From NCBI GenBank assembly GCA_002163155.1, contig MAAO01000008.1, forward strand, positions 248,001-312,000: a stretch of 64,000 bases of DNA, given 5' to 3'. The number at the start of each line of letters is the position of its first letter. Position 1 is the stretch's first letter. The position numbers and the translations under genes were made by a program. Below are positions 1 to 64,000 of this stretch, piece by piece. The notes below the pieces were generated by a model, which saw only the letters and a program-made list of their open reading frames with translations, was not told the origin of the DNA and searched no databases. This DNA is from Halobacteriovorax marinus (GTDB lineage: Bacteria; Bdellovibrionota; Bacteriovoracia; Bacteriovoracales; Bacteriovoracaceae).

Positions 1-953
1 AAATTCATATTTGCTGTTAGCAACTCACTATTGGAAATGGCCCTACCACCTTTATTAGTATTAAAAATAGGGAGGTCCATAGATAGCACTAGTCCAAAAG
101 ACTGAAAGTTTCTTCCATTAATATTTTCATTTTCAAAAGCAGGTCCTACTTTTAAGTCAGGAAGACTTTTAGAATTAGAAAGTGCTACTTTAGCAGAGGC
201 GAGTTCAACTTCATTTCTAGCGGCCAACAATTTCGAATAACGATTATATCCCGAATCTCCTAAGAACTTCTGAGACAAATTTACATCCCTAGGGAGTGCC
301 TTCATGGGAATTGCACAGCTCTTACCAAGAAAGAAAGAGAGGTGACGACTTAGATGAGTTTTCTCTGCATTCAAACGAGCTATTTTTAACAAATAGTCAT
401 TTGTTGCTAACACCAAAGTTTCACTTTCAACTTGCTCTTCTGGAGATAGAGATTTACGACTTTTCTTAGTCTTTAAAATCTTAGACAAGGCACCAAACGC
501 CTCATCATAGACTGGTAACAATTCATATATCTGTCGCAACCTATAGGCCTTAACAACAGAATCAATAATGATATCTTCATTACTACCTTTGAGTTTATTA
601 TTGGACACTTCAATGTACTTCTTTGCGACATCTACTCTTGAATCTCGCTTACCGCCCAGTTCAAAAGTGTGCTTAATTGAAAGAGAAGTGGTAGTCACAT
701 CCCCATCAATTGAATCCCCTTTCATATAGTCTGCGTCAAATTCAGGATTTGGTCTTTGCTTGGCCACATCAATTGTATTCATGATGGCCTTTTTACTGGA
801 GTTATTGAGATTAATTCCAGGGTGGTTCTTTTTAATGAGGTCTAAAACTTCATTTGCACTACTTATATTACAAGTAGCAAAGACTTTAGAGTTTAGACCA
901 ATTAAGAATAAAAATGAGATCATCCTTAAGAGATTTTTCTTACATATATACAT
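1..953 (-). CDS. Outer membrane efflux protein, TolC/CzcC-like (partial, C-terminus beyond left edge)
   Basis: Manual reverse-strand translation from ATG at 951-953: MYICKKNLLRMISFLFLIGLNSKVFATCNISSANEVLDLIKKNHPGINLNNSSKKAIMNTIDVAKQRPNPEFDADYMKG...HTFELGGKRDSRVDVAKK..., typical of CzcC-like OEPs; open to the window edge, so absent from the ORF track. Confidence 0.75.
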   Translation of the reverse strand, partial: MYICKKNLLRMISFLFLIGLNSKVFATCNISSANEVLDLIKKNHPGINLNNSSKKAIMNTIDVAKQRPNPEFDADYMKGDSIDGDVTTTSLSIKHTFELGGKRDSRVDVAKKYIEVSNNKLKGSNEDIIIDSVVKAYRLRQIYELLPVYDEAFGALSKILKTKKSRKSLSPEEQVESETLVLATNDYLLKIARLNAEKTHLSRHLSFFLGKSCAIPMKALPRDVNLSQKFLGDSGYNRYSKLLAARNEVELASAKVALSNSKSLPDLKVGPAFENENINGRNFQSFGLVLSMDLPIFNTNKGGRAISNSELLTANMN

Positions 954-1024
954 ACTAAGTTTCCTAGTAATTCTAGTTACACAAAAAAATATATTTAAAT
1001 TTTAGATTAAAACGATGGGATTTG

Positions 1025-1393
1025 TTAAGAAAATAGTGGTGGTTTAAGAGCGGGATCCAAAGAGGGTTCACTATATTGAAAGTAATACTTCCAAAGTATT
1101 TGCGTACTTCTGTATAGACTACTAGAGAGTGCTACACTTTTATTTGTAATTACAACGTTATGAACGCCAGAACAGTGATGAACACAATGAGCACCTTCAC
1201 TGTGGCAAGACTCATCTTCACAATCATTACAGTCAGAATCTACATAGGAAATTTCACTAGCTAGGATAGTATTGGTTTTTGCGACCAACTGACTATTATC
1301 TTCTTCATGATCGAAAGCATTACCCATAGATTCGCCTACAACTCCAGAGAAGAATGCAGTAAAAATAAATATGAGTACGAACTTATTAAACAT
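1025..1393 (-). CDS. Small secreted Cys/His-rich protein, CzcI-like, upstream of the efflux gene
   Basis: Signal peptide, DCNDCEDESCHSEGAHCVHHC cluster, C-terminal SLDPALKPP; same strand and directly upstream of the CzcC-like gene. Confidence 0.55.
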   Translation of the reverse strand: MFNKFVLIFIFTAFFSGVVGESMGNAFDHEEDNSQLVAKTNTILASEISYVDSDCNDCEDESCHSEGAHCVHHCSGVHNVVITNKSVALSSSLYRSTQILWKYYFQYSEPSLDPALKPPLFS

Positions 1394-1511
1394 AGTTTGA
1401 TCAATATAACATCGATCCAGTTTATATTCAACTGAAGAAGTCAGCTAAGCTCAAAGCTACTTATATCATTAAGAATAGATATGATGAATTACACATTTAT
1501 ACTTTAGACAT

Positions 1512-2528
1512 TCAATCATTAACATTTACATTAATAATAATTTTCATACAATTGTCTCGAGCCAACGCCAAATCAAAGGCTTTTGAAACATCAGAGAAAT
1601 TAAATTCGTGAGTAATCATTTTTGAAGATATATGAGAGAATTTATCAATCCAAAAGTCTCTTGTTCTAGCAAGAGTTTCTTTTGGCATTCCTCGCATCCA
1701 CTTTATCGTAAGATTATTCATGGCAAATAAATTTGAGTGTATTTCACTTGTTCCTATATACTTACCAACGATTAGACACACACTACTTGTAGAGATAAAG
1801 ACTTTTGCATATTTCCAAAAACCACTTTGCTTATTTCCGTTTCCAGATGCATCAATTATATAGTCAAATTTTTTCTTGTCATCCAACAAAGCCATTCCCA
1901 GAGCTTGTATATTTACTTCTAAATCTCTAGCCATTTTAATTCTAAAATTATCTTTTTCAATAAGAGTGTAATCATATCCTTCTTCTTTTAATTTTAAGGA
2001 AGTAAGTAGACCAACTGGACCACCACCAAAAACAAGAACACGGTGTCTTTTCTCAAGACCTAGTCTTAAAATTTGAGAAACGGCCTCTTCTGCTACTGCA
2101 GCAACTTCCAAAAGCACAATTTCATTTAAAGAAAAGTTATCAACCTTTAACAATTGATTTGCTGGCAAAATGGCCTTTGATCTTAGCATTCCAAAATCTT
2201 TTCCTCCAAGGGCAAAACCATTCTGACAAAAATTTGATTTTTCAACGAGACATAAACTACACTCTCCACAACCTATAAAGGCAGAACTCGTAACAAGATC
2301 TCCAACTTTATAATTGTCACTCAAACTATTTTCGACTTCTCCAACCCACTCATGACCTAGCCTCAGTTCTTCATACTGATCAACACTTTCTAAGGCAAAT
2401 AGATCTGATCCACAAATCCCAACCTTTACAACCTTAATAAGAACTTCACCAACACTTAGCGCAGGAAGAGTAATTTCAATTTTTGATATTTTTTTATCTT
2501 TAAATAGCCACTCAAATGTTTTCAACAA
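1512..2528 (-). CDS. Zinc-dependent alcohol dehydrogenase family (MDR) oxidoreductase
   Basis: GICGSDLFAL, GHEWVGEV, GCGECSLC structural zinc loop, Rossmann VLVFGGGPVGLL. Confidence 0.85.
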   Translation of the reverse strand: MLKTFEWLFKDKKISKIEITLPALSVGEVLIKVVKVGICGSDLFALESVDQYEELRLGHEWVGEVENSLSDNYKVGDLVTSSAFIGCGECSLCLVEKSNFCQNGFALGGKDFGMLRSKAILPANQLLKVDNFSLNEIVLLEVAAVAEEAVSQILRLGLEKRHRVLVFGGGPVGLLTSLKLKEEGYDYTLIEKDNFRIKMARDLEVNIQALGMALLDDKKKFDYIIDASGNGNKQSGFWKYAKVFISTSSVCLIVGKYIGTSEIHSNLFAMNNLTIKWMRGMPKETLARTRDFWIDKFSHISSKMITHEFNFSDVSKAFDLALARDNCMKIIINVNVND

Positions 2529-2716
2529 TAATCCTTTAGATGGAAATCAAAATGTTTAATATAATTAAACATAAAACAATCTCAAGAATAATAAAACAGA
2601 AAGATTATTACCATTAGAATATAAAGTCGACTGACAAAGGTAAAATGCTATTAGTGCATAAAAAAAGATTTCACAAACAATATTTTTAACTGATAAGACA
2701 AAGCTCTCTCGTTTTT

Positions 2717-3706
2717 TTAGTTATTATGATCACTCAAAGGATCATGACTTACTAATGTAATCAGTCTAGGGTTTTTCGCATTATTAGAGTCTGTAGATAG
2801 CTTTCTTAACTGAAGGGAGAATTCCATTGAAAGTTCTTTAACTTTCACAAGGCTTTCGTCGTCAAAATTGTAAATACCAAAACTAATAAAAGATGCTTCA
2901 GCGGTCTTTCCCTTTCCAGAGACTCTATCTAAAAATATACGCAGACTATCCTTGAACCAATACTTAACTAAGTGTCCATATTTTATTAAATCTGTAGAAA
3001 GATTAGTATATATAATTTTTAAACTATACCTATTTTCAAACTTAACAAGTCTACCACTCTTTACTATGGCCTCTATCATTTCATCCAATTGATACAATGG
3101 AACAGATAATAATTTTGCTAATTCTTTAAAGTGAACTTTTTCCAGAGGAGTATATTGAGGAGTTTCTAAAAGAGCTAAAAGTAAGAGAACTTTAGGGGAG
3201 TTGTAAATTAAAAGTTCAATTGATAATATAGACTCATCCTTTGATTCCGAATCAAGTTCAGACCTTAAGGCTTCTAAGAGAAACGAACCCTTATTCAAAG
3301 AGTAAACGTCAATAAGTGCTAGAACGTGTTCTAGATTCGGTGAAACACCTTTTGCGTCCCAATTATATACAGTATTATAACTAATATCACACTCAGTAGA
3401 GATAACCATTAAAGACTTATCCCCAATAAGATGCTTAACAAGCTTTAGTGGTTCAAACGTACCAGAGTTATGAATAAGCGTAAGTCCTAAAAACTCAGCT
3501 AAGTTAATATTTTGCAGTTCGCAAAGAGCAATAAAATTATTCCATTTTATTTTCTGTTGACCATTTTCCCACTTGTTAATTGTATTTATTGGAAGTTTTA
3601 ATAAGTTTGCTAACTCCTGTTGAGAACTTGATGCCCTAATGAGTTTTACTAGTGAAATTATTTCCTTAGCGTAGACTGACACTTTACATGATTTAATATT
3701 TTTCAT
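2717..3706 (-). CDS. XRE-type HTH regulator with C-terminal region resembling TIGR02147/DUF4423
   Basis: N-terminal HTH (QQELANLLKLPINTINKWENGQQ), second HTH-like segment (CDISYNTVYNWDAKG), C-terminal winged-helix-like region. Confidence 0.6.
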   Translation of the reverse strand: MKNIKSCKVSVYAKEIISLVKLIRASSSQQELANLLKLPINTINKWENGQQKIKWNNFIALCELQNINLAEFLGLTLIHNSGTFEPLKLVKHLIGDKSLMVISTECDISYNTVYNWDAKGVSPNLEHVLALIDVYSLNKGSFLLEALRSELDSESKDESILSIELLIYNSPKVLLLLALLETPQYTPLEKVHFKELAKLLSVPLYQLDEMIEAIVKSGRLVKFENRYSLKIIYTNLSTDLIKYGHLVKYWFKDSLRIFLDRVSGKGKTAEASFISFGIYNFDDESLVKVKELSMEFSLQLRKLSTDSNNAKNPRLITLVSHDPLSDHNN

Positions 3707-3869
3707 TTACTATTAACCTATCTCAATAACTTATTATATTGATAGAGTAACGGTATAATTAAAAATCAGCAACTCTTGAATATGTGACCAAGCGCTACAT
3801 AAAAAAGCTGATTAGTTTAACGGTTAAGAATTTGATGACTTATGTAATAAGTAAATCTATATTACTCAA

Positions 3870-5255
3870 CTAAGGTCGTGTCATATTCTCAGGAACAACA
3901 ATTTCATCAAACTCTTCACCTGAGAGATAACCTAATTTAACAATAGCTTCCCTAAGAGTTGCTCCTGTTTCAAAAGCTGTTTTCGCAACTTTAGCCGCGT
4001 TGTCATAACCAATACGTTGATTAAGTGCCGTCACTAGCATTAGTGAGCCATTTAAATGTTTTTCAATATTTTCGCGATTGGGCTCTATTCCGACGGCACA
4101 ATTATCATTAAAAGACCTCATCCCATCAGAGAGTAATCTTACAGAATGTAATAAATTATGAATCATAACTGGTTTATACACATTCAATTCAAAATTCCCC
4201 TGAGAGCCAGCAAAACCAATAGCAGCATCGTTACCCATAACCTGTATGCAAACCATGGAGAGAGCTTCGCATTGAGTTGGATTTACTTTTCCAGGCATAA
4301 TAGATGAACCAGGCTCATTGGCCGGAATGAAAATCTCACCTATTCCACAGCGTGGCCCACTGGCAAGCCATCTCACATCATTAACAATTTTCATCAACGA
4401 AGCAGCCAATCTCTTTAAAGAACCAGAGGCACCTACCATGGCATCATGCGCCGCAAGGGATTCAAATTTATTTGGAGCCGTCCTAAATTTATGTCCAGAA
4501 ATTTCAGTAATTTTCTTAGCAACTATTTCTGCATAGTCAGGATGTGAATTCAGTCCCGTCCCCACTGCAGTTCCCCCTAGAGCTAATTCACGTAGAAAGT
4601 CTAATGATTGCAAAAGAGCTGTCTTACCGTTCAAGAGCTGAGTGACATAACCTGAAAACTCTTGTCCTAATGTAAGAGGAGTTGCATCCATGAGGTGAGT
4701 TCGACCAATTTTAACAATTGAATTAAAGCTCACAACTTTTTGTTCAAATGTCTTTGTTAATACATCTAGACTAGGAATTAATAAGTCCTCTATTTGTTCC
4801 ACTGCTGCAATATGCATGGCAGTTGGAAAGGTATCATTGGAAGATTGTGATTTATTAACATCGTCGTTGGGATGAATTGGATTCTTACTACCTAGTTCGC
4901 CTCCGGCCAGTTCAATTGCCCGATTAGCGATGACTTCATTTGAATTCATATTTGTTTGTGTGCCAGATCCAGTTTGCCATACAACAAGGGGAAAGGAATC
5001 ATCAAGTTTCCCACTTATCACTTCATCTGCTGCGCGACTAATGAGAGAAAGCTTCTCTTCAGTTAACTTTCCTAAATCAAAGTTTGCTTGTGCGGCACCT
5101 TTCTTTAATATTCCGAAAGCACGAATCATTTCTCTTTTGAATTTATCATCTCCAATTTTAAAATTTTCTAGAGAACGCTGAGTCTGTGCTCCCCAATATT
5201 CTGAAGCATTAACCTTGATTTCACCCATCGTATCTTTTTCAATTCTAAAATTCAT
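3870..5255 (-). CDS. fumC: Fumarate hydratase class II
   Basis: Signature [38 protein letters not shown]; full length. Confidence 0.97.
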
Positions 5256-5425
5256 ATAGAGATTCCTTTGCTATTATTGACAAATTCTATATGGAATTCA
5301 TTAAGAATATATACATATAAAGATAAATTCTATCTTAGTTGGATTTCTGTGAATTTAAGATTACATCAATCTAGGAAGTATCATCTAAGCAATTTTTGAA
5401 GGCAGTACTTAGTCTATAAAAGTAG

Positions 5426-6742
5426 TCAATCCATACGAAGTAAGACTTTCCAAACATTATCGGCCATTATTTTGTAGCCTAAAGCTGAAGGGTGCTCATC
5501 TTCAGCAAGGTAATCATTTTTGCTTTTTCCCTTTTTATACAACCCATTAAAAACTGAATTATTATCAACAAAAGGAAGGTTATATTCCTTGGCCACTTGT
5601 TTTAACGCAATATTAGCCTCCGTAAAGTTGGCAGGATAGTTTTGCAAAATAAGTTTTATGCCACTCTCTTTACATAGTTTTGCTAAGCTTCTTAAATTTG
5701 ATAAACGATTTGAGTTAATTTTGACTAATTCTTGTTCCTTATTTTTAAAAATATGTAAATATTTTTTAAACAAGTGTGTTTCTCCAATTGAAGGATTATT
5801 TTTTCTCATTGATGTTAATGAATTAGCAATATATTCAGCTGAATACTTTGATTGAAAATCGTAGGCCATTACTAAACGATACAAAGGATATCTGGCGTGC
5901 TCAGAAAAGAGTTGAGGATACCTTTTTAAAAAATCTAATGTAAAATTCACTACTCCTTCTCTATCCTGATTAATAAAGAACTTAACTGCAATGGCATTTA
6001 AAATAGATCCTAGATGAGCAGTATTAACAATTGATGGATTATTGGAGATTATTTTATCCCCATTTACATAGTCACCTTTATTATAGAATTCTAGAATGTC
6101 GGAAAAGATCGATGACACTTCTATTAATTCTTCCTCTGTATAATCATCAATCTTTTTGAAAAAAATAAGTTCAGAAACACCAATCTTAATACCTCTAAAA
6201 ATTTTAAAAAGTCGTAGATTTTTAAAGAAAGAAGAAGTACTTCTACCTATATCTGACACTACATCATCAACTCGTTCCTGCTGAGAATTACTAATTGGAC
6301 TAAATCTATCAGCAGCTCCACCAAGGAAGATGAGAATATCAGGTCTCTTATTCCATTTATTAACGATTTCCTTTAGTTGAACAAGTGATTGGTATGTATT
6401 TGATTCACAAATGCCATGATTTAAAATGTTAAATTTTACTTTCTCACTAGAGATAATATTTTCTTTTTTGAAATACAATTGAAATGGATAACTTTTTTGA
6501 ATAGGAACATTACTACCATTAGTTAGGGAATCACCTAATGCAACAACCCACTTATTATAAGTAATTTTTTTTCGAAGCTTTACTTGTTCATCACGGCTAT
6601 GTTTTGAAATATCAAAGCTCGCCTCTCTCGCAGTTTGAACAGTAAATCCGAGAGCTCTTAACGAAAGCTCTGCAAAGCTTAGCGATACTAATAGACTAGT
6701 AGTAAATAGACTTAGCTTTAAGAGTATATTTGAATTTCTCAT
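5426..6742 (-). CDS. SGNH/GDSL-type hydrolase-like exported protein
   Basis: GDSLTNG block and C-terminal DEHPSALGYKIMAD (Asp/His block), N-terminal hydrophobic segment. Confidence 0.7.
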   Translation of the reverse strand: MRNSNILLKLSLFTTSLLVSLSFAELSLRALGFTVQTAREASFDISKHSRDEQVKLRKKITYNKWVVALGDSLTNGSNVPIQKSYPFQLYFKKENIISSEKVKFNILNHGICESNTYQSLVQLKEIVNKWNKRPDILIFLGGAADRFSPISNSQQERVDDVVSDIGRSTSSFFKNLRLFKIFRGIKIGVSELIFFKKIDDYTEEELIEVSSIFSDILEFYNKGDYVNGDKIISNNPSIVNTAHLGSILNAIAVKFFINQDREGVVNFTLDFLKRYPQLFSEHARYPLYRLVMAYDFQSKYSAEYIANSLTSMRKNNPSIGETHLFKKYLHIFKNKEQELVKINSNRLSNLRSLAKLCKESGIKLILQNYPANFTEANIALKQVAKEYNLPFVDNNSVFNGLYKKGKSKNDYLAEDEHPSALGYKIMADNVWKVLLRMD

Positions 6743-6878
6743 TACTTAAATATTAGCAAACTGATAAATAAAGTCAATTGACGAAAAGCGTTTTATTCAC
6801 AATATCGTAAAGAGAATAATTTTTAGTAAGAAAATTCACCTCACCCAACTCTACTTTCGATACCTTACGCAACTAACA

Positions 6879-7460
6879 TCAAGATTTTTTGTGAAAAAAT
6901 TTCCATGCTATTGGATTTATTATTGAAGACAATATCGTTTTAATGATTAGTCCTGGTATGAATGGAAGTAGCCCCAAAGTTAGCACATTATTCATACCTA
7001 CGAATTGAGCCAATACTAAAAGCCCACAAAGGTAAATAACAATGTGTCCTACACAAAAGATCAAAAGACTTGTTTGAACTGATCTATCCATTCCCTTCTC
7101 CGCTAGGTAACCCATGATATAGGCGGCCATGACGAATCCAAATAGGTAACCAGAAGTAGCTCCAGATAGAACTCCAATTCCAGAGCCCCCTCCCGCAAAG
7201 AAAGGAAGACCCATGGCCCCCTGAAGTAAGTACAGAACAGTAGCTGCAAATGCACGAGTTGCTCCGAGAGAACTCCCTAGAATAAGTACTGCCAAAGTTT
7301 GTGCAGTAATAGGCACTGGTGTGAATGGTAGTGGAAAAGATATCTGGGCCATAATGGCTAAAATCCAGCTTCCTACAACTATAAGGGTTATGTTTCTTAC
7401 TGTAGTATTTGTTTTCTCTGAAGTAATCCAAATTGTATCAATTAATGTTCCCTGTATCAT
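6879..7460 (-). CDS. bioY: Biotin transporter S component BioY
   Basis: PFTPVPITAQTLAVLILGSSLG, GLPFFAGGGSGIGVLSGATSGYLFGF; multiple TM helices. Confidence 0.92.
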   Translation of the reverse strand: MIQGTLIDTIWITSEKTNTTVRNITLIVVGSWILAIMAQISFPLPFTPVPITAQTLAVLILGSSLGATRAFAATVLYLLQGAMGLPFFAGGGSGIGVLSGATSGYLFGFVMAAYIMGYLAEKGMDRSVQTSLLIFCVGHIVIYLCGLLVLAQFVGMNNVLTLGLLPFIPGLIIKTILSSIINPIAWKFFHKKS

Positions 7461-7526
7461 GTCATCTCCTATATTCGGAGTATATAAGAGTTCAAATTAA
7501 TTGTTTACAATGGATTCTTGATTAAT

Positions 7527-7545
7527 TAGTTTAACTACTAAACTA
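7527..7545. promoter_or_regulatory. Inverted repeat TAGTTTA-ACTAC-TAAACTA in the bioY/marR intergenic region, candidate MarR operator
   Basis: Perfect 7-5-7 inverted repeat, 17 nt upstream of the MarR start. Confidence 0.5.
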
Positions 7546-7561
7546 TTTACTAAGAGAACAA

Positions 7562-8005
7562 ATGAAGATATTTCAGTTTCAAAAAAACAGTCTAATCTAC
7601 TCTATCTATCATTCAAATAAGTTAATTCAAAATGACTTAGGAGTGAAACTGAAAGAGAGAAATCTTACTTTCCCACAGTCATTAGTCCTTGCTTCATTAT
7701 TTTTTGAAAAGAGCGAGTTGTTATCACCAAAAGACCTAGAATACTCATTAGATTTTTCTAAATCAGCACTAAGTCAGACCTTATCTCAACTAGAAGGAAA
7801 AAAGTTTATTAAAAGAAAGATTAATGAAGATGATGCTAGATCTTTTACGATTCTACTCACACAACAGGGTAAGAAAATTTCAGCAAAAATGGTGGGTGAT
7901 TTTGATCTTGTTGAAAAGAAGATTGAGAAGAATTTGGAAAATAGAAATAGAAAACTTTTTCTTGTTATACTCAAATCTATTCGAGATATATTTTCAACTT
8001 CATAG
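7562..8005 (+). CDS. MarR family transcriptional regulator
   Basis: Winged-helix core SKSALSQTLSQLEGKKFIKRKINEDDARSFTILLTQQGKKI. Confidence 0.85.
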   Translation: MKIFQFQKNSLIYSIYHSNKLIQNDLGVKLKERNLTFPQSLVLASLFFEKSELLSPKDLEYSLDFSKSALSQTLSQLEGKKFIKRKINEDDARSFTILLTQQGKKISAKMVGDFDLVEKKIEKNLENRNRKLFLVILKSIRDIFSTS

Positions 8006-8039
8006 AAAGTGATAACTACATCTCGACACTTGATTATAT

Positions 8040-8945
8040 CTAAGGTTTTTTGTAACAGTAATTTGAAATGGCCTTAATTTTCTTTCCAAGCTCGTTAACA
8101 ATTGATTTTTCTGATGAGAAATTTCCAAAGATTTTAATACGAGCTGTTGATGAAAAACTAGGATAGAAGACATCATCTCCAGAACTATAGCCAATATCAT
8201 TCTTAAAATAAATAACATCGTATCTTATTTGTTTGAGTTTGTTACTATCTCTAGAATGAAAACGTCTATGTTCAACAACCTTATTGAAAATAAAGTCAAT
8301 TGATAAATCATTACTTTGTTTTACTTTCATTCGAGAGTCTCTATTATCTTTTAAGTTGTAATCAACCTTTAATTTACAATCTCCCTCAAACTTCATGACA
8401 TAACTGGCACTTGATTTAATAGTAGATCCCGATGAATTCATCTTCATTTGACGAGAGTCAATATATTCATCACCAAGTTCTGCTGATAATTCCTCAATTC
8501 TTATAATATTTTTAACATGTTCTTGGTACTCATTAGACAAGAAACCATTAAATTTCTTATTTGAATGTGTTCCACTATTTAATTCATCATTTATAAGAAC
8601 CAAATTATCGTTAAGGATAGCTGTTCCACCGACAACTGCGCCTTCTCCTATTCTAATATTACTCCCAATAATTTCAGCGTGACCTGTAATCAGAGCATCT
8701 CCATAAATTTTAATTCTGGAACCTTCAATATAATTATTCCCACAAACTTTGGCAGTCTTAGCAATGAATACATTCTCACTAACATAGGCACCAGAGGCGA
8801 CACATCCACCATCAGACCTATCGTTTGAATGGCGTGAATTGATCCATCTTTGTCCAGACTTGCCATTGCAATCACAAAACTTTGCGATAACAGCATTGGA
8901 GCTGATGAATAATAGTAATGTATATAATAAGACTTTAAAATTCAT
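8040..8945 (-). CDS. Secreted protein with hexapeptide-like (left-handed beta-helix) N-terminal region
   Basis: Signal peptide; VASGAYVSENVFIAKTAKVCGNNYIEGSRIKIYGDALITGHAEIIGSNIRIGEGAVVGG periodicity. Confidence 0.6.
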   Translation of the reverse strand: MNFKVLLYTLLLFISSNAVIAKFCDCNGKSGQRWINSRHSNDRSDGGCVASGAYVSENVFIAKTAKVCGNNYIEGSRIKIYGDALITGHAEIIGSNIRIGEGAVVGGTAILNDNLVLINDELNSGTHSNKKFNGFLSNEYQEHVKNIIRIEELSAELGDEYIDSRQMKMNSSGSTIKSSASYVMKFEGDCKLKVDYNLKDNRDSRMKVKQSNDLSIDFIFNKVVEHRRFHSRDSNKLKQIRYDVIYFKNDIGYSSGDDVFYPSFSSTARIKIFGNFSSEKSIVNELGKKIKAISNYCYKKP

Positions 8946-9182
8946 AGATTCCTCTTTTTTATATGGACCTATTCTATACTGGATTTGGACTAAAGAAATT
9001 GCAGTTGAAATAACTTCTAAGTGGTGTCTAAAAGTTAGACATATCTAATTTCTTGAAATATGGATCGAATCTCCTCAATAACAAACCTAGATAACTATAA
9101 TTAATACTCGTTTTTGAGATTATTCATCGAAGATTCTCATCTCCATATATTATGCACAAAACATTTTACCAAAGGATACAAG

Positions 9183-9593
9183 ATGAAAAAATTGATCTCA
9201 CTAGTGACTTTTATGCTTCTTCTAAATATTTCAGTCCAAGCAAGTGAATGTACTGCCATATATTTTAATTACGAAGGTGATTCTGCGGAGTCAAATGCAG
9301 TAGGAAGTCTCTTTGAATCATACTCTGATTCACATCATCTTATAATTTCACATGAGTCAGTAGTTGAAGACATAGAATATTTGATACCAAACTCACTCAT
9401 CTTAAATTTAAATAGTGAAACTGATATGACAGGTAAAGAAGTACAAGTTCAAGTTTATAAAATTGATAACGCTGGAAAGCTAAATTTTATGGGAAGTCGA
9501 ATGAAAGCAGCTCGATTTTTTAAGGCCGATGCTCTTGAAGACCTTGCAAGATCAGCAATTGCTTTTTCTTGTGGTCGAAACGATTTAATCTAA
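9183..9593 (+). CDS. Small secreted protein, unknown function
   Basis: Signal peptide at MKKLISLVTFMLLLNISVQAS; the listed ORF begins at 9114 but the internal ATG gives a canonical signal peptide. Confidence 0.65.
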   Translation: MKKLISLVTFMLLLNISVQASECTAIYFNYEGDSAESNAVGSLFESYSDSHHLIISHESVVEDIEYLIPNSLILNLNSETDMTGKEVQVQVYKIDNAGKLNFMGSRMKAARFFKADALEDLARSAIAFSCGRNDLI

Positions 9594-9609
9594 GATCACT
9601 TCATTTGGT

Positions 9610-9630
9610 AGCGCCTAAGTAATGGGCGCT
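9610..9630 (+). terminator. Hairpin AGCGCC-N9-GGCGCT
   Basis: 6-bp GC-rich perfect stem 17 nt after the stop at 9593. Confidence 0.55.
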
Positions 9631-9671
9631 TTACTGAATGCAAAAAGAATTTACTAAAACAATCACTACGA

Positions 9672-10394
9672 TTAGTATTTAGCTGCAAGATTCGATAACT
9701 TTTCCATCGCTTCCTTTCTTATTCTTATCATCTCACCACTATTTCTCATTTTAATGATAGCAGCGTTTATTCTAGGAATAAGTTCTCCATGTTTCTTATG
9801 AACATAGTGATAGAGAGGTCTTTTGCTAAGGGGAGGATTGAGTGCCTGTACTTTCTGATAACCTAACTTATTGACTTGAATAATACCATTAAACCTGGCC
9901 GTAATAATCACATCTACTTCACGTTCATTTAGAACACGAATAAGTTCTAAACTGTGCTTTAAAATTTTTAATTTCTTAAAACCTTTAGTACATATCTCAG
10001 CGTGCTTAACTCCCCTAACAATTCCAATTCTTAAATGCCTTAAATCTTCACAGCTTTTAATTTGATAAGTCTTTATCGAGAATACTGAAGGTTCTATATA
10101 GTTGATTGGAGTAGGAACTCTTAGCAAGTTCGGATAAACTTCTCCAACTTTCCATATTCGATGAACTTCGCCATCAGAAAAACCACCACTAGACTGAATA
10201 AGCGCCCTCTCTCCAGACAAGAGCATGAAGCTCACTGGTATTTGAATACTCTTATATACTCTCTTTAAAATTTCTGCTCCTACTGCCTGATCAGGCGTAT
10301 CAACAATTTGTGAAAAAGATAACTTCAGAACTTCCTGACATTGGATGTTTATTGAGAGGAGTAAGAATAGAGCTGCCAATATTTTTTTTTGCAT
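9672..10394 (-). CDS. Periplasmic substrate-binding-domain (SBP_bac_3-like) protein
   Basis: Signal peptide; LRHLRIGIVRGVKHAEIC, VLNEREVDVIIT, C-terminal INAAIIKMRNSGEMIRIRKEA. Confidence 0.7.
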   Translation of the reverse strand: MQKKILAALFLLLSINIQCQEVLKLSFSQIVDTPDQAVGAEILKRVYKSIQIPVSFMLLSGERALIQSSGGFSDGEVHRIWKVGEVYPNLLRVPTPINYIEPSVFSIKTYQIKSCEDLRHLRIGIVRGVKHAEICTKGFKKLKILKHSLELIRVLNEREVDVIITARFNGIIQVNKLGYQKVQALNPPLSKRPLYHYVHKKHGELIPRINAAIIKMRNSGEMIRIRKEAMEKLSNLAAKY

Positions 10395-10578
10395 TACCTT
10401 CTACTTTAAGTAAGGTTAATAATACGATATTTATTTACTCTAATAATCATATTAACTTAAGTATGTTGATGAAGTATTTATTTTAGGTTCAATATAACCT
10501 AAAGATAGCATCATTTCCCTAGTCTTTGTTCACTATGAATAATGCAAGAGTTTGCCAATTTCGGCAAATAAACAGAAA

Positions 10579-10692
10579 CTACTTAACAAACTTAGATCGA
10601 CCATGAACTTCCTCAGGTAATTTGATATTCCACTTCTTTAATTGATACTTACTAAAAATGAAACGTCCAATTTCCGTTGCTCTAGTAACCAT
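10579..10692 (-). CDS. Short ORF overlapping the end of the upstream metallopeptidase-like gene: MVTRATEIGRFIFSKYQLKKWNIKLPEEVHGRSKFVK
   Basis: Manual translation; ATG overlaps the 3' end of the 10682-12022 ORF in another frame; below the track length cutoff. Confidence 0.35.
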   Translation of the reverse strand: MVTRATEIGRFIFSKYQLKKWNIKLPEEVHGRSKFVK

Positions 10693-12022
10693 ATTTCCTA
10701 ATAAGATATTCCAGATCTAAGTCATTCATAGGAAAATGATCTTTAAGAAAAGCTTCCGTTTTTCCACCACTTACATTTTGGTGATAGAAGGTTCTAATAT
10801 CTGAATCTAAATTAGAATTTCTAATTAAACTCTTTTTAATTCTATTGTAATGATTTGAACTTAGAGACCGCTTAGCATACTTCTCCATCTCATTAAAAAG
10901 ATAAGCTGTCGTCTGCTCACTTAACCACTCCCATGGACCAGAGAGGGAGTATGGACTTACAACATGGCCTTCTCTAATTGCGTCACTATTCATACCAAAT
11001 ACATTTATCTTCGTTCGCCACTCGTTCATGCTCTGCTTATCTAAGATATAACTAAATCTTGTAGGTTCAGTATAGGTAGGAGAAATGAATTCAAAAAATT
11101 GATCAAAGAAAGAATCTTTAACTCTAGCAGTAAACCCAAAAAGAGAAATGAGATTATGAAAGTGACTGATGTCATAATCTTTGGCAATTAAATAGCGATT
11201 AATATTTTCGACAGAGTAATCAACTCTATACTGATAACTATGGGAGAGCTCATGCGCCAGCACCCCTAACATATAGGTCTTATTCAAACTTGCTGTCTCA
11301 GAGAATACAATGAGTGTAGGATTAAATCCCATGTACATTCCTAGAGTGGCTCCAGAGAGATCACTCTGTGCTCTAAAATAGACATTCTCTTCCATCGCCA
11401 CAATTCTTAGAGCAGGATTAACTGCCCCTTTTATAAATTGATCTTTAAATAAAGTCTTAACTAAATCTAAGAATCCCTGAGCAATGGCCTCAGTAAAATT
11501 ATATCCCCTTTCTACTAATATCACGCGGTAATTTACATAGAGCTCACTTTGAATACTTATGAGCTCTCTAGACTTACCTTGCAATTTCCAATCAAGGTGA
11601 CCGGGAATATTTTTTAAATCTATCTGCTCAAGTGATTTATCATAAGGAGATTTATCATAGACATTTAGGATTCCATCACCATCTATATCCAGATCACCTT
11701 CTCTAAATTTTCCAGAGTATTCATCAATGACGTAATCTTTAATTCCATCGCCATCAGTATCTCGAACCGCTAGGACCCAAAGGTTGTGATCAGGAGTCCC
11801 ATTCTTAAATGATAGGAATTCTGTAAAAACTTTCTTTTCGTGCAATTCAAAACTTTCAACAAGAATTTTAACTTGCTCTATTTCACCTCTTGTCACTAAT
11901 CTTGGACTCGGTGAATTTGTATAGAAAATATTAACTAGAAATTGATGAACATTCCTACTATTTCCGGCCATAGCGGATGTAGTCAATTGAAAAAAGAGGA
12001 TGCATAGAAGCTTGAATTTCAT
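10682..12022 (-). CDS. Secreted HExxH metallopeptidase-like protein with Ca-binding (thrombospondin type 3-like) repeats
   Basis: LAHELSHSYQYR zinc motif; DTDGDGIKDYVIDEYSGKFREGDLDIDGDGILNVYDKSP. Confidence 0.65.
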   Translation of the reverse strand: MKFKLLCILFFQLTTSAMAGNSRNVHQFLVNIFYTNSPSPRLVTRGEIEQVKILVESFELHEKKVFTEFLSFKNGTPDHNLWVLAVRDTDGDGIKDYVIDEYSGKFREGDLDIDGDGILNVYDKSPYDKSLEQIDLKNIPGHLDWKLQGKSRELISIQSELYVNYRVILVERGYNFTEAIAQGFLDLVKTLFKDQFIKGAVNPALRIVAMEENVYFRAQSDLSGATLGMYMGFNPTLIVFSETASLNKTYMLGVLAHELSHSYQYRVDYSVENINRYLIAKDYDISHFHNLISLFGFTARVKDSFFDQFFEFISPTYTEPTRFSYILDKQSMNEWRTKINVFGMNSDAIREGHVVSPYSLSGPWEWLSEQTTAYLFNEMEKYAKRSLSSNHYNRIKKSLIRNSNLDSDIRTFYHQNVSGGKTEAFLKDHFPMNDLDLEYLIRKYGY

Positions 12023-12243
12023 AGATCTTATTTATAGGCTTTTTTCTTTAAGATGACATATAAATAAAGACTTCTATGTATTTTTTCCAATTAGTTAAAG
12101 CCTATTTTTTTGATATGTATAGCTTATGACAACTTAGAATATTTACAATTTTTAGTTATATACCATAACTACTTATAATTTAATGATTTTTGTAGAGAGA
12201 ATTTACTACTTCATTAAAAAAATCTAAAATTTAATTAAAACTA

Positions 12244-12948
12244 TTAATTTCTAATTCTACTACAGCCATCAGTATGAGAGTTAAATACATCCAAGAATTT
12301 AGGATACTTTTTCAAAAACTTCCTACCAAAATAAACTCCTAGATGATGAGACTTATTAAATACTTTTCCATAAGACGACATAGAGAGATTAGTATTTTTT
12401 AAAGCATGCTTAAAAACTTCTTCATTTTCCATGTAAAATTTAATTCGAGATTTTGCCAAAAGTAATAACAGTTTATCTGCAGTAGCATTATGACCTTTTG
12501 ACTTGAAACCATTTACATCAAGCCAGTTCAATACATTTGAGTTCATGCGAGCACTCACAACATGCAGATTTTTAATTTCTTTTTTTGTTATTTTAGAAAA
12601 CCTTTGTTTTAAATAGAAGAAATACCAATCTTGATTGATAAATACTTTAGAATGAATTGCAAACTTATCTCTCTTTTTACTATGGGAAGCAGAGAAGAAA
12701 GCGTCTAGTTCTCCCATTTCGGTATTCACCTGTGCTCTCATCCATGGTTGAATCTTTATCTCATACTTTTGTCCCATCTTATCTAAGACACAAGTTAGAG
12801 CATCAACACCAACCCCTACAAGCTTATCATCTTCAAAGTAATGATAGGGGGCCCAATTTTGAGTTCCCAATCTAATAACGCCTGGCCGCAGCTCACCGGC
12901 AAAGAGATTGGAATGAAGAACTAATATAAGAAACGTAATTAAGTACAT
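12244..12948 (-). CDS. Periplasmic substrate-binding-domain (SBP_bac_3-like) protein
   Basis: Signal peptide; RLGTQNWAPYHYFEDDKLVGVGVDALTCVLDKMGQKYEIKIQPWMRA. Confidence 0.8.
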   Translation of the reverse strand: MYLITFLILVLHSNLFAGELRPGVIRLGTQNWAPYHYFEDDKLVGVGVDALTCVLDKMGQKYEIKIQPWMRAQVNTEMGELDAFFSASHSKKRDKFAIHSKVFINQDWYFFYLKQRFSKITKKEIKNLHVVSARMNSNVLNWLDVNGFKSKGHNATADKLLLLLAKSRIKFYMENEEVFKHALKNTNLSMSSYGKVFNKSHHLGVYFGRKFLKKYPKFLDVFNSHTDGCSRIRN

Positions 12949-13120
12949 TGTTCTATATTATTAAAAACTCTATTTATTTCAACTAACAAAGGAATCAATA
13001 TTTTAATTTTAACTAAAGAAAACCTTCATATATCTTAAACAAACTTCAATTTACACGAATCCCCATTTTGATTATAATTTTGTTTCAGTAGTCAAACACT
13101 TCTACAGCAAGGATCTTTAG

Positions 13121-14281
13121 ATGATGAAAGTGATAGTTATTACGAGTCTGTTAATAATGAACATAACTGCAACAGCACAAACAAATAAAGAATTAGAACG
13201 AAGACTAAATATTTTAGCCGTTGAAATCTCTCAAATGAAAGAAACAAAAACAGGCTTTGGGAATACAAGAATTGGTGGCTACGGCGAATTTACTTACACT
13301 AATATTCGTCATGAGGATGAAACAGGGAAGACAGTTGCCAACGGTACCAATCCAGAAGCTGACGCACAGAGGTTCATTCTCTATATTGCTCATGACTTCT
13401 CTCCCAAGTGGAAGCTTAGTTCAGAAATTGAAATTGAACATGTAAATCAAATATTCTTGGAACAAGCGACCATCGACTATATTCATTCTGATGCGATCAA
13501 CTTTCAAGTAGGCTTAATGCTCATTCCCGTTGGGATAGTAAACTTATATCATGAACCGACTTCATTCTTAACAGTAGAGAGACCTGAAATAGAAAGTAAA
13601 ATTATTCCTTCAACATGGCGAGAGAATGGTATCTCTTTCTTTGGAAAAAACCATAAACTAAATTACCGTCTTTCCTTAGTAGGCGGAATACTCGCTTCAG
13701 GATTTAGCTCTGATGGAGTTCGTGGTGGTCGCCAGAAAGGAGCACAGGCCGAAGCACGAGATCTTGCTTGGGTGGGACGTCTAGATTATCAAATTGTAAG
13801 TAATGCCGTTCTAGGGGCCTCAGCATACATTGGAAAAGCTGGTGGTACCAATACTGATGTCTCTCATAAAATTTATGAACTACATTTTGATGGAACCTTT
13901 GCAGGCTTCCACACTCGTGTTTTTTACACTATTTCATCTTTAGGAAACACAACGCAGCTTAATAATGAATTAGGGAAAACAGGAAGTGCAGCTGTAGGTA
14001 AGAAAATGACAGGTTACTACGCGGAACTTGGATACAATGTACTACGAAATATCACAGACTGGTCCTTACTTCCCTTTGTCCGTTACGAAAAATATAACAC
14101 ACAAGACGAAGTTGAAGCGACATTCACAAAAGACAAATCTAAAGATAGGACAAATACTATTTTAGGTATTAATGCTAAGCCTATTGAAAGTATCGTCTTT
14201 AAGTTTGATTATACAATGGCGAAGAATAAAGCAAAGACTGGTCAAGATGCTTGGAGACTAGGGTTTGGATGGAACTTCTAA
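13121..14281 (+). CDS. Outer membrane porin-like beta-barrel protein
   Basis: Signal peptide; GGYGEFTYTNIRHED start, alternating beta pattern, C-terminal WRLGFGWNF ending in aromatic Phe. Confidence 0.8.
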   Translation: MMKVIVITSLLIMNITATAQTNKELERRLNILAVEISQMKETKTGFGNTRIGGYGEFTYTNIRHEDETGKTVANGTNPEADAQRFILYIAHDFSPKWKLSSEIEIEHVNQIFLEQATIDYIHSDAINFQVGLMLIPVGIVNLYHEPTSFLTVERPEIESKIIPSTWRENGISFFGKNHKLNYRLSLVGGILASGFSSDGVRGGRQKGAQAEARDLAWVGRLDYQIVSNAVLGASAYIGKAGGTNTDVSHKIYELHFDGTFAGFHTRVFYTISSLGNTTQLNNELGKTGSAAVGKKMTGYYAELGYNVLRNITDWSLLPFVRYEKYNTQDEVEATFTKDKSKDRTNTILGINAKPIESIVFKFDYTMAKNKAKTGQDAWRLGFGWNF

Positions 14282-14766
14282 CTTATATATTACTTATATT
14301 TTTCTCACTACAAGTCAAGGCCTCGGAGGATCCAATCCTTCGTCTTGAATTTTTTCAAAAACACGAAGATTGTATAATTGAAAGAAAATATATTTATCTA
14401 GATAGAGAAATTAAAACTATATATGAAAGAGAAATCAATCAAGCTTTTGAAAGTTCAATCATTAAGCGTTATCAAATGAATTGTCTTGGTCAAATATCAA
14501 AAGTCTACATTCTAAGTGATCGAGTAAGAAGTCACTACCAAACACTCTTAATTCAAATCTCTAAAGAAAGAATACAAGTATTAGAAGTACTAAAGTTCTC
14601 CGAGCCTCAAAAATATCAGGCCCCAAAATCGTGGTACCATAAATTCGTCACCAGAAGTGACTCTGAAATTTTTAACATAGATGCCGTTACTGGAGCAACC
14701 TTAACGAGATACTCAACTATGAGAATGGCCAAAAAGGCACTTTTTTTGGAATCAAAGAATCTTTAA
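14251..14766 (+). CDS. Secreted FMN-binding-domain protein (candidate covalent flavinylation)
   Basis: DAVTGATLT matches the [ST]GAT flavinylation motif; hydrophobic leader (start may be 14269); overlaps the porin stop. Confidence 0.65.
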   Translation: METRVWMELLTYILLIFFSLQVKASEDPILRLEFFQKHEDCIIERKYIYLDREIKTIYEREINQAFESSIIKRYQMNCLGQISKVYILSDRVRSHYQTLLIQISKERIQVLEVLKFSEPQKYQAPKSWYHKFVTRSDSEIFNIDAVTGATLTRYSTMRMAKKALFLESKNL

Positions 14767-14769
14767 ACT

Positions 14770-15183
14770 ATGACTAAGTTAGAAAAGCAAATTCTTCTTG
14801 TCTCAATTTTTGCTACGACAATTACCGGGATCCTAGTATATCTACTTAGGGAATGGGGAAATGTGGAAACACTTCTTGGACCGGAAGCAAACCCATTCTT
14901 AACTCACGCCCAGGGATTACACTACCTTTTCACTCCTTTTTTTATTTTAAGTATAAGTTTAATTTTTAAACAACATGTTTATGAAAAAATTCAATCATCA
15001 GAGAAAAGACGAATCAGTGGCTTTACTATGGTTTCTTTATATCTAATGATTATTGTTTCTGGACAGATACTACTCTATATTACGGAAGTAAACTTCACGT
15101 ATTATGCTCGTTATGCACACCTATTGCTAGGGAGCTGGTTCGCACTAACCTTTTTACGTCACCTCGTTCTTAGATTTTCATAA
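14770..15183 (+). CDS. Small His-containing membrane protein, possibly cytochrome b/DUF4405-like
   Basis: Several TM helices with conserved-looking His (HAQGLHYLFTPF, YAHLLLGSWFALTFLRHLV); starts 3 nt after the FMN-binding gene. Confidence 0.45.
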   Translation: MTKLEKQILLVSIFATTITGILVYLLREWGNVETLLGPEANPFLTHAQGLHYLFTPFFILSISLIFKQHVYEKIQSSEKRRISGFTMVSLYLMIIVSGQILLYITEVNFTYYARYAHLLLGSWFALTFLRHLVLRFS

Positions 15184-15334
15184 GATATTTTCTTAAAAAT
15201 TTCTCATGTCAAAGATAGCTCCTTTTTTTTTTTAATTTCACAGTAATATGCACCCATTTCGTAAACAAACGATTGATAAGCAAAATGATATTTATTATTA
15301 TTAATAGTAAGTCACTAATCAATGGAGAAATTAT

Positions 15335-15820
15335 ATGAAAGCAAATAGTAAAATCATATCTGCTTTAAATGACGTCCTAGTCAGGGAGCTAACGGCAATT
15401 AACCAATACTTCCTGCATGCAAGGATGCTTGAAAACTGGGGGTTAGACAATATAGGAGGACTAGAATATAAGGCCTCTATAAGGGCAATGAAGGATGCTG
15501 ATGAGCTAATAAAGAGAATCCTCTTTCTCGAAGGACTGCCAAATTTACAAAAGCTAAATAGAATTAAAATTGGGCAAAATGTAGAAGAAATTCTTAAAGT
15601 TGATCTGGAAGAAGAAAATGAAACAACAAAGGAAATTAGAGTTCACATTGAATTTTGTGAAAAAGAACAAGACTATGTAACGCGAGATTTATTTAGTTCA
15701 TTACTAAGTAACTCAGAAGAGCATGTAGACTGGTTAGAAACTCAGCAAGATCTTGTGAAATCAACAGGTGTCAAAAACTATATACAATCACAAATAGATC
15801 TAGATAAATCCGGACATTAA
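15335..15820 (+). CDS. bfr: Bacterioferritin subunit, heme-Met retained, ferroxidase ligands degraded
   Basis: ELTAINQYFLHARMLENWGL...FLEGLPNL; against E. coli Bfr: M52 present, E51->A, H54->D, E127->S. Confidence 0.9.
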   Translation: MKANSKIISALNDVLVRELTAINQYFLHARMLENWGLDNIGGLEYKASIRAMKDADELIKRILFLEGLPNLQKLNRIKIGQNVEEILKVDLEEENETTKEIRVHIEFCEKEQDYVTRDLFSSLLSNSEEHVDWLETQQDLVKSTGVKNYIQSQIDLDKSGH

Positions 15821-15835
15821 TGAATTAAGAATTAT

Positions 15836-15862
15836 GAGTTTCACTTATTTAAAGTGAAGCTC
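15836..15862. terminator. Bidirectional hairpin GAGTTTCACTT-ATTTA-AAGTGAAGCTC between convergent bfr genes
   Basis: 11-bp stem with one G-U wobble. Confidence 0.7.
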
Positions 15863-15875
15863 TTAGTTCATTCTA

Positions 15876-16343
15876 TTAACTAGCAGACTGTAAGTAATTT
15901 TGAATACCTACTTTTTCTATTAATTCTAATTGGATTTCTAACCAATAGATATGATCACTTTCAGTGTCTCTTAATAATTGACTTAGAAGATCTCTAGAAA
16001 CAAAATCAGTTTCTGCCTCACATAACTTTATCGCATCTTTAAGTTCTCTAGCATTTTCTAATTCATAGTCAAGTTCAAATCGAATCATTTCTTTTACATC
16101 ATTGCTGACTTTAAAAGGTTTTCTTTGACTTAGATTTGCTTCCCCTTCAAGAAATAAAATTCTCTCCATCAAGAGAGAAGCATGATTAGTTTCATCCTGC
16201 ATTTCATGATTAATACGTGTGTATAATTTCTCAAGACCTTGATCTTGATAAATGCGTGAATGGAGAAAGTAAATATCCATTGCTGTTATTTCTCCAGTAA
16301 GTAATTCATTTAAAACATTTATGATTTTGGTATTCCCCTTCAT
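15876..16343 (-). CDS. bfr: Bacterioferritin subunit, ferroxidase ligands retained, heme Met replaced
   Basis: GEITAMDIYFLHSR...HEMQDETNHASLLMERILFLEG; E18, E51, H54, E94 conserved, M52->T. Confidence 0.9.
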   Translation of the reverse strand: MKGNTKIINVLNELLTGEITAMDIYFLHSRIYQDQGLEKLYTRINHEMQDETNHASLLMERILFLEGEANLSQRKPFKVSNDVKEMIRFELDYELENARELKDAIKLCEAETDFVSRDLLSQLLRDTESDHIYWLEIQLELIEKVGIQNYLQSAS

Positions 16344-16592
16344 ACAAATCCCCTTTTGACTTACATATAATTATCATTTTATCCTACTCAGACATTAGAA
16401 ACTAATAAATAAGAAAACTTATGTTTGAAAAACAAAGTTAAAAAATATTTAACTAAGATAATGATGAGTACAACAAATCTCTGAGTCCTAGAAATGGTGT
16501 TATAAATTATTTTTATAATAGCGATTCGTATAACTTATTTGTTTAATAACTACCCTTAGGTTATTAATTTCTCTAACGAAAGGAGAGATTTT

Positions 16593-17498
16593 ATGAAATT
16601 AATATTTAAAAATTTAAGTCTAACACTAACAGGTCTTTTTACTATGATAAGTGTGACAACAGTTTTGGCATCCGATAATAGTTACACCCTTGATACAAAA
16701 GTTTGCCCTAGTATTCCTCAAAAAATTCTAGTGATTGATCAAAAGTCAGGTTGGTGGGCCGGAGACGGAGGAGACTTTGGACTTAATCTCATGAATGCTT
16801 GGAAGGTAGCCTGTGAGGGAGTTATAAACTTCGAGTATAGGCACAGAACTTACGGAAATGGATCTTACACTGGTGGAAATTTTGGAAGTTTTGGATCACA
16901 AGTTAATGAACCAACTGATGATGGAGAATTTCCAAAAGACCCCTGGAATACTTACTCTCAAATTTGGCTACTATCAGGAGGTGAGGCCGATAGTGTTGAT
17001 CTTAGAACAACTACAAAATTGTGGAAGAGATACCAGAGTGGAATTAGTAAAAGTGGAGCGAATATATTTATCGGAGGAGGCTTTGGAAATGTCTATCACG
17101 CCAATGCTCTAACTAACGCTCTAGGACTTGGTTCTATGTTTATTGCTGACCGTGAGGCCCATGAGTACCCAACACCTAGCTCTGGTGTCAATGCGACAGC
17201 TTATATCAAAAGAGAAGACAAACTTAACACTATGCACCCACTCTTTGAAGGAGTTGATCAGTTAGTTGGAGATCTGCAAGTAGGGTCCTATAAAATGGTA
17301 AGTGATCACTTAACAACTAGTAGTAGCATTCAAATTCTCACTAATAATCCTCTAGGAAAACCAGTCATAGGAATTGTGAAAAGAGAAACTCAAAAGATGA
17401 TCTTTGATGCCGGAGTTCACAGAACATATGGAATCTTAGCGGGAGAAAAAGGAACATTGAGATACTTACAAAATATAGCAGTGGTTCTAGCAAAATAA
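16593..17498 (+). CDS. Secreted protein with class I glutamine-amidotransferase-like fold features (DUF4350-like)
   Basis: KILVIDQKSGWWAGDGGDFGLNLMNAW, QIWLLSGGEAD, GANIFIGGGFGN, HPLFEGV. Confidence 0.5.
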   Translation: MKLIFKNLSLTLTGLFTMISVTTVLASDNSYTLDTKVCPSIPQKILVIDQKSGWWAGDGGDFGLNLMNAWKVACEGVINFEYRHRTYGNGSYTGGNFGSFGSQVNEPTDDGEFPKDPWNTYSQIWLLSGGEADSVDLRTTTKLWKRYQSGISKSGANIFIGGGFGNVYHANALTNALGLGSMFIADREAHEYPTPSSGVNATAYIKREDKLNTMHPLFEGVDQLVGDLQVGSYKMVSDHLTTSSSIQILTNNPLGKPVIGIVKRETQKMIFDAGVHRTYGILAGEKGTLRYLQNIAVVLAK

Positions 17499-17515
17499 AA
17501 AGAAAATTAGTTAAT

Positions 17516-17565
17516 GGATACTTTTGAGTTTACTACGTTCAAGTTACTCAGACTCAAAAGTATCC
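17516..17565. terminator. Bidirectional hairpin GGATACTTTTGAGT-N22-ACTCAAAAGTATCC
   Basis: Perfect 14-bp stem between convergent genes. Confidence 0.7.
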
Positions 17566-17589
17566 TTTCTAAAGAAAATTGATCTCTAA

Positions 17590-17931
17590 TTACTTTCCAG
17601 TAAAGTTAGCTGCTACATAATCTCCAGACTGCTTTAAGAAGATATAGAGAACTTTACCTTTTACACCTTGATCATTTTTAAATGAAACTACCCACTCTTC
17701 TTTACTACCAAATTTCTTTTTCTCAGATTTAATGAAACTTGCTTTATTCCAAGAGCTATCGATCTTAGAGGCCTTAGCTAACCTTGCCACATGCTTCTTA
17801 GCAATGTCTTTAATCTTCTTGATAGAAACTTGTTTATTTCCGTGTCCATGGTCATGAGAGTGATCATGTCCAGGTCCTGCATAAGTAGCAACTGTTAAAA
17901 TAAATAAAGGTATGATAAAAAATGATTTCAT
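17590..17931 (-). CDS. Small secreted His-rich protein (DUF6488-like)
   Basis: Signal peptide, GPGHDHSHDHGHG, KIDSSWNKASF, followed by HupE/UreJ-like gene upstream on the same strand. Confidence 0.6.
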   Translation of the reverse strand: MKSFFIIPLFILTVATYAGPGHDHSHDHGHGNKQVSIKKIKDIAKKHVARLAKASKIDSSWNKASFIKSEKKKFGSKEEWVVSFKNDQGVKGKVLYIFLKQSGDYVAANFTGK

Positions 17932-17940
17932 TAGGACTCC

Positions 17941-18717
17941 CTATAAACTGTCGTGAATATATTCTTGTTTTTTTTCTTTATCTAAATTTTGGTGATGGTG
18001 AATGTGATTATCCTCACTAAAGCCAAACTCATCAGGACTAGATGTATGAAGATAACCGTGCAATTGCATGAGAACTAACATAAATCCGGCAAGTATCAAT
18101 CCATCGTTGGCCACTCTAGAAAATCTCTTAAATGAATGAGTATGTCTGATACCAGAGAGAATTATCATCATCAGCCCTAGTGCCACAATTTGTCCTAACT
18201 CAACTCCCACATTAAAAGATATAATTCGCATAAGCATGGCGCTCCCCTTTTCTCCTAGAGGAAGCTGTTGCAGCCTAGTAGACAATCCGAAGCCATGAAT
18301 AAGTCCAAAGATGAGGACCATAAATAATAGATTCGGTGCCTTCTTCATTCCAAAATAACTTTCAAAGTACTTATTATTATCAAAACCTTTGTAACAAACA
18401 CTCAGCGCAATCACTGCATCCACCAACCAGTAGTTCGCTGTAATTCCCATGAAAGTAGCAAGGATCAGAGTAATACTGTGACCAAGGGTAAATACACTGA
18501 TAAATTTCACAATGTCTTTAAATGTAGCTAAAAAGAAAATTACTCCAAAGAGAAAGAGTAAATGGTCATAACCGGTAATCATATGTTCAGCGCCTAACCA
18601 GATATATTGTAAATATCCACCTTCGATCATTGAACGCTTAGCTTCTTCAGTAATTCCATGGGCCAATGAGTTTGTAGAAAAAAACCAAGTTAAAAAAGTA
18701 ATAATAATTTTATACAT
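17941..18717 (-). CDS. HupE/UreJ family membrane protein
   Basis: GAEHMITGYDHLLFLFGVIFFLATFKDIVKFISVFTLGHSITLILATF, GLIHGFGLS. Confidence 0.85.
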   Translation of the reverse strand: MYKIIITFLTWFFSTNSLAHGITEEAKRSMIEGGYLQYIWLGAEHMITGYDHLLFLFGVIFFLATFKDIVKFISVFTLGHSITLILATFMGITANYWLVDAVIALSVCYKGFDNNKYFESYFGMKKAPNLLFMVLIFGLIHGFGLSTRLQQLPLGEKGSAMLMRIISFNVGVELGQIVALGLMMIILSGIRHTHSFKRFSRVANDGLILAGFMLVLMQLHGYLHTSSPDEFGFSEDNHIHHHQNLDKEKKQEYIHDSL

Positions 18718-18724
18718 ACATTCC

Positions 18725-19231
18725 TTAATTTTTAATAATAATAGCAGTTGTTAGTTCTGAAACCTCTAAAGGCTCAAATAATGTTTCACAGAAATCAAAA
18801 ATCTCTTTTGATACTTCAAACTCAAATGTAGCGGCCTTCTCTAAGTTTCTCTTTTGAACTCTCGACCATCTTACTTCACTACTTACATCAAAGTAATGAG
18901 CTACAACTTCAATTCCTTTTTTAGAGTAAAAATTCTTTACTCTATCTCTTTGTGATTTTTTAAAAAAACCAATATCTAGAATAACATTTAAATTAAATTT
19001 TAATAGCTTTAAAGACTCTTTGAGCATTTGCTCCTCGATGCGCTCTGTTCTTTCTAAAGACCATTCATATACAGACTCAGTTGGCATATCTTTCATATAT
19101 AGAGTCTTAAACCATTCATCGTTAGCTAAGATATATGCATTTTCAGCTTCAGAAAACCCTGTAGCATAAGTGCTTTTTCCAGCACCCGTATTTCCAATTA
19201 ACAAGTGAACTTTTGCCATTACTATCTCCAA
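18725..19231 (-). CDS. P-loop AAA/zeta-toxin-like kinase
   Basis: Walker A LIGNTGAGKST, small kinase-like fold, no signal peptide. Confidence 0.75.
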   Translation of the reverse strand: MEIVMAKVHLLIGNTGAGKSTYATGFSEAENAYILANDEWFKTLYMKDMPTESVYEWSLERTERIEEQMLKESLKLLKFNLNVILDIGFFKKSQRDRVKNFYSKKGIEVVAHYFDVSSEVRWSRVQKRNLEKAATFEFEVSKEIFDFCETLFEPLEVSELTTAIIIKN

Positions 19232-19242
19232 AGCTTTAGATT

Positions 19243-20154
19243 CTAATAAGTACTAGTAGCAGTGAAATAAATGTAATCACTGTAAGCTCCTGAGAGTTTA
19301 TTTGACGTGTCCAATATGGAAACATCTATCTCAATGACATCTCCCGTGGAAGTTGATGGAGAAGATGAATTGAATATATCAATGGGGCTTAATTTTGAAC
19401 CAACTAAACTTAGAGAACTCCCGTTCACCCCAAAGGAATAACCCACATTAAAGTTAGCTTGACTTATATGGGACATAACTCCGTTATTCTCACTAGAAAC
19501 ACTAATTCTGTAACCAGAGTTTGATTTAACAACTAAATCAAAACCTCTCGTCTCCCCCGTTGTCATCAATCCATAGTCTAATGTTATCGCTGTTCGATTA
19601 GGATCAAACTGTCCACCTCTTTCCACAAGCGAGATATTCACATCAGATTGGACGTTTAAATAACTAGAAATATTTACGCTATAACCACCAGTGGTTCCAC
19701 CATCTCTAGGAACAATGTTAATTGTTGCAGTATCTAGATAGAGTCCCGTCGAAACATTACCAGCAGAAAAAGGATCTGGAAGTCTAGCAAAGAAAGTCAC
19801 TCTCTTATAAATACCATTCATTTTAAAATCAACTCGCTGCTGTCCACCTTGAGCATCCAAAACATCTTTTATGGGACTAGAGCTATTTTCTCTTTTATGA
19901 TAATTATAATCTACAGAATCAGCTCCATTATATAATTTGCGAGAGTAGTTTCCTGAGCCCCCAGTGGTTATACCTAAGCGATACTTCTTACACTTACGAT
20001 GATTATTAAAGCGGTAAACATCCACGTCTACGGCTAGACTTTGATCCGAATTTGTTTGAACAAAGTACACATCATTTACAAAAACGAATAAGGAGCAATC
20101 CACCGCCAGAGAATTAAGGGAAAATAGAAAGCAAAGTGTAATTATTGATTTCAT
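19243..20154 (-). CDS. Chaperone-usher pilus tip/adhesin-like subunit
   Basis: Signal peptide, beta-rich, 4-nt overlap with the usher gene. Confidence 0.6.
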   Translation of the reverse strand: MKSIITLCFLFSLNSLAVDCSLFVFVNDVYFVQTNSDQSLAVDVDVYRFNNHRKCKKYRLGITTGGSGNYSRKLYNGADSVDYNYHKRENSSSPIKDVLDAQGGQQRVDFKMNGIYKRVTFFARLPDPFSAGNVSTGLYLDTATINIVPRDGGTTGGYSVNISSYLNVQSDVNISLVERGGQFDPNRTAITLDYGLMTTGETRGFDLVVKSNSGYRISVSSENNGVMSHISQANFNVGYSFGVNGSSLSLVGSKLSPIDIFNSSSPSTSTGDVIEIDVSILDTSNKLSGAYSDYIYFTATSTY

Positions 20155-22541
20155 TTTATCACCTTCTTAAGTTTTATAATTCCAAGATCAAGTAGACCTA
20201 TTTTATCTTTTGGTAAGTCAATTTTTGCATTAAATTGTTCTCCTCTAAAAGAAATTCGAATTTCATATCGAGAGGCCTCTAGTCCTTCTACAAGAATACG
20301 GCCTTTTCTATTAGTAAATGTTCCGTTAATTATTTTCCCTTCAGAATTTAAAATATCCAGTGTCGCCAATTTAGCAGGCTTCCCACTAGGTAACAATAAT
20401 TTGGCAAACACAGAGAGTGATCCTTTTGCAACGAGAGGTACGTACACTCCAGCTTTGTAGGAAGGAAGTAGGGAGAACTCTTCGCGCTCTAGAGAAATCC
20501 CATCATCCAGTTGGGTGCTATCTATATTCATTTGAAAGAAACGATAGGCCTGTAATTTTGAAATCATCATATTATCCATAAAGTCACTTTTATAGGCGTA
20601 ATCATCTCCACTCTTATTGATTTTTATATCTTGATCACTCGTCAGCTCGTCCCTATGAATAAGTGCAAAACCATTTGTGATAGGACGACCAATGGCAAAC
20701 TGTCCTCCAACGATCCCTACAGCACTAGCAAGCTTTATTCTTCCATCATAAGAACTCCAGCCTTCATGGTACTGGTTCGATTGAGTATGCCTAAGTCCAA
20801 CTTCAATTCTTTGATGATTGAAATTAGTATCAAATTCAACAGATTGTCCAAGTTCATCATTTCTGGCCGTTGCTTGATAAGAGAAGTCATCACTGGCAGA
20901 AGTTTGTATTTTTTGTAAAGTGACCTGAGAGTTATTCCCCGAAGAGTTATAATTTCCATAGAGATTATGACCAGCTTCAGGTAAGAACCAATTAAAAAAG
21001 AGCGAAACATCAAAAGACGAACTATCATTTTGTAATTGCTTATAGTTAGTGATGACATTTATATTGAATCTTCTATTAAATGTTTTACCGACACTTCCCA
21101 CTAGGCCCCATGTATCCATAACACTTTGGTTCCATGAGTACTCTCCACCTAGTCGAATACTAGCACCATAGAGATTTTGATTGAAGGAATAGTTAAGTTG
21201 TCTTCTAGCGTATCCAAAAGGGTTTGACTCTCCTACTCTTTTAAATTTATTAGAAAAATAACTAAGTCCAAGAAGATGCCCTACGGCACCTTCCCCTTTA
21301 GCTCTTTGGTCTATAAAGAAGTACTCTCCTTTAAGACTCAATCCTCGCTGACTCGAATATGTAGTAGCGGCAACTTGCGTTTTAATTTGTCCAAGAGATG
21401 TCGATAGAATTTGATCACTCCCAAGAAGTTGAGAAACATTATCACCCTGAAAAAAACCTCCAAGGGTGAAGACATCAGTAAAACCATAACGATGAAACGC
21501 CGTAAAAATATTGTCGTCCTGATAGTCCCTATCTCTTTTGGTACTCTCACTTTTCTTACCAACCCCATAGTAATAATCACTAAGCCCAACTTTTAAAAGG
21601 TCTTGACTAAAGGCCGAGGGGATAATGATTTCATCAATTCGTCCGAGCTCAGATTCAATTACCAACTTAATTTCATTGAGTCCTTGAATTAGTGGAAGTT
21701 CTTCTAGTTTATGCACACCCGGATCTAGACGCAGAATTTGTAAGAGGCTTCCGTTAACATAAACTCTAACAGTGGAGCGAGAGTCTAATTCAAACTCCGC
21801 CTTTCCTCTTGGAACTGTCACATCATAGGGCCTTAAACTAAAATCTTTTCCATAACTAAATCCCAAAAATTCAACAGGAGAGAGAAACTCAGTAGTCGGA
21901 CCAGAGTTATCCCCAAGAATACTTCTAGCAGCGTTATTTGTTCTGTCGTAAACAATTCTCGTGAAGTTACGATTCAACTGATCTTCAGTATAAGTGTGAG
22001 AACCTTCCAGTAAGAAACCTTTGACCTGTAAGTTAGGTTCAATATCAAGTTCGGAAGAGGTCTTCAAATTACTTTTATGATGATAAGGCCTATAGTAGAA
22101 GAAGTTTGAAAAGAAACTATATTCTGAAGATGTAGAGTACTCATCGACCCACTTAGGTTTAAAGTCTAGCGCAAAATCTGTCACACTGAGAGCGATTAGA
22201 CTGGGTAAAATGTCTAAATTAAAATAGAATTTTTCTTCATTTAAAGAAAAAGTTATCCCAAGACTTTTTAATTCCGACAGGCTCATCTCTGTGTCAGTTA
22301 GTTTAAGAGATGAAACAACGACTTTTTTTAAAGTAGATTTTACTTTTAGTAACCCTCTGGGAGTGTTGCCATCAAATTTTACAGGGATCTCACCTAGGTC
22401 TTTATTTTGAAAAACTATATTTACAGGAACCCATCTCTCTTTGGATTTGAAGACCTGTTTAAAAAGCTCTGATTCACTTTGACCAAATGTATTGGAGAAG
22501 CATGCAATAGAAACGAGAAGGATTAGGACCTTACTGAGCAT
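20151..22541 (-). CDS. Fimbrial outer membrane usher protein
   Basis: RPYDVTVPRGKAEFELDSRSTVRVYVNGSLLQILRLDPGVHKLEELPLIQGLNEIKLVI; large beta-barrel; C-terminal plug-like domain. Confidence 0.85.
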   Translation of the reverse strand: MLSKVLILLVSIACFSNTFGQSESELFKQVFKSKERWVPVNIVFQNKDLGEIPVKFDGNTPRGLLKVKSTLKKVVVSSLKLTDTEMSLSELKSLGITFSLNEEKFYFNLDILPSLIALSVTDFALDFKPKWVDEYSTSSEYSFFSNFFYYRPYHHKSNLKTSSELDIEPNLQVKGFLLEGSHTYTEDQLNRNFTRIVYDRTNNAARSILGDNSGPTTEFLSPVEFLGFSYGKDFSLRPYDVTVPRGKAEFELDSRSTVRVYVNGSLLQILRLDPGVHKLEELPLIQGLNEIKLVIESELGRIDEIIIPSAFSQDLLKVGLSDYYYGVGKKSESTKRDRDYQDDNIFTAFHRYGFTDVFTLGGFFQGDNVSQLLGSDQILSTSLGQIKTQVAATTYSSQRGLSLKGEYFFIDQRAKGEGAVGHLLGLSYFSNKFKRVGESNPFGYARRQLNYSFNQNLYGASIRLGGEYSWNQSVMDTWGLVGSVGKTFNRRFNINVITNYKQLQNDSSSFDVSLFFNWFLPEAGHNLYGNYNSSGNNSQVTLQKIQTSASDDFSYQATARNDELGQSVEFDTNFNHQRIEVGLRHTQSNQYHEGWSSYDGRIKLASAVGIVGGQFAIGRPITNGFALIHRDELTSDQDIKINKSGDDYAYKSDFMDNMMISKLQAYRFFQMNIDSTQLDDGISLEREEFSLLPSYKAGVYVPLVAKGSLSVFAKLLLPSGKPAKLATLDILNSEGKIINGTFTNRKGRILVEGLEASRYEIRISFRGEQFNAKIDLPKDKIGLLDLGIIKLKKVIK

Positions 22542-23235
22542 TTATATATTTTACGACGTAGGGTTTTTGAATATTTACGCTTTCAGGTGGTATGAGATGA
22601 AAATTTCGCTTTGAGAAAGCTAAAATATTCTCTCCCAAGATTCCTTCTAACTTAGTAATAGGAAACTCTTTTTTCTCTTGAACGATGACTAACTTGGGTT
22701 TTAAAAGAACTTTATGAATTGGTCCTACATTTTCTAGTGTTAAATGGATAAACCTTAAATCTTTTGAAGTGATCGCCTTAGAAACTTTTATCTCTGTTAG
22801 CTTATCTTTTGGTGTGACATAAAGAGCAGCTACATAACGTAGAAGAATCTTGATATCACTTCCTTTCTTCTTATTATTTTTTACATCAATTGGTAATTGT
22901 TCTGCGATGAGTCTGTAGGCCTTCTCAGTATCTTTGAGTTCACCCTTTAACCATTTAACCTTAACCACTCTTCTCTTTTTTGGTCCGAGAATTAATTGAT
23001 CTGGAAAAATAAGAAAGTCATCTGTTTCTGGATGTTTTTCTTTTCCATCCACTGCCATATCTCTAACTCTTACTTCCAATTGAATGGCCAAGGGTTCGTC
23101 GGAATCATTTTGAACAGTAAAAAGGGCGGTATTATTCTTTCCTCCTCCAGAGATGGAGTAACTCATAGGCATTAGCTTAAAAGCTTGAGAGGATAAAGAA
23201 ACTAGTAATAGAGATAAAAGTAGAAGTTTTTTCAC
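22531..23235 (-). CDS. Pilus assembly chaperone (PapD-like)
   Basis: Ig-like beta pattern, FLIFPDQLILGPKKRRVVKVKW and YRLIAEQLPI. Confidence 0.85.
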   Translation of the reverse strand: MKKLLLLSLLLVSLSSQAFKLMPMSYSISGGGKNNTALFTVQNDSDEPLAIQLEVRVRDMAVDGKEKHPETDDFLIFPDQLILGPKKRRVVKVKWLKGELKDTEKAYRLIAEQLPIDVKNNKKKGSDIKILLRYVAALYVTPKDKLTEIKVSKAITSKDLRFIHLTLENVGPIHKVLLKPKLVIVQEKKEFPITKLEGILGENILAFSKRNFHLIPPESVNIQKPYVVKYINAQ

Positions 23236-23270
23236 TTGATAATGATAACGTCAGAAAAGGATTCTCTCAA

Positions 23271-23570
23271 CTAATTCATTGAGATTTCTAAAACTTTATA
23301 ATCCTTATGATCTGCACTCTTCTTAAAAGTACCTGAGCTATATTTAAAGGGACGAATGGATTTTTTAAAGGGAGCGTTAGAAAGGACTCTAAGAGAAGAA
23401 CCTTCTTCGAAGTAAACATTAACATTAGCTCTCACAATGGCCCTTAAAACAAGGTTTGTGGATTCAGATGCCACTACAGAGATGTTAAATAGGCATAGAA
23501 TAAGAATAGATCTAGTAATTAATTTCACCGAGACTCTCCTTAGAAGACTTCTCGGTATATTATAGGTCAT
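23271..23570 (-). CDS. Short minor-pilin-like secreted protein
   Basis: Hydrophobic leader; TNLVLRAIVRANVNVYF resembles the N-terminal strand of the neighbouring pilin; inside the pilus operon. Confidence 0.45.
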   Translation of the reverse strand: MTYNIPRSLLRRVSVKLITRSILILCLFNISVVASESTNLVLRAIVRANVNVYFEEGSSLRVLSNAPFKKSIRPFKYSSGTFKKSADHKDYKVLEISMN

Positions 23571-23606
23571 ACTTGAGACAAACGCTCAAGTAAAACCTAT
23601 TATTAG

Positions 23607-24080
23607 CTAGTTAACTTGAATCGTGAAAGTTACGGTGTCAGAATAAGTACCCTGAGTAAGTGAAGCTGCAGGTGTTCCATTGTATGAAATCTCCACATCA
23701 CTATCGTGGTTATAAACTCCCCCATTAACTACCGTCTTAGCGATCTGGTCATTAATTGAAAGAGTTACCGGAGCTCCATCATAATCCATCGTATAAGTTA
23801 CTTGATCAAGCGATCCATTTTTTAGAGACCCACCATTGGCAGTTCTAATAAAAATTTTATATCCAGTATTTGAGTTTGAGACTTCATTTACTGAAGCGAC
23901 TTTTAAATCAGTTGTTGTTGTTGTGAGGTCAAGTTGATCATTAACACCTGTTTCGGCACTAACATCTAGTGACAATACTTGACCAATAGATCCTTGAAGT
24001 AGCAGAGTTCCCTGAGGAGCGGCCATAACAGGCGTTGCTAGTAGTACTGAAGCTGCGGCCATAGTAATTAATTTCTTCAT
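23607..24080 (-). CDS. Major pilin subunit
   Basis: Signal peptide; GTLLLQGSIGQVLSLDV...; C-terminal GTYSDTVTFTIQVN. Confidence 0.75.
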   Translation of the reverse strand: MKKLITMAAASVLLATPVMAAPQGTLLLQGSIGQVLSLDVSAETGVNDQLDLTTTTTDLKVASVNEVSNSNTGYKIFIRTANGGSLKNGSLDQVTYTMDYDGAPVTLSINDQIAKTVVNGGVYNHDSDVEISYNGTPAASLTQGTYSDTVTFTIQVN

Positions 24081-24237
24081 GAATTCCTCCGTGGTGTTTT
24101 AACAATAGACACTCTCACTATTACAAGCTCAGTGCCATTGAACCTTCATAAATTATACCTAGTTAAAGACATTTGTTTCAATAAATTTGTAAAAAGTTTA
24201 TACAACTGTAAAACACTGCTAACTGGCTATAAATACA

Positions 24238-24255
24238 TTATGACTAATGTCATAA
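24238..24255. promoter_or_regulatory. Inverted repeat TTATGAC-TAAT-GTCATAA, candidate operator
   Basis: Perfect 7-4-7 inverted repeat in the pilus/24354 divergent intergenic region. Confidence 0.4.
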
Positions 24256-24310
24256 AATGCCTACTTACAGATTTGTAAACAATCATAAAATAATTTCTAC
24301 AAACATATAC

Positions 24311-24322
24311 ATTGTGCACAAT
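24311..24322. promoter_or_regulatory. Perfect 12-bp palindrome ATTGTGCACAAT
   Basis: Self-complementary; 31 nt upstream of the 24354 start. Confidence 0.35.
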
Positions 24323-24353
24323 CTATAATATAAACATCAAAAATTAAAACAAA

Positions 24354-24821
24354 GTGAGCAATATGAAGAGATTAATGATGATACTATTAATGACTCTTAC
24401 ACAACCTATTCATGCGGGTGGTGAGTATCGTGCCACAGAATTATTTTCTAAAGAAGATGTAAGAGATCTCGTAAACGCTTACTACCAGTTACATGACTCT
24501 CGAGCAAAAGTTGATGGCTATCTCGAACTCCTAGTTGATGAAGATCTCTATATGCTAATGGGAAGTGTTGTAGAGTCCAAAAAGGAATTTAAAAAGTGGT
24601 TAAAGAAAATGAGGTTCTTCTCAAAGAGCGTCACTCACTCAGTAGAGAGAATTGAAATTTATGAAGAAGCTGATGGAAGTTTCTTTGTTGATTCGATGAT
24701 CAGCTATAAGGGAAAATTACGCTTTGGAATATCTTTTGATAAGACAGATAATATAAAGTGGAAGATAGTTGAATCAAGTAACTCTACTAAACTTCTGATT
24801 AAAACTTACGAGGTTTTCTAA
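24354..24821 (+). CDS. Secreted NTF2/SnoaL-like protein
   Basis: Signal peptide; VRDLVNAYYQLHDSRAKVDGYLELLVDEDLYMLM. Confidence 0.5.
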   Translation: MSNMKRLMMILLMTLTQPIHAGGEYRATELFSKEDVRDLVNAYYQLHDSRAKVDGYLELLVDEDLYMLMGSVVESKKEFKKWLKKMRFFSKSVTHSVERIEIYEEADGSFFVDSMISYKGKLRFGISFDKTDNIKWKIVESSNSTKLLIKTYEVF

Positions 24822-24971
24822 AACCAACACCAAATCTTCAAAGGTTTTAGTATAATATAGAAAACTGATCAAAAAATTCAACTTAATCTTAAAGAAAATT
24901 AAACTTTTCCTAGGCCTTAGAATAGATACAATTAAGAAATAAATTTTCCAAAAAGATAAGAGGACTTAAGA

Positions 24972-26855
24972 GTGAATTGGACATACGGAGCTTACTCTTT
25001 TCATTTTCTTCTCATTATAATTACCTTTCAAGCTAGATCAGCAGAACCAATAAAGGTTGGAATTTTACATTCTCTATCAGGCACTATGGCCATTAGTGAA
25101 AGCCCTGTTGTTATTTCAACTTTACTTGCAATAGATGAAATTAATGAAAAAGGAGGATTGCTAGGAAGAAAGATTAAGGTCGTTATAAGAGATGGTTCAT
25201 CGAACTTGAATCATTTCAAAAAACAGGCTGAGTCATTAATCTTAGATGAGGAAGTATCTGCTGTCTTTGGATGTTGGACTTCAGCATCAAGAAAGAGCGT
25301 CAAAATAATCTTTGAAAAATATAATAATCTTCTATTCTATCCTGTTCAATATGAAGGGCTAGAGCAATCTAAAAACATTGTCTACATGGGAGCAACTCCA
25401 AATCAACAAATACTCCCTGCCTTAGAGTGGGCAAAAAGAAATTTAAATATAAAAAAAATCTTACTAGTTGGTTCTGACTATATATTTCCACGATTAGCAA
25501 ACACTCTTTTAAAACATAAAGCGAAAGAAATGGGGATTAATATAACTGATGAAGTCTATATTCCACTAGGATCAAATGATATCTCTAAAATTAATGAATC
25601 AATAAAGAATAATAAACCTGACATGATTTTCAACACAATAAATGGAGATAGTAATATCGCTCTATTTGAAACAATTAAAAATACTGCCTTTAGTTCCGAA
25701 GAGCTTCCCATAATTTCATTTAGTATTGCAGAAACTGAAATTCAAGAAATGAATATTCAAGACACCAAGGGTCATTACGCATCTTGGAACTATTTTCAAA
25801 GTTTAAATACTAAAGAAAATATAATGTTTCTAAATAGATTAAAAATCAAAGCAGGAATAAAAATCGCATCGGATCCCATGGTTTCCGCTTACCAAGGTGT
25901 ACACTTATGGGCAAGGGCCGTTAAGCGAGGAGCAAGCCCTAATCCAGAAATAGTTAGAATGAATCTTAATGAAACATTCATGGGGCCCTCAGGGCCGGTA
26001 AAAATGAACGTTGAAAATAATCACATTTATAAGAGAGTATATATTGGAAAAATTAACTCCTTAAAACAATTTGATATTATTTGGAAAAGTAAAAAAATGA
26101 TTAAGCCCCTATCCTTTCCTCTTTCCAAAAAAAAGAGAGAATGGGAGAAAGTATTAACTACCTACTATAAGCTCTGGAATTACAATTGGGCACTTATACC
26201 ACAAAATAAAAAATCGAAGAATTCTAAAACTCTACGATTACTAATTCCTGAAGAAACCCCATACATGACACACATACTTAAAGAGTATAAAGACTTTGGT
26301 ATTTTAGGGAACTTCCTAAAGAATATTTTTGCTGAACAAGATATAGAAGTAAAATTTGAGAAAACACCAAAAGTAAGACTAGGAATGCTATACGAGGCTG
26401 ATCAAGTATCATTTCCACTTTCATCAAGCACGAAGTATCTCTCGGATATAATATGGAAAAGGTCTGTTGGTATTGGTTATAAGAAAAAAATAGATTTTGA
26501 TCAAATAAAAACAATAGGAGTAATTATTGGGGAAGAAATTCCAAAAAAAATAAGAAATCTTATTGCTACAAAGAACATAAAGATTAAATATTCATCAAAG
26601 AATAAATATAATGTAAAAAAGTTAATGCTAGACAGGGTTGACGCAGTAGTTATTGATGAAGCTCAACTTTACTACTTCTCATCTTTATTACCATTTAGTA
26701 TATTTGATATTACTTTTGATGAAAAATATAAAGTTGAAATTGATATGAAGGTAAATTTTCAAAATAAAAAGGAAAGAGATCAATTTAATTTCTATTTACA
26801 AAAATATCGTCACAAAAATGTAATAAACCTTCCTAGACCACCCTGGAGAAGATGA
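24972..26855 (+). CDS. Secreted UrtA/AmiC-like periplasmic binding protein fused to a second binding-domain-like C-terminus
   Basis: EPIKVGILHSLSGTMAISESPVVISTLLAIDEINEKGGLLGRKI...FGCWTSASRKSV...YPVQYEG; then ~220 aa with LRLLIPEETPYMT...KTIGVIIGEEIP...RVDAVVIDEAQLYYF. Confidence 0.8.
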   Translation: MNWTYGAYSFHFLLIIITFQARSAEPIKVGILHSLSGTMAISESPVVISTLLAIDEINEKGGLLGRKIKVVIRDGSSNLNHFKKQAESLILDEEVSAVFGCWTSASRKSVKIIFEKYNNLLFYPVQYEGLEQSKNIVYMGATPNQQILPALEWAKRNLNIKKILLVGSDYIFPRLANTLLKHKAKEMGINITDEVYIPLGSNDISKINESIKNNKPDMIFNTINGDSNIALFETIKNTAFSSEELPIISFSIAETEIQEMNIQDTKGHYASWNYFQSLNTKENIMFLNRLKIKAGIKIASDPMVSAYQGVHLWARAVKRGASPNPEIVRMNLNETFMGPSGPVKMNVENNHIYKRVYIGKINSLKQFDIIWKSKKMIKPLSFPLSKKKREWEKVLTTYYKLWNYNWALIPQNKKSKNSKTLRLLIPEETPYMTHILKEYKDFGILGNFLKNIFAEQDIEVKFEKTPKVRLGMLYEADQVSFPLSSSTKYLSDIIWKRSVGIGYKKKIDFDQIKTIGVIIGEEIPKKIRNLIATKNIKIKYSSKNKYNVKKLMLDRVDAVVIDEAQLYYFSSLLPFSIFDITFDEKYKVEIDMKVNFQNKKERDQFNFYLQKYRHKNVINLPRPPWRR

Positions 26856-26944
26856 GATCTAACAAATTGATATTATATTTAATTATGTAAACCTTTTAAA
26901 ATATCGATAAAAGAGAAAGAAATATTTTTCAAATAGGATTAAAT

Positions 26945-28576
26945 ATGTCGATTGGAAAAAAATTAAAGATTTTAAATTATATTTTAGTTTTCTCTGTTGC
27001 TCTATTAATACTAACGATATTGTTTACCAGTTTTAATCAAACGAACCTTAATAGTTCTTATGAAACAAGATTTGGCTCATATTTACTTGCAGACGAATTA
27101 AGACAAAGCTCTGATGACCTCACAAGACTTGCAAGAACTTATGTAACCACTAAAGGGGAAAGTAAGTATGAAGAAATGTATTGGAAAATTTTAGATGTAA
27201 GAAACGGAAAAAAGCCTAGGCTTGATGGAAAAACAATACCACTAAAAGCTCTGATGAAGGATTTAGGTTTTACAGATCTCGAATTTCAAAAATTAAAAGA
27301 AGCTGAAGCAAACTCAAATAACTTAGTTACTACAGAAACAATTGCTATGAATGCCGTAAAAGGTCTTTACAACGACGGAACAGGAAAATACTCAAAGAAA
27401 GGACCAAAGGACATCAAATATGCTACTGAGATAATGTTCAATGATAAATACCATCAAGATAAGAAAATTATACTCGATCCAATAAATGAGTTTGATAAGA
27501 TCTTAAATGAAAGAACAAAGAATACTACAGTGAAATTCAAAACCAGAGGTAACAATTTGCTCTTGGTCATAGGAGGCTTATCTGTCGCCATTGCTGTGCT
27601 TATAATGCTTACAATATCAAATATTAGAAAGATTTTAATTCAGCTAAGCACAGAGCTAGAACAGTCTGCAAATAGTACTCGAGGCTTTTCAAATAAATTA
27701 GTGAAAGCTTCAGATCGATCTTTGCAACTCACAAGTTCACAAGCTTCAGCAATACAAGAGACTGTGACAACTTTAGATGAAATAACTGCCATGATGAAAA
27801 GAAGCGTTCAAAGCGCGAAAACATCGGAAGAAAAAACAGAAGACAGTTACAAAGTAATAAGAGAAGGAGTCGATTCAGTTGATGAAGTGATTAAGGCCAT
27901 GAATGATATAAATACAAGTAATGAAAATATAATGAAAGATATCAGTGAAAGTAATACGAAAATAAGTGGTATCGCCCAAGTTATTACAGAAATTGCCAGT
28001 AAGACATCCGTAATAAACGATATAGTTTTTCAGACTAAACTTCTCTCCTTCAACGCTTCAGTAGAAGCAGCTAGGGCCGGTGAAAATGGAAAAGGATTCG
28101 CAGTTGTTGCTGAGGAAGTTGGAAGTCTAGCTCAAATGAGTGGGAATGCAGCCTCAGAAATTTCGGACATGCTCGATGAAAGTATCAAGAGTGTAGAAGA
28201 GATTGTAGAAGAAATGAACAATAAAATAACAGATCTAGTTTCCATGGGAGAATCAAAGGTAAAAAAAGGAATTTCTGTGGCACAAGATTGTAAGAATGTT
28301 TTTGATAAAGTAGTCGTAAATTTTGATGAAGTAAAAGTAATGATGAATGAAATATCTAATGCTACACAAGAACAAGAGGTTGGTGTAAAGAACATTGCAG
28401 ATGCTATGAATGAAATTGATTCAGGCACAAATGAAACAGCTGAAACTGCAAACGAAACGAAAGTTTTTGCAGACGATATGATGAAACAATCTGACGAGCT
28501 CAAAGACCTAGTCGATTCACTACAAAAAGAAATACATGGAGAAACTAGTATAGAGAATTTAAAAATATCTGCTTAG
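26945..28576 (+). CDS. Methyl-accepting chemotaxis protein
   Basis: Two TM helices, periplasmic helical region, hairpin [41 protein letters not shown]. Confidence 0.93.
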
Positions 28577-28634
28577 TTATATTTACTAATTTTCCAACTC
28601 TTAACATAAGAGATGGAAAGATTAAAAATAAAAA

Positions 28635-28928
28635 CTAATTTCTCGGCTGACGTACATACTTACAAGTCTTAGTGTCATGAAGACTTACTTCATCAAAGCC
28701 TGGCTGACCCTGTCCGGCAGCATAAGCAAAGCTAGAGAAGCATAGAAGTGTTCTATCAGTTCTATTCTCCACTTCTTTACCTTCGTCACTAACACATGTC
28801 TCACCTGGAGTTGTATACTCAACGAAGCTAGAACCGTCTGCATAAGGAAAATCAGGACGACAGTTAGGTTCTTCACTCGCACTAATATTAAAAGATAGCG
28901 CTAAAACAAGTAGTGTTAAGTATTTCAT
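28635..28928 (-). CDS. Small secreted Cys-containing protein
   Basis: Signal peptide MKYLTLLVLALSFNISAS, four Cys in the mature part. Confidence 0.55.
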   Translation of the reverse strand: MKYLTLLVLALSFNISASEEPNCRPDFPYADGSSFVEYTTPGETCVSDEGKEVENRTDRTLLCFSSFAYAAGQGQPGFDEVSLHDTKTCKYVRQPRN

Positions 28929-29086
28929 ATTATTTCTCCATTTAAATTTACATATTTATATACTTTCTGAGAAATGGGTCAATAGAATTTACTTTATTAC
29001 ATAATTAAGAAATGAAGTTAACTTACCGAATGTAGGAGAGACCTAAGATGAGTTTTACTTGTGTGAGGATAAATTGTAAAAAAAAA

Positions 29087-29106
29087 GCCCGCAGTTTCCT
29101 ACGGGC
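29087..29106 (-). terminator. Rho-independent terminator GCCCGTAGGAAACTGCGGGC + T-run (minus strand)
   Basis: GC-rich stem then T-run on the minus strand, just after the 29124-31589 gene. Confidence 0.9.
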
Positions 29107-29123
29107 CTTAAGTATGTTTTTAA

Positions 29124-31589
29124 TTATTTGTTATCAACAAATGCTTTCCAATCAAACATAAGCTCATGACGTCTGATTTCTTGTCCAGTAACACTATAAG
29201 TTCCAGTCATCCCTCTACCTTTAAGAAGGTTGAATATTGTTTGAAACGTAAATTGGTTTTCATTAAAGTGTTTACCAAATTTAGCGTAAGACTTAGTGAT
29301 ACAAAGTCTTCTGTTATCACCTGCACAAGACTTCATTTCTTTAAGGGCCTTAACCATTTTAGAAATATGTTTCTTAGTAGCTTTTGCAAAGAAGTACTTA
29401 CAAGTATCTAATCTATTTTCTACATTAGCTTCACAAATTCCATTTGCATCACCTTTCTTAAAGTAAGTTTCTACAAATAATTTACCTAGTTTTTGAAGAG
29501 CTTCTTCTTCTGTAGATATTTTATTAATCAAAACATCAGTAGCAGTTTGATCAAAGTTTAAGTTGAACATAACTTCTACATAACCCTTGTCTTTATCATC
29601 AGGAAGATCAACTTTTAGCTCTTGAGTAAGACCAGTCATTTTAATAAGAGCATTTACTTTTCTCTCAATATGCTTAATCTTACCTTTTGTTTTTGTGTAA
29701 AGGTAAGAGAACATACCAACAGTTCCAGTTTTCTTTTCTTTATTTTTAGTCGTTACATAATCAATCGCAGCGAAAGTAACGGCAGTGTTTGAAAGCTTAT
29801 TAAAAACTCTACTACCTTTATTCTTAACATACATTGAAGTTACAACATCATTTTCTGTTCCATCAACTAGGTAACTAGTTAACGACTTAGAAAAGACTTG
29901 TCCTTTTCCAGAAGAAAAATTCACAAAAGGAATTCCTGCTGTAAAAGTTCTCATTTTAGCTTCAAGCTTAGTTTTTGAAACTTCAGTTTTTAAAACTTTT
30001 CTAATATCAGTTTCTGCTAATCTTTCTGCAGGAACAAAGTCACCAGCAAGAAAACTATTCATAGCACTTAGCGCTTCTTCATCTTTAATATCAAAGAGAA
30101 AAGAATTTGAAACATTGTCAGATTTGATCTTATTTAATCCAACAGAAACAATTGAAAATCCTGTTGAGCGAGTTACTGATTTTAGAGCAGTGTTCTCTAA
30201 AGTAACCTTAGCAATGTTATCTGAAAGCTTCTCAACTGTTTGAGACCAAGTCCCTAGAGCTACGTGAGCGATACCCATGTGAAGTCCACTGAACCCAAGT
30301 CCAACAGTCGTCATGATACCACCGTTAACGTCGTATCTAAGCTTATCTCCAACACTCCAGCTATTAACTTCAGTTGCAGATTTTAGAGCCTTTCTTCCCT
30401 TGAATGCTTTGGCATCAATCTTATTATCTAAGAATCCTTCATAAGTCTTAGTTCTTCCAGCAATAGGAGCAATTCCAATTACCGGAGTTAAGTTACTTAA
30501 AGATCCATTATTAATATACTGAGCAGTCATTGCGACCCCAAGAGCACCAGTTACTGTAGAAGACTTCTTCATATAGAATTTATCATTCCACTTTGAACTC
30601 ATAAGCTCTGGAGCTTTTGTAGCGAAGTCTGCTCTTTTGAACATTGTTGTCTTGTTTGCATCTTTACCAGTTGAAATCGTAACAATCTTATTTGCTTTTA
30701 AGAAATCAATCATAATGATTGGAGCAAAATCAAATTCCCACTCTTTCTCTGCTTCAACAAAAGTTTCAGTACTTGTCTCAACTGTAGTTTCAACTTCAGT
30801 TTCATCAGTAGTTGAGCCTTCTGTAGTAACCTCTGTCTCAACTTGCTCGTCAACAATGTAACCATCAAGATACTCTTCTTCTTCACAACCACCTTGGCAT
30901 TCAGGATTATACTCAGGATGAGTTTCATTATAGAAATTGTGATCTTCAGAAATCTGACTAGTCGTCGTAGTTGTTGTTGTAGTTGTACTAGTGTTTGATT
31001 CTACATTAGTTGTTGTAGTCGTTGTTGTTGTAGTCGTTGTATTTCCAGCAGTCGCTGCATCTGTTTCAACAGTAGTGCTAGAGATAGACGCGTTAGACGA
31101 ACCGTTAGTACTAGAAGCGTCTGTAGAAGTTCCAAGAATTGCTCCTGCACAGCTATTTACACCGTCAAAACAAAGCTCTTCTTCAGCTCCTGCAAAATCA
31201 ATTGCTTCTTCAAAAGTTAAATCAGTCGTATCAACATAATACTGAGCCCTCATTTCAATCCACTCCGTATATGAGATTTCAGAGTTTGCAACATTTAGAA
31301 CTGTTGTAGAGTTCGTAATAGTTGGAATATCATAAATTGTAGAAAAATTTTCAGTTGGAAGAGAGATCGCTTGATAAGTTCTAATGTAGTAGTCGCTATC
31401 ATTAGTAGCACTTGGAATGAATGTAAAATACAATCCGTTAAAGAAAGGTACCATGTCTCCAATATTTGTATTTTCAAAATTAACATAATCAGAAACAAGG
31501 TTTCTATTTCTTAGAGCTTGTGCTTCAAGGTCAGCTGCGTTCGTATTAATACAAACAAGTACCAAAAGCGCACTTAAAAGTGACTTCAT
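29124..31589 (-). CDS. Large secreted protein with poly-Thr and acidic Thr/Glu linker
   Basis: Signal peptide; TTTTTTTTTTTNVESNTSTTTTTTTTTS; VETEVTTEGSTTDETEVETTVETSTET. Confidence 0.7.
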   Translation of the reverse strand: MKSLLSALLVLVCINTNAADLEAQALRNRNLVSDYVNFENTNIGDMVPFFNGLYFTFIPSATNDSDYYIRTYQAISLPTENFSTIYDIPTITNSTTVLNVANSEISYTEWIEMRAQYYVDTTDLTFEEAIDFAGAEEELCFDGVNSCAGAILGTSTDASSTNGSSNASISSTTVETDAATAGNTTTTTTTTTTTNVESNTSTTTTTTTTTSQISEDHNFYNETHPEYNPECQGGCEEEEYLDGYIVDEQVETEVTTEGSTTDETEVETTVETSTETFVEAEKEWEFDFAPIIMIDFLKANKIVTISTGKDANKTTMFKRADFATKAPELMSSKWNDKFYMKKSSTVTGALGVAMTAQYINNGSLSNLTPVIGIAPIAGRTKTYEGFLDNKIDAKAFKGRKALKSATEVNSWSVGDKLRYDVNGGIMTTVGLGFSGLHMGIAHVALGTWSQTVEKLSDNIAKVTLENTALKSVTRSTGFSIVSVGLNKIKSDNVSNSFLFDIKDEEALSAMNSFLAGDFVPAERLAETDIRKVLKTEVSKTKLEAKMRTFTAGIPFVNFSSGKGQVFSKSLTSYLVDGTENDVVTSMYVKNKGSRVFNKLSNTAVTFAAIDYVTTKNKEKKTGTVGMFSYLYTKTKGKIKHIERKVNALIKMTGLTQELKVDLPDDKDKGYVEVMFNLNFDQTATDVLINKISTEEEALQKLGKLFVETYFKKGDANGICEANVENRLDTCKYFFAKATKKHISKMVKALKEMKSCAGDNRRLCITKSYAKFGKHFNENQFTFQTIFNLLKGRGMTGTYSVTGQEIRRHELMFDWKAFVDNK

Positions 31590-31820
31590 AGGATCTCCTA
31601 GGTAGTGGGTTTAAAACTTAATTTATGTTGGCGGGAAGTTAACTAAATCCATTCTCTTTGAAAAGATAAAAAACCGAGTCTTTTACTTGCCTTAAGGCAG
31701 TTTTATACGGATTGGAATATTTGTTAGTGAGGAAATTTTGAAAGCTACTTATATCTCTTCATGACACAAGGAGTAAAGACAGGGACATTATCCAGAGAAG
31801 AACTCTCCTTCTAGTTACAC

Positions 31821-32483
31821 TTAATTTTCACCAAACATGATACTCATGCTCAGCAATACTGTTTCTTCTTTAATCCTACCATCTAAAGTATTATCAATAA
31901 CACCAAACTGATAAGAGGAGTATCTTACAGACCTATATTCAGCGTTTAGCGTAATAATTGGAATGAGAGTAACGCTTACCCCTAACCGTGTACCAATACC
32001 TACAAAAGCGACCTTATTATCCGTTCCTGTTTCAGTTAAAAGGGTCACTTCATTCTGATCAGTTTCTGTGTGTGTTTGATTTAGTTCTACCGTTTTAAAA
32101 CTGACCAACGCAGCTCCATAAACCCTGAAAGGTAAAATCGGAATATCCCAGCCTATGAAAGGCCCTAGGTCGAATGCTTGAAACTTCTTCTTACCTGTAT
32201 TAGATCTATTCGCACTCCCTTTCATCCAGCTTAAATTAGCTCCAATATGAAGACCAATACTTTGGATATAACCACCAATTCTAAGACCAGCATCCATAAA
32301 TTTGAGATCTTCATCTTCACCACGGCCGGCAATCCCTGGATTAAGAGTATCGCCTGAACCATTATCAACTAAGATTCCATCTGAATCACCACTAGCGTAA
32401 CCAAAGTAAGGCTCAAAGAAAAACCCCGCACTAGAAGAAAGTGAAAACACTAGTAGACTTAGGGCTAGAAAATATCGAAGCAT
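31821..32483 (-). CDS. Outer membrane beta-barrel protein (OmpW-like/OMP_b-brl)
   Basis: Signal peptide; FFEPYFGYASG start, amphipathic strands. Confidence 0.65.
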   Translation of the reverse strand: MLRYFLALSLLVFSLSSSAGFFFEPYFGYASGDSDGILVDNGSGDTLNPGIAGRGEDEDLKFMDAGLRIGGYIQSIGLHIGANLSWMKGSANRSNTGKKKFQAFDLGPFIGWDIPILPFRVYGAALVSFKTVELNQTHTETDQNEVTLLTETGTDNKVAFVGIGTRLGVSVTLIPIITLNAEYRSVRYSSYQFGVIDNTLDGRIKEETVLLSMSIMFGEN

Positions 32484-32738
32484 ATGACCTCCATAGTGAT
32501 CTAGAGTATTGTTTCAAATTTAGCCAAATAATCAAAATGGATACTCTGAAGGCAATGATTTCCAAGTTTTCACACAAACTAAACTTATTTAGTCCACATT
32601 TGATTCATCCTGATGCTCTTTTCTCCCCTAAGCCCATGAAAACTATACTAAAGATGTCTAGTTTTACTTTGAATGATATCGAATGTAGTTTAACCCAATA
32701 AAAAAGCATTTAAAGCATCAGTGGGAGTCATTTTGGGA

Positions 32739-34085
32739 ATGAATAAGCAAAGTCATCATATAGACCCAAGTCAACTATGGGAGATCCATGGCAAGTACTA
32801 TGATCTAACTCCCTTTATAGCGAGGCATCCTGGTGGCAAGAGAATGCTACTCTTATCTAAAGGTATGGACTGTACTGAAGTTTTTGAGAGCACTCATATT
32901 TTTGATAATTTGCCGAAGAAGATGTTACCCAAATTCTTTGTTGCCGATAACCCAAACTACAAACCTACCTACTCTTGGGAACCCGATGGATTTTACAATA
33001 CATTGAGAAAGAGAGTTCAAGTCTACTTAACAGAACAATCAAATCTATTAGACGGTAAGAAGAAGTATAGTTTTGATACCCACCATGGAAGTGGATGGTT
33101 TCTTGTGAGATTAGTGCTGCTCTTCATTTTCTCTTGGGCAGCTACTTGGTTTGGAATAATTGAAGGTAACCTCTATATTTGTGCCATCTGGCCACTCATT
33201 GCCATGTCCTTTGGAGGTTATGGTCATGAAGCACTCCATGCTGGTTTATTTAATTCTGTGTGGAAGAATCGCGCAGTGGCCTTCTTTAGTATGGACCTAC
33301 TAGGACTCTCCTCTTACGTTTATTCTGTCGTTCATATTACAGGTCATCATGCTCATACTAATGTGGAAGAAGTTGATCCTGATATGGTGGCCTTCTATCC
33401 AAACATAAGAACTTTCCCATCTCAAAAAAGATACTTTCCCCATAGATTTCAGCAATACTACGCGTGGCCGATTTACTTCTGTTCACTCTTTTTTGCCAAC
33501 ATCATGGACATCATAACTTTTATTACCAAGAAGTGGATTAATATAAGAGTAGAACGTCCCTACTTTTTAGAATTCGTTTTATTTTTCTTTTTTAAAACAG
33601 CTGCGATATCAATTCTCATAGTTTTACCATTCTTCTTGCATGATACTTCTAAGGCCTTAACTATTGTTCTACTGACAACAGGGGTAACAGGTTTTCTTAT
33701 TAATTTAACTTTTGCCGTTAATCATAAGAATAATGAAGCGATTGATTACCTAACTAATGACAAAAGAGGAAATGACTTAACCAAGTATGATTGGGGTGAA
33801 TTTCAAATCCTTACCACTTGTAATTTTCAACATGGTCACTGGTTTACAGATATGATATTCGCGGGTCTTACTCATCAAGTAGAACATCATCTTTTCCCTA
33901 TGATTAGTTATCAACATCTTCCTAAGATATCTCTCATAGTGCAAGAGACCTGTAAGGATTTTGATATTAAATATAATCTCTACCCTACTTACTTTGCTGC
34001 CTGCAAAGCTCACTTTAAATACTTGAAGGATCTTGGAAGAGAGCCATCACTAGAAAATGTAGAGTCAGTTGCAAGTTCGTCATAA
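32739..34085 (+). CDS. Cytochrome b5 - front-end fatty acid desaturase fusion
   Basis: Cyt b5 HPGG (FIARHPGGKRMLL), His boxes HEALH, HITGHHAHTN, QVEHHLFP; ATG at 32739 preferred over the listed GTG at 32721. Confidence 0.88.
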   Translation: MNKQSHHIDPSQLWEIHGKYYDLTPFIARHPGGKRMLLLSKGMDCTEVFESTHIFDNLPKKMLPKFFVADNPNYKPTYSWEPDGFYNTLRKRVQVYLTEQSNLLDGKKKYSFDTHHGSGWFLVRLVLLFIFSWAATWFGIIEGNLYICAIWPLIAMSFGGYGHEALHAGLFNSVWKNRAVAFFSMDLLGLSSYVYSVVHITGHHAHTNVEEVDPDMVAFYPNIRTFPSQKRYFPHRFQQYYAWPIYFCSLFFANIMDIITFITKKWINIRVERPYFLEFVLFFFFKTAAISILIVLPFFLHDTSKALTIVLLTTGVTGFLINLTFAVNHKNNEAIDYLTNDKRGNDLTKYDWGEFQILTTCNFQHGHWFTDMIFAGLTHQVEHHLFPMISYQHLPKISLIVQETCKDFDIKYNLYPTYFAACKAHFKYLKDLGREPSLENVESVASSS

Positions 34086-34121
34086 CTATTTAGCCTTAAA
34101 ACCTAGCAAACAACTCCCTAG

Positions 34122-34153
34122 GTAAGCACTAGAGTTTCAATTCTAGTGCTTAC
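34122..34153. terminator. Hairpin GTAAGCACTAGA-N8-TCTAGTGCTTAC
   Basis: 12-bp perfect stem between convergent genes. Confidence 0.65.
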
Positions 34154-34162
34154 ATAAATTAA

Positions 34163-35011
34163 TTATTTAATATTCGCTTTGAGTGAGAGTTCAAGAATAA
34201 TTGGAAGTTTATATGTTCCATAAATCTCTAACATTTTCTCCTTAGCAATAACGTAGTTTTGATTAGAAGTAAGATCTTTAAATTTCTGAACATATTTAAT
34301 ATTTTCCAGAATAAGATTTCTAGATCCACTCTCTCCATGCCCTGGTAAGACTTTTAAGACATCGAGTTTTTTTAACTCATATAAATTTAAGAGAACATGC
34401 TCTAATCTCTCTTCAAAGAGCCATACGTGAACATTTCCGTACACAGAATCTCCAGAGATCAATGTTTTTGAACTAGGAATATATAAGGCGGTATTATGTG
34501 CGCTCTCGCCTGCCCCTAAATCAACAACCTCAATAAGGTGTCCCTCTAGGTAAATATCATCTCCATTAAGTTCAGTTGGCAAAGTATAAGTATCAGCAAG
34601 GTCATCTTTGTAAGTCGCTTTCCAGTAATCAATCTTTCCCTGAGCTGTTTCTCTTATAGTCTCAATGACTTCCATTTTTGCTTTAACTAAAGTTCCAGGA
34701 AAGGCCTTTAAAATTCTCTCTAGCCCTAAGTAATGATCAGGGTGCCCATGGGTGATATAAATCATTTGTAACTTTCTACCACTCTCCCTGACCATCTCTA
34801 CAACTCTGTCTGCTTGGGACCTCGTAAATTGAGCATCTACCAAGATAGCTTCTTTTTCACCCATTATAAGGTGAGAGTTAACAGAGAAACCAGAAAGATT
34901 AGAAGTAAAACTCTTTATAGATAATTGAGAATGACTCTGAAAAGTAGCACAGGCCGTAAAACTAAGAATTGTAAAAAAAAGAATTGATACTGATAATTTT
35001 GATATTTTCAT
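34163..35011 (-). CDS. MBL-fold metallo-hydrolase, lipoprotein
   Basis: THGHPDHYLG metal motif; LSFTAC lipobox-like. Confidence 0.85.
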   Translation of the reverse strand: MKISKLSVSILFFTILSFTACATFQSHSQLSIKSFTSNLSGFSVNSHLIMGEKEAILVDAQFTRSQADRVVEMVRESGRKLQMIYITHGHPDHYLGLERILKAFPGTLVKAKMEVIETIRETAQGKIDYWKATYKDDLADTYTLPTELNGDDIYLEGHLIEVVDLGAGESAHNTALYIPSSKTLISGDSVYGNVHVWLFEERLEHVLLNLYELKKLDVLKVLPGHGESGSRNLILENIKYVQKFKDLTSNQNYVIAKEKMLEIYGTYKLPIILELSLKANIK

Positions 35012-35108
35012 TTTAAACTCCTTACTGTTTAAGTTCTGGAGCTACAATAATTGAAAATGAAAATTCATGCCTGCCATTCTAGGCCTAAAAGTTGTCTAAA
35101 ATGGACGT

Positions 35109-35888
35109 TTAAACCTCGCTAGGAAGTTTTCCTATAGTTTTCTTAAAGGCCTTGGTAAATTGAGATAGAGAGCTAAACCCTACTTCAAAGCAAGTCTCTG
35201 TCACATTCATGTGTTTAGATTTTAAGAGTTTATATGCACAGTCCATTCGCAATTTATGATGGAGCTGCTTGGGATTAATACTAAAAGTTTGACTAAAAAG
35301 TCGATTTAAATTTCTACTGCTCATACCACTTGCGATCGACAGATCTTTAAGTTCAAGTTTGAGCTTAGTATTTTCTTTTATATAATCAAGAGCACTCTTT
35401 AGCCTTTCATCAGTAGTCTTGGCATAGAGGTGTTCAATATTGGAAATATCGTCACCAATAGTTTCAATTAGATCAGAGGTAACATTGATAACAGTTGCGC
35501 TAAAGGCCTTATGGTAAGTTGTATCAGAGTGCAGAAGGAGATGAAGAAGAAGCTCTTTTAATAAAGTTGAGACATTTAACAAGGTGGCTTCATGTGTCTT
35601 CTTTGAAATTTTCTTCCAAAATGAATCTTGGATCAAGGCCACGATTCTCTCTCCGCTTCCTTTTTTTGAAGAATCAAATTCATGAGAACTATGGCTTGGA
35701 ATATAAATCATTTTTGAGGGTCCAAATGAATACGTTTTACCATTTGTTCTAACTTTAACCTGGCCTGAAATAGGAATAATCAAACGATGTATTCCTTCGC
35801 CTTCTTTCTTAAGGGTCTTACCAGGAAGGTTATGATGGACTACTTTTATTTCTGGAAATTGTTTAAATAAATCGATACCTTTTTTCAT
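35109..35888 (-). CDS. AraC family transcriptional regulator with cupin N-terminus
   Basis: C-terminal double HTH SGMSSRNLNRLFSQTFSINPKQLHHKLRMDCAYKLLKSKHMNVTETCFEVGFSSLSQFTKAFKKTIG. Confidence 0.92.
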   Translation of the reverse strand: MKKGIDLFKQFPEIKVVHHNLPGKTLKKEGEGIHRLIIPISGQVKVRTNGKTYSFGPSKMIYIPSHSSHEFDSSKKGSGERIVALIQDSFWKKISKKTHEATLLNVSTLLKELLLHLLLHSDTTYHKAFSATVINVTSDLIETIGDDISNIEHLYAKTTDERLKSALDYIKENTKLKLELKDLSIASGMSSRNLNRLFSQTFSINPKQLHHKLRMDCAYKLLKSKHMNVTETCFEVGFSSLSQFTKAFKKTIGKLPSEV

Positions 35889-36036
35889 ATGAGTATTTTA
35901 AACTAAAAAGTATTTATTACAAATGAAATAAAAGTTCACACTGTAACAACAAAGACCCTTGATTATACCTCTAATGATTAGTCTGCTACAATCTGTAATA
36001 GTTAGAACCTAGCCACACTAACAAAGAGGAATAAAT

Positions 36037-36948
36037 TTGAACTACATACTATTTGGAGTACTCTCACTTTTCTGGGGAGGGTCTTTTGTGGCCATCAAAT
36101 ACCTCATTGAAGAGGTCCCCTCTTTTACCTCCGCTTTCTACAGAGTTTTCTTTTCAATTATATTCTTAGTTATTATCTATTTGAGAAAATTAAAAATTCG
36201 AAAGGGTTTCTGGGGTAAGGAGTTATTCTTCGCCAGTATTGCCGGAGTATGCTCAATCGGAATTCCATTTAGCTTACTATTTTGGGGAGAGAGATTTGTC
36301 TCTCCGAGCATTGCAGGAGTTTTGAATGGTACAGTCCCATTTTGGACCTTAATCATCTCTCTACTCTTCTTTGGAGGTCTTAAAGACGTAACAATCAGAA
36401 AGTGCCTAGGTCTACTTACGGGTTTTTTTGGTATTGCACTAATCTTTGGGCCAAAACTAAAAATGACTGGAAATCAAAATGAAGTTTATGGTTTAATCGC
36501 TATAATTGGAATGGCCATTTTTTACTCTATTGGAATCAATCTTAATAAGAAAATATTAAGTCATAATAAAATCATCATTAAACATATAAATACAATTGTT
36601 CAACAAGTAGCTTCACTTATTTACTTAGGAGTTATTGTTTTACTAACTGAAGGACTTCCTAACCTCTCATTACTAGCATCTCCCCAAAACTATCTAAGTG
36701 TCATATACCTTTCACTTTTTTCTACCTGTATTGCATTCATTATTTTCTATCACTTGATTTTGGAATTTGGACCAGTCAAGGCCTCTACAGTTACATTCTT
36801 TGTTCCCCCTATTGCACTAAGCTTAGATGCTGTCATATACGGTAGACAACTATCCCTTTACGAAGCTCTTGGGGCTGCAATTATCATATTAAGTATGTTC
36901 ATGCTTAAAGAAGTTCAGAAGAAAACGAATTCAAAAATAAAGAGATAA
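36037..36948 (+). CDS. EamA/DMT family transporter
   Basis: Ten-TM pattern, FWGGSFVAIKYLIEEVPSFTSAFYR; TTG start preceded by AGAGGA. Confidence 0.88.
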   Translation: MNYILFGVLSLFWGGSFVAIKYLIEEVPSFTSAFYRVFFSIIFLVIIYLRKLKIRKGFWGKELFFASIAGVCSIGIPFSLLFWGERFVSPSIAGVLNGTVPFWTLIISLLFFGGLKDVTIRKCLGLLTGFFGIALIFGPKLKMTGNQNEVYGLIAIIGMAIFYSIGINLNKKILSHNKIIIKHINTIVQQVASLIYLGVIVLLTEGLPNLSLLASPQNYLSVIYLSLFSTCIAFIIFYHLILEFGPVKASTVTFFVPPIALSLDAVIYGRQLSLYEALGAAIIILSMFMLKEVQKKTNSKIKR

Positions 36949-37092
36949 GAGCTCTGCTCCTCTTACCTGAGTAATAAAGTTCAATATATTCTTTAAAAAA
37001 GTCGGAGATATTAGTATTACCAGACTACCTTGTAGTGTTATTTTATGTATAATTAAAGCTGTAAATAAATATCATACAAAAAGCGTTATCTT

Positions 37093-39576
37093 ATGAACAA
37101 AAATATATTACTTGTCGAAAATCGTGCTAAGCAAATGATTGTGACTTCTTTAAACCTAAATATCTATTTAGATTCAGAAGTACAAATCGTTAGTAGTTTT
37201 GATGAATTTATTGAGGCCATAAATTTTAATAGTAATATTGATCTAATTATTAGTAGAGACAGTTTCAATGACACACTTATTTCAGATGAAATAAAAAAAG
37301 AACTTGAAACAAATTCCCTATCAATTCCCCACTTAGTTTTAGGAAGTGCAAAGGAACATATTCTTCTAGATGACAAATTAGTCATCAGACCATTGTTGAA
37401 GGAGTCTGCACGAGTATTAAGTCTCACTCCACAAATGATGGCCCAAAAGGATTTCGGGGAATACTTTGAACTACCCTCTACACTCGTACATTTCATAAAT
37501 TATGCACCTTGCGATATCTTTGTAACAGAGAATGGAATCCACTTTCAGCAAGCTTACACTAGAAGAGAACAAGTCAGTCATGAAGTAAAAATTGATATGG
37601 CCGTATGTCCTTCTATGTTTGTTCGCTCCAATGAACGTTTAGAATTTGTGAACTCTTTAACAGAACAAAATCGAGAGGACTATCTTGATTCAAATGTTGT
37701 TAATGAACGTTTCCAAAAAGAAGTCGAAAGAATTAACAAAGATATGGATACTGTTTCTAATCTCTTAACCTGTGGTGTAGATAGTGAAAAAGTAAATGAA
37801 ATTGCAGTAAAGGCTGTCAAATCAATGATTGCCTTAGCTGATGAAGATATTGTTGTAAAAGACTTAATCAATAGATTAAATGAATCAGACTCTAACTTTC
37901 GTTATAAACACTCACAGCTCATTACCTTTATCGGGTTACAAGTCCTAAAACAATTAGAAAGAAGTGATCAAGACCTAGAGGATTTTGCGAGTGCAGCTTT
38001 CTTCCACGACATCTGTATAAAAGACGATGAAATAGCTTCGGTAAGAAGTAATAAATCACTCTTGATGAATGACTTTAGTATCGTTGAAATGGATCAAATT
38101 AGAAATCATGCACTTGATGCGAATACGATTCTTAAAAGATTAAATAGTGTAAATGAAAAGACTATGGATATTATTACGCAGCACCACGGGAGTACTGATG
38201 GTCAAGGGTTTAGCGATTCATTAAAAGGAATAACTTATCTTTCCAAGGCCTTTGTAATAACAGAACACTGGGTTCATATTCAACTCTTTGAAGATCAAAC
38301 AGACCCAAGAGATTTAAGTCAATTTCAAAAAGTTTTTCTAAAATTATATCCAGGAAAATCTCAGCAGGAGTTTATTAAAACTCTCTTTCAATTAGAATCT
38401 AAAGAGCTAATTTCGGGAGTCACAGAGGATCTAACCCAAGAGTTAATCAATATAAAAGGTGCCTACGAAATAGATGAACACATTAGTTTAGTTAAAGGCC
38501 TAGCTGAAGAAGAAGATACATCCTCTACAAAAATATCTGGTGTTACTGACCATATCAAGGAAGAGTCAAAACTTGTAAAAGGAAGCGACGAAACAGATGA
38601 AGATAAGTCAATCACCCACATCAAAGGTGAAACAGAAGAAGATAAATCTACTACAGTCATCAAGGGTGAAGCAAAGGATTTAAAAGAAGAAAATTATATT
38701 ATAAATGGTAATAAAGAAAAGTCTAAAGAGAATCTATCCAAAACCATTGAAAAGAATATTTCTGAAGACGTCGCAGTTGTAGATAATACGCCAAAAATAA
38801 ACGGTGAGATTTTAATAAATGCCTATATTTCAAAACGCAAAGAACTAAAAGAAGAAGTTGGAGGAGACTGGGCCTTTTCTAAGTTCCTCTCTACTTTAAT
38901 GACTTTTGACAACCCTCTATCTTCTAGCCCATTCACAGAAAAAATTAATTCAATTGGATTACAACTTAAAGAATGCTTAGAGGATAATAGTGAGCTAGAT
39001 TCTTTTACAGCTCAAATCAAAGAACTCCGAAATGACATTAAAAATAAATTTGAAGAAGAAATAACTAATACTATTGATAATAGAGATAAGTCAGGGCGAA
39101 CTAAGCTCATGATTGCAATTACTACTTCAAATATTGAACTATACAACTACATCTTAAAGTTTAATCCAGATTTTAAATTAACAGATAGCACTGGAAAGTC
39201 CGCTCTTCATTTCTCATGTATAAGTGGTAATTTAGAAATTCTTGAAAGTGTGTACGAGAAAAATACTAGTGCTCTTAACAAGTCAGATAGTAAAAAAAGG
39301 ACCGCTCTATTCTATGCCGTTAATAGTGATAATTTAGAGTTTGTTCAATTTCTAATAAAGGTCGGCTCACGTCCTAGAATGGTGGCAGATAACGGTATTT
39401 CTCCTTGTATGATGGCGTGCCATAACGGAAATAAAGAAATACTAGAGGCCCTTGTAGCAAATGGAGAACCTTTAGATGCTGTTGATAGTAAATACAAAGG
39501 ATGTTATCAATATGCTAAACAGAAGAAACATAAACATATTCTTTCTTATTTGAAGGCGAAAGGAATTGATAAGTAA
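37093..39576 (+). CDS. Degenerate receiver + degenerate HD-GYP + '[IV]KG' repeat linker + ankyrin repeat protein
   Basis: N-term ILLVENRAKQMIV; FFHDICI, HALDANTIL, QHHGSTDGQGF; C-term ankyrins (SGRTKLMIAI, GKSALHFSCISGNLEIL, KRTALFYAV). Confidence 0.75.
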   Translation: MNKNILLVENRAKQMIVTSLNLNIYLDSEVQIVSSFDEFIEAINFNSNIDLIISRDSFNDTLISDEIKKELETNSLSIPHLVLGSAKEHILLDDKLVIRPLLKESARVLSLTPQMMAQKDFGEYFELPSTLVHFINYAPCDIFVTENGIHFQQAYTRREQVSHEVKIDMAVCPSMFVRSNERLEFVNSLTEQNREDYLDSNVVNERFQKEVERINKDMDTVSNLLTCGVDSEKVNEIAVKAVKSMIALADEDIVVKDLINRLNESDSNFRYKHSQLITFIGLQVLKQLERSDQDLEDFASAAFFHDICIKDDEIASVRSNKSLLMNDFSIVEMDQIRNHALDANTILKRLNSVNEKTMDIITQHHGSTDGQGFSDSLKGITYLSKAFVITEHWVHIQLFEDQTDPRDLSQFQKVFLKLYPGKSQQEFIKTLFQLESKELISGVTEDLTQELINIKGAYEIDEHISLVKGLAEEEDTSSTKISGVTDHIKEESKLVKGSDETDEDKSITHIKGETEEDKSTTVIKGEAKDLKEENYIINGNKEKSKENLSKTIEKNISEDVAVVDNTPKINGEILINAYISKRKELKEEVGGDWAFSKFLSTLMTFDNPLSSSPFTEKINSIGLQLKECLEDNSELDSFTAQIKELRNDIKNKFEEEITNTIDNRDKSGRTKLMIAITTSNIELYNYILKFNPDFKLTDSTGKSALHFSCISGNLEILESVYEKNTSALNKSDSKKRTALFYAVNSDNLEFVQFLIKVGSRPRMVADNGISPCMMACHNGNKEILEALVANGEPLDAVDSKYKGCYQYAKQKKHKHILSYLKAKGIDK
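38437..38712 (+). repeat. Tandem 13-16 aa protein repeat ending in [IVL][KSN]G inside the HD-GYP/ankyrin protein
   Basis: INIKG|AYEIDEHISLVKG|LAEEEDTSSTKISG|VTDHIKEESKLVKG|SDETDEDKSITHIKG|ETEEDKSTTVIKG|EAKDLKEENYIING. Confidence 0.75.
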
Positions 39577-39605
39577 CCTTGATTAGAGAAAACTAAAGAT
39601 TTAGT

Positions 39606-39631
39606 GGGAATATGAAAAGAACCATATTCCC
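39606..39631. terminator. Hairpin GGGAATATG-N8-CATATTCCC
   Basis: 9-bp perfect stem between convergent genes. Confidence 0.7.
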
Positions 39632-39639
39632 TTAAAAAA

Positions 39640-40188
39640 TTATTCTAATTCAAGCTCAAGTAAAATGTTTTGAATTGTTGCTTTTGCTCTTTCTGGATTT
39701 GATTCAATATTTACCAAAGTATCAATTAACATAATTCTAAGTCTCTCTTCAGATAACCCTTGAACATAATCATGTCCTTCGACATTCTGATACATTTCTT
39801 CTTCAGAACAAAGATCTGCCACTGAATTTGATGACATTCCTTGTATCCTTGCTATATTAATACAGGCCGCGGTTTCAGATGAAGCATTCTTGCAAGCAAT
39901 TGCCACAGAATTTGAACTCATTCCCTTCGTTCTCGCAATATTTATACAGACTGAAGTATTTGGGGTTGCATTTTTACAAGCAATTCCAACAGACTTAGAG
40001 GACATTCCTTTGATTCTTGCTATATTTATACAAGAAGTTGTGTGTTCTGTTGGACTTGAACAAACAACAGCAACTGACTTTGAAGACATACCTTTAATTC
40101 TAGCAATATTGATACATTGTGCTTTATATCCTGCTGAGATATTTATTGAGATAAATAAGGTAATAATCACAAGTGATAGCTTCTTCAT
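39640..40188 (-). CDS. Secreted protein of four tandem 28-aa Cys repeats
   Basis: Signal peptide then 4x CINIAR[IT][KQ]GMSS[KN]SVxxxC. Confidence 0.8.
   Translation of the reverse strand: MKKLSLVIITLFISINISAGYKAQCINIARIKGMSSKSVAVVCSSPTEHTTSCINIARIKGMSSKSVGIACKNATPNTSVCINIARTKGMSSNSVAIACKNASSETAACINIARIQGMSSNSVADLCSEEEMYQNVEGHDYVQGLSEERLRIMLIDTLVNIESNPERAKATIQNILLELELE
39781..40116 (-). repeat. Four 84-nt (28 codon) tandem repeats encoding CINIARIKGMSSKSV-x3-C-x9
   Basis: Read directly from the translation. Confidence 0.85.
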
Positions 40189-40622
40189 TCTTACTCCGGA
40201 TTGTATTGGTTTATTTTTCTATTATAAATATATTCTGATTAATATTACAGAGAGATTGAAGTATCTATAAAGGTGTCCAAAGTTTATACGTCTTATAGCC
40301 GTAGTCAAATTACTCTAAGTGTAGGAAATCTATACAAGTGAGTGTTATAAGGTCTTATATCGACAGAGTTTTTGTAATTTTGATTTAAGTAGTAGTGCTA
40401 AAACTTGACAAATTATGCACCAAAAAGACCCATCTCGGTTCTTGAAATAAATCGTTACTAATTGAATAATGAGGTTACAAAGCCGTTAATAGCAGAGGAT
40501 TTAGAGTGAGAAAAAGGAAGAGTATCTAAATAAATCCTTCATTTAAAGCAACACCTTTCATATATCGAAATCGTAAACCGATTTAGCATTCATAAGTTCT
40601 ATCAAAAAAGAGGAGCTAAGAA

Positions 40623-42014
40623 ATCGAACTAATAACCGTCTATCTAGCAGTACAAGCAGGAAATGCTATTTTCTCAGGTATCCTATGGCTTTTAAACAAA
40701 AAGCAAAAATCATATCTGTACTTAACCCTACTTTGGATAGGGAACTCCCTTAACTTTGCAGGTCAGTTAGTATTTAATGGTAACGATGTCATGATGGCGC
40801 TCACTATGGGATTTTATACTATATGCTCCTATTCCCTAGTAAAGCTTTATAGTTATTCAGTAGACGATCACAACTACCCTTTTAAAAGGTTTTCCTACGT
40901 GTTTTGTTTTAGCTTCTTAGCTACTATAACGGCTCATGAAGCAGGGCTAAGCTTTACACTTATTTCTCTTCCAATGGCCCTTGGAGTAACCTATCCACTA
41001 CTCTATTTATCATTTCAAAAGATTCTGCCAAATTGGAAAAAGGTAGATTACTTTCAAAAAATGTTCGCCATTATTATAATTTTAAATTCTATTCATTTTT
41101 TAGACTATCCATTCTTAAGAAAGAATCCTGATTTTGCGTCAATTGGCTTTGGACTTGCTTTTGTATTTATGTTTGTCTTTACGATCTTTCTTCCAGCATT
41201 TGTTTCAAAATTCCTAGAAAAACAAAATGTTCATATCTTAGAAGAGAAAGTAAAATTACGAACTACAGAGCTAAATATCCTTAAAAATGAAAAAGCACAA
41301 CTTGTAAATATTCTGTGTCACGATCTGGCTAACCCACTAATGATAATTGACATGCATATTAGTAATAACTTAAAAAAAGAAGAAAGTTGTGAAAAGGTAT
41401 TAAAAACTAATAAAAGAACAAAATTCGCCATAGGACAAATTAAATCAATGTTAAACCAAGTAAGACAGATGGCATCAGTTGAAGATGGTAAATCAAATGT
41501 TGAATTGAGTCCTACAAATCCAGAACTTATACTACAGGCATGTAGAGAACTATTTACAGAAAGAGGCGACGCCAAAGGTTTATCATTAACGTTTTGTAAT
41601 GAAATTATTACAGATAGCTACTTTCTCTCAAATCATGTCATTTTAGTTAATGAAATCCTTTCAAACTTTCTTTCAAATGCCATAAAGTTTACTCGCACCG
41701 GGGGAAGTATTGCTCTCTCTCTAGAGGAGTGTCATAAAGAAGAAAAAATCAGAATAAGAATTAGCGATTCTGGTCTTGGAATGAATGAGAATAAAATTAA
41801 AGCAATTCTTGAAAAGAATAAGAGAACAGAGCTTGGTACAAGTGGAGAAAAAGGAACAGGTCTAGGCCTTTCTGTTGCCTTATTCTATATTGATAAGATC
41901 GAGGGCAAACTTGATATAACCAGTAGACCCATAGAGACTAATCCTAATAATAGCGGAACTGATATTACAATTTCAATCGATAGAATTATTAACTCTTCAG
42001 CTAAGGCCTCATAG
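40623..42014 (+). CDS. Membrane sensor histidine kinase (likely starts at non-canonical ATC 40623; ORF track begins at 40791)
   Basis: HDLANPLMIIDMH H-box, NEILSNFLSNAIKFTRTGG N-box, ISDSGLGMNENKI, GEKGTGLGLSVA; upstream in-frame TM sequence EIELITVYLAVQAGNAIFSGILWLLNKKQKSYLYLTLLWIGNSLNFAG after AGGAG at 40611. Confidence 0.8.
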   Translation: MELITVYLAVQAGNAIFSGILWLLNKKQKSYLYLTLLWIGNSLNFAGQLVFNGNDVMMALTMGFYTICSYSLVKLYSYSVDDHNYPFKRFSYVFCFSFLATITAHEAGLSFTLISLPMALGVTYPLLYLSFQKILPNWKKVDYFQKMFAIIIILNSIHFLDYPFLRKNPDFASIGFGLAFVFMFVFTIFLPAFVSKFLEKQNVHILEEKVKLRTTELNILKNEKAQLVNILCHDLANPLMIIDMHISNNLKKEESCEKVLKTNKRTKFAIGQIKSMLNQVRQMASVEDGKSNVELSPTNPELILQACRELFTERGDAKGLSLTFCNEIITDSYFLSNHVILVNEILSNFLSNAIKFTRTGGSIALSLEECHKEEKIRIRISDSGLGMNENKIKAILEKNKRTELGTSGEKGTGLGLSVALFYIDKIEGKLDITSRPIETNPNNSGTDITISIDRIINSSAKAS

Positions 42015-42099
42015 ACTTATATCAAGATATTTATCTTTCGATGAACATTATATATGTGATAACCTATATGAAAACTCAACTAACATATAGGATAAGGTC

Positions 42100-42897
42100 T
42101 TGTTCAAACTTGTATTTATCATATTTACCATTATTTCTTTTACTCAATGTGCCTATGGGAAGTCAGAAGTAATAAAGATGGGGTTTTACACTGTAGAACC
42201 TCATACTATCGTATGCGAAAAACCTAATAAACCTTGTGGTGCAATGGTTGAATATGTTGAAAAATACTTAGCACCAAATTTGAAAATTAAGATAGATTGG
42301 GTGGGACCTATGTCTATTCTAAGGGCAGTTGAACAGCTATTGAAGAAGAAGATTGATTCATTCCCTCTAGCTGGTAAAATTGTAGGGTCAAGTAATAAAA
42401 ATTTTGCTGAACTTACAAAGAATAAAACTCATGGTGGTAAATGGTTCTTGATGACTACTAAAAACTTTAAGAAAAAGGAAATACAAAGTTCCAAAGACCT
42501 TTATGGACTAAATATTGGCTTCTATCATTCATTAAAATCTTTTGACCACCCTTTCTTAAGCGACAAGAATATAAAACTTCATAATATGACTGGATCGAGA
42601 TGGTTTGAAAGAAATTTTCTTATGACTGAAATGAAGAGATTTGATTCAGTTATAATGCCAGAAGAAGCACCAATTCGCTATATGCTAAAGAAATATAAAG
42701 CAGCACATAAGTACAAAGTGATTCAAATTCCAGGACTTGAGATAGATTTTCATTTTGCTATTTCAAATAGTGATAAGGCCAAGAGGTTCAAGGTTGCTCT
42801 AGACAAAGCAATTGAAAAGGCCCCAATCACTTATGAGGCCTATTTAGAATATTATCTAAAGAACAAAGTTCATTTTGATAAATTTAATATGAATTAA
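42100..42897 (+). CDS. Periplasmic substrate-binding-domain (SBP_bac_3-like) protein
   Basis: Signal peptide; VIKMGFYTVEPHTIV...GAMVEYVEKYLAPNLKIKIDWVGPMSILRAVEQL. Confidence 0.75.
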   Translation: MFKLVFIIFTIISFTQCAYGKSEVIKMGFYTVEPHTIVCEKPNKPCGAMVEYVEKYLAPNLKIKIDWVGPMSILRAVEQLLKKKIDSFPLAGKIVGSSNKNFAELTKNKTHGGKWFLMTTKNFKKKEIQSSKDLYGLNIGFYHSLKSFDHPFLSDKNIKLHNMTGSRWFERNFLMTEMKRFDSVIMPEEAPIRYMLKKYKAAHKYKVIQIPGLEIDFHFAISNSDKAKRFKVALDKAIEKAPITYEAYLEYYLKNKVHFDKFNMN

Positions 42898-42936
42898 AAA
42901 CTAAATGAACAAACCTTTCCTAGAAGTGAAAGGTAA

Positions 42937-42954
42937 GGCCGAGATAGCTCGGCC
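42937..42954 (+). terminator. Hairpin GGCCGAG-ATAG-CTCGGCC
   Basis: 7-bp perfect GC-rich stem between convergent genes; second small hairpin at 42914-42933. Confidence 0.7.
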
Positions 42955-42961
42955 ATGAATG

Positions 42962-43891
42962 CTAAAGAGAAACTTCGAAATATCTAGATGAAAATGTATC
43001 TAAATTTGAATTGTATTTTTTAAAACAAGATCTAATTTTCCCATTACTAAGTAACGGTTTTCCAATAATCTCATGTCCATCAAAGAACCATCTTCTCTTC
43101 ATAGGCCAAAAATATTTTGCTTTAAGTAATTTATTTAAATCATATTCAAATATCAAATGAAGGTTTTGTGAAAATAACTTTCCATCAACAAAGTCTAGGG
43201 AAGGCTCATGCAAAGCTTCTCTTCTTGTGTTTATAGAGGTTGTTTTAATTTTTTCAAGAGTTATTAAGTCTGCAACAAGTAGGCCCTCAAAAGCTCTCTT
43301 CTTAGATCCATAATTATAAGTCACATTATCGTAAGCAAGAAGTATTTTATCTTCCCATATTGCTAGGCCAGTTGCTCTAGAAATATGCCCTTTCTTATGT
43401 GGTAGAGAATATTCATTATGATCAACCATTTCACCAGTCTTCTTATTTAAAACAATTAAACCAAGTGAACCATGAGCAATAAAAATTTTATCCTGAATAA
43501 TTTCAATTTCAGAGGCTCTTTGATGTTTAAGAGAAATATTATCTTTACTTGTTTTGAAAATTGTAAGCTCATTTAAAGAGAGCTTATCGAGCACTAAAAT
43601 AGAGTTATTCGATAAGGCGTAGAGTTTATCTCCACTTTCTTTTAGGTCATGTATTTTAAGATCAAGCTGATCTAATGTCTTTATCTCGTCATTATCAAGT
43701 TTAGTAATGAAGTTTCCATTTTTTCTTGTTTTCCCAAAGATAAAAGTACTTGATCCTTCATAGAGTTTGATAAGGTTCTGCGATGACCTTCCATCAATTG
43801 TGATAATTGCATCTTTACATAATTTTTCTAAGTAAGTAGCTGCAATTGAATACTGGCTAAATGTAAGTAAGATTAAAACTAACGCTTTCAT
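42962..43891 (-). CDS. Secreted beta-propeller-like protein, unknown function
   Basis: Signal peptide at MKALVLILLTFSQYSIAA (internal start favoured over the listed 43972). Confidence 0.5.
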   Translation of the reverse strand: MKALVLILLTFSQYSIAATYLEKLCKDAIITIDGRSSQNLIKLYEGSSTFIFGKTRKNGNFITKLDNDEIKTLDQLDLKIHDLKESGDKLYALSNNSILVLDKLSLNELTIFKTSKDNISLKHQRASEIEIIQDKIFIAHGSLGLIVLNKKTGEMVDHNEYSLPHKKGHISRATGLAIWEDKILLAYDNVTYNYGSKKRAFEGLLVADLITLEKIKTTSINTRREALHEPSLDFVDGKLFSQNLHLIFEYDLNKLLKAKYFWPMKRRWFFDGHEIIGKPLLSNGKIRSCFKKYNSNLDTFSSRYFEVSL

Positions 43892-44091
43892 AGGAGTCTC
43901 CAAAAATAAGTATCTATTAAAGATAACAGGCCTAAGAATAATTAGCAAACATAGAGCAATACCCGAGTACAAACATAAACTTAAAAACAGGAACGAGATG
44001 ACTCAAGTAAAATACTTCGGATAGTAATCTGAAGATAAATTTATATTCTTAAAGCTATCTGTGACTTTTATTAATGATAAAATAGACAATA

Positions 44092-45894
44092 ATGGACGAA
44101 CACTCAACCCTAGACTTTCATTTTACCTGCGAAGAAGAGAACTTTGATTCTCTTCGTGAATACTTCATAGAAGGTATCAATATTGACTGTCAAGATGATG
44201 ATGGCGAGACAGCTCTGTTCAATGCAATAACTAATCAATCCATGCGCATAGCAGACATTCTCCTCTCACTAGGAGCAAATCCAAGCCTTGGAAATACTAA
44301 GAGTGATTACCCTCTACATATTGCTGTAGAAGCTCAGAATATGTACCTAGTGAAACTTCTACTATGGAACGGAGCGAGAAGTATGATCGATGAGAGGAAT
44401 TCCTGTGGAGATACCTGTCTTCGTATAGCTTGTAAGTTAAACAATGATGAGATCGTTCAAATGCTACTCAATTTTGGCGCTAAACCAAATAAGAGTCTAG
44501 AAGAGAAAAATGAATTAGACATGGCCTTTGAACAAGAGAATCAAAGTCTTATCAAAAGTCTTGTCAGTGTCACTGATGTAGAGAGTTTAAATACAAAGAA
44601 TCAATTCGGCGAAGACTATGTTGAGTTAGCAATAAAGCTCAAGGCTCCAGAGCTCATAAAACACCTCATCAAACATGGTTCTAAAATTGATGAGAGCCTC
44701 ATTTCAAAGTTATCAGTAGACAATGAGCAAGATTTCATCGATTCCCTACTCGACATGATAGAGAATGAGCTTGAAGATGAATTCATTGACCAAGAAGATC
44801 AAAAAGTTTATCTCTCAAATTTAAAACAATGGATAGAAGACGAGAACACTTGGGTAAATGGACTCCAAACACTTTCTGAAGAATTGATTAAAATAAAAGG
44901 TATGAAGTGTGAGTTCAAAGAGAAAATTGAAATAGTTAAAGGAAAAGTTGAACTCAACCTCAGTATGATGTCCCTTGAATCTAGAGTTGAACACATTAGA
45001 GATTATATAAGAATAAAAGGAAAACCAATCATAGAAAGTGAAAGTATTGCTATAAAGGTAGCGCAACCTATACCACCCAAGAAAGAGGTACCTGAAGTAA
45101 ACAATGCTAAAGATCAAGTTTCCCTAGATTTTGAGCTGGCACTTAAGGATCAAAATATAGAAAAACTCACAGAGCTGTTAGATAGTAATTTATTACAAAG
45201 AAGTTTTAAAGTTGACGCCAATACGCCTGCGCTACTCTACGCTTCTACTACAAACAATCTTCAACTATTTCACCTACTTTTTAGAAATAAAGTCTACAAC
45301 AATCAACTTAAAGAATTAAAGTACTGCTGGAAAATTGCAAAGAAGCACGAAAATCAAAACATCGTGGCCTATTTAAAAATTTTAGGTTTTCCCGATCCTC
45401 CTCTTGCAAAAAGCGGCAAAAATGTAGATCCAAAGAATGAGCTCTTCTTAGCCTGCAAACTCAATGATGTGGAATTTCTCGAAGAGAAATTAGAAGAGGG
45501 TCTAAACCTCGATGGTTTTTACAACCATGAAACTCTGCTCACTCTAGCAGGCAGATCCGGAGCAGAAAATTGCCTAAAATACATATTAGCAAATGGTGGC
45601 AAAGTTAATTTAAAAAATGAAAAGGATGAGACCGCTCTCTTTACAGCTGTCCTAAAAGAGAGTCCGCAGTGTGTTGATATACTCATTGCTGCAGGAGCGA
45701 AACTAGACTCCTGGAACAAAGGACTTACCCCTCTTATGATGGCAGCGGCGAAAGGTAACAGTAATATCGTCTTTAAACTTCTCACAGCTGGAGCTGATAA
45801 ATCCAAGAAAACTACAAAAGGAATAAGTGCAGAACGAATGGCAAAAGTAAAAGGCCACGAAGAGACAGTACTTTTAATAGAGCGATGGAAATAG
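44092..45894 (+). CDS. Ankyrin repeat protein with central '[IV]KG' linker
   Basis: DGETALFNAITNQSMRIADILLSLGANPSLGN, DYPLHIAVEAQNMYLVKLLLWNGA, TPLMMAAAKGNSNIVFKLLTAGAD. Confidence 0.9.
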   Translation: MDEHSTLDFHFTCEEENFDSLREYFIEGINIDCQDDDGETALFNAITNQSMRIADILLSLGANPSLGNTKSDYPLHIAVEAQNMYLVKLLLWNGARSMIDERNSCGDTCLRIACKLNNDEIVQMLLNFGAKPNKSLEEKNELDMAFEQENQSLIKSLVSVTDVESLNTKNQFGEDYVELAIKLKAPELIKHLIKHGSKIDESLISKLSVDNEQDFIDSLLDMIENELEDEFIDQEDQKVYLSNLKQWIEDENTWVNGLQTLSEELIKIKGMKCEFKEKIEIVKGKVELNLSMMSLESRVEHIRDYIRIKGKPIIESESIAIKVAQPIPPKKEVPEVNNAKDQVSLDFELALKDQNIEKLTELLDSNLLQRSFKVDANTPALLYASTTNNLQLFHLLFRNKVYNNQLKELKYCWKIAKKHENQNIVAYLKILGFPDPPLAKSGKNVDPKNELFLACKLNDVEFLEEKLEEGLNLDGFYNHETLLTLAGRSGAENCLKYILANGGKVNLKNEKDETALFTAVLKESPQCVDILIAAGAKLDSWNKGLTPLMMAAAKGNSNIVFKLLTAGADKSKKTTKGISAERMAKVKGHEETVLLIERWK

Positions 45895-46790
45895 ATTTTA
45901 AATTTAAGATTTATCAAAAAGAAGACTTTGTTCATATTGTTCTTAGTGATGAACTAAAGGCCTCATCCATTGAACTATTTAGTGAAGAGGTGATTAATTA
46001 CCTTGTATTCCCTCAAAGTGTAGTCATTAATTTCTTTGCTGTGGATAGTGTTTCAGATGAATGGATAGATTATCTTATTAAATTTAAAAACTTTATTGAG
46101 CTCTGTGGTAAGAAGTGCTCACTTATCTATATTAACCATATCGAATCTACTCTAAGTTCACTAAAAGAAAATGAAGAACAAATTGTTCACTCCATCTCAA
46201 GGTCACAATACTTAGGAATCAATTCATGTTATGTAGAACAAGACGAAAAGAACCTTTCCTACGCTAATATCATGAACTACCTTGTTCACTATAATTATTT
46301 AAAGTTCACGGGAAATCTTCCTAACAAGGCCAAGAAACAATTACACACTAAAGTAGTTTTTGAATATGACATTTTCTCATACTTTGAAGTGAATGCTAAG
46401 GATTACTCCTTCATCCTCTCATTTGAGTTTGATAAGTCTAACATTGATCACAATCCCATTATCGTAGACAAAGTTAATTATAAATTGGAAGTCACAAGTT
46501 TTCTACTCGACCTCAAAGAACACCTCTATATAGTTTTTGGAAGTACAGAGGGCTTCAAATCGAATAACCCAAGAATCACTGATTCAGAAAATGTCAGTGA
46601 AATTAGACTTAGAAACGAAAAAGAAAATGTTCCCATCTCAGAAACTAAACAATTTCTCATCCCTCTAAAGCTAAATGAAGACTGCGTTGTCACAATCGGT
46701 CTCTATCTTCCTAAAAAATTAGAACTTCTTGAGAGATTCTTTCTAAGGTCAGGAATCTATAATTTAAAAGATGAACAGAAAAGTCTTTAG
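45885..46790 (+). CDS. Unknown cytoplasmic protein with STAS-like N-terminal region
   Basis: FVHIVLSDELKASSIELFSEEVINYLVFPQSVVINFFAVDSVSDEWIDYLIKFKNFIELCGKKCSLIYI; overlaps the ankyrin stop by 10 nt. Confidence 0.5.
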   Translation: MEIDFKFKIYQKEDFVHIVLSDELKASSIELFSEEVINYLVFPQSVVINFFAVDSVSDEWIDYLIKFKNFIELCGKKCSLIYINHIESTLSSLKENEEQIVHSISRSQYLGINSCYVEQDEKNLSYANIMNYLVHYNYLKFTGNLPNKAKKQLHTKVVFEYDIFSYFEVNAKDYSFILSFEFDKSNIDHNPIIVDKVNYKLEVTSFLLDLKEHLYIVFGSTEGFKSNNPRITDSENVSEIRLRNEKENVPISETKQFLIPLKLNEDCVVTIGLYLPKKLELLERFFLRSGIYNLKDEQKSL

Positions 46791-46835
46791 AAACAATCAA
46801 AGAGAATTGTGCCCACTTTCTGTCCACCCTAACAA

Positions 46836-47768
46836 TTATTTAACTAAAAACTGTACTTCGAGTTCAATTTCTTCAGAATCTTTTGAAACTGTAATGTATT
46901 TTTCTATGAGTGGATGATTCCCGGGTTCAAAACCGCTCTTTGGAAACCAATTTTTATAAATTTCTAAATAGAGTTGTAAGAGTTTTGAGCTATCTCCCTT
47001 AAAATAGAAACAAGCATACTTACCTTTTGGAAATTTCTTAACATTAAAGTCATCACCAACCTTAATCCCCTCCTCCAGTAATACACAAGCATCATAACGA
47101 CACTTATCCTCTGGAGTTATTTGCGGATTATCATGACCAATTCCAAACATTTCAAATCGTTCTCTTTCCATTGGAAGATACATCGCTTTTTCAATGAGTT
47201 TCTCCCAAGTGCTATGAATTGATTCTTTTACATATCCTTTTTCACTTCTAAGATAAATGACTTCTCTTTCTGCTATATCCTTAATTTCAGCGTTCATTAG
47301 AACCTCCTTATAATGTTCCAAACTTATTTTTATAAGCTCTGGATCAGGATATAGGTCCGTAACGTTAAAATCTTTTCCATATTTGCTTTTGATTTTTCCA
47401 ATCTTGCTATTTTTAGACACTTTACCTTTAATAACATCTCCTGGAGTTACTCCAAAATAAATTTTAAAGGCCTTAGAGAGGTTTGCTTGGGTTGAATATC
47501 CACACATAAGAGAAATTTCTGCAATAGATGTATCACCCTTGGAATATGCAAGTAGACAAACCGCTTTCTCTAAACGTTTTCTCTTAATAAAATCCCCGGG
47601 GGTTTCTCCCATATATCCAGAAAAGATACGATGAAAGTGAAATTCACTTATTCCACAATGCCTAGAGACTTCCACCCAATTAAAACTCTCCTCCAAGTGA
47701 TCTTGGATATATTTAATTGAGGCCATAATTTTTCTTTCATATTCATTCATTGAGGACAGTTTAACCAT
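46836..47768 (-). CDS. AraC family regulator with GyrI-like effector-binding domain
   Basis: YIQDHLEESFNWVEVSRHCGISEFHFHRIFSGYMGETPGDFIKRKRLEKA; C-term FGIGHDNPQITPEDKCRYDACVLL, FPKGKYACFYFKG. Confidence 0.93.
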   Translation of the reverse strand: MVKLSSMNEYERKIMASIKYIQDHLEESFNWVEVSRHCGISEFHFHRIFSGYMGETPGDFIKRKRLEKAVCLLAYSKGDTSIAEISLMCGYSTQANLSKAFKIYFGVTPGDVIKGKVSKNSKIGKIKSKYGKDFNVTDLYPDPELIKISLEHYKEVLMNAEIKDIAEREVIYLRSEKGYVKESIHSTWEKLIEKAMYLPMERERFEMFGIGHDNPQITPEDKCRYDACVLLEEGIKVGDDFNVKKFPKGKYACFYFKGDSSKLLQLYLEIYKNWFPKSGFEPGNHPLIEKYITVSKDSEEIELEVQFLVK

Positions 47769-47801
47769 GTAGAGGAATTAAGTAAATTAATTCTTAAATA
47801 C

Positions 47802-48278
47802 TTACTTTCTAAGAGCTGAATAGTCATCATAGATCCAAACCATTCGATCGAGAAACCACATTTTACCTATATATAAAATGATAGTACCTAAGATAGTCAT
47901 ATGAATATCTTGATTTACGACACCCCATACTAAGTTGGCCAGACCTGAAAACGAGATAAGTGTTGTAAACTTAAGAACGAGGGAATGCTTTGCTTTAAAT
48001 TTGTCACTGTCTTCATTTATCCAAACTTTCTCACCTAGAACAGCTTTTGAGGCCCACGAGGTTTGGAATGTAGGCTTTGAAAAAAGTCGAGGGTTAAGCC
48101 ATAACCAGACAATGGAAGTGAATATAGGGATAACTGAAAATTTTCCAACGTAATGAATACTCCAAAAGGCAGCAATTACAAATGGAAGAGTTGCGAAACG
48201 AGTCCACACGCTCCAAGGGTTAGAGTGCTTATCCCAGACTTCATCAGTCATATAAAATATTTTTTGTAGAGTCTTCAT
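47802..48278 (-). CDS. DUF6653-like membrane protein
   Basis: WDKHSNPWSVWTRFATLPFVIAAFWS, LWLNPRLFSKP, MVWIYDDYSAL. Confidence 0.7.
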   Translation of the reverse strand: MKTLQKIFYMTDEVWDKHSNPWSVWTRFATLPFVIAAFWSIHYVGKFSVIPIFTSIVWLWLNPRLFSKPTFQTSWASKAVLGEKVWINEDSDKFKAKHSLVLKFTTLISFSGLANLVWGVVNQDIHMTILGTIILYIGKMWFLDRMVWIYDDYSALRK

Positions 48279-48291
48279 TTTTTGGCCATAC

Positions 48292-48696
48292 TTATTTTAA
48301 ATCAAACTCTAAAATCTTAGAGCAAATAATTTCATTATATCTGTCTATCATAGAGTCAACACAATAGGAATTACTCGTCTTTTTACAATAGAAGTATTCT
48401 TTTTTCACACTAACACATGTTTTCGTCCACTCAAAAGGTCTCTCTTTAAAGTGCTCACTCCATTTTTCTAGCTCTAGACCCATGAGTGTTTTCATACATT
48501 CTAAATCTTCGTAGTATCTCTTCCTATTTGATTTTGTACAAGCAGAAAGTTTATGCTTCTTACAGTGAAAGTACTCAGTCTTAGTAGCGAGGCATAGGTA
48601 TTGCGTGAGTGCAACTTTTTGACTTTCGAGCGATTCATCATTAGCAAGACTAAAATCAATTGTTAAAATATTTAGGAATATAAAAGCAATCAACAT
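48292..48696 (-). CDS. Small secreted protein with duplicated four-Cys unit
   Basis: CLATKTEYFHCKKHKLSACTKSNRKRYYEDLEC and CVSVKKEYFYCKKTSNSYCVDSMIDRYNEIIC; 17 nt after cti-like gene. Confidence 0.65.
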   Translation of the reverse strand: MLIAFIFLNILTIDFSLANDESLESQKVALTQYLCLATKTEYFHCKKHKLSACTKSNRKRYYEDLECMKTLMGLELEKWSEHFKERPFEWTKTCVSVKKEYFYCKKTSNSYCVDSMIDRYNEIICSKILEFDLK

Positions 48697-48713
48697 GAAT
48701 ATTTTCCTTTTAA

Positions 48714-51182
48714 TTAGTAACTTTTATATCTATTTAAATCAAATATTCCTGCTTCTATAGGAGACACTCTCTTGGCCTCATCCACATAGAAATCAAACTC
48801 TTTCCAAAAGTCTTTATTTCTTCTAGAGACACCATACTTCTTAACGAATGCTAAGTAGTCATCCTCAGCTCCCGTTAAGTCTCTAAGATCTTTTAGAAAC
48901 TCTTGAGATGACTCTAATTTAACTTTGAAAAAGAAGTTTGGATAACTTCCAATGAAATTTCTATGAAACTCTAAAGTATCTTTCTCAGGCCAAAAGCTTG
49001 CTTCTTCTTCAAAGAGATAATTTACATTATAGTGCGCCTTATTGTGGACTATTGTGTAGGCCCTAGACTCTCCTTCATTTTCAATTCGAAGAAAACTTAC
49101 ATCCGGCAATTGATTAGCAAACTTTCCTACTTTAGAAGTTACACTTCTAATCTCTTTTTCAAAATCTAAATATGATTCTATTCTAGATATCGTTTTTAAA
49201 AACTTATACCCACAACAATTTAGATCATCTTCTACCCCGGCCGCTGGACCTAGAGAATTAAAGACTTTATTTAAAAACTGTACCTTAGAATTAGTTTTAA
49301 ATACCTTATTATAAGAAATCTCTGACTTAATTTCATTTCCTAAATAGGGGTACTTGTGTTTCATTTTATAGTCAGCTGCGTGACCAAGATACAAAGAAGG
49401 GAGTCTCATCATTAAGAAACGCGCTAAGTAAGAGGGTTTTCCATTTTTGATATTTAAAGACCAACTAGTTCTTATGGCCTCTCGCTCAGACTTTGGTAAG
49501 AAAGATAAGGAGAGATCTTGGGCATTAATTCTAGAAGTCTCCATATACATCCTACTTTTTAAATGATGAGGAATTGCTCCATATACATTGTAGCCAACAA
49601 CAAGATTATAGAAAATATCTTCAAATATTGGATAATCAACAACCCAAAGAGTTTTTGGTATTCCACCACGTCTTCCTCTTACAACTGAAGCACTATTGTG
49701 GTGTCTATAGATGGTTAAGAAGGCATTTGTATTTTCTTTATTTCCCTTCCAAATACTATTAATTCCTAGTGGTGCACTATTTGCGTAGAGTTTATTGCGA
49801 GCTTCTCTATAGATTTTATGAGAGGTATTGAATTTTGAAAATGTTCTCCACTTACTTCCTTCAGAAGCTGGAGGGCTCATATACTTAGCGTACTCATTTA
49901 AAAAATCTTCATTATTTATAGTTGGATCATGATCAGGATCAATAAAGAAATTCCAAAAATGATCATCAATAACATTCACCGCAACTTGACCCTTACAAAC
50001 AGGTCCTCTTATAAAAGACATGAAAAAGAACTGTGCTTCATTTAAGAGAAACTTGTAGCGAGATTTCGCTGGAATCTGTGAGAATGTTAAAAAAGGATTG
50101 GGAGAAGTTACTTTATTATAATCGGGAAGAACTACAATCTCATTTTTCCATTTAGCTTTGTAGAATAATTCATTAAAGAGTTCTATTTTTTTATCACTAA
50201 ACTCGTAGGTAATATGTGTTTTATGTACAATAGTTTCTTCAATTTTTACAAAGCGGTAATAGAAAGAAGCTACGCCAGGATCTCCGTAGGGTCTCACTGT
50301 GGCAATTTCATCAACTTTACCAATTGCTGTTTTTGAGCGAACGAGTCTAAAGAAACTTGTGGGTTCTGATTTAAAGTAAATATGAGCTAGAAATAAATGT
50401 TCATAGAGGTATCTTGAAGAAAGTTTTTCTTTATTAGATCTTCCATTAAAGAGAGTTTCAAACTTTTCTATTTCATTAATAAAATTATCAGAAAGAAGAG
50501 CTTCCTTTTTGTCTTTTAGAGTTGTTTGTCCATATGGTCCAATCGCCCCATCTTTAATCCAATCTGATAAGTTTACATAATCTTCACGCTCTAGTTTTGG
50601 TAACCCATATGGCATCTTCGCCCATGGCCTCCTTTTTAAATGATGATCAATTCTACTTACTTTAATTTTTCTATTTCTATTATGTCTTAACTTTATTGAA
50701 GAGCATCGATTTCCATCTTCAGCTTCATAGACAATACTTGTATCTGTTGAATAGATATCATCTTTATAAGTTTTTAAAACTTTATGCAAAACAGAGTCAG
50801 TTGAAACCTCATCTTTCCTATTGTGAATAACAGAGAAGAAGTCTTTCTCTCTCCAGCCTTCTATAGTGTTTTCGTCTACAAAGAGTCGCGTCGGTTCTGT
50901 AGCACTCATTCTTGAAACGTCATAAACTTCAGTTTCATTCGCCCCTCTAATCAGTCCATCATAGGACGAAAGTTTAAGCTGACAGGGGGAATTATAACAA
51001 GAATGGCAGGCCACACATCTTTTATTAAAAATTGGTTGAATAGTTGATAAGTAATGATCTTCACTAACCGAGGCCGTAGTTCTAGTTACGCTTGTAGAAT
51101 TGTATTCATAGACTACAAAGAATGAAAAAATAAATATACTAAAAGTAATAAGAGAAACTGCAATAGTCGAATTATTTTTCAA
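48714..51182 (-). CDS. cti: Fatty acid cis/trans isomerase-like protein (Cti)
   Basis: TIQPIFNKRCVACHSCYNSPCQLKLSSYDGLIRGA heme-type CVACH; very similar in layout to 55846-58122. Confidence 0.85.
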   Translation of the reverse strand: MKNNSTIAVSLITFSIFIFSFFVVYEYNSTSVTRTTASVSEDHYLSTIQPIFNKRCVACHSCYNSPCQLKLSSYDGLIRGANETEVYDVSRMSATEPTRLFVDENTIEGWREKDFFSVIHNRKDEVSTDSVLHKVLKTYKDDIYSTDTSIVYEAEDGNRCSSIKLRHNRNRKIKVSRIDHHLKRRPWAKMPYGLPKLEREDYVNLSDWIKDGAIGPYGQTTLKDKKEALLSDNFINEIEKFETLFNGRSNKEKLSSRYLYEHLFLAHIYFKSEPTSFFRLVRSKTAIGKVDEIATVRPYGDPGVASFYYRFVKIEETIVHKTHITYEFSDKKIELFNELFYKAKWKNEIVVLPDYNKVTSPNPFLTFSQIPAKSRYKFLLNEAQFFFMSFIRGPVCKGQVAVNVIDDHFWNFFIDPDHDPTINNEDFLNEYAKYMSPPASEGSKWRTFSKFNTSHKIYREARNKLYANSAPLGINSIWKGNKENTNAFLTIYRHHNSASVVRGRRGGIPKTLWVVDYPIFEDIFYNLVVGYNVYGAIPHHLKSRMYMETSRINAQDLSLSFLPKSEREAIRTSWSLNIKNGKPSYLARFLMMRLPSLYLGHAADYKMKHKYPYLGNEIKSEISYNKVFKTNSKVQFLNKVFNSLGPAAGVEDDLNCCGYKFLKTISRIESYLDFEKEIRSVTSKVGKFANQLPDVSFLRIENEGESRAYTIVHNKAHYNVNYLFEEEASFWPEKDTLEFHRNFIGSYPNFFFKVKLESSQEFLKDLRDLTGAEDDYLAFVKKYGVSRRNKDFWKEFDFYVDEAKRVSPIEAGIFDLNRYKSY

Positions 51183-51340
51183 GAAAATATCCTCATGATA
51201 GTGGCCAAACTAGATTTCTGCTCTTAGTCATTTTATCATAAAAAGAAATTCTATACGAAAGTTATTTAGTCGGAAGTTTTTTCATAAAAACATAGATACT
51301 CAAGTATTGATTTAAAAGTGAGACAAAGTAAAATTCAAAT

Positions 51341-52312
51341 TCAATCTCTACAGGTTTCGTAATTACTCGGAGTACAAAGAGTTAAGCCTGTATAATTATT
51401 AGTTCGTACCTCTCGACCAAGATTTATATCTAATAAAATGTCTAGAACCCAAGCTCCCATGTCTCTTGGGCGTTGACCAACATTACCTGCTGAATATCCT
51501 TTCTCGAGCAGAGTGATTTGAGAATCTATTGTATCAATAGCAAAAACAGAGACATTTGATTTTCTATTCTTCCTAAAGAATTGATCAACTGAATTCATAT
51601 AGACGTTGGCATTCTCCTGGGGCCAAGATCCCATGACTACTATTGTAGGAACAAGGCCATCACTTGTTTTAAAATTAAGAGATCTTATCAAGTGATTGAG
51701 AGTTATCTGAAAATTTTCGATACTATAAATGGGACAGTCTAAATTCATTCTGTAATATTGATTTCCTTGTTTCGACATATATTCTAAGAATCCTTTAATT
51801 CTTAGATTTAGATTATCAGAATAACGATAGCCACTGATAAGGCAAAACTCTCTAGGCTCAGGAGAGCTTTTGATCATAAGTTCAGCAAGCTTATAACCTA
51901 GGTCATAATTATTTGTCCCTATATAAGCTTTTCGAATTTTTGGATTGAACGAAAGAACTTCTTTAGTTAAGTCAGAATCAAATGTCACGACAGGAATGTT
52001 TGAAGGAATAAAGGATTCAATAGTTTTTCGAGTAGAATCTGAATTGATAACAGAAATGGCTATACCATTAACTCCCATTTTTACGAGTCTTTTGATTTCT
52101 CTTTCTTGAATTTTTGGTCTTGCTGCTCGAACTTCAACAAATATACATTCAACATTCTCAAGCTCCCTGGCCCTCTTTAAACACCCTTCTTTAACGAGTT
52201 GAAAGAAAGGAAGGTTTGTATCTTTTGCAACCACACCAAAGCGATAGATTTTCTCTTGAGTATAAATTGAAGAATTCAAGAAAAAGAGAGCAATAAGAAT
52301 TAGCTTATTCAT
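51341..52312 (-). CDS. Periplasmic sugar-binding-like protein (Peripla_BP_4/RbsB-like)
   Basis: RFGVVAKDTNLPFFQLVKEGCLKRAREL, MGVNGIAISVINSDSTRKTIESFIPSNIPVVTFDSDL, GTNNYDLGYKLAELM. Confidence 0.88.
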   Translation of the reverse strand: MNKLILIALFFLNSSIYTQEKIYRFGVVAKDTNLPFFQLVKEGCLKRARELENVECIFVEVRAARPKIQEREIKRLVKMGVNGIAISVINSDSTRKTIESFIPSNIPVVTFDSDLTKEVLSFNPKIRKAYIGTNNYDLGYKLAELMIKSSPEPREFCLISGYRYSDNLNLRIKGFLEYMSKQGNQYYRMNLDCPIYSIENFQITLNHLIRSLNFKTSDGLVPTIVVMGSWPQENANVYMNSVDQFFRKNRKSNVSVFAIDTIDSQITLLEKGYSAGNVGQRPRDMGAWVLDILLDINLGREVRTNNYTGLTLCTPSNYETCRD

Positions 52313-52443
52313 TCTGAAATTCTAGATTAAAAGTATTGATAAATTATGAAAAGGTTAGAAAATTAAGATAGAGGTAAGACCACTAACCAAAATTCTCCAT
52401 TTAAACTTAAATCAAGGACTATATGTATTTTAAATGCCACCAG

Positions 52444-52770
52444 TTAGTATAAAACTGAAACTTTGTTAATACTTAAACACTCACTCTGCTGAATGCCTTG
52501 AAGACTTTCACGGGAAATCGAAAGAAAAAGAGTATATTCATTTAACGGACGAAAATGAGTATTCCAATATTGAGCTTCAATTTCTTCATCATTGAAGTGT
52601 ATTAAAACAACTCTAGGCTTCTTAAGGTTATTCAACCGAATACCCAAACCTGTTATATGGCATCCACTTACTTGATGAAATCTTGGACTTACCAAATGCT
52701 CAGAAGCAAAACTTGTTGAAATTGAAAAAATTGCAAGTAAGATTACTGCTATAGTCATCTTTGGAATCAT
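52444..52770 (-). CDS. Small secreted protein, unknown
   Basis: Signal peptide MTIAVILLAIFSISTSFAS. Confidence 0.5.
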   Translation of the reverse strand: MIPKMTIAVILLAIFSISTSFASEHLVSPRFHQVSGCHITGLGIRLNNLKKPRVVLIHFNDEEIEAQYWNTHFRPLNEYTLFLSISRESLQGIQQSECLSINKVSVLY

Positions 52771-52905
52771 TTTTACCTCGGGACCATTTTGACAAAAATT
52801 AGCACATTAATTCTATTTAGACAATTTTCGTAATTAGTGATCTTCAATAAATTTAATAAAAGCTCAATATCATCATGTAGATAATAATTACGATATAGTT
52901 CATAC

Positions 52906-53370
52906 ATGCCAAAATACTGTATCTTAATCATCCTTTCCTTTTTTCTCACTAGTTGTGCGACATCTAAGAAGGCCTCTCCTAAACAACTCTCAGAGACCTT
53001 AAACTTCACACCAAGACCAGGCTACGCCTCTGTAAATGTTTACAGACCTTCGCGCTATACAGGATCTGCTGCAAATACTGAAATTATAATAAATGGTAAA
53101 CTACTTTCGTAGTTTAGAAGTCGTTTTACAAAAATAGATTTTAAAGATGGAAAACATAAAATACATATTGAACCTCAACAACTGGGACAAGATGAAATAT
53201 TCACTATCGCAAATAACTTTGAAGGAGATCTTCTCTTCGACATGATTGATGTTCAATTTGGTACCTAATATAATTAAGTAAATTACATTGAAGCTAGAGA
53301 TGATATTAGAGACATGACAATGTATATTGGAAATTATCCCACAGTAACAACTTTTCATGTAAGTGTATAA
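52906..53370 (+). pseudogene. DUF2846-like lipoprotein gene with three in-frame stops
   Basis: MPKYCILIILSFFLTSCATS...GYASVNVYRPSRYTGSAANTEIIINGKLLS*FRSRFTKIDFKDGKHKIHIEPQQLGQDEIFTIANNFEGDLLFDMIDVQFGT*YN*VNYIEARDDIRDMTMYIGNYPTVTTFHVSV*; stops at 53110, 53266, 53275. Confidence 0.65.
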
Positions 53371-53399
53371 AGTAAAATTCTTACTAAGAAATGAAAAGT

Positions 53400-54122
53400 T
53401 TATTCAAAAAGTAAATATCTATTTTCTTTAAAATTTAAAAACTCGTCATTCATTTTTGAATCAAGCTGAGTTTTAATCATTCTTCCGATTATAAATGAAT
53501 TTGCAGTAGAGGCCTTAACTAATAAGACCGCATATGAAATGATTAGAGTTTCACCATTTTGTAGCGGATAAAAGAATAAGGTTACATTCCCCTCTTTGAA
53601 AACATTAGAGAAGTAATGAAAGTTTTGAAACAATGTTAAGTTGGCATTTTTTACAATATTTAATTTTTTAACTACTGATAATTTTTGTTGGTTTTTAATA
53701 GATATAAAATCGTCTCCCTCTAAAGCTCCAAATAAGCTTTGAAAAAATTTAAACTTTATTTTCATACCAAGAGCAAGAGGTTTAGAACCAATAAATTCAT
53801 CATCTTCACGAGTTAAAGTTGTCAGTTTTAAAATTTTTTTAAAAATAGCTGGGTCTTTTAATTTGGAGTGTGAGATTTTTGAAATATCTCGATCTACCTT
53901 GAAGGCAAATTTGTGAAAAGCAATACGATCTTTTTTACTAGCTAATGGAAACAATTCTTTAAGTTCGAACGGTGCCTTAGAGAATTTATAATATTTAAAA
54001 GCTCTCTTGCCGGAACTAGTTATTTTACTCTTATCTACAATAAAGTCTTCTGCTTTTAATGAAGCAGCTTCGAGATTGAAAAAGTTGAAGCTTATAAATA
54101 GAACTAGTAACAGATTTTTCAT
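53400..54122 (-). CDS. Secreted protein, unknown
   Basis: Signal peptide MKNLLLVLFISFNFFNLEAAS. Confidence 0.55.
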   Translation of the reverse strand: MKNLLLVLFISFNFFNLEAASLKAEDFIVDKSKITSSGKRAFKYYKFSKAPFELKELFPLASKKDRIAFHKFAFKVDRDISKISHSKLKDPAIFKKILKLTTLTREDDEFIGSKPLALGMKIKFKFFQSLFGALEGDDFISIKNQQKLSVVKKLNIVKNANLTLFQNFHYFSNVFKEGNVTLFFYPLQNGETLIISYAVLLVKASTANSFIIGRMIKTQLDSKMNDEFLNFKENRYLLFE

Positions 54123-54447
54123 AAATACCTTAAAATATTAGTAAAATATCTTATAAAGTACCAAATACGATATAACTATCTCTGTTGAAATTAATACAAG
54201 GAATATTCAGGATTGTTAATTTTTTAACTTTCAATTTGAGTACTCAAAGAATTTGAAGAATGACTATCTAATGATCAAATTGTAACTTCTTCACGCTCCA
54301 AGTCATTAATCAATGCTAATCCCGTTGACACAAAGTCCGCATTTTTGGCAACGGATATCCTTCCCTTTCGTGTTGATTTTGTTTACTGTGACTGTGAACT
54401 CAAAAATAATGAGACACATAACATAACCTTTGTTCCAGGAGAGCGAA

Positions 54448-54978
54448 ATGAAGAAAACACTAATGATGATCATAGCAACAACTTTATTTTCAACTGCAAC
54501 GAACGCTGACCTTGGTAATCTCTCTGGTCGTATTGCAAACCAGGCCAATACTTTAGAGAGAACAACGAATGATTTCGTAGATGGACTATCAAGAAGAAGG
54601 GCCGTCAGACAAGAGCTCAACGAACTTAAGAGACTTGTAGAAAAGATGGACAACCGTCTAAGAAACTATAGGAGAACTCCTGTTGGAAACATCACTGGCT
54701 CTTGTACACTAGACGTTGGTGGAAACTTATTTGATCCTAAGTCAAAAATCGAATGTACTGTTTATGGACAAGGTGCAGTTGGTTATGAAGTACGTGTTAA
54801 GAGCACTTACAGAAATTCAATTAAGTGGCAAGGAGAGCTAGTTAGACGTGAAGCTCGTCAAACATTTTTAACATCTAAGCAAAAAGTTGGTGGCCACAGT
54901 TCACGTTACGAGATCTTTGTTATCCATAACAATGGTCAAAAAATTCTTATCGACACTCTAGGTAACAGAAACCAATAA
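54448..54978 (+). CDS. Small secreted protein with coiled-coil-like region
   Basis: Start at MKKTLMMIIATTLFSTATNA (54448); AGGAGAGCGA upstream. Confidence 0.6.
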   Translation: MKKTLMMIIATTLFSTATNADLGNLSGRIANQANTLERTTNDFVDGLSRRRAVRQELNELKRLVEKMDNRLRNYRRTPVGNITGSCTLDVGGNLFDPKSKIECTVYGQGAVGYEVRVKSTYRNSIKWQGELVRREARQTFLTSKQKVGGHSSRYEIFVIHNNGQKILIDTLGNRNQ

Positions 54979-54992
54979 GTTACTTTCTATAG

Positions 54993-55015
54993 CTCGGTCC
55001 GTACAATGGACCGAG
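54993..55015 (+). terminator. Hairpin CTCGGTCC-GTACAAT-GGACCGAG
   Basis: 8-bp perfect GC-rich stem after the 54978 stop; no T-run. Confidence 0.6.
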
Positions 55016-55220
55016 ATCTTGCTACTGAATACTGTCTAAAAGATTAACTAAAATCGATAAATAGTTATAACTACGTACAGTAACCGCGTAACTCTGACTC
55101 CTTAGTAAAGATTACAAATTCAGTTAATTCCAAGGCTTACGCCGTAAATAAAAATTGACTAACCCCTTTCTTACATTCATTATGTTTCAAAAATAAAATC
55201 AATTAATTTTTGGAGAGAGC

Positions 55221-55667
55221 ATGAAACTAATCAGCAGTTTAGTAATTTTACTTACTATTACAATGTCATTTGAAGCACAAGCATGGGACGAGTTTGAAGC
55301 AAGTGGAGTTGATGTATCAACTTGGCTATATGATAACTCTAGTGAAATCAGTGAGTGGTCTGAATTTACTAAATTACAACACTCAAGAGGTGGAGCTTTA
55401 ATCATTAAAGAAAAGACACTTAAGAGCCACAAAACAATCGTTGCTGTTACTCAGAAAGTCGTGAATACAACTAATATTCCATACTGTCTTTTTGCAGATC
55501 TAAAAGATAAGAAGAATGCAATCAATACATTTGTAAATGGTGGCGAAACTCTTATTATGCCAGGTGAAGAGAAGTTCATCGGTGGTTACAGAATTAAGAA
55601 GCTTGGTAGGAACTGGAAAGTTCGTTGGTCATTCAAAGGAAGAACTAACCTTAGCCGTTGTAACTAA
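55221..55667 (+). CDS. Small secreted protein, unknown
   Basis: Signal peptide MKLISSLVILLTITMSFEAQA; GGAGAG upstream. Confidence 0.6.
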   Translation: MKLISSLVILLTITMSFEAQAWDEFEASGVDVSTWLYDNSSEISEWSEFTKLQHSRGGALIIKEKTLKSHKTIVAVTQKVVNTTNIPYCLFADLKDKKNAINTFVNGGETLIMPGEEKFIGGYRIKKLGRNWKVRWSFKGRTNLSRCN

Positions 55668-55703
55668 TTCGCAAAATACACATCAAAACCATTCATAAAT
55701 ACT

Positions 55704-55728
55704 AGGCCTCACTTTGAGGCCTTTTTTT
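55704..55728 (+). terminator. Rho-independent terminator AGGCCTCACTTTGAGGCCTTTTTTT
   Basis: 8-bp stem plus T-run. Confidence 0.92.
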
Positions 55729-55845
55729 ATTTCAAATCTCAATATCTAGACTACCTAAATTTTCTACACACTCAATAAAAATGTATTGATCGAAAATCAA
55801 AGCTGTGGCATTAAAGGCCATTAAAAATTTTAGGAGTTTACTCAA

Positions 55846-58122
55846 ATGAAAATCGGATCAATTATTCTATTCTATATGACTTTTATGGCTAATATTCTTG
55901 CCTCTAATTACTATCAAACGACTGTTAAGCCGATTTTTGATAATAGATGCATTGCATGTCATGCCTGTAATGAATCCCCTTGTCAGCTTAAACTGACATC
56001 CTATGAAGGTGTGATGAGAGGGGCCCATCCTAGTAGTGTATACGAATCTAGAATTTTCAAACCCCTTGAACTCCATAGACTGGGAAAAGATGCTAAGACA
56101 ATCGCTGAGTGGCGTAAGAAGGGATTTTGGTCAGTCATTGAAAACTCTGAAGAAGCAAGTTCAGGAGAAGCAGTTGATAATTCTCTATTAAGTAACTTTA
56201 TAATGCTAGGGCAAAAGAATAACTCGAAAACAGGCTTTAGTGTTCCAACAAGAAGAGAGTCAGAAACTTGTGTTGATAAAAAAGTAGATTTTAACAAACA
56301 TATTACAGAGAATAAGCTTGGAAGCTATGGAATGCCTTTTGGATTTCCAGCTCTTTCAAATAAAGAAATTAAGAATATTCAAACATGGATAGCTCTTGGA
56401 GCAAAGAATGACCATGTGAACACAATTGATCTTTCAAACTTAAAGAGAATTAAGCAATTTGAAGATTTTCTAAATGGACAGGACCTAAAATCAAAGTGGA
56501 CTGCCAAGTATATCTATGAACACTTATATCTCGCCCACTTTTCATTTCCAGATAGTAAAAAGCAAGATGAGTTCTTTGAATTAATTAGATCAAAGACTCC
56601 AGCTCCTTTAAAAATTGATGAAGCTATAACAAATAGACCATATGAAGATCCAAAAGTTAAAATTTATTACCGCTTAAGAAAAATTACGAGCACAATTGTT
56701 TTAAAAACTCACCTAGTGCTCAACCTCTCAGATGCTTATCTAGTAAGATTAAAGAAACAATTCTTAGAAGCAGAGTGGAATAAAGAGAGAATGGTTGAAG
56801 TTAATTACAAGACGGGGAATCCTTTTATAAACTTTACTCCAATACCAGCTGTTATCAGATATCAATTTCTACTTGATAACGCTAAATTAATGATTGATTT
56901 CTTTACGAGAGGTCCTGTCTGTAATGGTGGTATGGCGACATATGCAGTGAGAGACCATTTTTGGGCGATATTCTTAGACCCTAAGGCAGACCCTAGTGTA
57001 CAAGACGAAAAATACTTCGATGAAGCTTCTAAGTATCTAATTATGCCACATGACAGAGGTGATGAAGATAACTTCCTACGTTTTAGAAGAAAACTTAAAA
57101 AGTTTGAAAAACTTCACGCCAAAAAAATAAGTGAATTTCATGAGACAGGATTAAGCGCAACAGACATCTGGGACGGAGAAAAGACCAACCCTAGTGCAAT
57201 TCTTACTATTTTTAGACATGGAAAAAGTACTTCCGTTCACTACGGAAGGCATGGATCTATGCCTAATACAAAGTGGGTAGTTGACTACCCAATTTTTGAA
57301 AGAATTTATTACTTACTAGTTGCTGGATTTGATGTTTATGGAACGACTAGACATAAGCTGGATACTAGAAGATATATGGAACAATTAAGAAGAGAAAGTG
57401 AAGACCTTTACCTTGCTTTTCTTCCTAAGGACAAGAGAATAGAAGTTAGAAAACGTTGGTATACTAAAAGACCTGGGCAAGGGATTGTTATTTCAAACTC
57501 TATGAGAAAAACATATTATCTTGAAAAGATAAACTCTGAAAACAGTTACAAAGGTACAGAAAGAACTGATGATGAATTCATTAACCGAGTGACAAAGAAT
57601 ATTTTCACAAAGAAAGTGACTGGAAAAATAGACTCTCTAAATGTAGAACCAGATACTTTAGCCGCAGGTGATGAATTAACAAATATTCTTAGGTTGATAA
57701 CTAAGAAAGCAACTCCATTTGCAAAATTCTTCAAAGATACTAATTATTTAGAAATAAGGATGCCTAATCAGAAAAATAAATACTTTGGAATACTTGCAAA
57801 TAAATTTCACTCGCGCATGAATATAATGCTTAATGAAGCTGCGACAAGATACCCTGAGAAAGATTATTTAAGTCTACATAAGACACTAAGATTTAGTCAT
57901 ATTAATCAAATCTTCTCAATCTCTTTTGAACAACTGGGAATGTTTGTTAAAGATATACAAAAAATTACGACAGAAGAAGGCTACAACTCTCTTGTAATGA
58001 AATATGGTGTTGTGAGAAACCAGATGGATTTCTGGTCTTTCTACGATCGTATAGTCGCCCATTATAAAAAGCTTTCCCCTATTGAATCTGGCGTCCTAGA
58101 TTTAAATAGATATGTTGATTAA
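55846..58122 (+). CDS. cti: Fatty acid cis/trans isomerase-like protein (Cti), second paralog
   Basis: KPIFDNRCIACHACNESPCQLKLTSYEGVMRGAHPSSVYESRIFKP; FTRGPVCNGGMATYAVRDHFWAIFLDPKADPS. Confidence 0.87.
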   Translation: MKIGSIILFYMTFMANILASNYYQTTVKPIFDNRCIACHACNESPCQLKLTSYEGVMRGAHPSSVYESRIFKPLELHRLGKDAKTIAEWRKKGFWSVIENSEEASSGEAVDNSLLSNFIMLGQKNNSKTGFSVPTRRESETCVDKKVDFNKHITENKLGSYGMPFGFPALSNKEIKNIQTWIALGAKNDHVNTIDLSNLKRIKQFEDFLNGQDLKSKWTAKYIYEHLYLAHFSFPDSKKQDEFFELIRSKTPAPLKIDEAITNRPYEDPKVKIYYRLRKITSTIVLKTHLVLNLSDAYLVRLKKQFLEAEWNKERMVEVNYKTGNPFINFTPIPAVIRYQFLLDNAKLMIDFFTRGPVCNGGMATYAVRDHFWAIFLDPKADPSVQDEKYFDEASKYLIMPHDRGDEDNFLRFRRKLKKFEKLHAKKISEFHETGLSATDIWDGEKTNPSAILTIFRHGKSTSVHYGRHGSMPNTKWVVDYPIFERIYYLLVAGFDVYGTTRHKLDTRRYMEQLRRESEDLYLAFLPKDKRIEVRKRWYTKRPGQGIVISNSMRKTYYLEKINSENSYKGTERTDDEFINRVTKNIFTKKVTGKIDSLNVEPDTLAAGDELTNILRLITKKATPFAKFFKDTNYLEIRMPNQKNKYFGILANKFHSRMNIMLNEAATRYPEKDYLSLHKTLRFSHINQIFSISFEQLGMFVKDIQKITTEEGYNSLVMKYGVVRNQMDFWSFYDRIVAHYKKLSPIESGVLDLNRYVD

Positions 58123-58270
58123 AATATAACAAAATGGTTGAAGTTGAACTACTAGCTTTGAATCGACCATTGCAGTCTTAGCTTGCCATTCCCCTAAGTG
58201 TTGAGTTTCCTCTTAGACTCCAGTAATATAGTATTAATTGTCAGTACTATATTCACTGCTGGAGAATGAG

Positions 58271-59731
58271 ATGCAGAAAGAGTACCAAGTCATTATTATT
58301 GGAAGTGGTTTTGGTGGGCAAGTGGCCGCTATAAATCTTAATAAGCAGGGAATTTCAGACTATCTCATCTTAGAGCGCAAGCACACTATGGGTGGAACTT
58401 GGGTTCAGAACACTTACCCTGGCGCTGCAGTTGATATTCCTTCCCCTCTCTATTCTATTGCAAGAGAACCTTTCAATTGGTCTCAACTCTTTGCAGGGCA
58501 AGAACAATTACGAGAATACACAGAATACATTATTAGAAAGCACAAACTTAGAGAGAAAACTTCAACAGACTCGAACGTTACTAAGATTGAATGGATTGAA
58601 AGTATATATAAGTGGCGAATACATATTGTGAATAAGGGTATAGTTCATGCCCAATTTGTCGTAAATGCTTCAGGGCCATTGAGTAATCCTACCATTCCAA
58701 AGTTCAAAGGAATGGAAAGTTTTCAAGGAGTCACTTTTCACTCAGGTTCCTGGGATCACAGCTATGACTATAAGGGAAAGCGTGCGGCAATAATTGGTAG
58801 TGGGGCCAGTGCTGCTCAGATCATTCCAAAGATCGCCCCAGACGTTGCTGAGTTACATATATTACAGCGTACTCCTCCTTGGGTAATGCCTCGCTATGAC
58901 TATAAATTTAAAGAGTGGCAACGCTCTATACTAAAGAATAAAACTATATATAAGCTACTAAGACTTTGTATCTATTGGTGGCTTGAACTTAGAGTTATCG
59001 GATTAAAGTATTCAAAAACTTTGCTAAAACTTTTGGGAAGAGATATTGCCATTAGACATCTTAATTCCCAAATCAAAGATCCTGAATTACGTAAGAAAGT
59101 AAAACCGAAATACACTATTGGTTGTAAGCGAGTAATACTTTCTGACACCTTATATCCCTCATATAATTTAGAAAACGTCAGTCTCTATGACAAAACTAGC
59201 GGTATAAAAGAAATAACTAAGACTGGCATTACAACAGTTACAGGGGAAGAGCTTGGATTAGATCTTATTATATACTCTACAGGATACAATACCGTTGATA
59301 ATGCATTACCTTATGAGGTTATTGGACGTGATGGAAAATCTCTTGCTGAGGAGTGGGAAGACTTTCCAAGGGCCTATTTAGGGACATCTGTTCCTTACTT
59401 TCCAAATTTATTCATGATCCTAGGACCAAATACAGGAATTGGACATACTTCCGCAATTTTTATTATTGAATCACAATTGAAATATATTATAAATAGTATT
59501 CAATTATTAAATAAGCTTAAAAAGAAATCTATCGAAGTCAAAGAGTCAGCTGAAGCTCGATACACTGAACATATTCATAAAGAAATGGCCTCTACAGTAT
59601 GGCAACAGGGAGGATGTAATAGTTGGTACAAAAGCAAGAGTGGAAAAATTGTGGCGATGTTTCCTGGTTTTAGCTTTACCTTTAGGCGTTGGACTAAGAA
59701 AATAAAAAATGACGATCATAAAGTTTCTTAA
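58271..59731 (+). CDS. Flavin-binding monooxygenase, Baeyer-Villiger type
   Basis: VIIIGSGFGGQVAA, GGTWVQNTYPGAAVDIPSPLYS, BVMO fingerprint FQGVTFHSGSWD, second Rossmann AAIIGSGASAAQ; ATG at 58271 preferred over the listed TTG at 58238. Confidence 0.92.
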   Translation: MQKEYQVIIIGSGFGGQVAAINLNKQGISDYLILERKHTMGGTWVQNTYPGAAVDIPSPLYSIAREPFNWSQLFAGQEQLREYTEYIIRKHKLREKTSTDSNVTKIEWIESIYKWRIHIVNKGIVHAQFVVNASGPLSNPTIPKFKGMESFQGVTFHSGSWDHSYDYKGKRAAIIGSGASAAQIIPKIAPDVAELHILQRTPPWVMPRYDYKFKEWQRSILKNKTIYKLLRLCIYWWLELRVIGLKYSKTLLKLLGRDIAIRHLNSQIKDPELRKKVKPKYTIGCKRVILSDTLYPSYNLENVSLYDKTSGIKEITKTGITTVTGEELGLDLIIYSTGYNTVDNALPYEVIGRDGKSLAEEWEDFPRAYLGTSVPYFPNLFMILGPNTGIGHTSAIFIIESQLKYIINSIQLLNKLKKKSIEVKESAEARYTEHIHKEMASTVWQQGGCNSWYKSKSGKIVAMFPGFSFTFRRWTKKIKNDDHKVS

Positions 59732-59961
59732 AAAACAAACTTCACATTTATCAACAAATAACTCAGGATCTTAGAACTAAAATTGTTCGCCAACTTAAAA
59801 GAATGGCGAATTATTCTAGTAAGTATTATTCGCCACTAATGTAGCTTGGCGCTCTTTCTAAACTCATTTAATATTTTCAATTGAATAATTAAATTGGATT
59901 CCCTATATCTTCTTTATCGAAAAAATAAACAAATAATTGTTTAACAATCTAGGAGATTAAA

Positions 59962-60456
59962 ATGAAAACAATCATCATGCTTGCATTAATTGCACTATCA
60001 GCATCTGCTTCGGCACACAAATTTGTAACAACAATCGTTCCTACAATGAACATGGAAAGTGGATTTGAATTTCAAAGTGTAAAAGTAACAAACATTTGTC
60101 AATTAGAAGATGGAAGTTTTAAAACTGTAGAAAAGATAAAAAATAGATGTGTTAAGTATTCAAGAAACTTTAGAAATGCACAAGAGTATAGAGATGCAAG
60201 ACACGGATGTAGAAAAAAAGGTTCTTTACATTTATTTTCTGCAGAAACTAAACAATCTGGTTACTGTGCAGAGTACGGAAGAGATAATGATAACGATTAT
60301 GGATGTTTAAGAGTTGCATACAACACTGTTGCTAAGCCACTTACTTACTTAATCAAAAAAGTTAGAATAAACACTAGAGGTGGAGAAAATAGAGACGACA
60401 GAGTGATTGATGAAGTTCTTTCAACGACTTCTTTCACAATTCCATCTTGTAACTAA
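59962..60456 (+). CDS. Small secreted Cys-containing protein, unknown
   Basis: Signal peptide MKTIIMLALIALSASASA; six Cys. Confidence 0.6.
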   Translation: MKTIIMLALIALSASASAHKFVTTIVPTMNMESGFEFQSVKVTNICQLEDGSFKTVEKIKNRCVKYSRNFRNAQEYRDARHGCRKKGSLHLFSAETKQSGYCAEYGRDNDNDYGCLRVAYNTVAKPLTYLIKKVRINTRGGENRDDRVIDEVLSTTSFTIPSCN

Positions 60457-60468
60457 TCGTTTCAACAG

Positions 60469-60505
60469 CATGGTCCGGATCTTGTCCCGGACTATGTTTT
60501 TTTTT
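60469..60505 (+). terminator. Rho-independent terminator CATGGTCCGG-N8-CCGGACTATG + T9
   Basis: 10-bp stem (one G-U) then T-run. Confidence 0.92.
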
Positions 60506-61247
60506 AATTTAAAGTATCTACAGCAATTAATGAAAACACTGGCAATTCACCTTTAAATTTTTCTTCATTTAAAATATTTGTAATTTCTTGTACCGCTTTC
60601 TTTTGGATAGTCTGTATTCGTACTAGTCCTTCAAGGTTTAAAGATTCAGATAAGTTGTGATACAAGTTTGGTCCTATTCTTTTGTCAGGATCAATCTTTA
60701 TAAAGTCTGCAACACTTTTAAAGTTTTTAATAAATGACTGATCAGGTAACCTAAAGGTAGAGACTTTCGTCTTTATGATCCCATTGTTTTCAACTAGAAT
60801 ATCAGCAGAGAATAATTTATCAGTGGAATTAATCCCTACTTGCCCAAAGAGCCGTAGAACCTCATCCCTTGTTACACCTGAATTATTTGCAGCAAGCTTT
60901 AAAATTAAATATGAGATTTGATTATCTAGGACACTATCATCAATTTGTGTAATAGGATTATTTTGGCCAGTACCTGTTAAAAGGTAAACACAAATAAAGT
61001 GTTCACTCAAGGCCTTTGGTAATGAGTCCCTAACAATATACAAGTCATGAGTATTGAAAATATAAAAAACAATTTTTAAAAGGTTTTCGCTATTAGGTAA
61101 ACGCTTAGAGTTTCCACCTCTAATTCGTCGTAAAGTAGTTTCAGCAATTCCCATACGCAGAGCTAGAGCGTTGATACTTAAATTTGGAGTCCTTTCTAAG
61201 TACTCCGATATAAGATAGGAAAGTTCTTTTACTTTATCTAACTCCAT
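60504..61247 (-). CDS. HTH regulator, TIGR02147-like
   Basis: SINALALRMGIAETTLRRIRGGNSKRLPNSENLLKI. Confidence 0.6.
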   Translation of the reverse strand: MELDKVKELSYLISEYLERTPNLSINALALRMGIAETTLRRIRGGNSKRLPNSENLLKIVFYIFNTHDLYIVRDSLPKALSEHFICVYLLTGTGQNNPITQIDDSVLDNQISYLILKLAANNSGVTRDEVLRLFGQVGINSTDKLFSADILVENNGIIKTKVSTFRLPDQSFIKNFKSVADFIKIDPDKRIGPNLYHNLSESLNLEGLVRIQTIQKKAVQEITNILNEEKFKGELPVFSLIAVDTLN

Positions 61248-61252
61248 ACTTT

Positions 61253-62008
61253 CTAATCGTCCTTCTTTATGAACATTTTAGATCGAGGCAAGATGCTTTT
61301 GTTTAATATAATATTCTCATAAGTCGTATCAATGTTGAATATACGATCTAAGTGCATCTTCTTTTTTCTGGCCCGTAGTAAAGCTTTTGAACTATACTTT
61401 AAAGAGACTGCAACTCTACCCGAGCCTCCTCCACTTTGTTCTCCTCCCATATACTTCTTAGAAAAGTCATTCCAATCAGAAAAAGAACTAAAGTCGACAT
61501 CACTTATTTTTTCAGAAAAATTTTCTTCTAAAGAAAATCGAGTTTTCTCACCATGACGTTTAAGATAAGTTTCGAAATTATTATATATCTTCCATTTCTC
61601 ATTAAAAATATCATTTATTCCGTGATTCTTTAGATTTCCATAAACTATGGCCTCAGCAGTAGTTGCGTTTTTTTCAATCGCTACAATGGCAGTACTATTG
61701 AAGACAATCTTATTCTCACATTCAGCTATATGTGCAATTTCAAATTTCTTACTATCGCGATTGTAAAAGCGGTGACTTGACTGAAGAACAATATTTCTAT
61801 CGAAAACTTCCTGATGTCCTAAATTTAATTGTATTCTTTTTACAACTGCTACTGCAGAATGTGCATTAGAATCAACAATTTCTCTTACATATCCACTATC
61901 AAAGCAAAGTTTATTAACTTCAACTTTTTTTCCATTAAACTGTATCTTTGCAGGTTGTGCGTGCACAAGAGAACAAAGAATAAATATCGAGAGTAACTTA
62001 AGATGCAT
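61253..62008 (-). CDS. Secreted protein, unknown
   Basis: Signal peptide MHLKLLSIFILCSLVHAQ; GGGSG linker; 5 nt upstream of the regulator gene. Confidence 0.55.
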   Translation of the reverse strand: MHLKLLSIFILCSLVHAQPAKIQFNGKKVEVNKLCFDSGYVREIVDSNAHSAVAVVKRIQLNLGHQEVFDRNIVLQSSHRFYNRDSKKFEIAHIAECENKIVFNSTAIVAIEKNATTAEAIVYGNLKNHGINDIFNEKWKIYNNFETYLKRHGEKTRFSLEENFSEKISDVDFSSFSDWNDFSKKYMGGEQSGGGSGRVAVSLKYSSKALLRARKKKMHLDRIFNIDTTYENIILNKSILPRSKMFIKKDD

Positions 62009-62254
62009 AGTAGGTCCTATATTAAGCAGAAGATAATTTTATAGCAAAGTACCACTAACAAGATAATGACTTTGTAATAATTTCATTCACTTAACGAACT
62101 TAAAAAAAGCAAATGTAAGCTAAACAACTGTTTTATATACGGGATAATACCTTTTAGAAATTGAATTGTGCAGAGACCAGCATAGTTTACATTAATTCTT
62201 ATAGGAGTAGTATTAAATCATACCGAAAAATCAATCACTCTAAGAGGAGGATCT

Positions 62255-62731
62255 ATGAAAAAGTTTTCAAAAATTGTATTCTTGTCTACTCTCTTTGTTG
62301 GTTTAACTTCATGCTCATTAACACAAATAAAAAAAGACAAGAGTGTTTCAGGAACAAGCATTGATGTACTTAGAAATAGTGAAAGTATAAGTATTGCAGG
62401 AATAAGTAAAACAGACATAAAAGTTAAAATAATGACCAAGAGTGGAAAAGAATGTTTAGGCACTTTTATGTATAAAAGTAGTTATAAAGGCTACATGGGA
62501 ATTTCTGATCCCAAGAACGTGTATTACGGAAAATTTTCTCCAGCATCCTCTTCTTGTAAGGACGCTCTAGGAGAGAACACTGGTAATGATATTGCGCTAG
62601 TTCATTTCAGAACTGGAGGAATATTTAGTTCAGCCATTATGGGAAAAGAATTTGTTCGAATCTGTAAGGAAAAAGACAACCATGGCCTATGTAATCCACA
62701 TAATACATTTAGCTTATCTGAGTCGAAATAG
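62255..62731 (+). CDS. Small lipoprotein
   Basis: MKKFSKIVFLSTLFVGLTSCS lipobox; AGAGGAGG upstream. Confidence 0.7.
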   Translation: MKKFSKIVFLSTLFVGLTSCSLTQIKKDKSVSGTSIDVLRNSESISIAGISKTDIKVKIMTKSGKECLGTFMYKSSYKGYMGISDPKNVYYGKFSPASSSCKDALGENTGNDIALVHFRTGGIFSSAIMGKEFVRICKEKDNHGLCNPHNTFSLSESK

Positions 62732-62743
62732 TTTTTAAACTTT

Positions 62744-62775
62744 CGTTCCAGTTGATTTATTCATTAACTGGAACG
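62744..62775. terminator. Hairpin CGTTCCAGTT-N12-AACTGGAACG between convergent genes
   Basis: 10-bp perfect stem. Confidence 0.7.
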
Positions 62776-62788
62776 AGAGCGGTGTTTC

Positions 62789-63634
62789 TTAAAAATTAAG
62801 CTTTTTTATAATTGCATTAGCAAAATTTTCTGAGGCAGCAGGGTCAAAGTTTAAATATAGAGCTGGTTCAATTAATTCCACTTCTCCAATAAATCTCCAA
62901 AGCCCTTCCTCATTCTTTAAGAGGTCAATTCTAGAGAACAGACTTGTCGGAGCAAACTTTAAACTAATAGACTCAGCGTATTGAATCGTTTCAAAATCCG
63001 GTTTAAATGCTGTTATACAACTTCCATACTCTTCTTGAGATCTAAAATCTCCACTCTTTGGCACCTTAGTAATGGCATGAGAAAATTTCCCATTAAAAAG
63101 GATGAGAGAAATTTCACCGTCAATATGAATTGATTTTAAAAATGGTTGAATAAGCATAACTTCGCTTATTTCTGAAATAGGTGTGTTTCTTTCAAAGATC
63201 TTAATTCCTATAGAACTTGCACCAACAAGAGGTTTAACCAAAATCTTTTCACTATCAAACTTTTGAAATGCACTCTCTATACTTTCTTTATTAATTTCAC
63301 TTTGTATTGAAGGAACAATTTCAAACCCAAGCTGCACTAAATCTAACAAGTAAGACTTAGTATAATTCTTTGAGACAATGTCATAACTATTCAGAAGTGA
63401 AATATCCGCAGGAAGGTTTCTAAGGAATTCTAAGAATTGTTCAATGTGCTCTGTATAATCCCAAGTGCTTCTTATAATAATAGCGTCATATTGTTTCCAA
63501 TCAATTCCCTCTTCATTCCAAATGACAAACTCTGCAAAAATGTTCTTTTCTAAAAGAAAAGGAAAAATTAAATCATCATCCAAGTAAGCGTTTGGATCAA
63601 TTTCTTTGCAAGAGAGAAGAGCAATTTTTTTCAT
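62789..63634 (-). CDS. ATP-grasp family protein (RimK/DcsG-like)
   Basis: YDAIIIRSTWDYTEHIEQFLEFL, KILVKPLVGASSIGI, MLIQPFLKSIHIDGEISLILFNGKFSHAITKVP, WRFIGEVELIEPALYL; internal ATG at 63634 favoured over the listed 63691. Confidence 0.85.
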   Translation of the reverse strand: MKKIALLSCKEIDPNAYLDDDLIFPFLLEKNIFAEFVIWNEEGIDWKQYDAIIIRSTWDYTEHIEQFLEFLRNLPADISLLNSYDIVSKNYTKSYLLDLVQLGFEIVPSIQSEINKESIESAFQKFDSEKILVKPLVGASSIGIKIFERNTPISEISEVMLIQPFLKSIHIDGEISLILFNGKFSHAITKVPKSGDFRSQEEYGSCITAFKPDFETIQYAESISLKFAPTSLFSRIDLLKNEEGLWRFIGEVELIEPALYLNFDPAASENFANAIIKKLNF

Positions 63635-63939
63635 AGAGACTAAATCAACATATAAATTGTTATTAAGAATAATATAAAATTTAATATACACTAGTATTAA
63701 AGATTAAGCTCACTGATTCTCGACTTAAAAACGAAAAACTCAAAAACTATTAAATTCATACTACAGATAGAAAGAGACATGATTTATAAATGACGTATAA
63801 CTATACTTGACTTGAATGCTGCTTTCTAAAAACACGTAACTCCCTAAGAAAGGTATTGCGATTCAGAAATTAAATTAAAGATAGATAAAAGATTATCTAC
63901 AATCATATGAGGAAAGATAAAACTATTATATAATTAAAT

Positions 63940-64000
63940 ATGTTTATAAAACTTATAACAATTCTAGCTATTGCTATGACATTTCCGTCTAGGGCCGATC
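63940..64000 (+). CDS. Start of a secreted protein cut by the right edge
   Basis: MFIKLITILAIAMTFPSRAD signal peptide. Confidence 0.5.
   Translation, partial: MFIKLITILAIAMTFPSRAD

Follow-up and report, generated by a model that had tools for sequence, protein, structure and literature searches.

A putatively exported protein with four predicted cysteine hairpins in Halobacteriovorax marinus and its apparently undescribed family across Bdellovibrionota

The stretch of DNA analysed here (64,000 nucleotides of Halobacteriovorax marinus contig MAAO01000008.1, hereafter the window) carries a gene for a small repeat protein with eight cysteines (Table 1). A preliminary description of the window had placed an ORF with a signal peptide, four Cys-containing units and a short helical tail at this locus; the ORF is real, and it is the minus strand that encodes it. 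Its G+C content equals the window average, and the GGAG upstream of the ATG is also kept in a homologue of the same genus (G046). The gene is present as a single copy, being the sole match in its genome, and no other convincing C-x17-C array occurs in the window. Its neighbours are an ankyrin-repeat gene on one side and a histidine kinase gene on the other. Two ankyrin-repeat proteins are encoded around it, at 37093-39576 and 44092-45894 (+), and both contain degenerate [IV]KG-containing stretches between their domains; a 39-bp tandem repeat lies within the first of the two genes, at 38590-38670. The convergent ankyrin and repeat genes are separated by an inverted repeat, GGGAATATG/CATATTCCC (39606-39631), with A/T-rich sequence after it. 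This element resembles a bidirectional terminator and was not reported by the promoter scan, which gave no excess above shuffles.

Table 1. Features of the repeat gene, in positions of the window
Feature	Position	Strand	Remark
Complete ORF	39640..40188	(-)	182 aa, ATG start; exported (predicted) four-unit Cys-hairpin repeat protein
Shine-Dalgarno GGAG	40194..40197	(-)	5 nt 5' of ATG; read from sequence
Signal peptide, residues 1-19 (MKKLSLVIITLFISINISA)	40132..40188	(-)	by inspection; KD 10-mer 3.1
Unit 1 core CINIARIKGMSSKSVAVVC, residues 25-43	40060..40116	(-)	
Unit 2 core CINIARIKGMSSKSVGIAC, residues 53-71	39976..40032	(-)	
Unit 3 core CINIARTKGMSSNSVAIAC, residues 81-99	39892..39948	(-)	
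Unit 4 core CINIARIQGMSSNSVADLC, residues 109-127	39808..39864	(-)	
Acidic helical tail LSEERLR...LELELE, residues 145-182	39643..39756	(-)	conserved; two predicted helices

The cysteines of the 182-aa protein lie at residues 25, 43, 53, 71, 81, 99, 109 and 127, which gives four C-x17-C units, separated by x9 linkers, and a period of 28; the constant separation of 17 residues described earlier thus holds in every unit. The units had also been called near-identical, which is true of the 19-residue cores (14-16 of 19 residues identical between units) but not of the linkers, which differ. Shifted by 28 residues, the protein matches itself at 54 of 135 positions; none of 100,000 shuffles gave more than 23. 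At the DNA level, any two cores share 70-79% of their bases, and among the 14-16 codons per pair that specify the same residue, 7-9 are synonymous variants. A recent DNA duplication or a sequencing artefact was considered as the origin of the repeat and rejected, since synonymous codons differ widely. With about half of the identical codons being synonymous variants, the repeat is old and maintained by selection at the protein level.

Export of the protein by the Sec pathway is well supported by prediction. The signal-peptide-like start, recognised by inspection, reads MKKLSLVIITLFISINISA followed by G, and an N-terminal helix predicted at residues 2-31 in the AlphaFold2 model of the full protein spans it. 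That model, built on an alignment of five sequences with a one-column slip around unit 2, has a pLDDT above 90 across units 1-3. The repeat domain alone is modelled as eight helices forming four hairpins (mean pLDDT 95.0, pTM 0.85), and a helical-hairpin fold is well supported by this prediction. Within a unit, helix A carries the first cysteine at approximately its fourth position, and the second lies where helix B ends. Each unit would form a hairpin of about 28 residues (a helix of 10, a turn of 4, a helix of 8 and a linker of about 7), and the four hairpins would stack into a short alpha-solenoid. The short helical tail of the earlier account is borne out by helices predicted at 147-159 and 165-178, which may form a second small helical domain, with a tail pLDDT of only about 60-72. 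Fold searches with the full model and with the repeat domain returned no PDB or viral-model fold at E <0.001.

Each hairpin would be stapled by a disulfide between the cysteine of helix A and that of helix B (i, i+18). The turn of a unit lies midway between its two cysteines, which would, by residue count, therefore be level across the hairpin. Furthermore, in arrays without an extra cysteine, pairing within units uses all cysteines, whereas pairing across the linkers leaves the first and the last unpaired. Both arrangements are geometrically conceivable and we favour the one within units, although the ninth cysteine found in GPFS-type relatives is also compatible with pairing between units. 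The genome encodes two DsbB homologues above the Pfam cut-off (G000:C11:166583-166954 and G000:C7:147272-147640), so that oxidative folding is possible in this organism. Of the exported, disulfide-stapled helical array proposed in the preliminary description, the hairpins (predicted at a pLDDT of 95) and the signal peptide (by inspection) stand, while the disulfides are what we infer. Dozens of relatives with arrays made up of complete C-x16/17-C pairs also fit this proposal. An exported protein with eight conserved cysteines might instead bind metal ions or serve as an oxidisable thiol store. We hold this to be very unlikely: the spacings of 17 and 9 do not resemble those of common metal motifs, C-x2-C for instance, DsbB is present, and no conserved His/Asp lies close to the cysteines. 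The metal binder proposed earlier is not favoured on this last ground.

The repeat had previously not been recognised, and it indeed matches no characterised family: none in Pfam, NCBIfam or PADLOC scored above threshold, PHROG matches were sub-threshold only, and PDB sequence searches with protein and profile queries gave no match. It is nonetheless part of a family found across the phylum. When 129 genomes from the same taxonomic family were searched directly, one clear homologue emerged, that of G046 (51-53% identity; four units and a tail, like the window protein), together with weak relatives, and a profile built from these found matches in 27 of 125 genomes of Bacteriovoracaceae. Genome-wide profile searches covered Bdellovibrionota, the phylum of the window, where a three-unit profile of diverse members detected exported arrays of 3-10 C-x15..23-C units in 64 of 369 genomes at E <1e-4, representing 38 of 182 genera. 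Matches driven by composition were considered and rejected, because a reversed profile with the same composition and Cys spacing found a match in only one of the 369 genomes. That one match (E 6e-10) is to the window gene, for which spacing and composition alone therefore supply part of the score. To guard against circularity, only the window pair was set against only the GPFS-type sequences with hhalign, and the two aligned across all four units into the tail (E 2.9e-6, probability 88%); with a mixed collection of further Bdellovibrionota members, the match was weak (probability 23%). Among 84,980 species genomes, no named close relative of the window protein was found, and there are five named GPFS-type relatives, four labelled Bacteriovoracaceae/Bacteriovorax and one Proteobacteria. 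The named relatives, for the most part Bacteriovoracaceae MAGs, place the window organism in this family and, by its taxonomy, in Bdellovibrionota. The alignments suggest that the window repeat belongs to a phylum-wide, apparently undescribed family of exported hairpin arrays.

Collection by spacing pattern yielded 66 array ORFs, near-duplicates and truncated frames among them. These contain 3-10 units, with a within-unit Cys spacing of mostly 16-20 and linkers of mostly 7-12 residues; the Cys pairs are complete, no further cysteine lies within a unit or linker, and 63 of the 66 have a hydrophobic N-terminal stretch. Taking an export signal and, after it, three or more C-x15..23-C units with linkers of 6-16 residues as the definition of these hairpin arrays, the window protein is one of them. 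The GPFS, LCSGAxSxAPxxC and GxGFxxC types of Bdellovibrionota share with it the export signal, C-x17-C units and often a C-terminal helical tail, and the linkers of the C-x16/17-C arrays (7-12) are comparable to its x9. They differ from it in core sequence (about 20-25% identity), in often having a ninth cysteine and in their wider range of unit number. In the GPFS type, this ninth cysteine is located near the N-terminus and precedes unit 1 by about the length of a linker; in most such relatives (L037-L041, L073-L083) it is conserved within RHSCTP or EYLCT and is a candidate for covalent dimerisation. No name or function was found for the C-x16/17-C arrays of Bdellovibrionota in family libraries or the open-access literature and, judged from these sources, the repeat appears undescribed.

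Several relatives bear the array on other exported parts. The N-termini of L106, L109 and L119 are lipobox-like and mark these proteins, by inspection, as lipoproteins. L032 contains a phytase-like domain (E 1.6e-37); the reading frame L032:832-3246 encodes a secreted protein with a phytase-like propeller, whose N-terminus carries seven Cys-hairpin-like units. L066 and L068 match the N_methyl pilin motif weakly, below the Pfam cut-off, and in these proteins (L067 being related) the pilin-like N-terminal methylation motif is followed by five C-x18-C hairpin units. The pilin-like array gene in G040 adjoins a gamma-glutamyltranspeptidase gene.

The repeat gene is a stand-alone gene. No conserved neighbour or operon partner was found in G046 or at the eight loci of relatives with gene lists read: the G046 homologue adjoins glycosyltransferase-like and membrane-protein genes (named by inspection), and the GPFS genes have a new neighbourhood at each locus. 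Plasmid carriage of the gene was not found. Genes that stand alone, a unit count that varies among relatives and the putative lipoproteins among them are also what a structural spacer or envelope filler would show, that is, a stiff, stable rod without a specific ligand, free or lipid-anchored, in which the repeat number sets the length. Such a role is possible but unlikely, as spacers rarely keep a tail that is 76% identical, and both species of the window subfamily have exactly four units, with cores altered in concert.

This pattern of change comes from the comparison with G046. The tail is identical at 29 of 38 positions (76%), and a tail search found only the G046 homologue and a weak match at E 0.03. 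The core identity is 0.79 within a protein, 0.51 between orthologous units and 0.50 between non-orthologous units, and at 7 of the 19 core positions all four units of the window protein differ from all four of G046. For GPFS-type and other pairs, similarity is mostly higher at the orthologous unit. Positional ancestry of the units is indicated mainly by linker 3 (7/9 positional identity, which the other linkers do not keep), by equal numbers of units and by the tail common to both proteins. From this one species pair, the data are suggestive of cores that changed in concert within the window subfamily, through gene conversion older than synonymous drift, re-amplification or parallel selection. 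The MSS loop between the helices is invariant across units and both species. This constancy bears on an array of exported Cys-rich inhibitors (e.g. of proteases), one per unit, that would shield the predator or blunt prey enzymes. Many known inhibitors are of this small, exported, Cys-paired and repeated type, and a Kunitz match was found in L025. However, the match is weak, spans 13 residues and lies below the cut-off, inhibitor loops are usually variable rather than constant, and the modelled units stack instead of forming separate knots. An inhibitor, as had been proposed earlier, is therefore not favoured, and we consider it quite improbable.

Predatory Bdellovibrionota export many proteins without an assigned role. 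The window organism is probably predatory, going by its family, and it is lineage that would link the repeat protein to predation. The product would be a Sec-exported, soluble protein of the periplasm or surface, in which the stapled solenoid may serve as a binding scaffold that remains stable under harsh conditions, be it in the envelope, the outside or the prey periplasm. The uniform repeated face of the four units would contact a partner, and the acidic C-terminal tail would dock on another partner or on the basic groove, whether in the same molecule or in a neighbour. The net charge of the array is +9 and that of the tail -9 in the window protein (+3 and -6 in G046), and the C-terminal tails of HcpC and c5321 contact the superhelical groove of a neighbouring molecule in crystals (PMC3851747); docking of the tail into the groove, in cis or in trans, is thereby plausible. 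Cores altered jointly beside a conserved tail are what would be expected if the units share one kind of ligand while the tail keeps a conserved one. We put the chances of an alpha-solenoid binding scaffold at the periplasm or surface, with intra-unit disulfides and the conserved tail as a docking element, at about even. In its favour, relatives carry the array on a phytase-like propeller, a pilin-like motif and lipobox-like N-termini. Against it, neither a ligand nor a partner gene was found, no operon is conserved, the neighbours differ in every relative examined, and the array charge is not conserved, ranging from -5 to +4 in the GPFS relatives. The binding role, the tail docking and any link to predation are likewise inferences. 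In a broader and rather unlikely version, stapled hairpin solenoids are a lineage-specific toolbox with which predators grip ligands of prey or envelope, the cores of an array being re-tuned jointly when the ligand changes and the tail partner fixed.

Recurring in at least 38 genera but without an entry in Pfam or NCBIfam, the putatively stapled hairpin unit is a module with directly testable structure and partners, and the concerted change of four cores in the window's genus provides a handle on their contacts. Small, stable and modular, the unit could interest designers of disulfide-stapled repeat proteins.

Known repeat proteins resemble the array in part. The Hcp (HcpB/HcpC) and Sel1-like repeats are exported helix-turn-helix arrays that form a superhelix with regularly placed disulfides, features which are predicted or probable here. 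However, the Sel1-like unit is 36-38 aa long and Hcp disulfides run from the end of a repeat to the beginning of the following one (PMC3851747), whereas the window repeat has 28-aa units with C-x17-C. The Pfam Sel1 model gave no match to the window protein at E up to 10, nor to relatives at up to 1 or 0.01, and the fold search of the window model against the PDB gave no significant match. The TALE and BurrH (BAT) proteins, short helical hairpins arranged in a superhelix, are the best topological matches in the fold search (BurrH: TMq 0.61, probability 0.96, E 0.4; a TALE: TMq 0.60, E 5.1), although neither E-value is significant. TALEs are not known to have Cys staples and act in the cytosol or nucleus, and TALE/BurrH arrays bind DNA via variable residues of the inter-helix loop. 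The window protein has Cys pairs and a signal peptide and no TAL effector Pfam match. A TALE/BurrH-like superhelix that binds DNA outside the predator, for example in prey, would agree with these topologies and with a basic repeat domain beside an acidic tail, but is exceedingly improbable, since the protein is exported, the arrays of relatives are often neutral or acidic and the invariance of the MSS loop argues against a base-reading code. The twin CX9C (CHCH) proteins are Cys-stapled helical hairpins of an oxidising compartment, and the x9 spacing occurs in both. In CHCH proteins, both CX9C motifs lie within helices, whereas in the window protein x9 spans the linker between predicted hairpins and x17 the hairpin itself; CHCH/twin CX9C models gave no match above the cut-off, a weak UPF0203 match to L003 lying below it. 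Identity with Sel1/Hcp, TALE or CHCH proteins was rejected on unit length, sequence and Cys placement. With a repeat that itself appears undescribed, the protein resembles a known kind, the disulfide-stapled helical repeat proteins.
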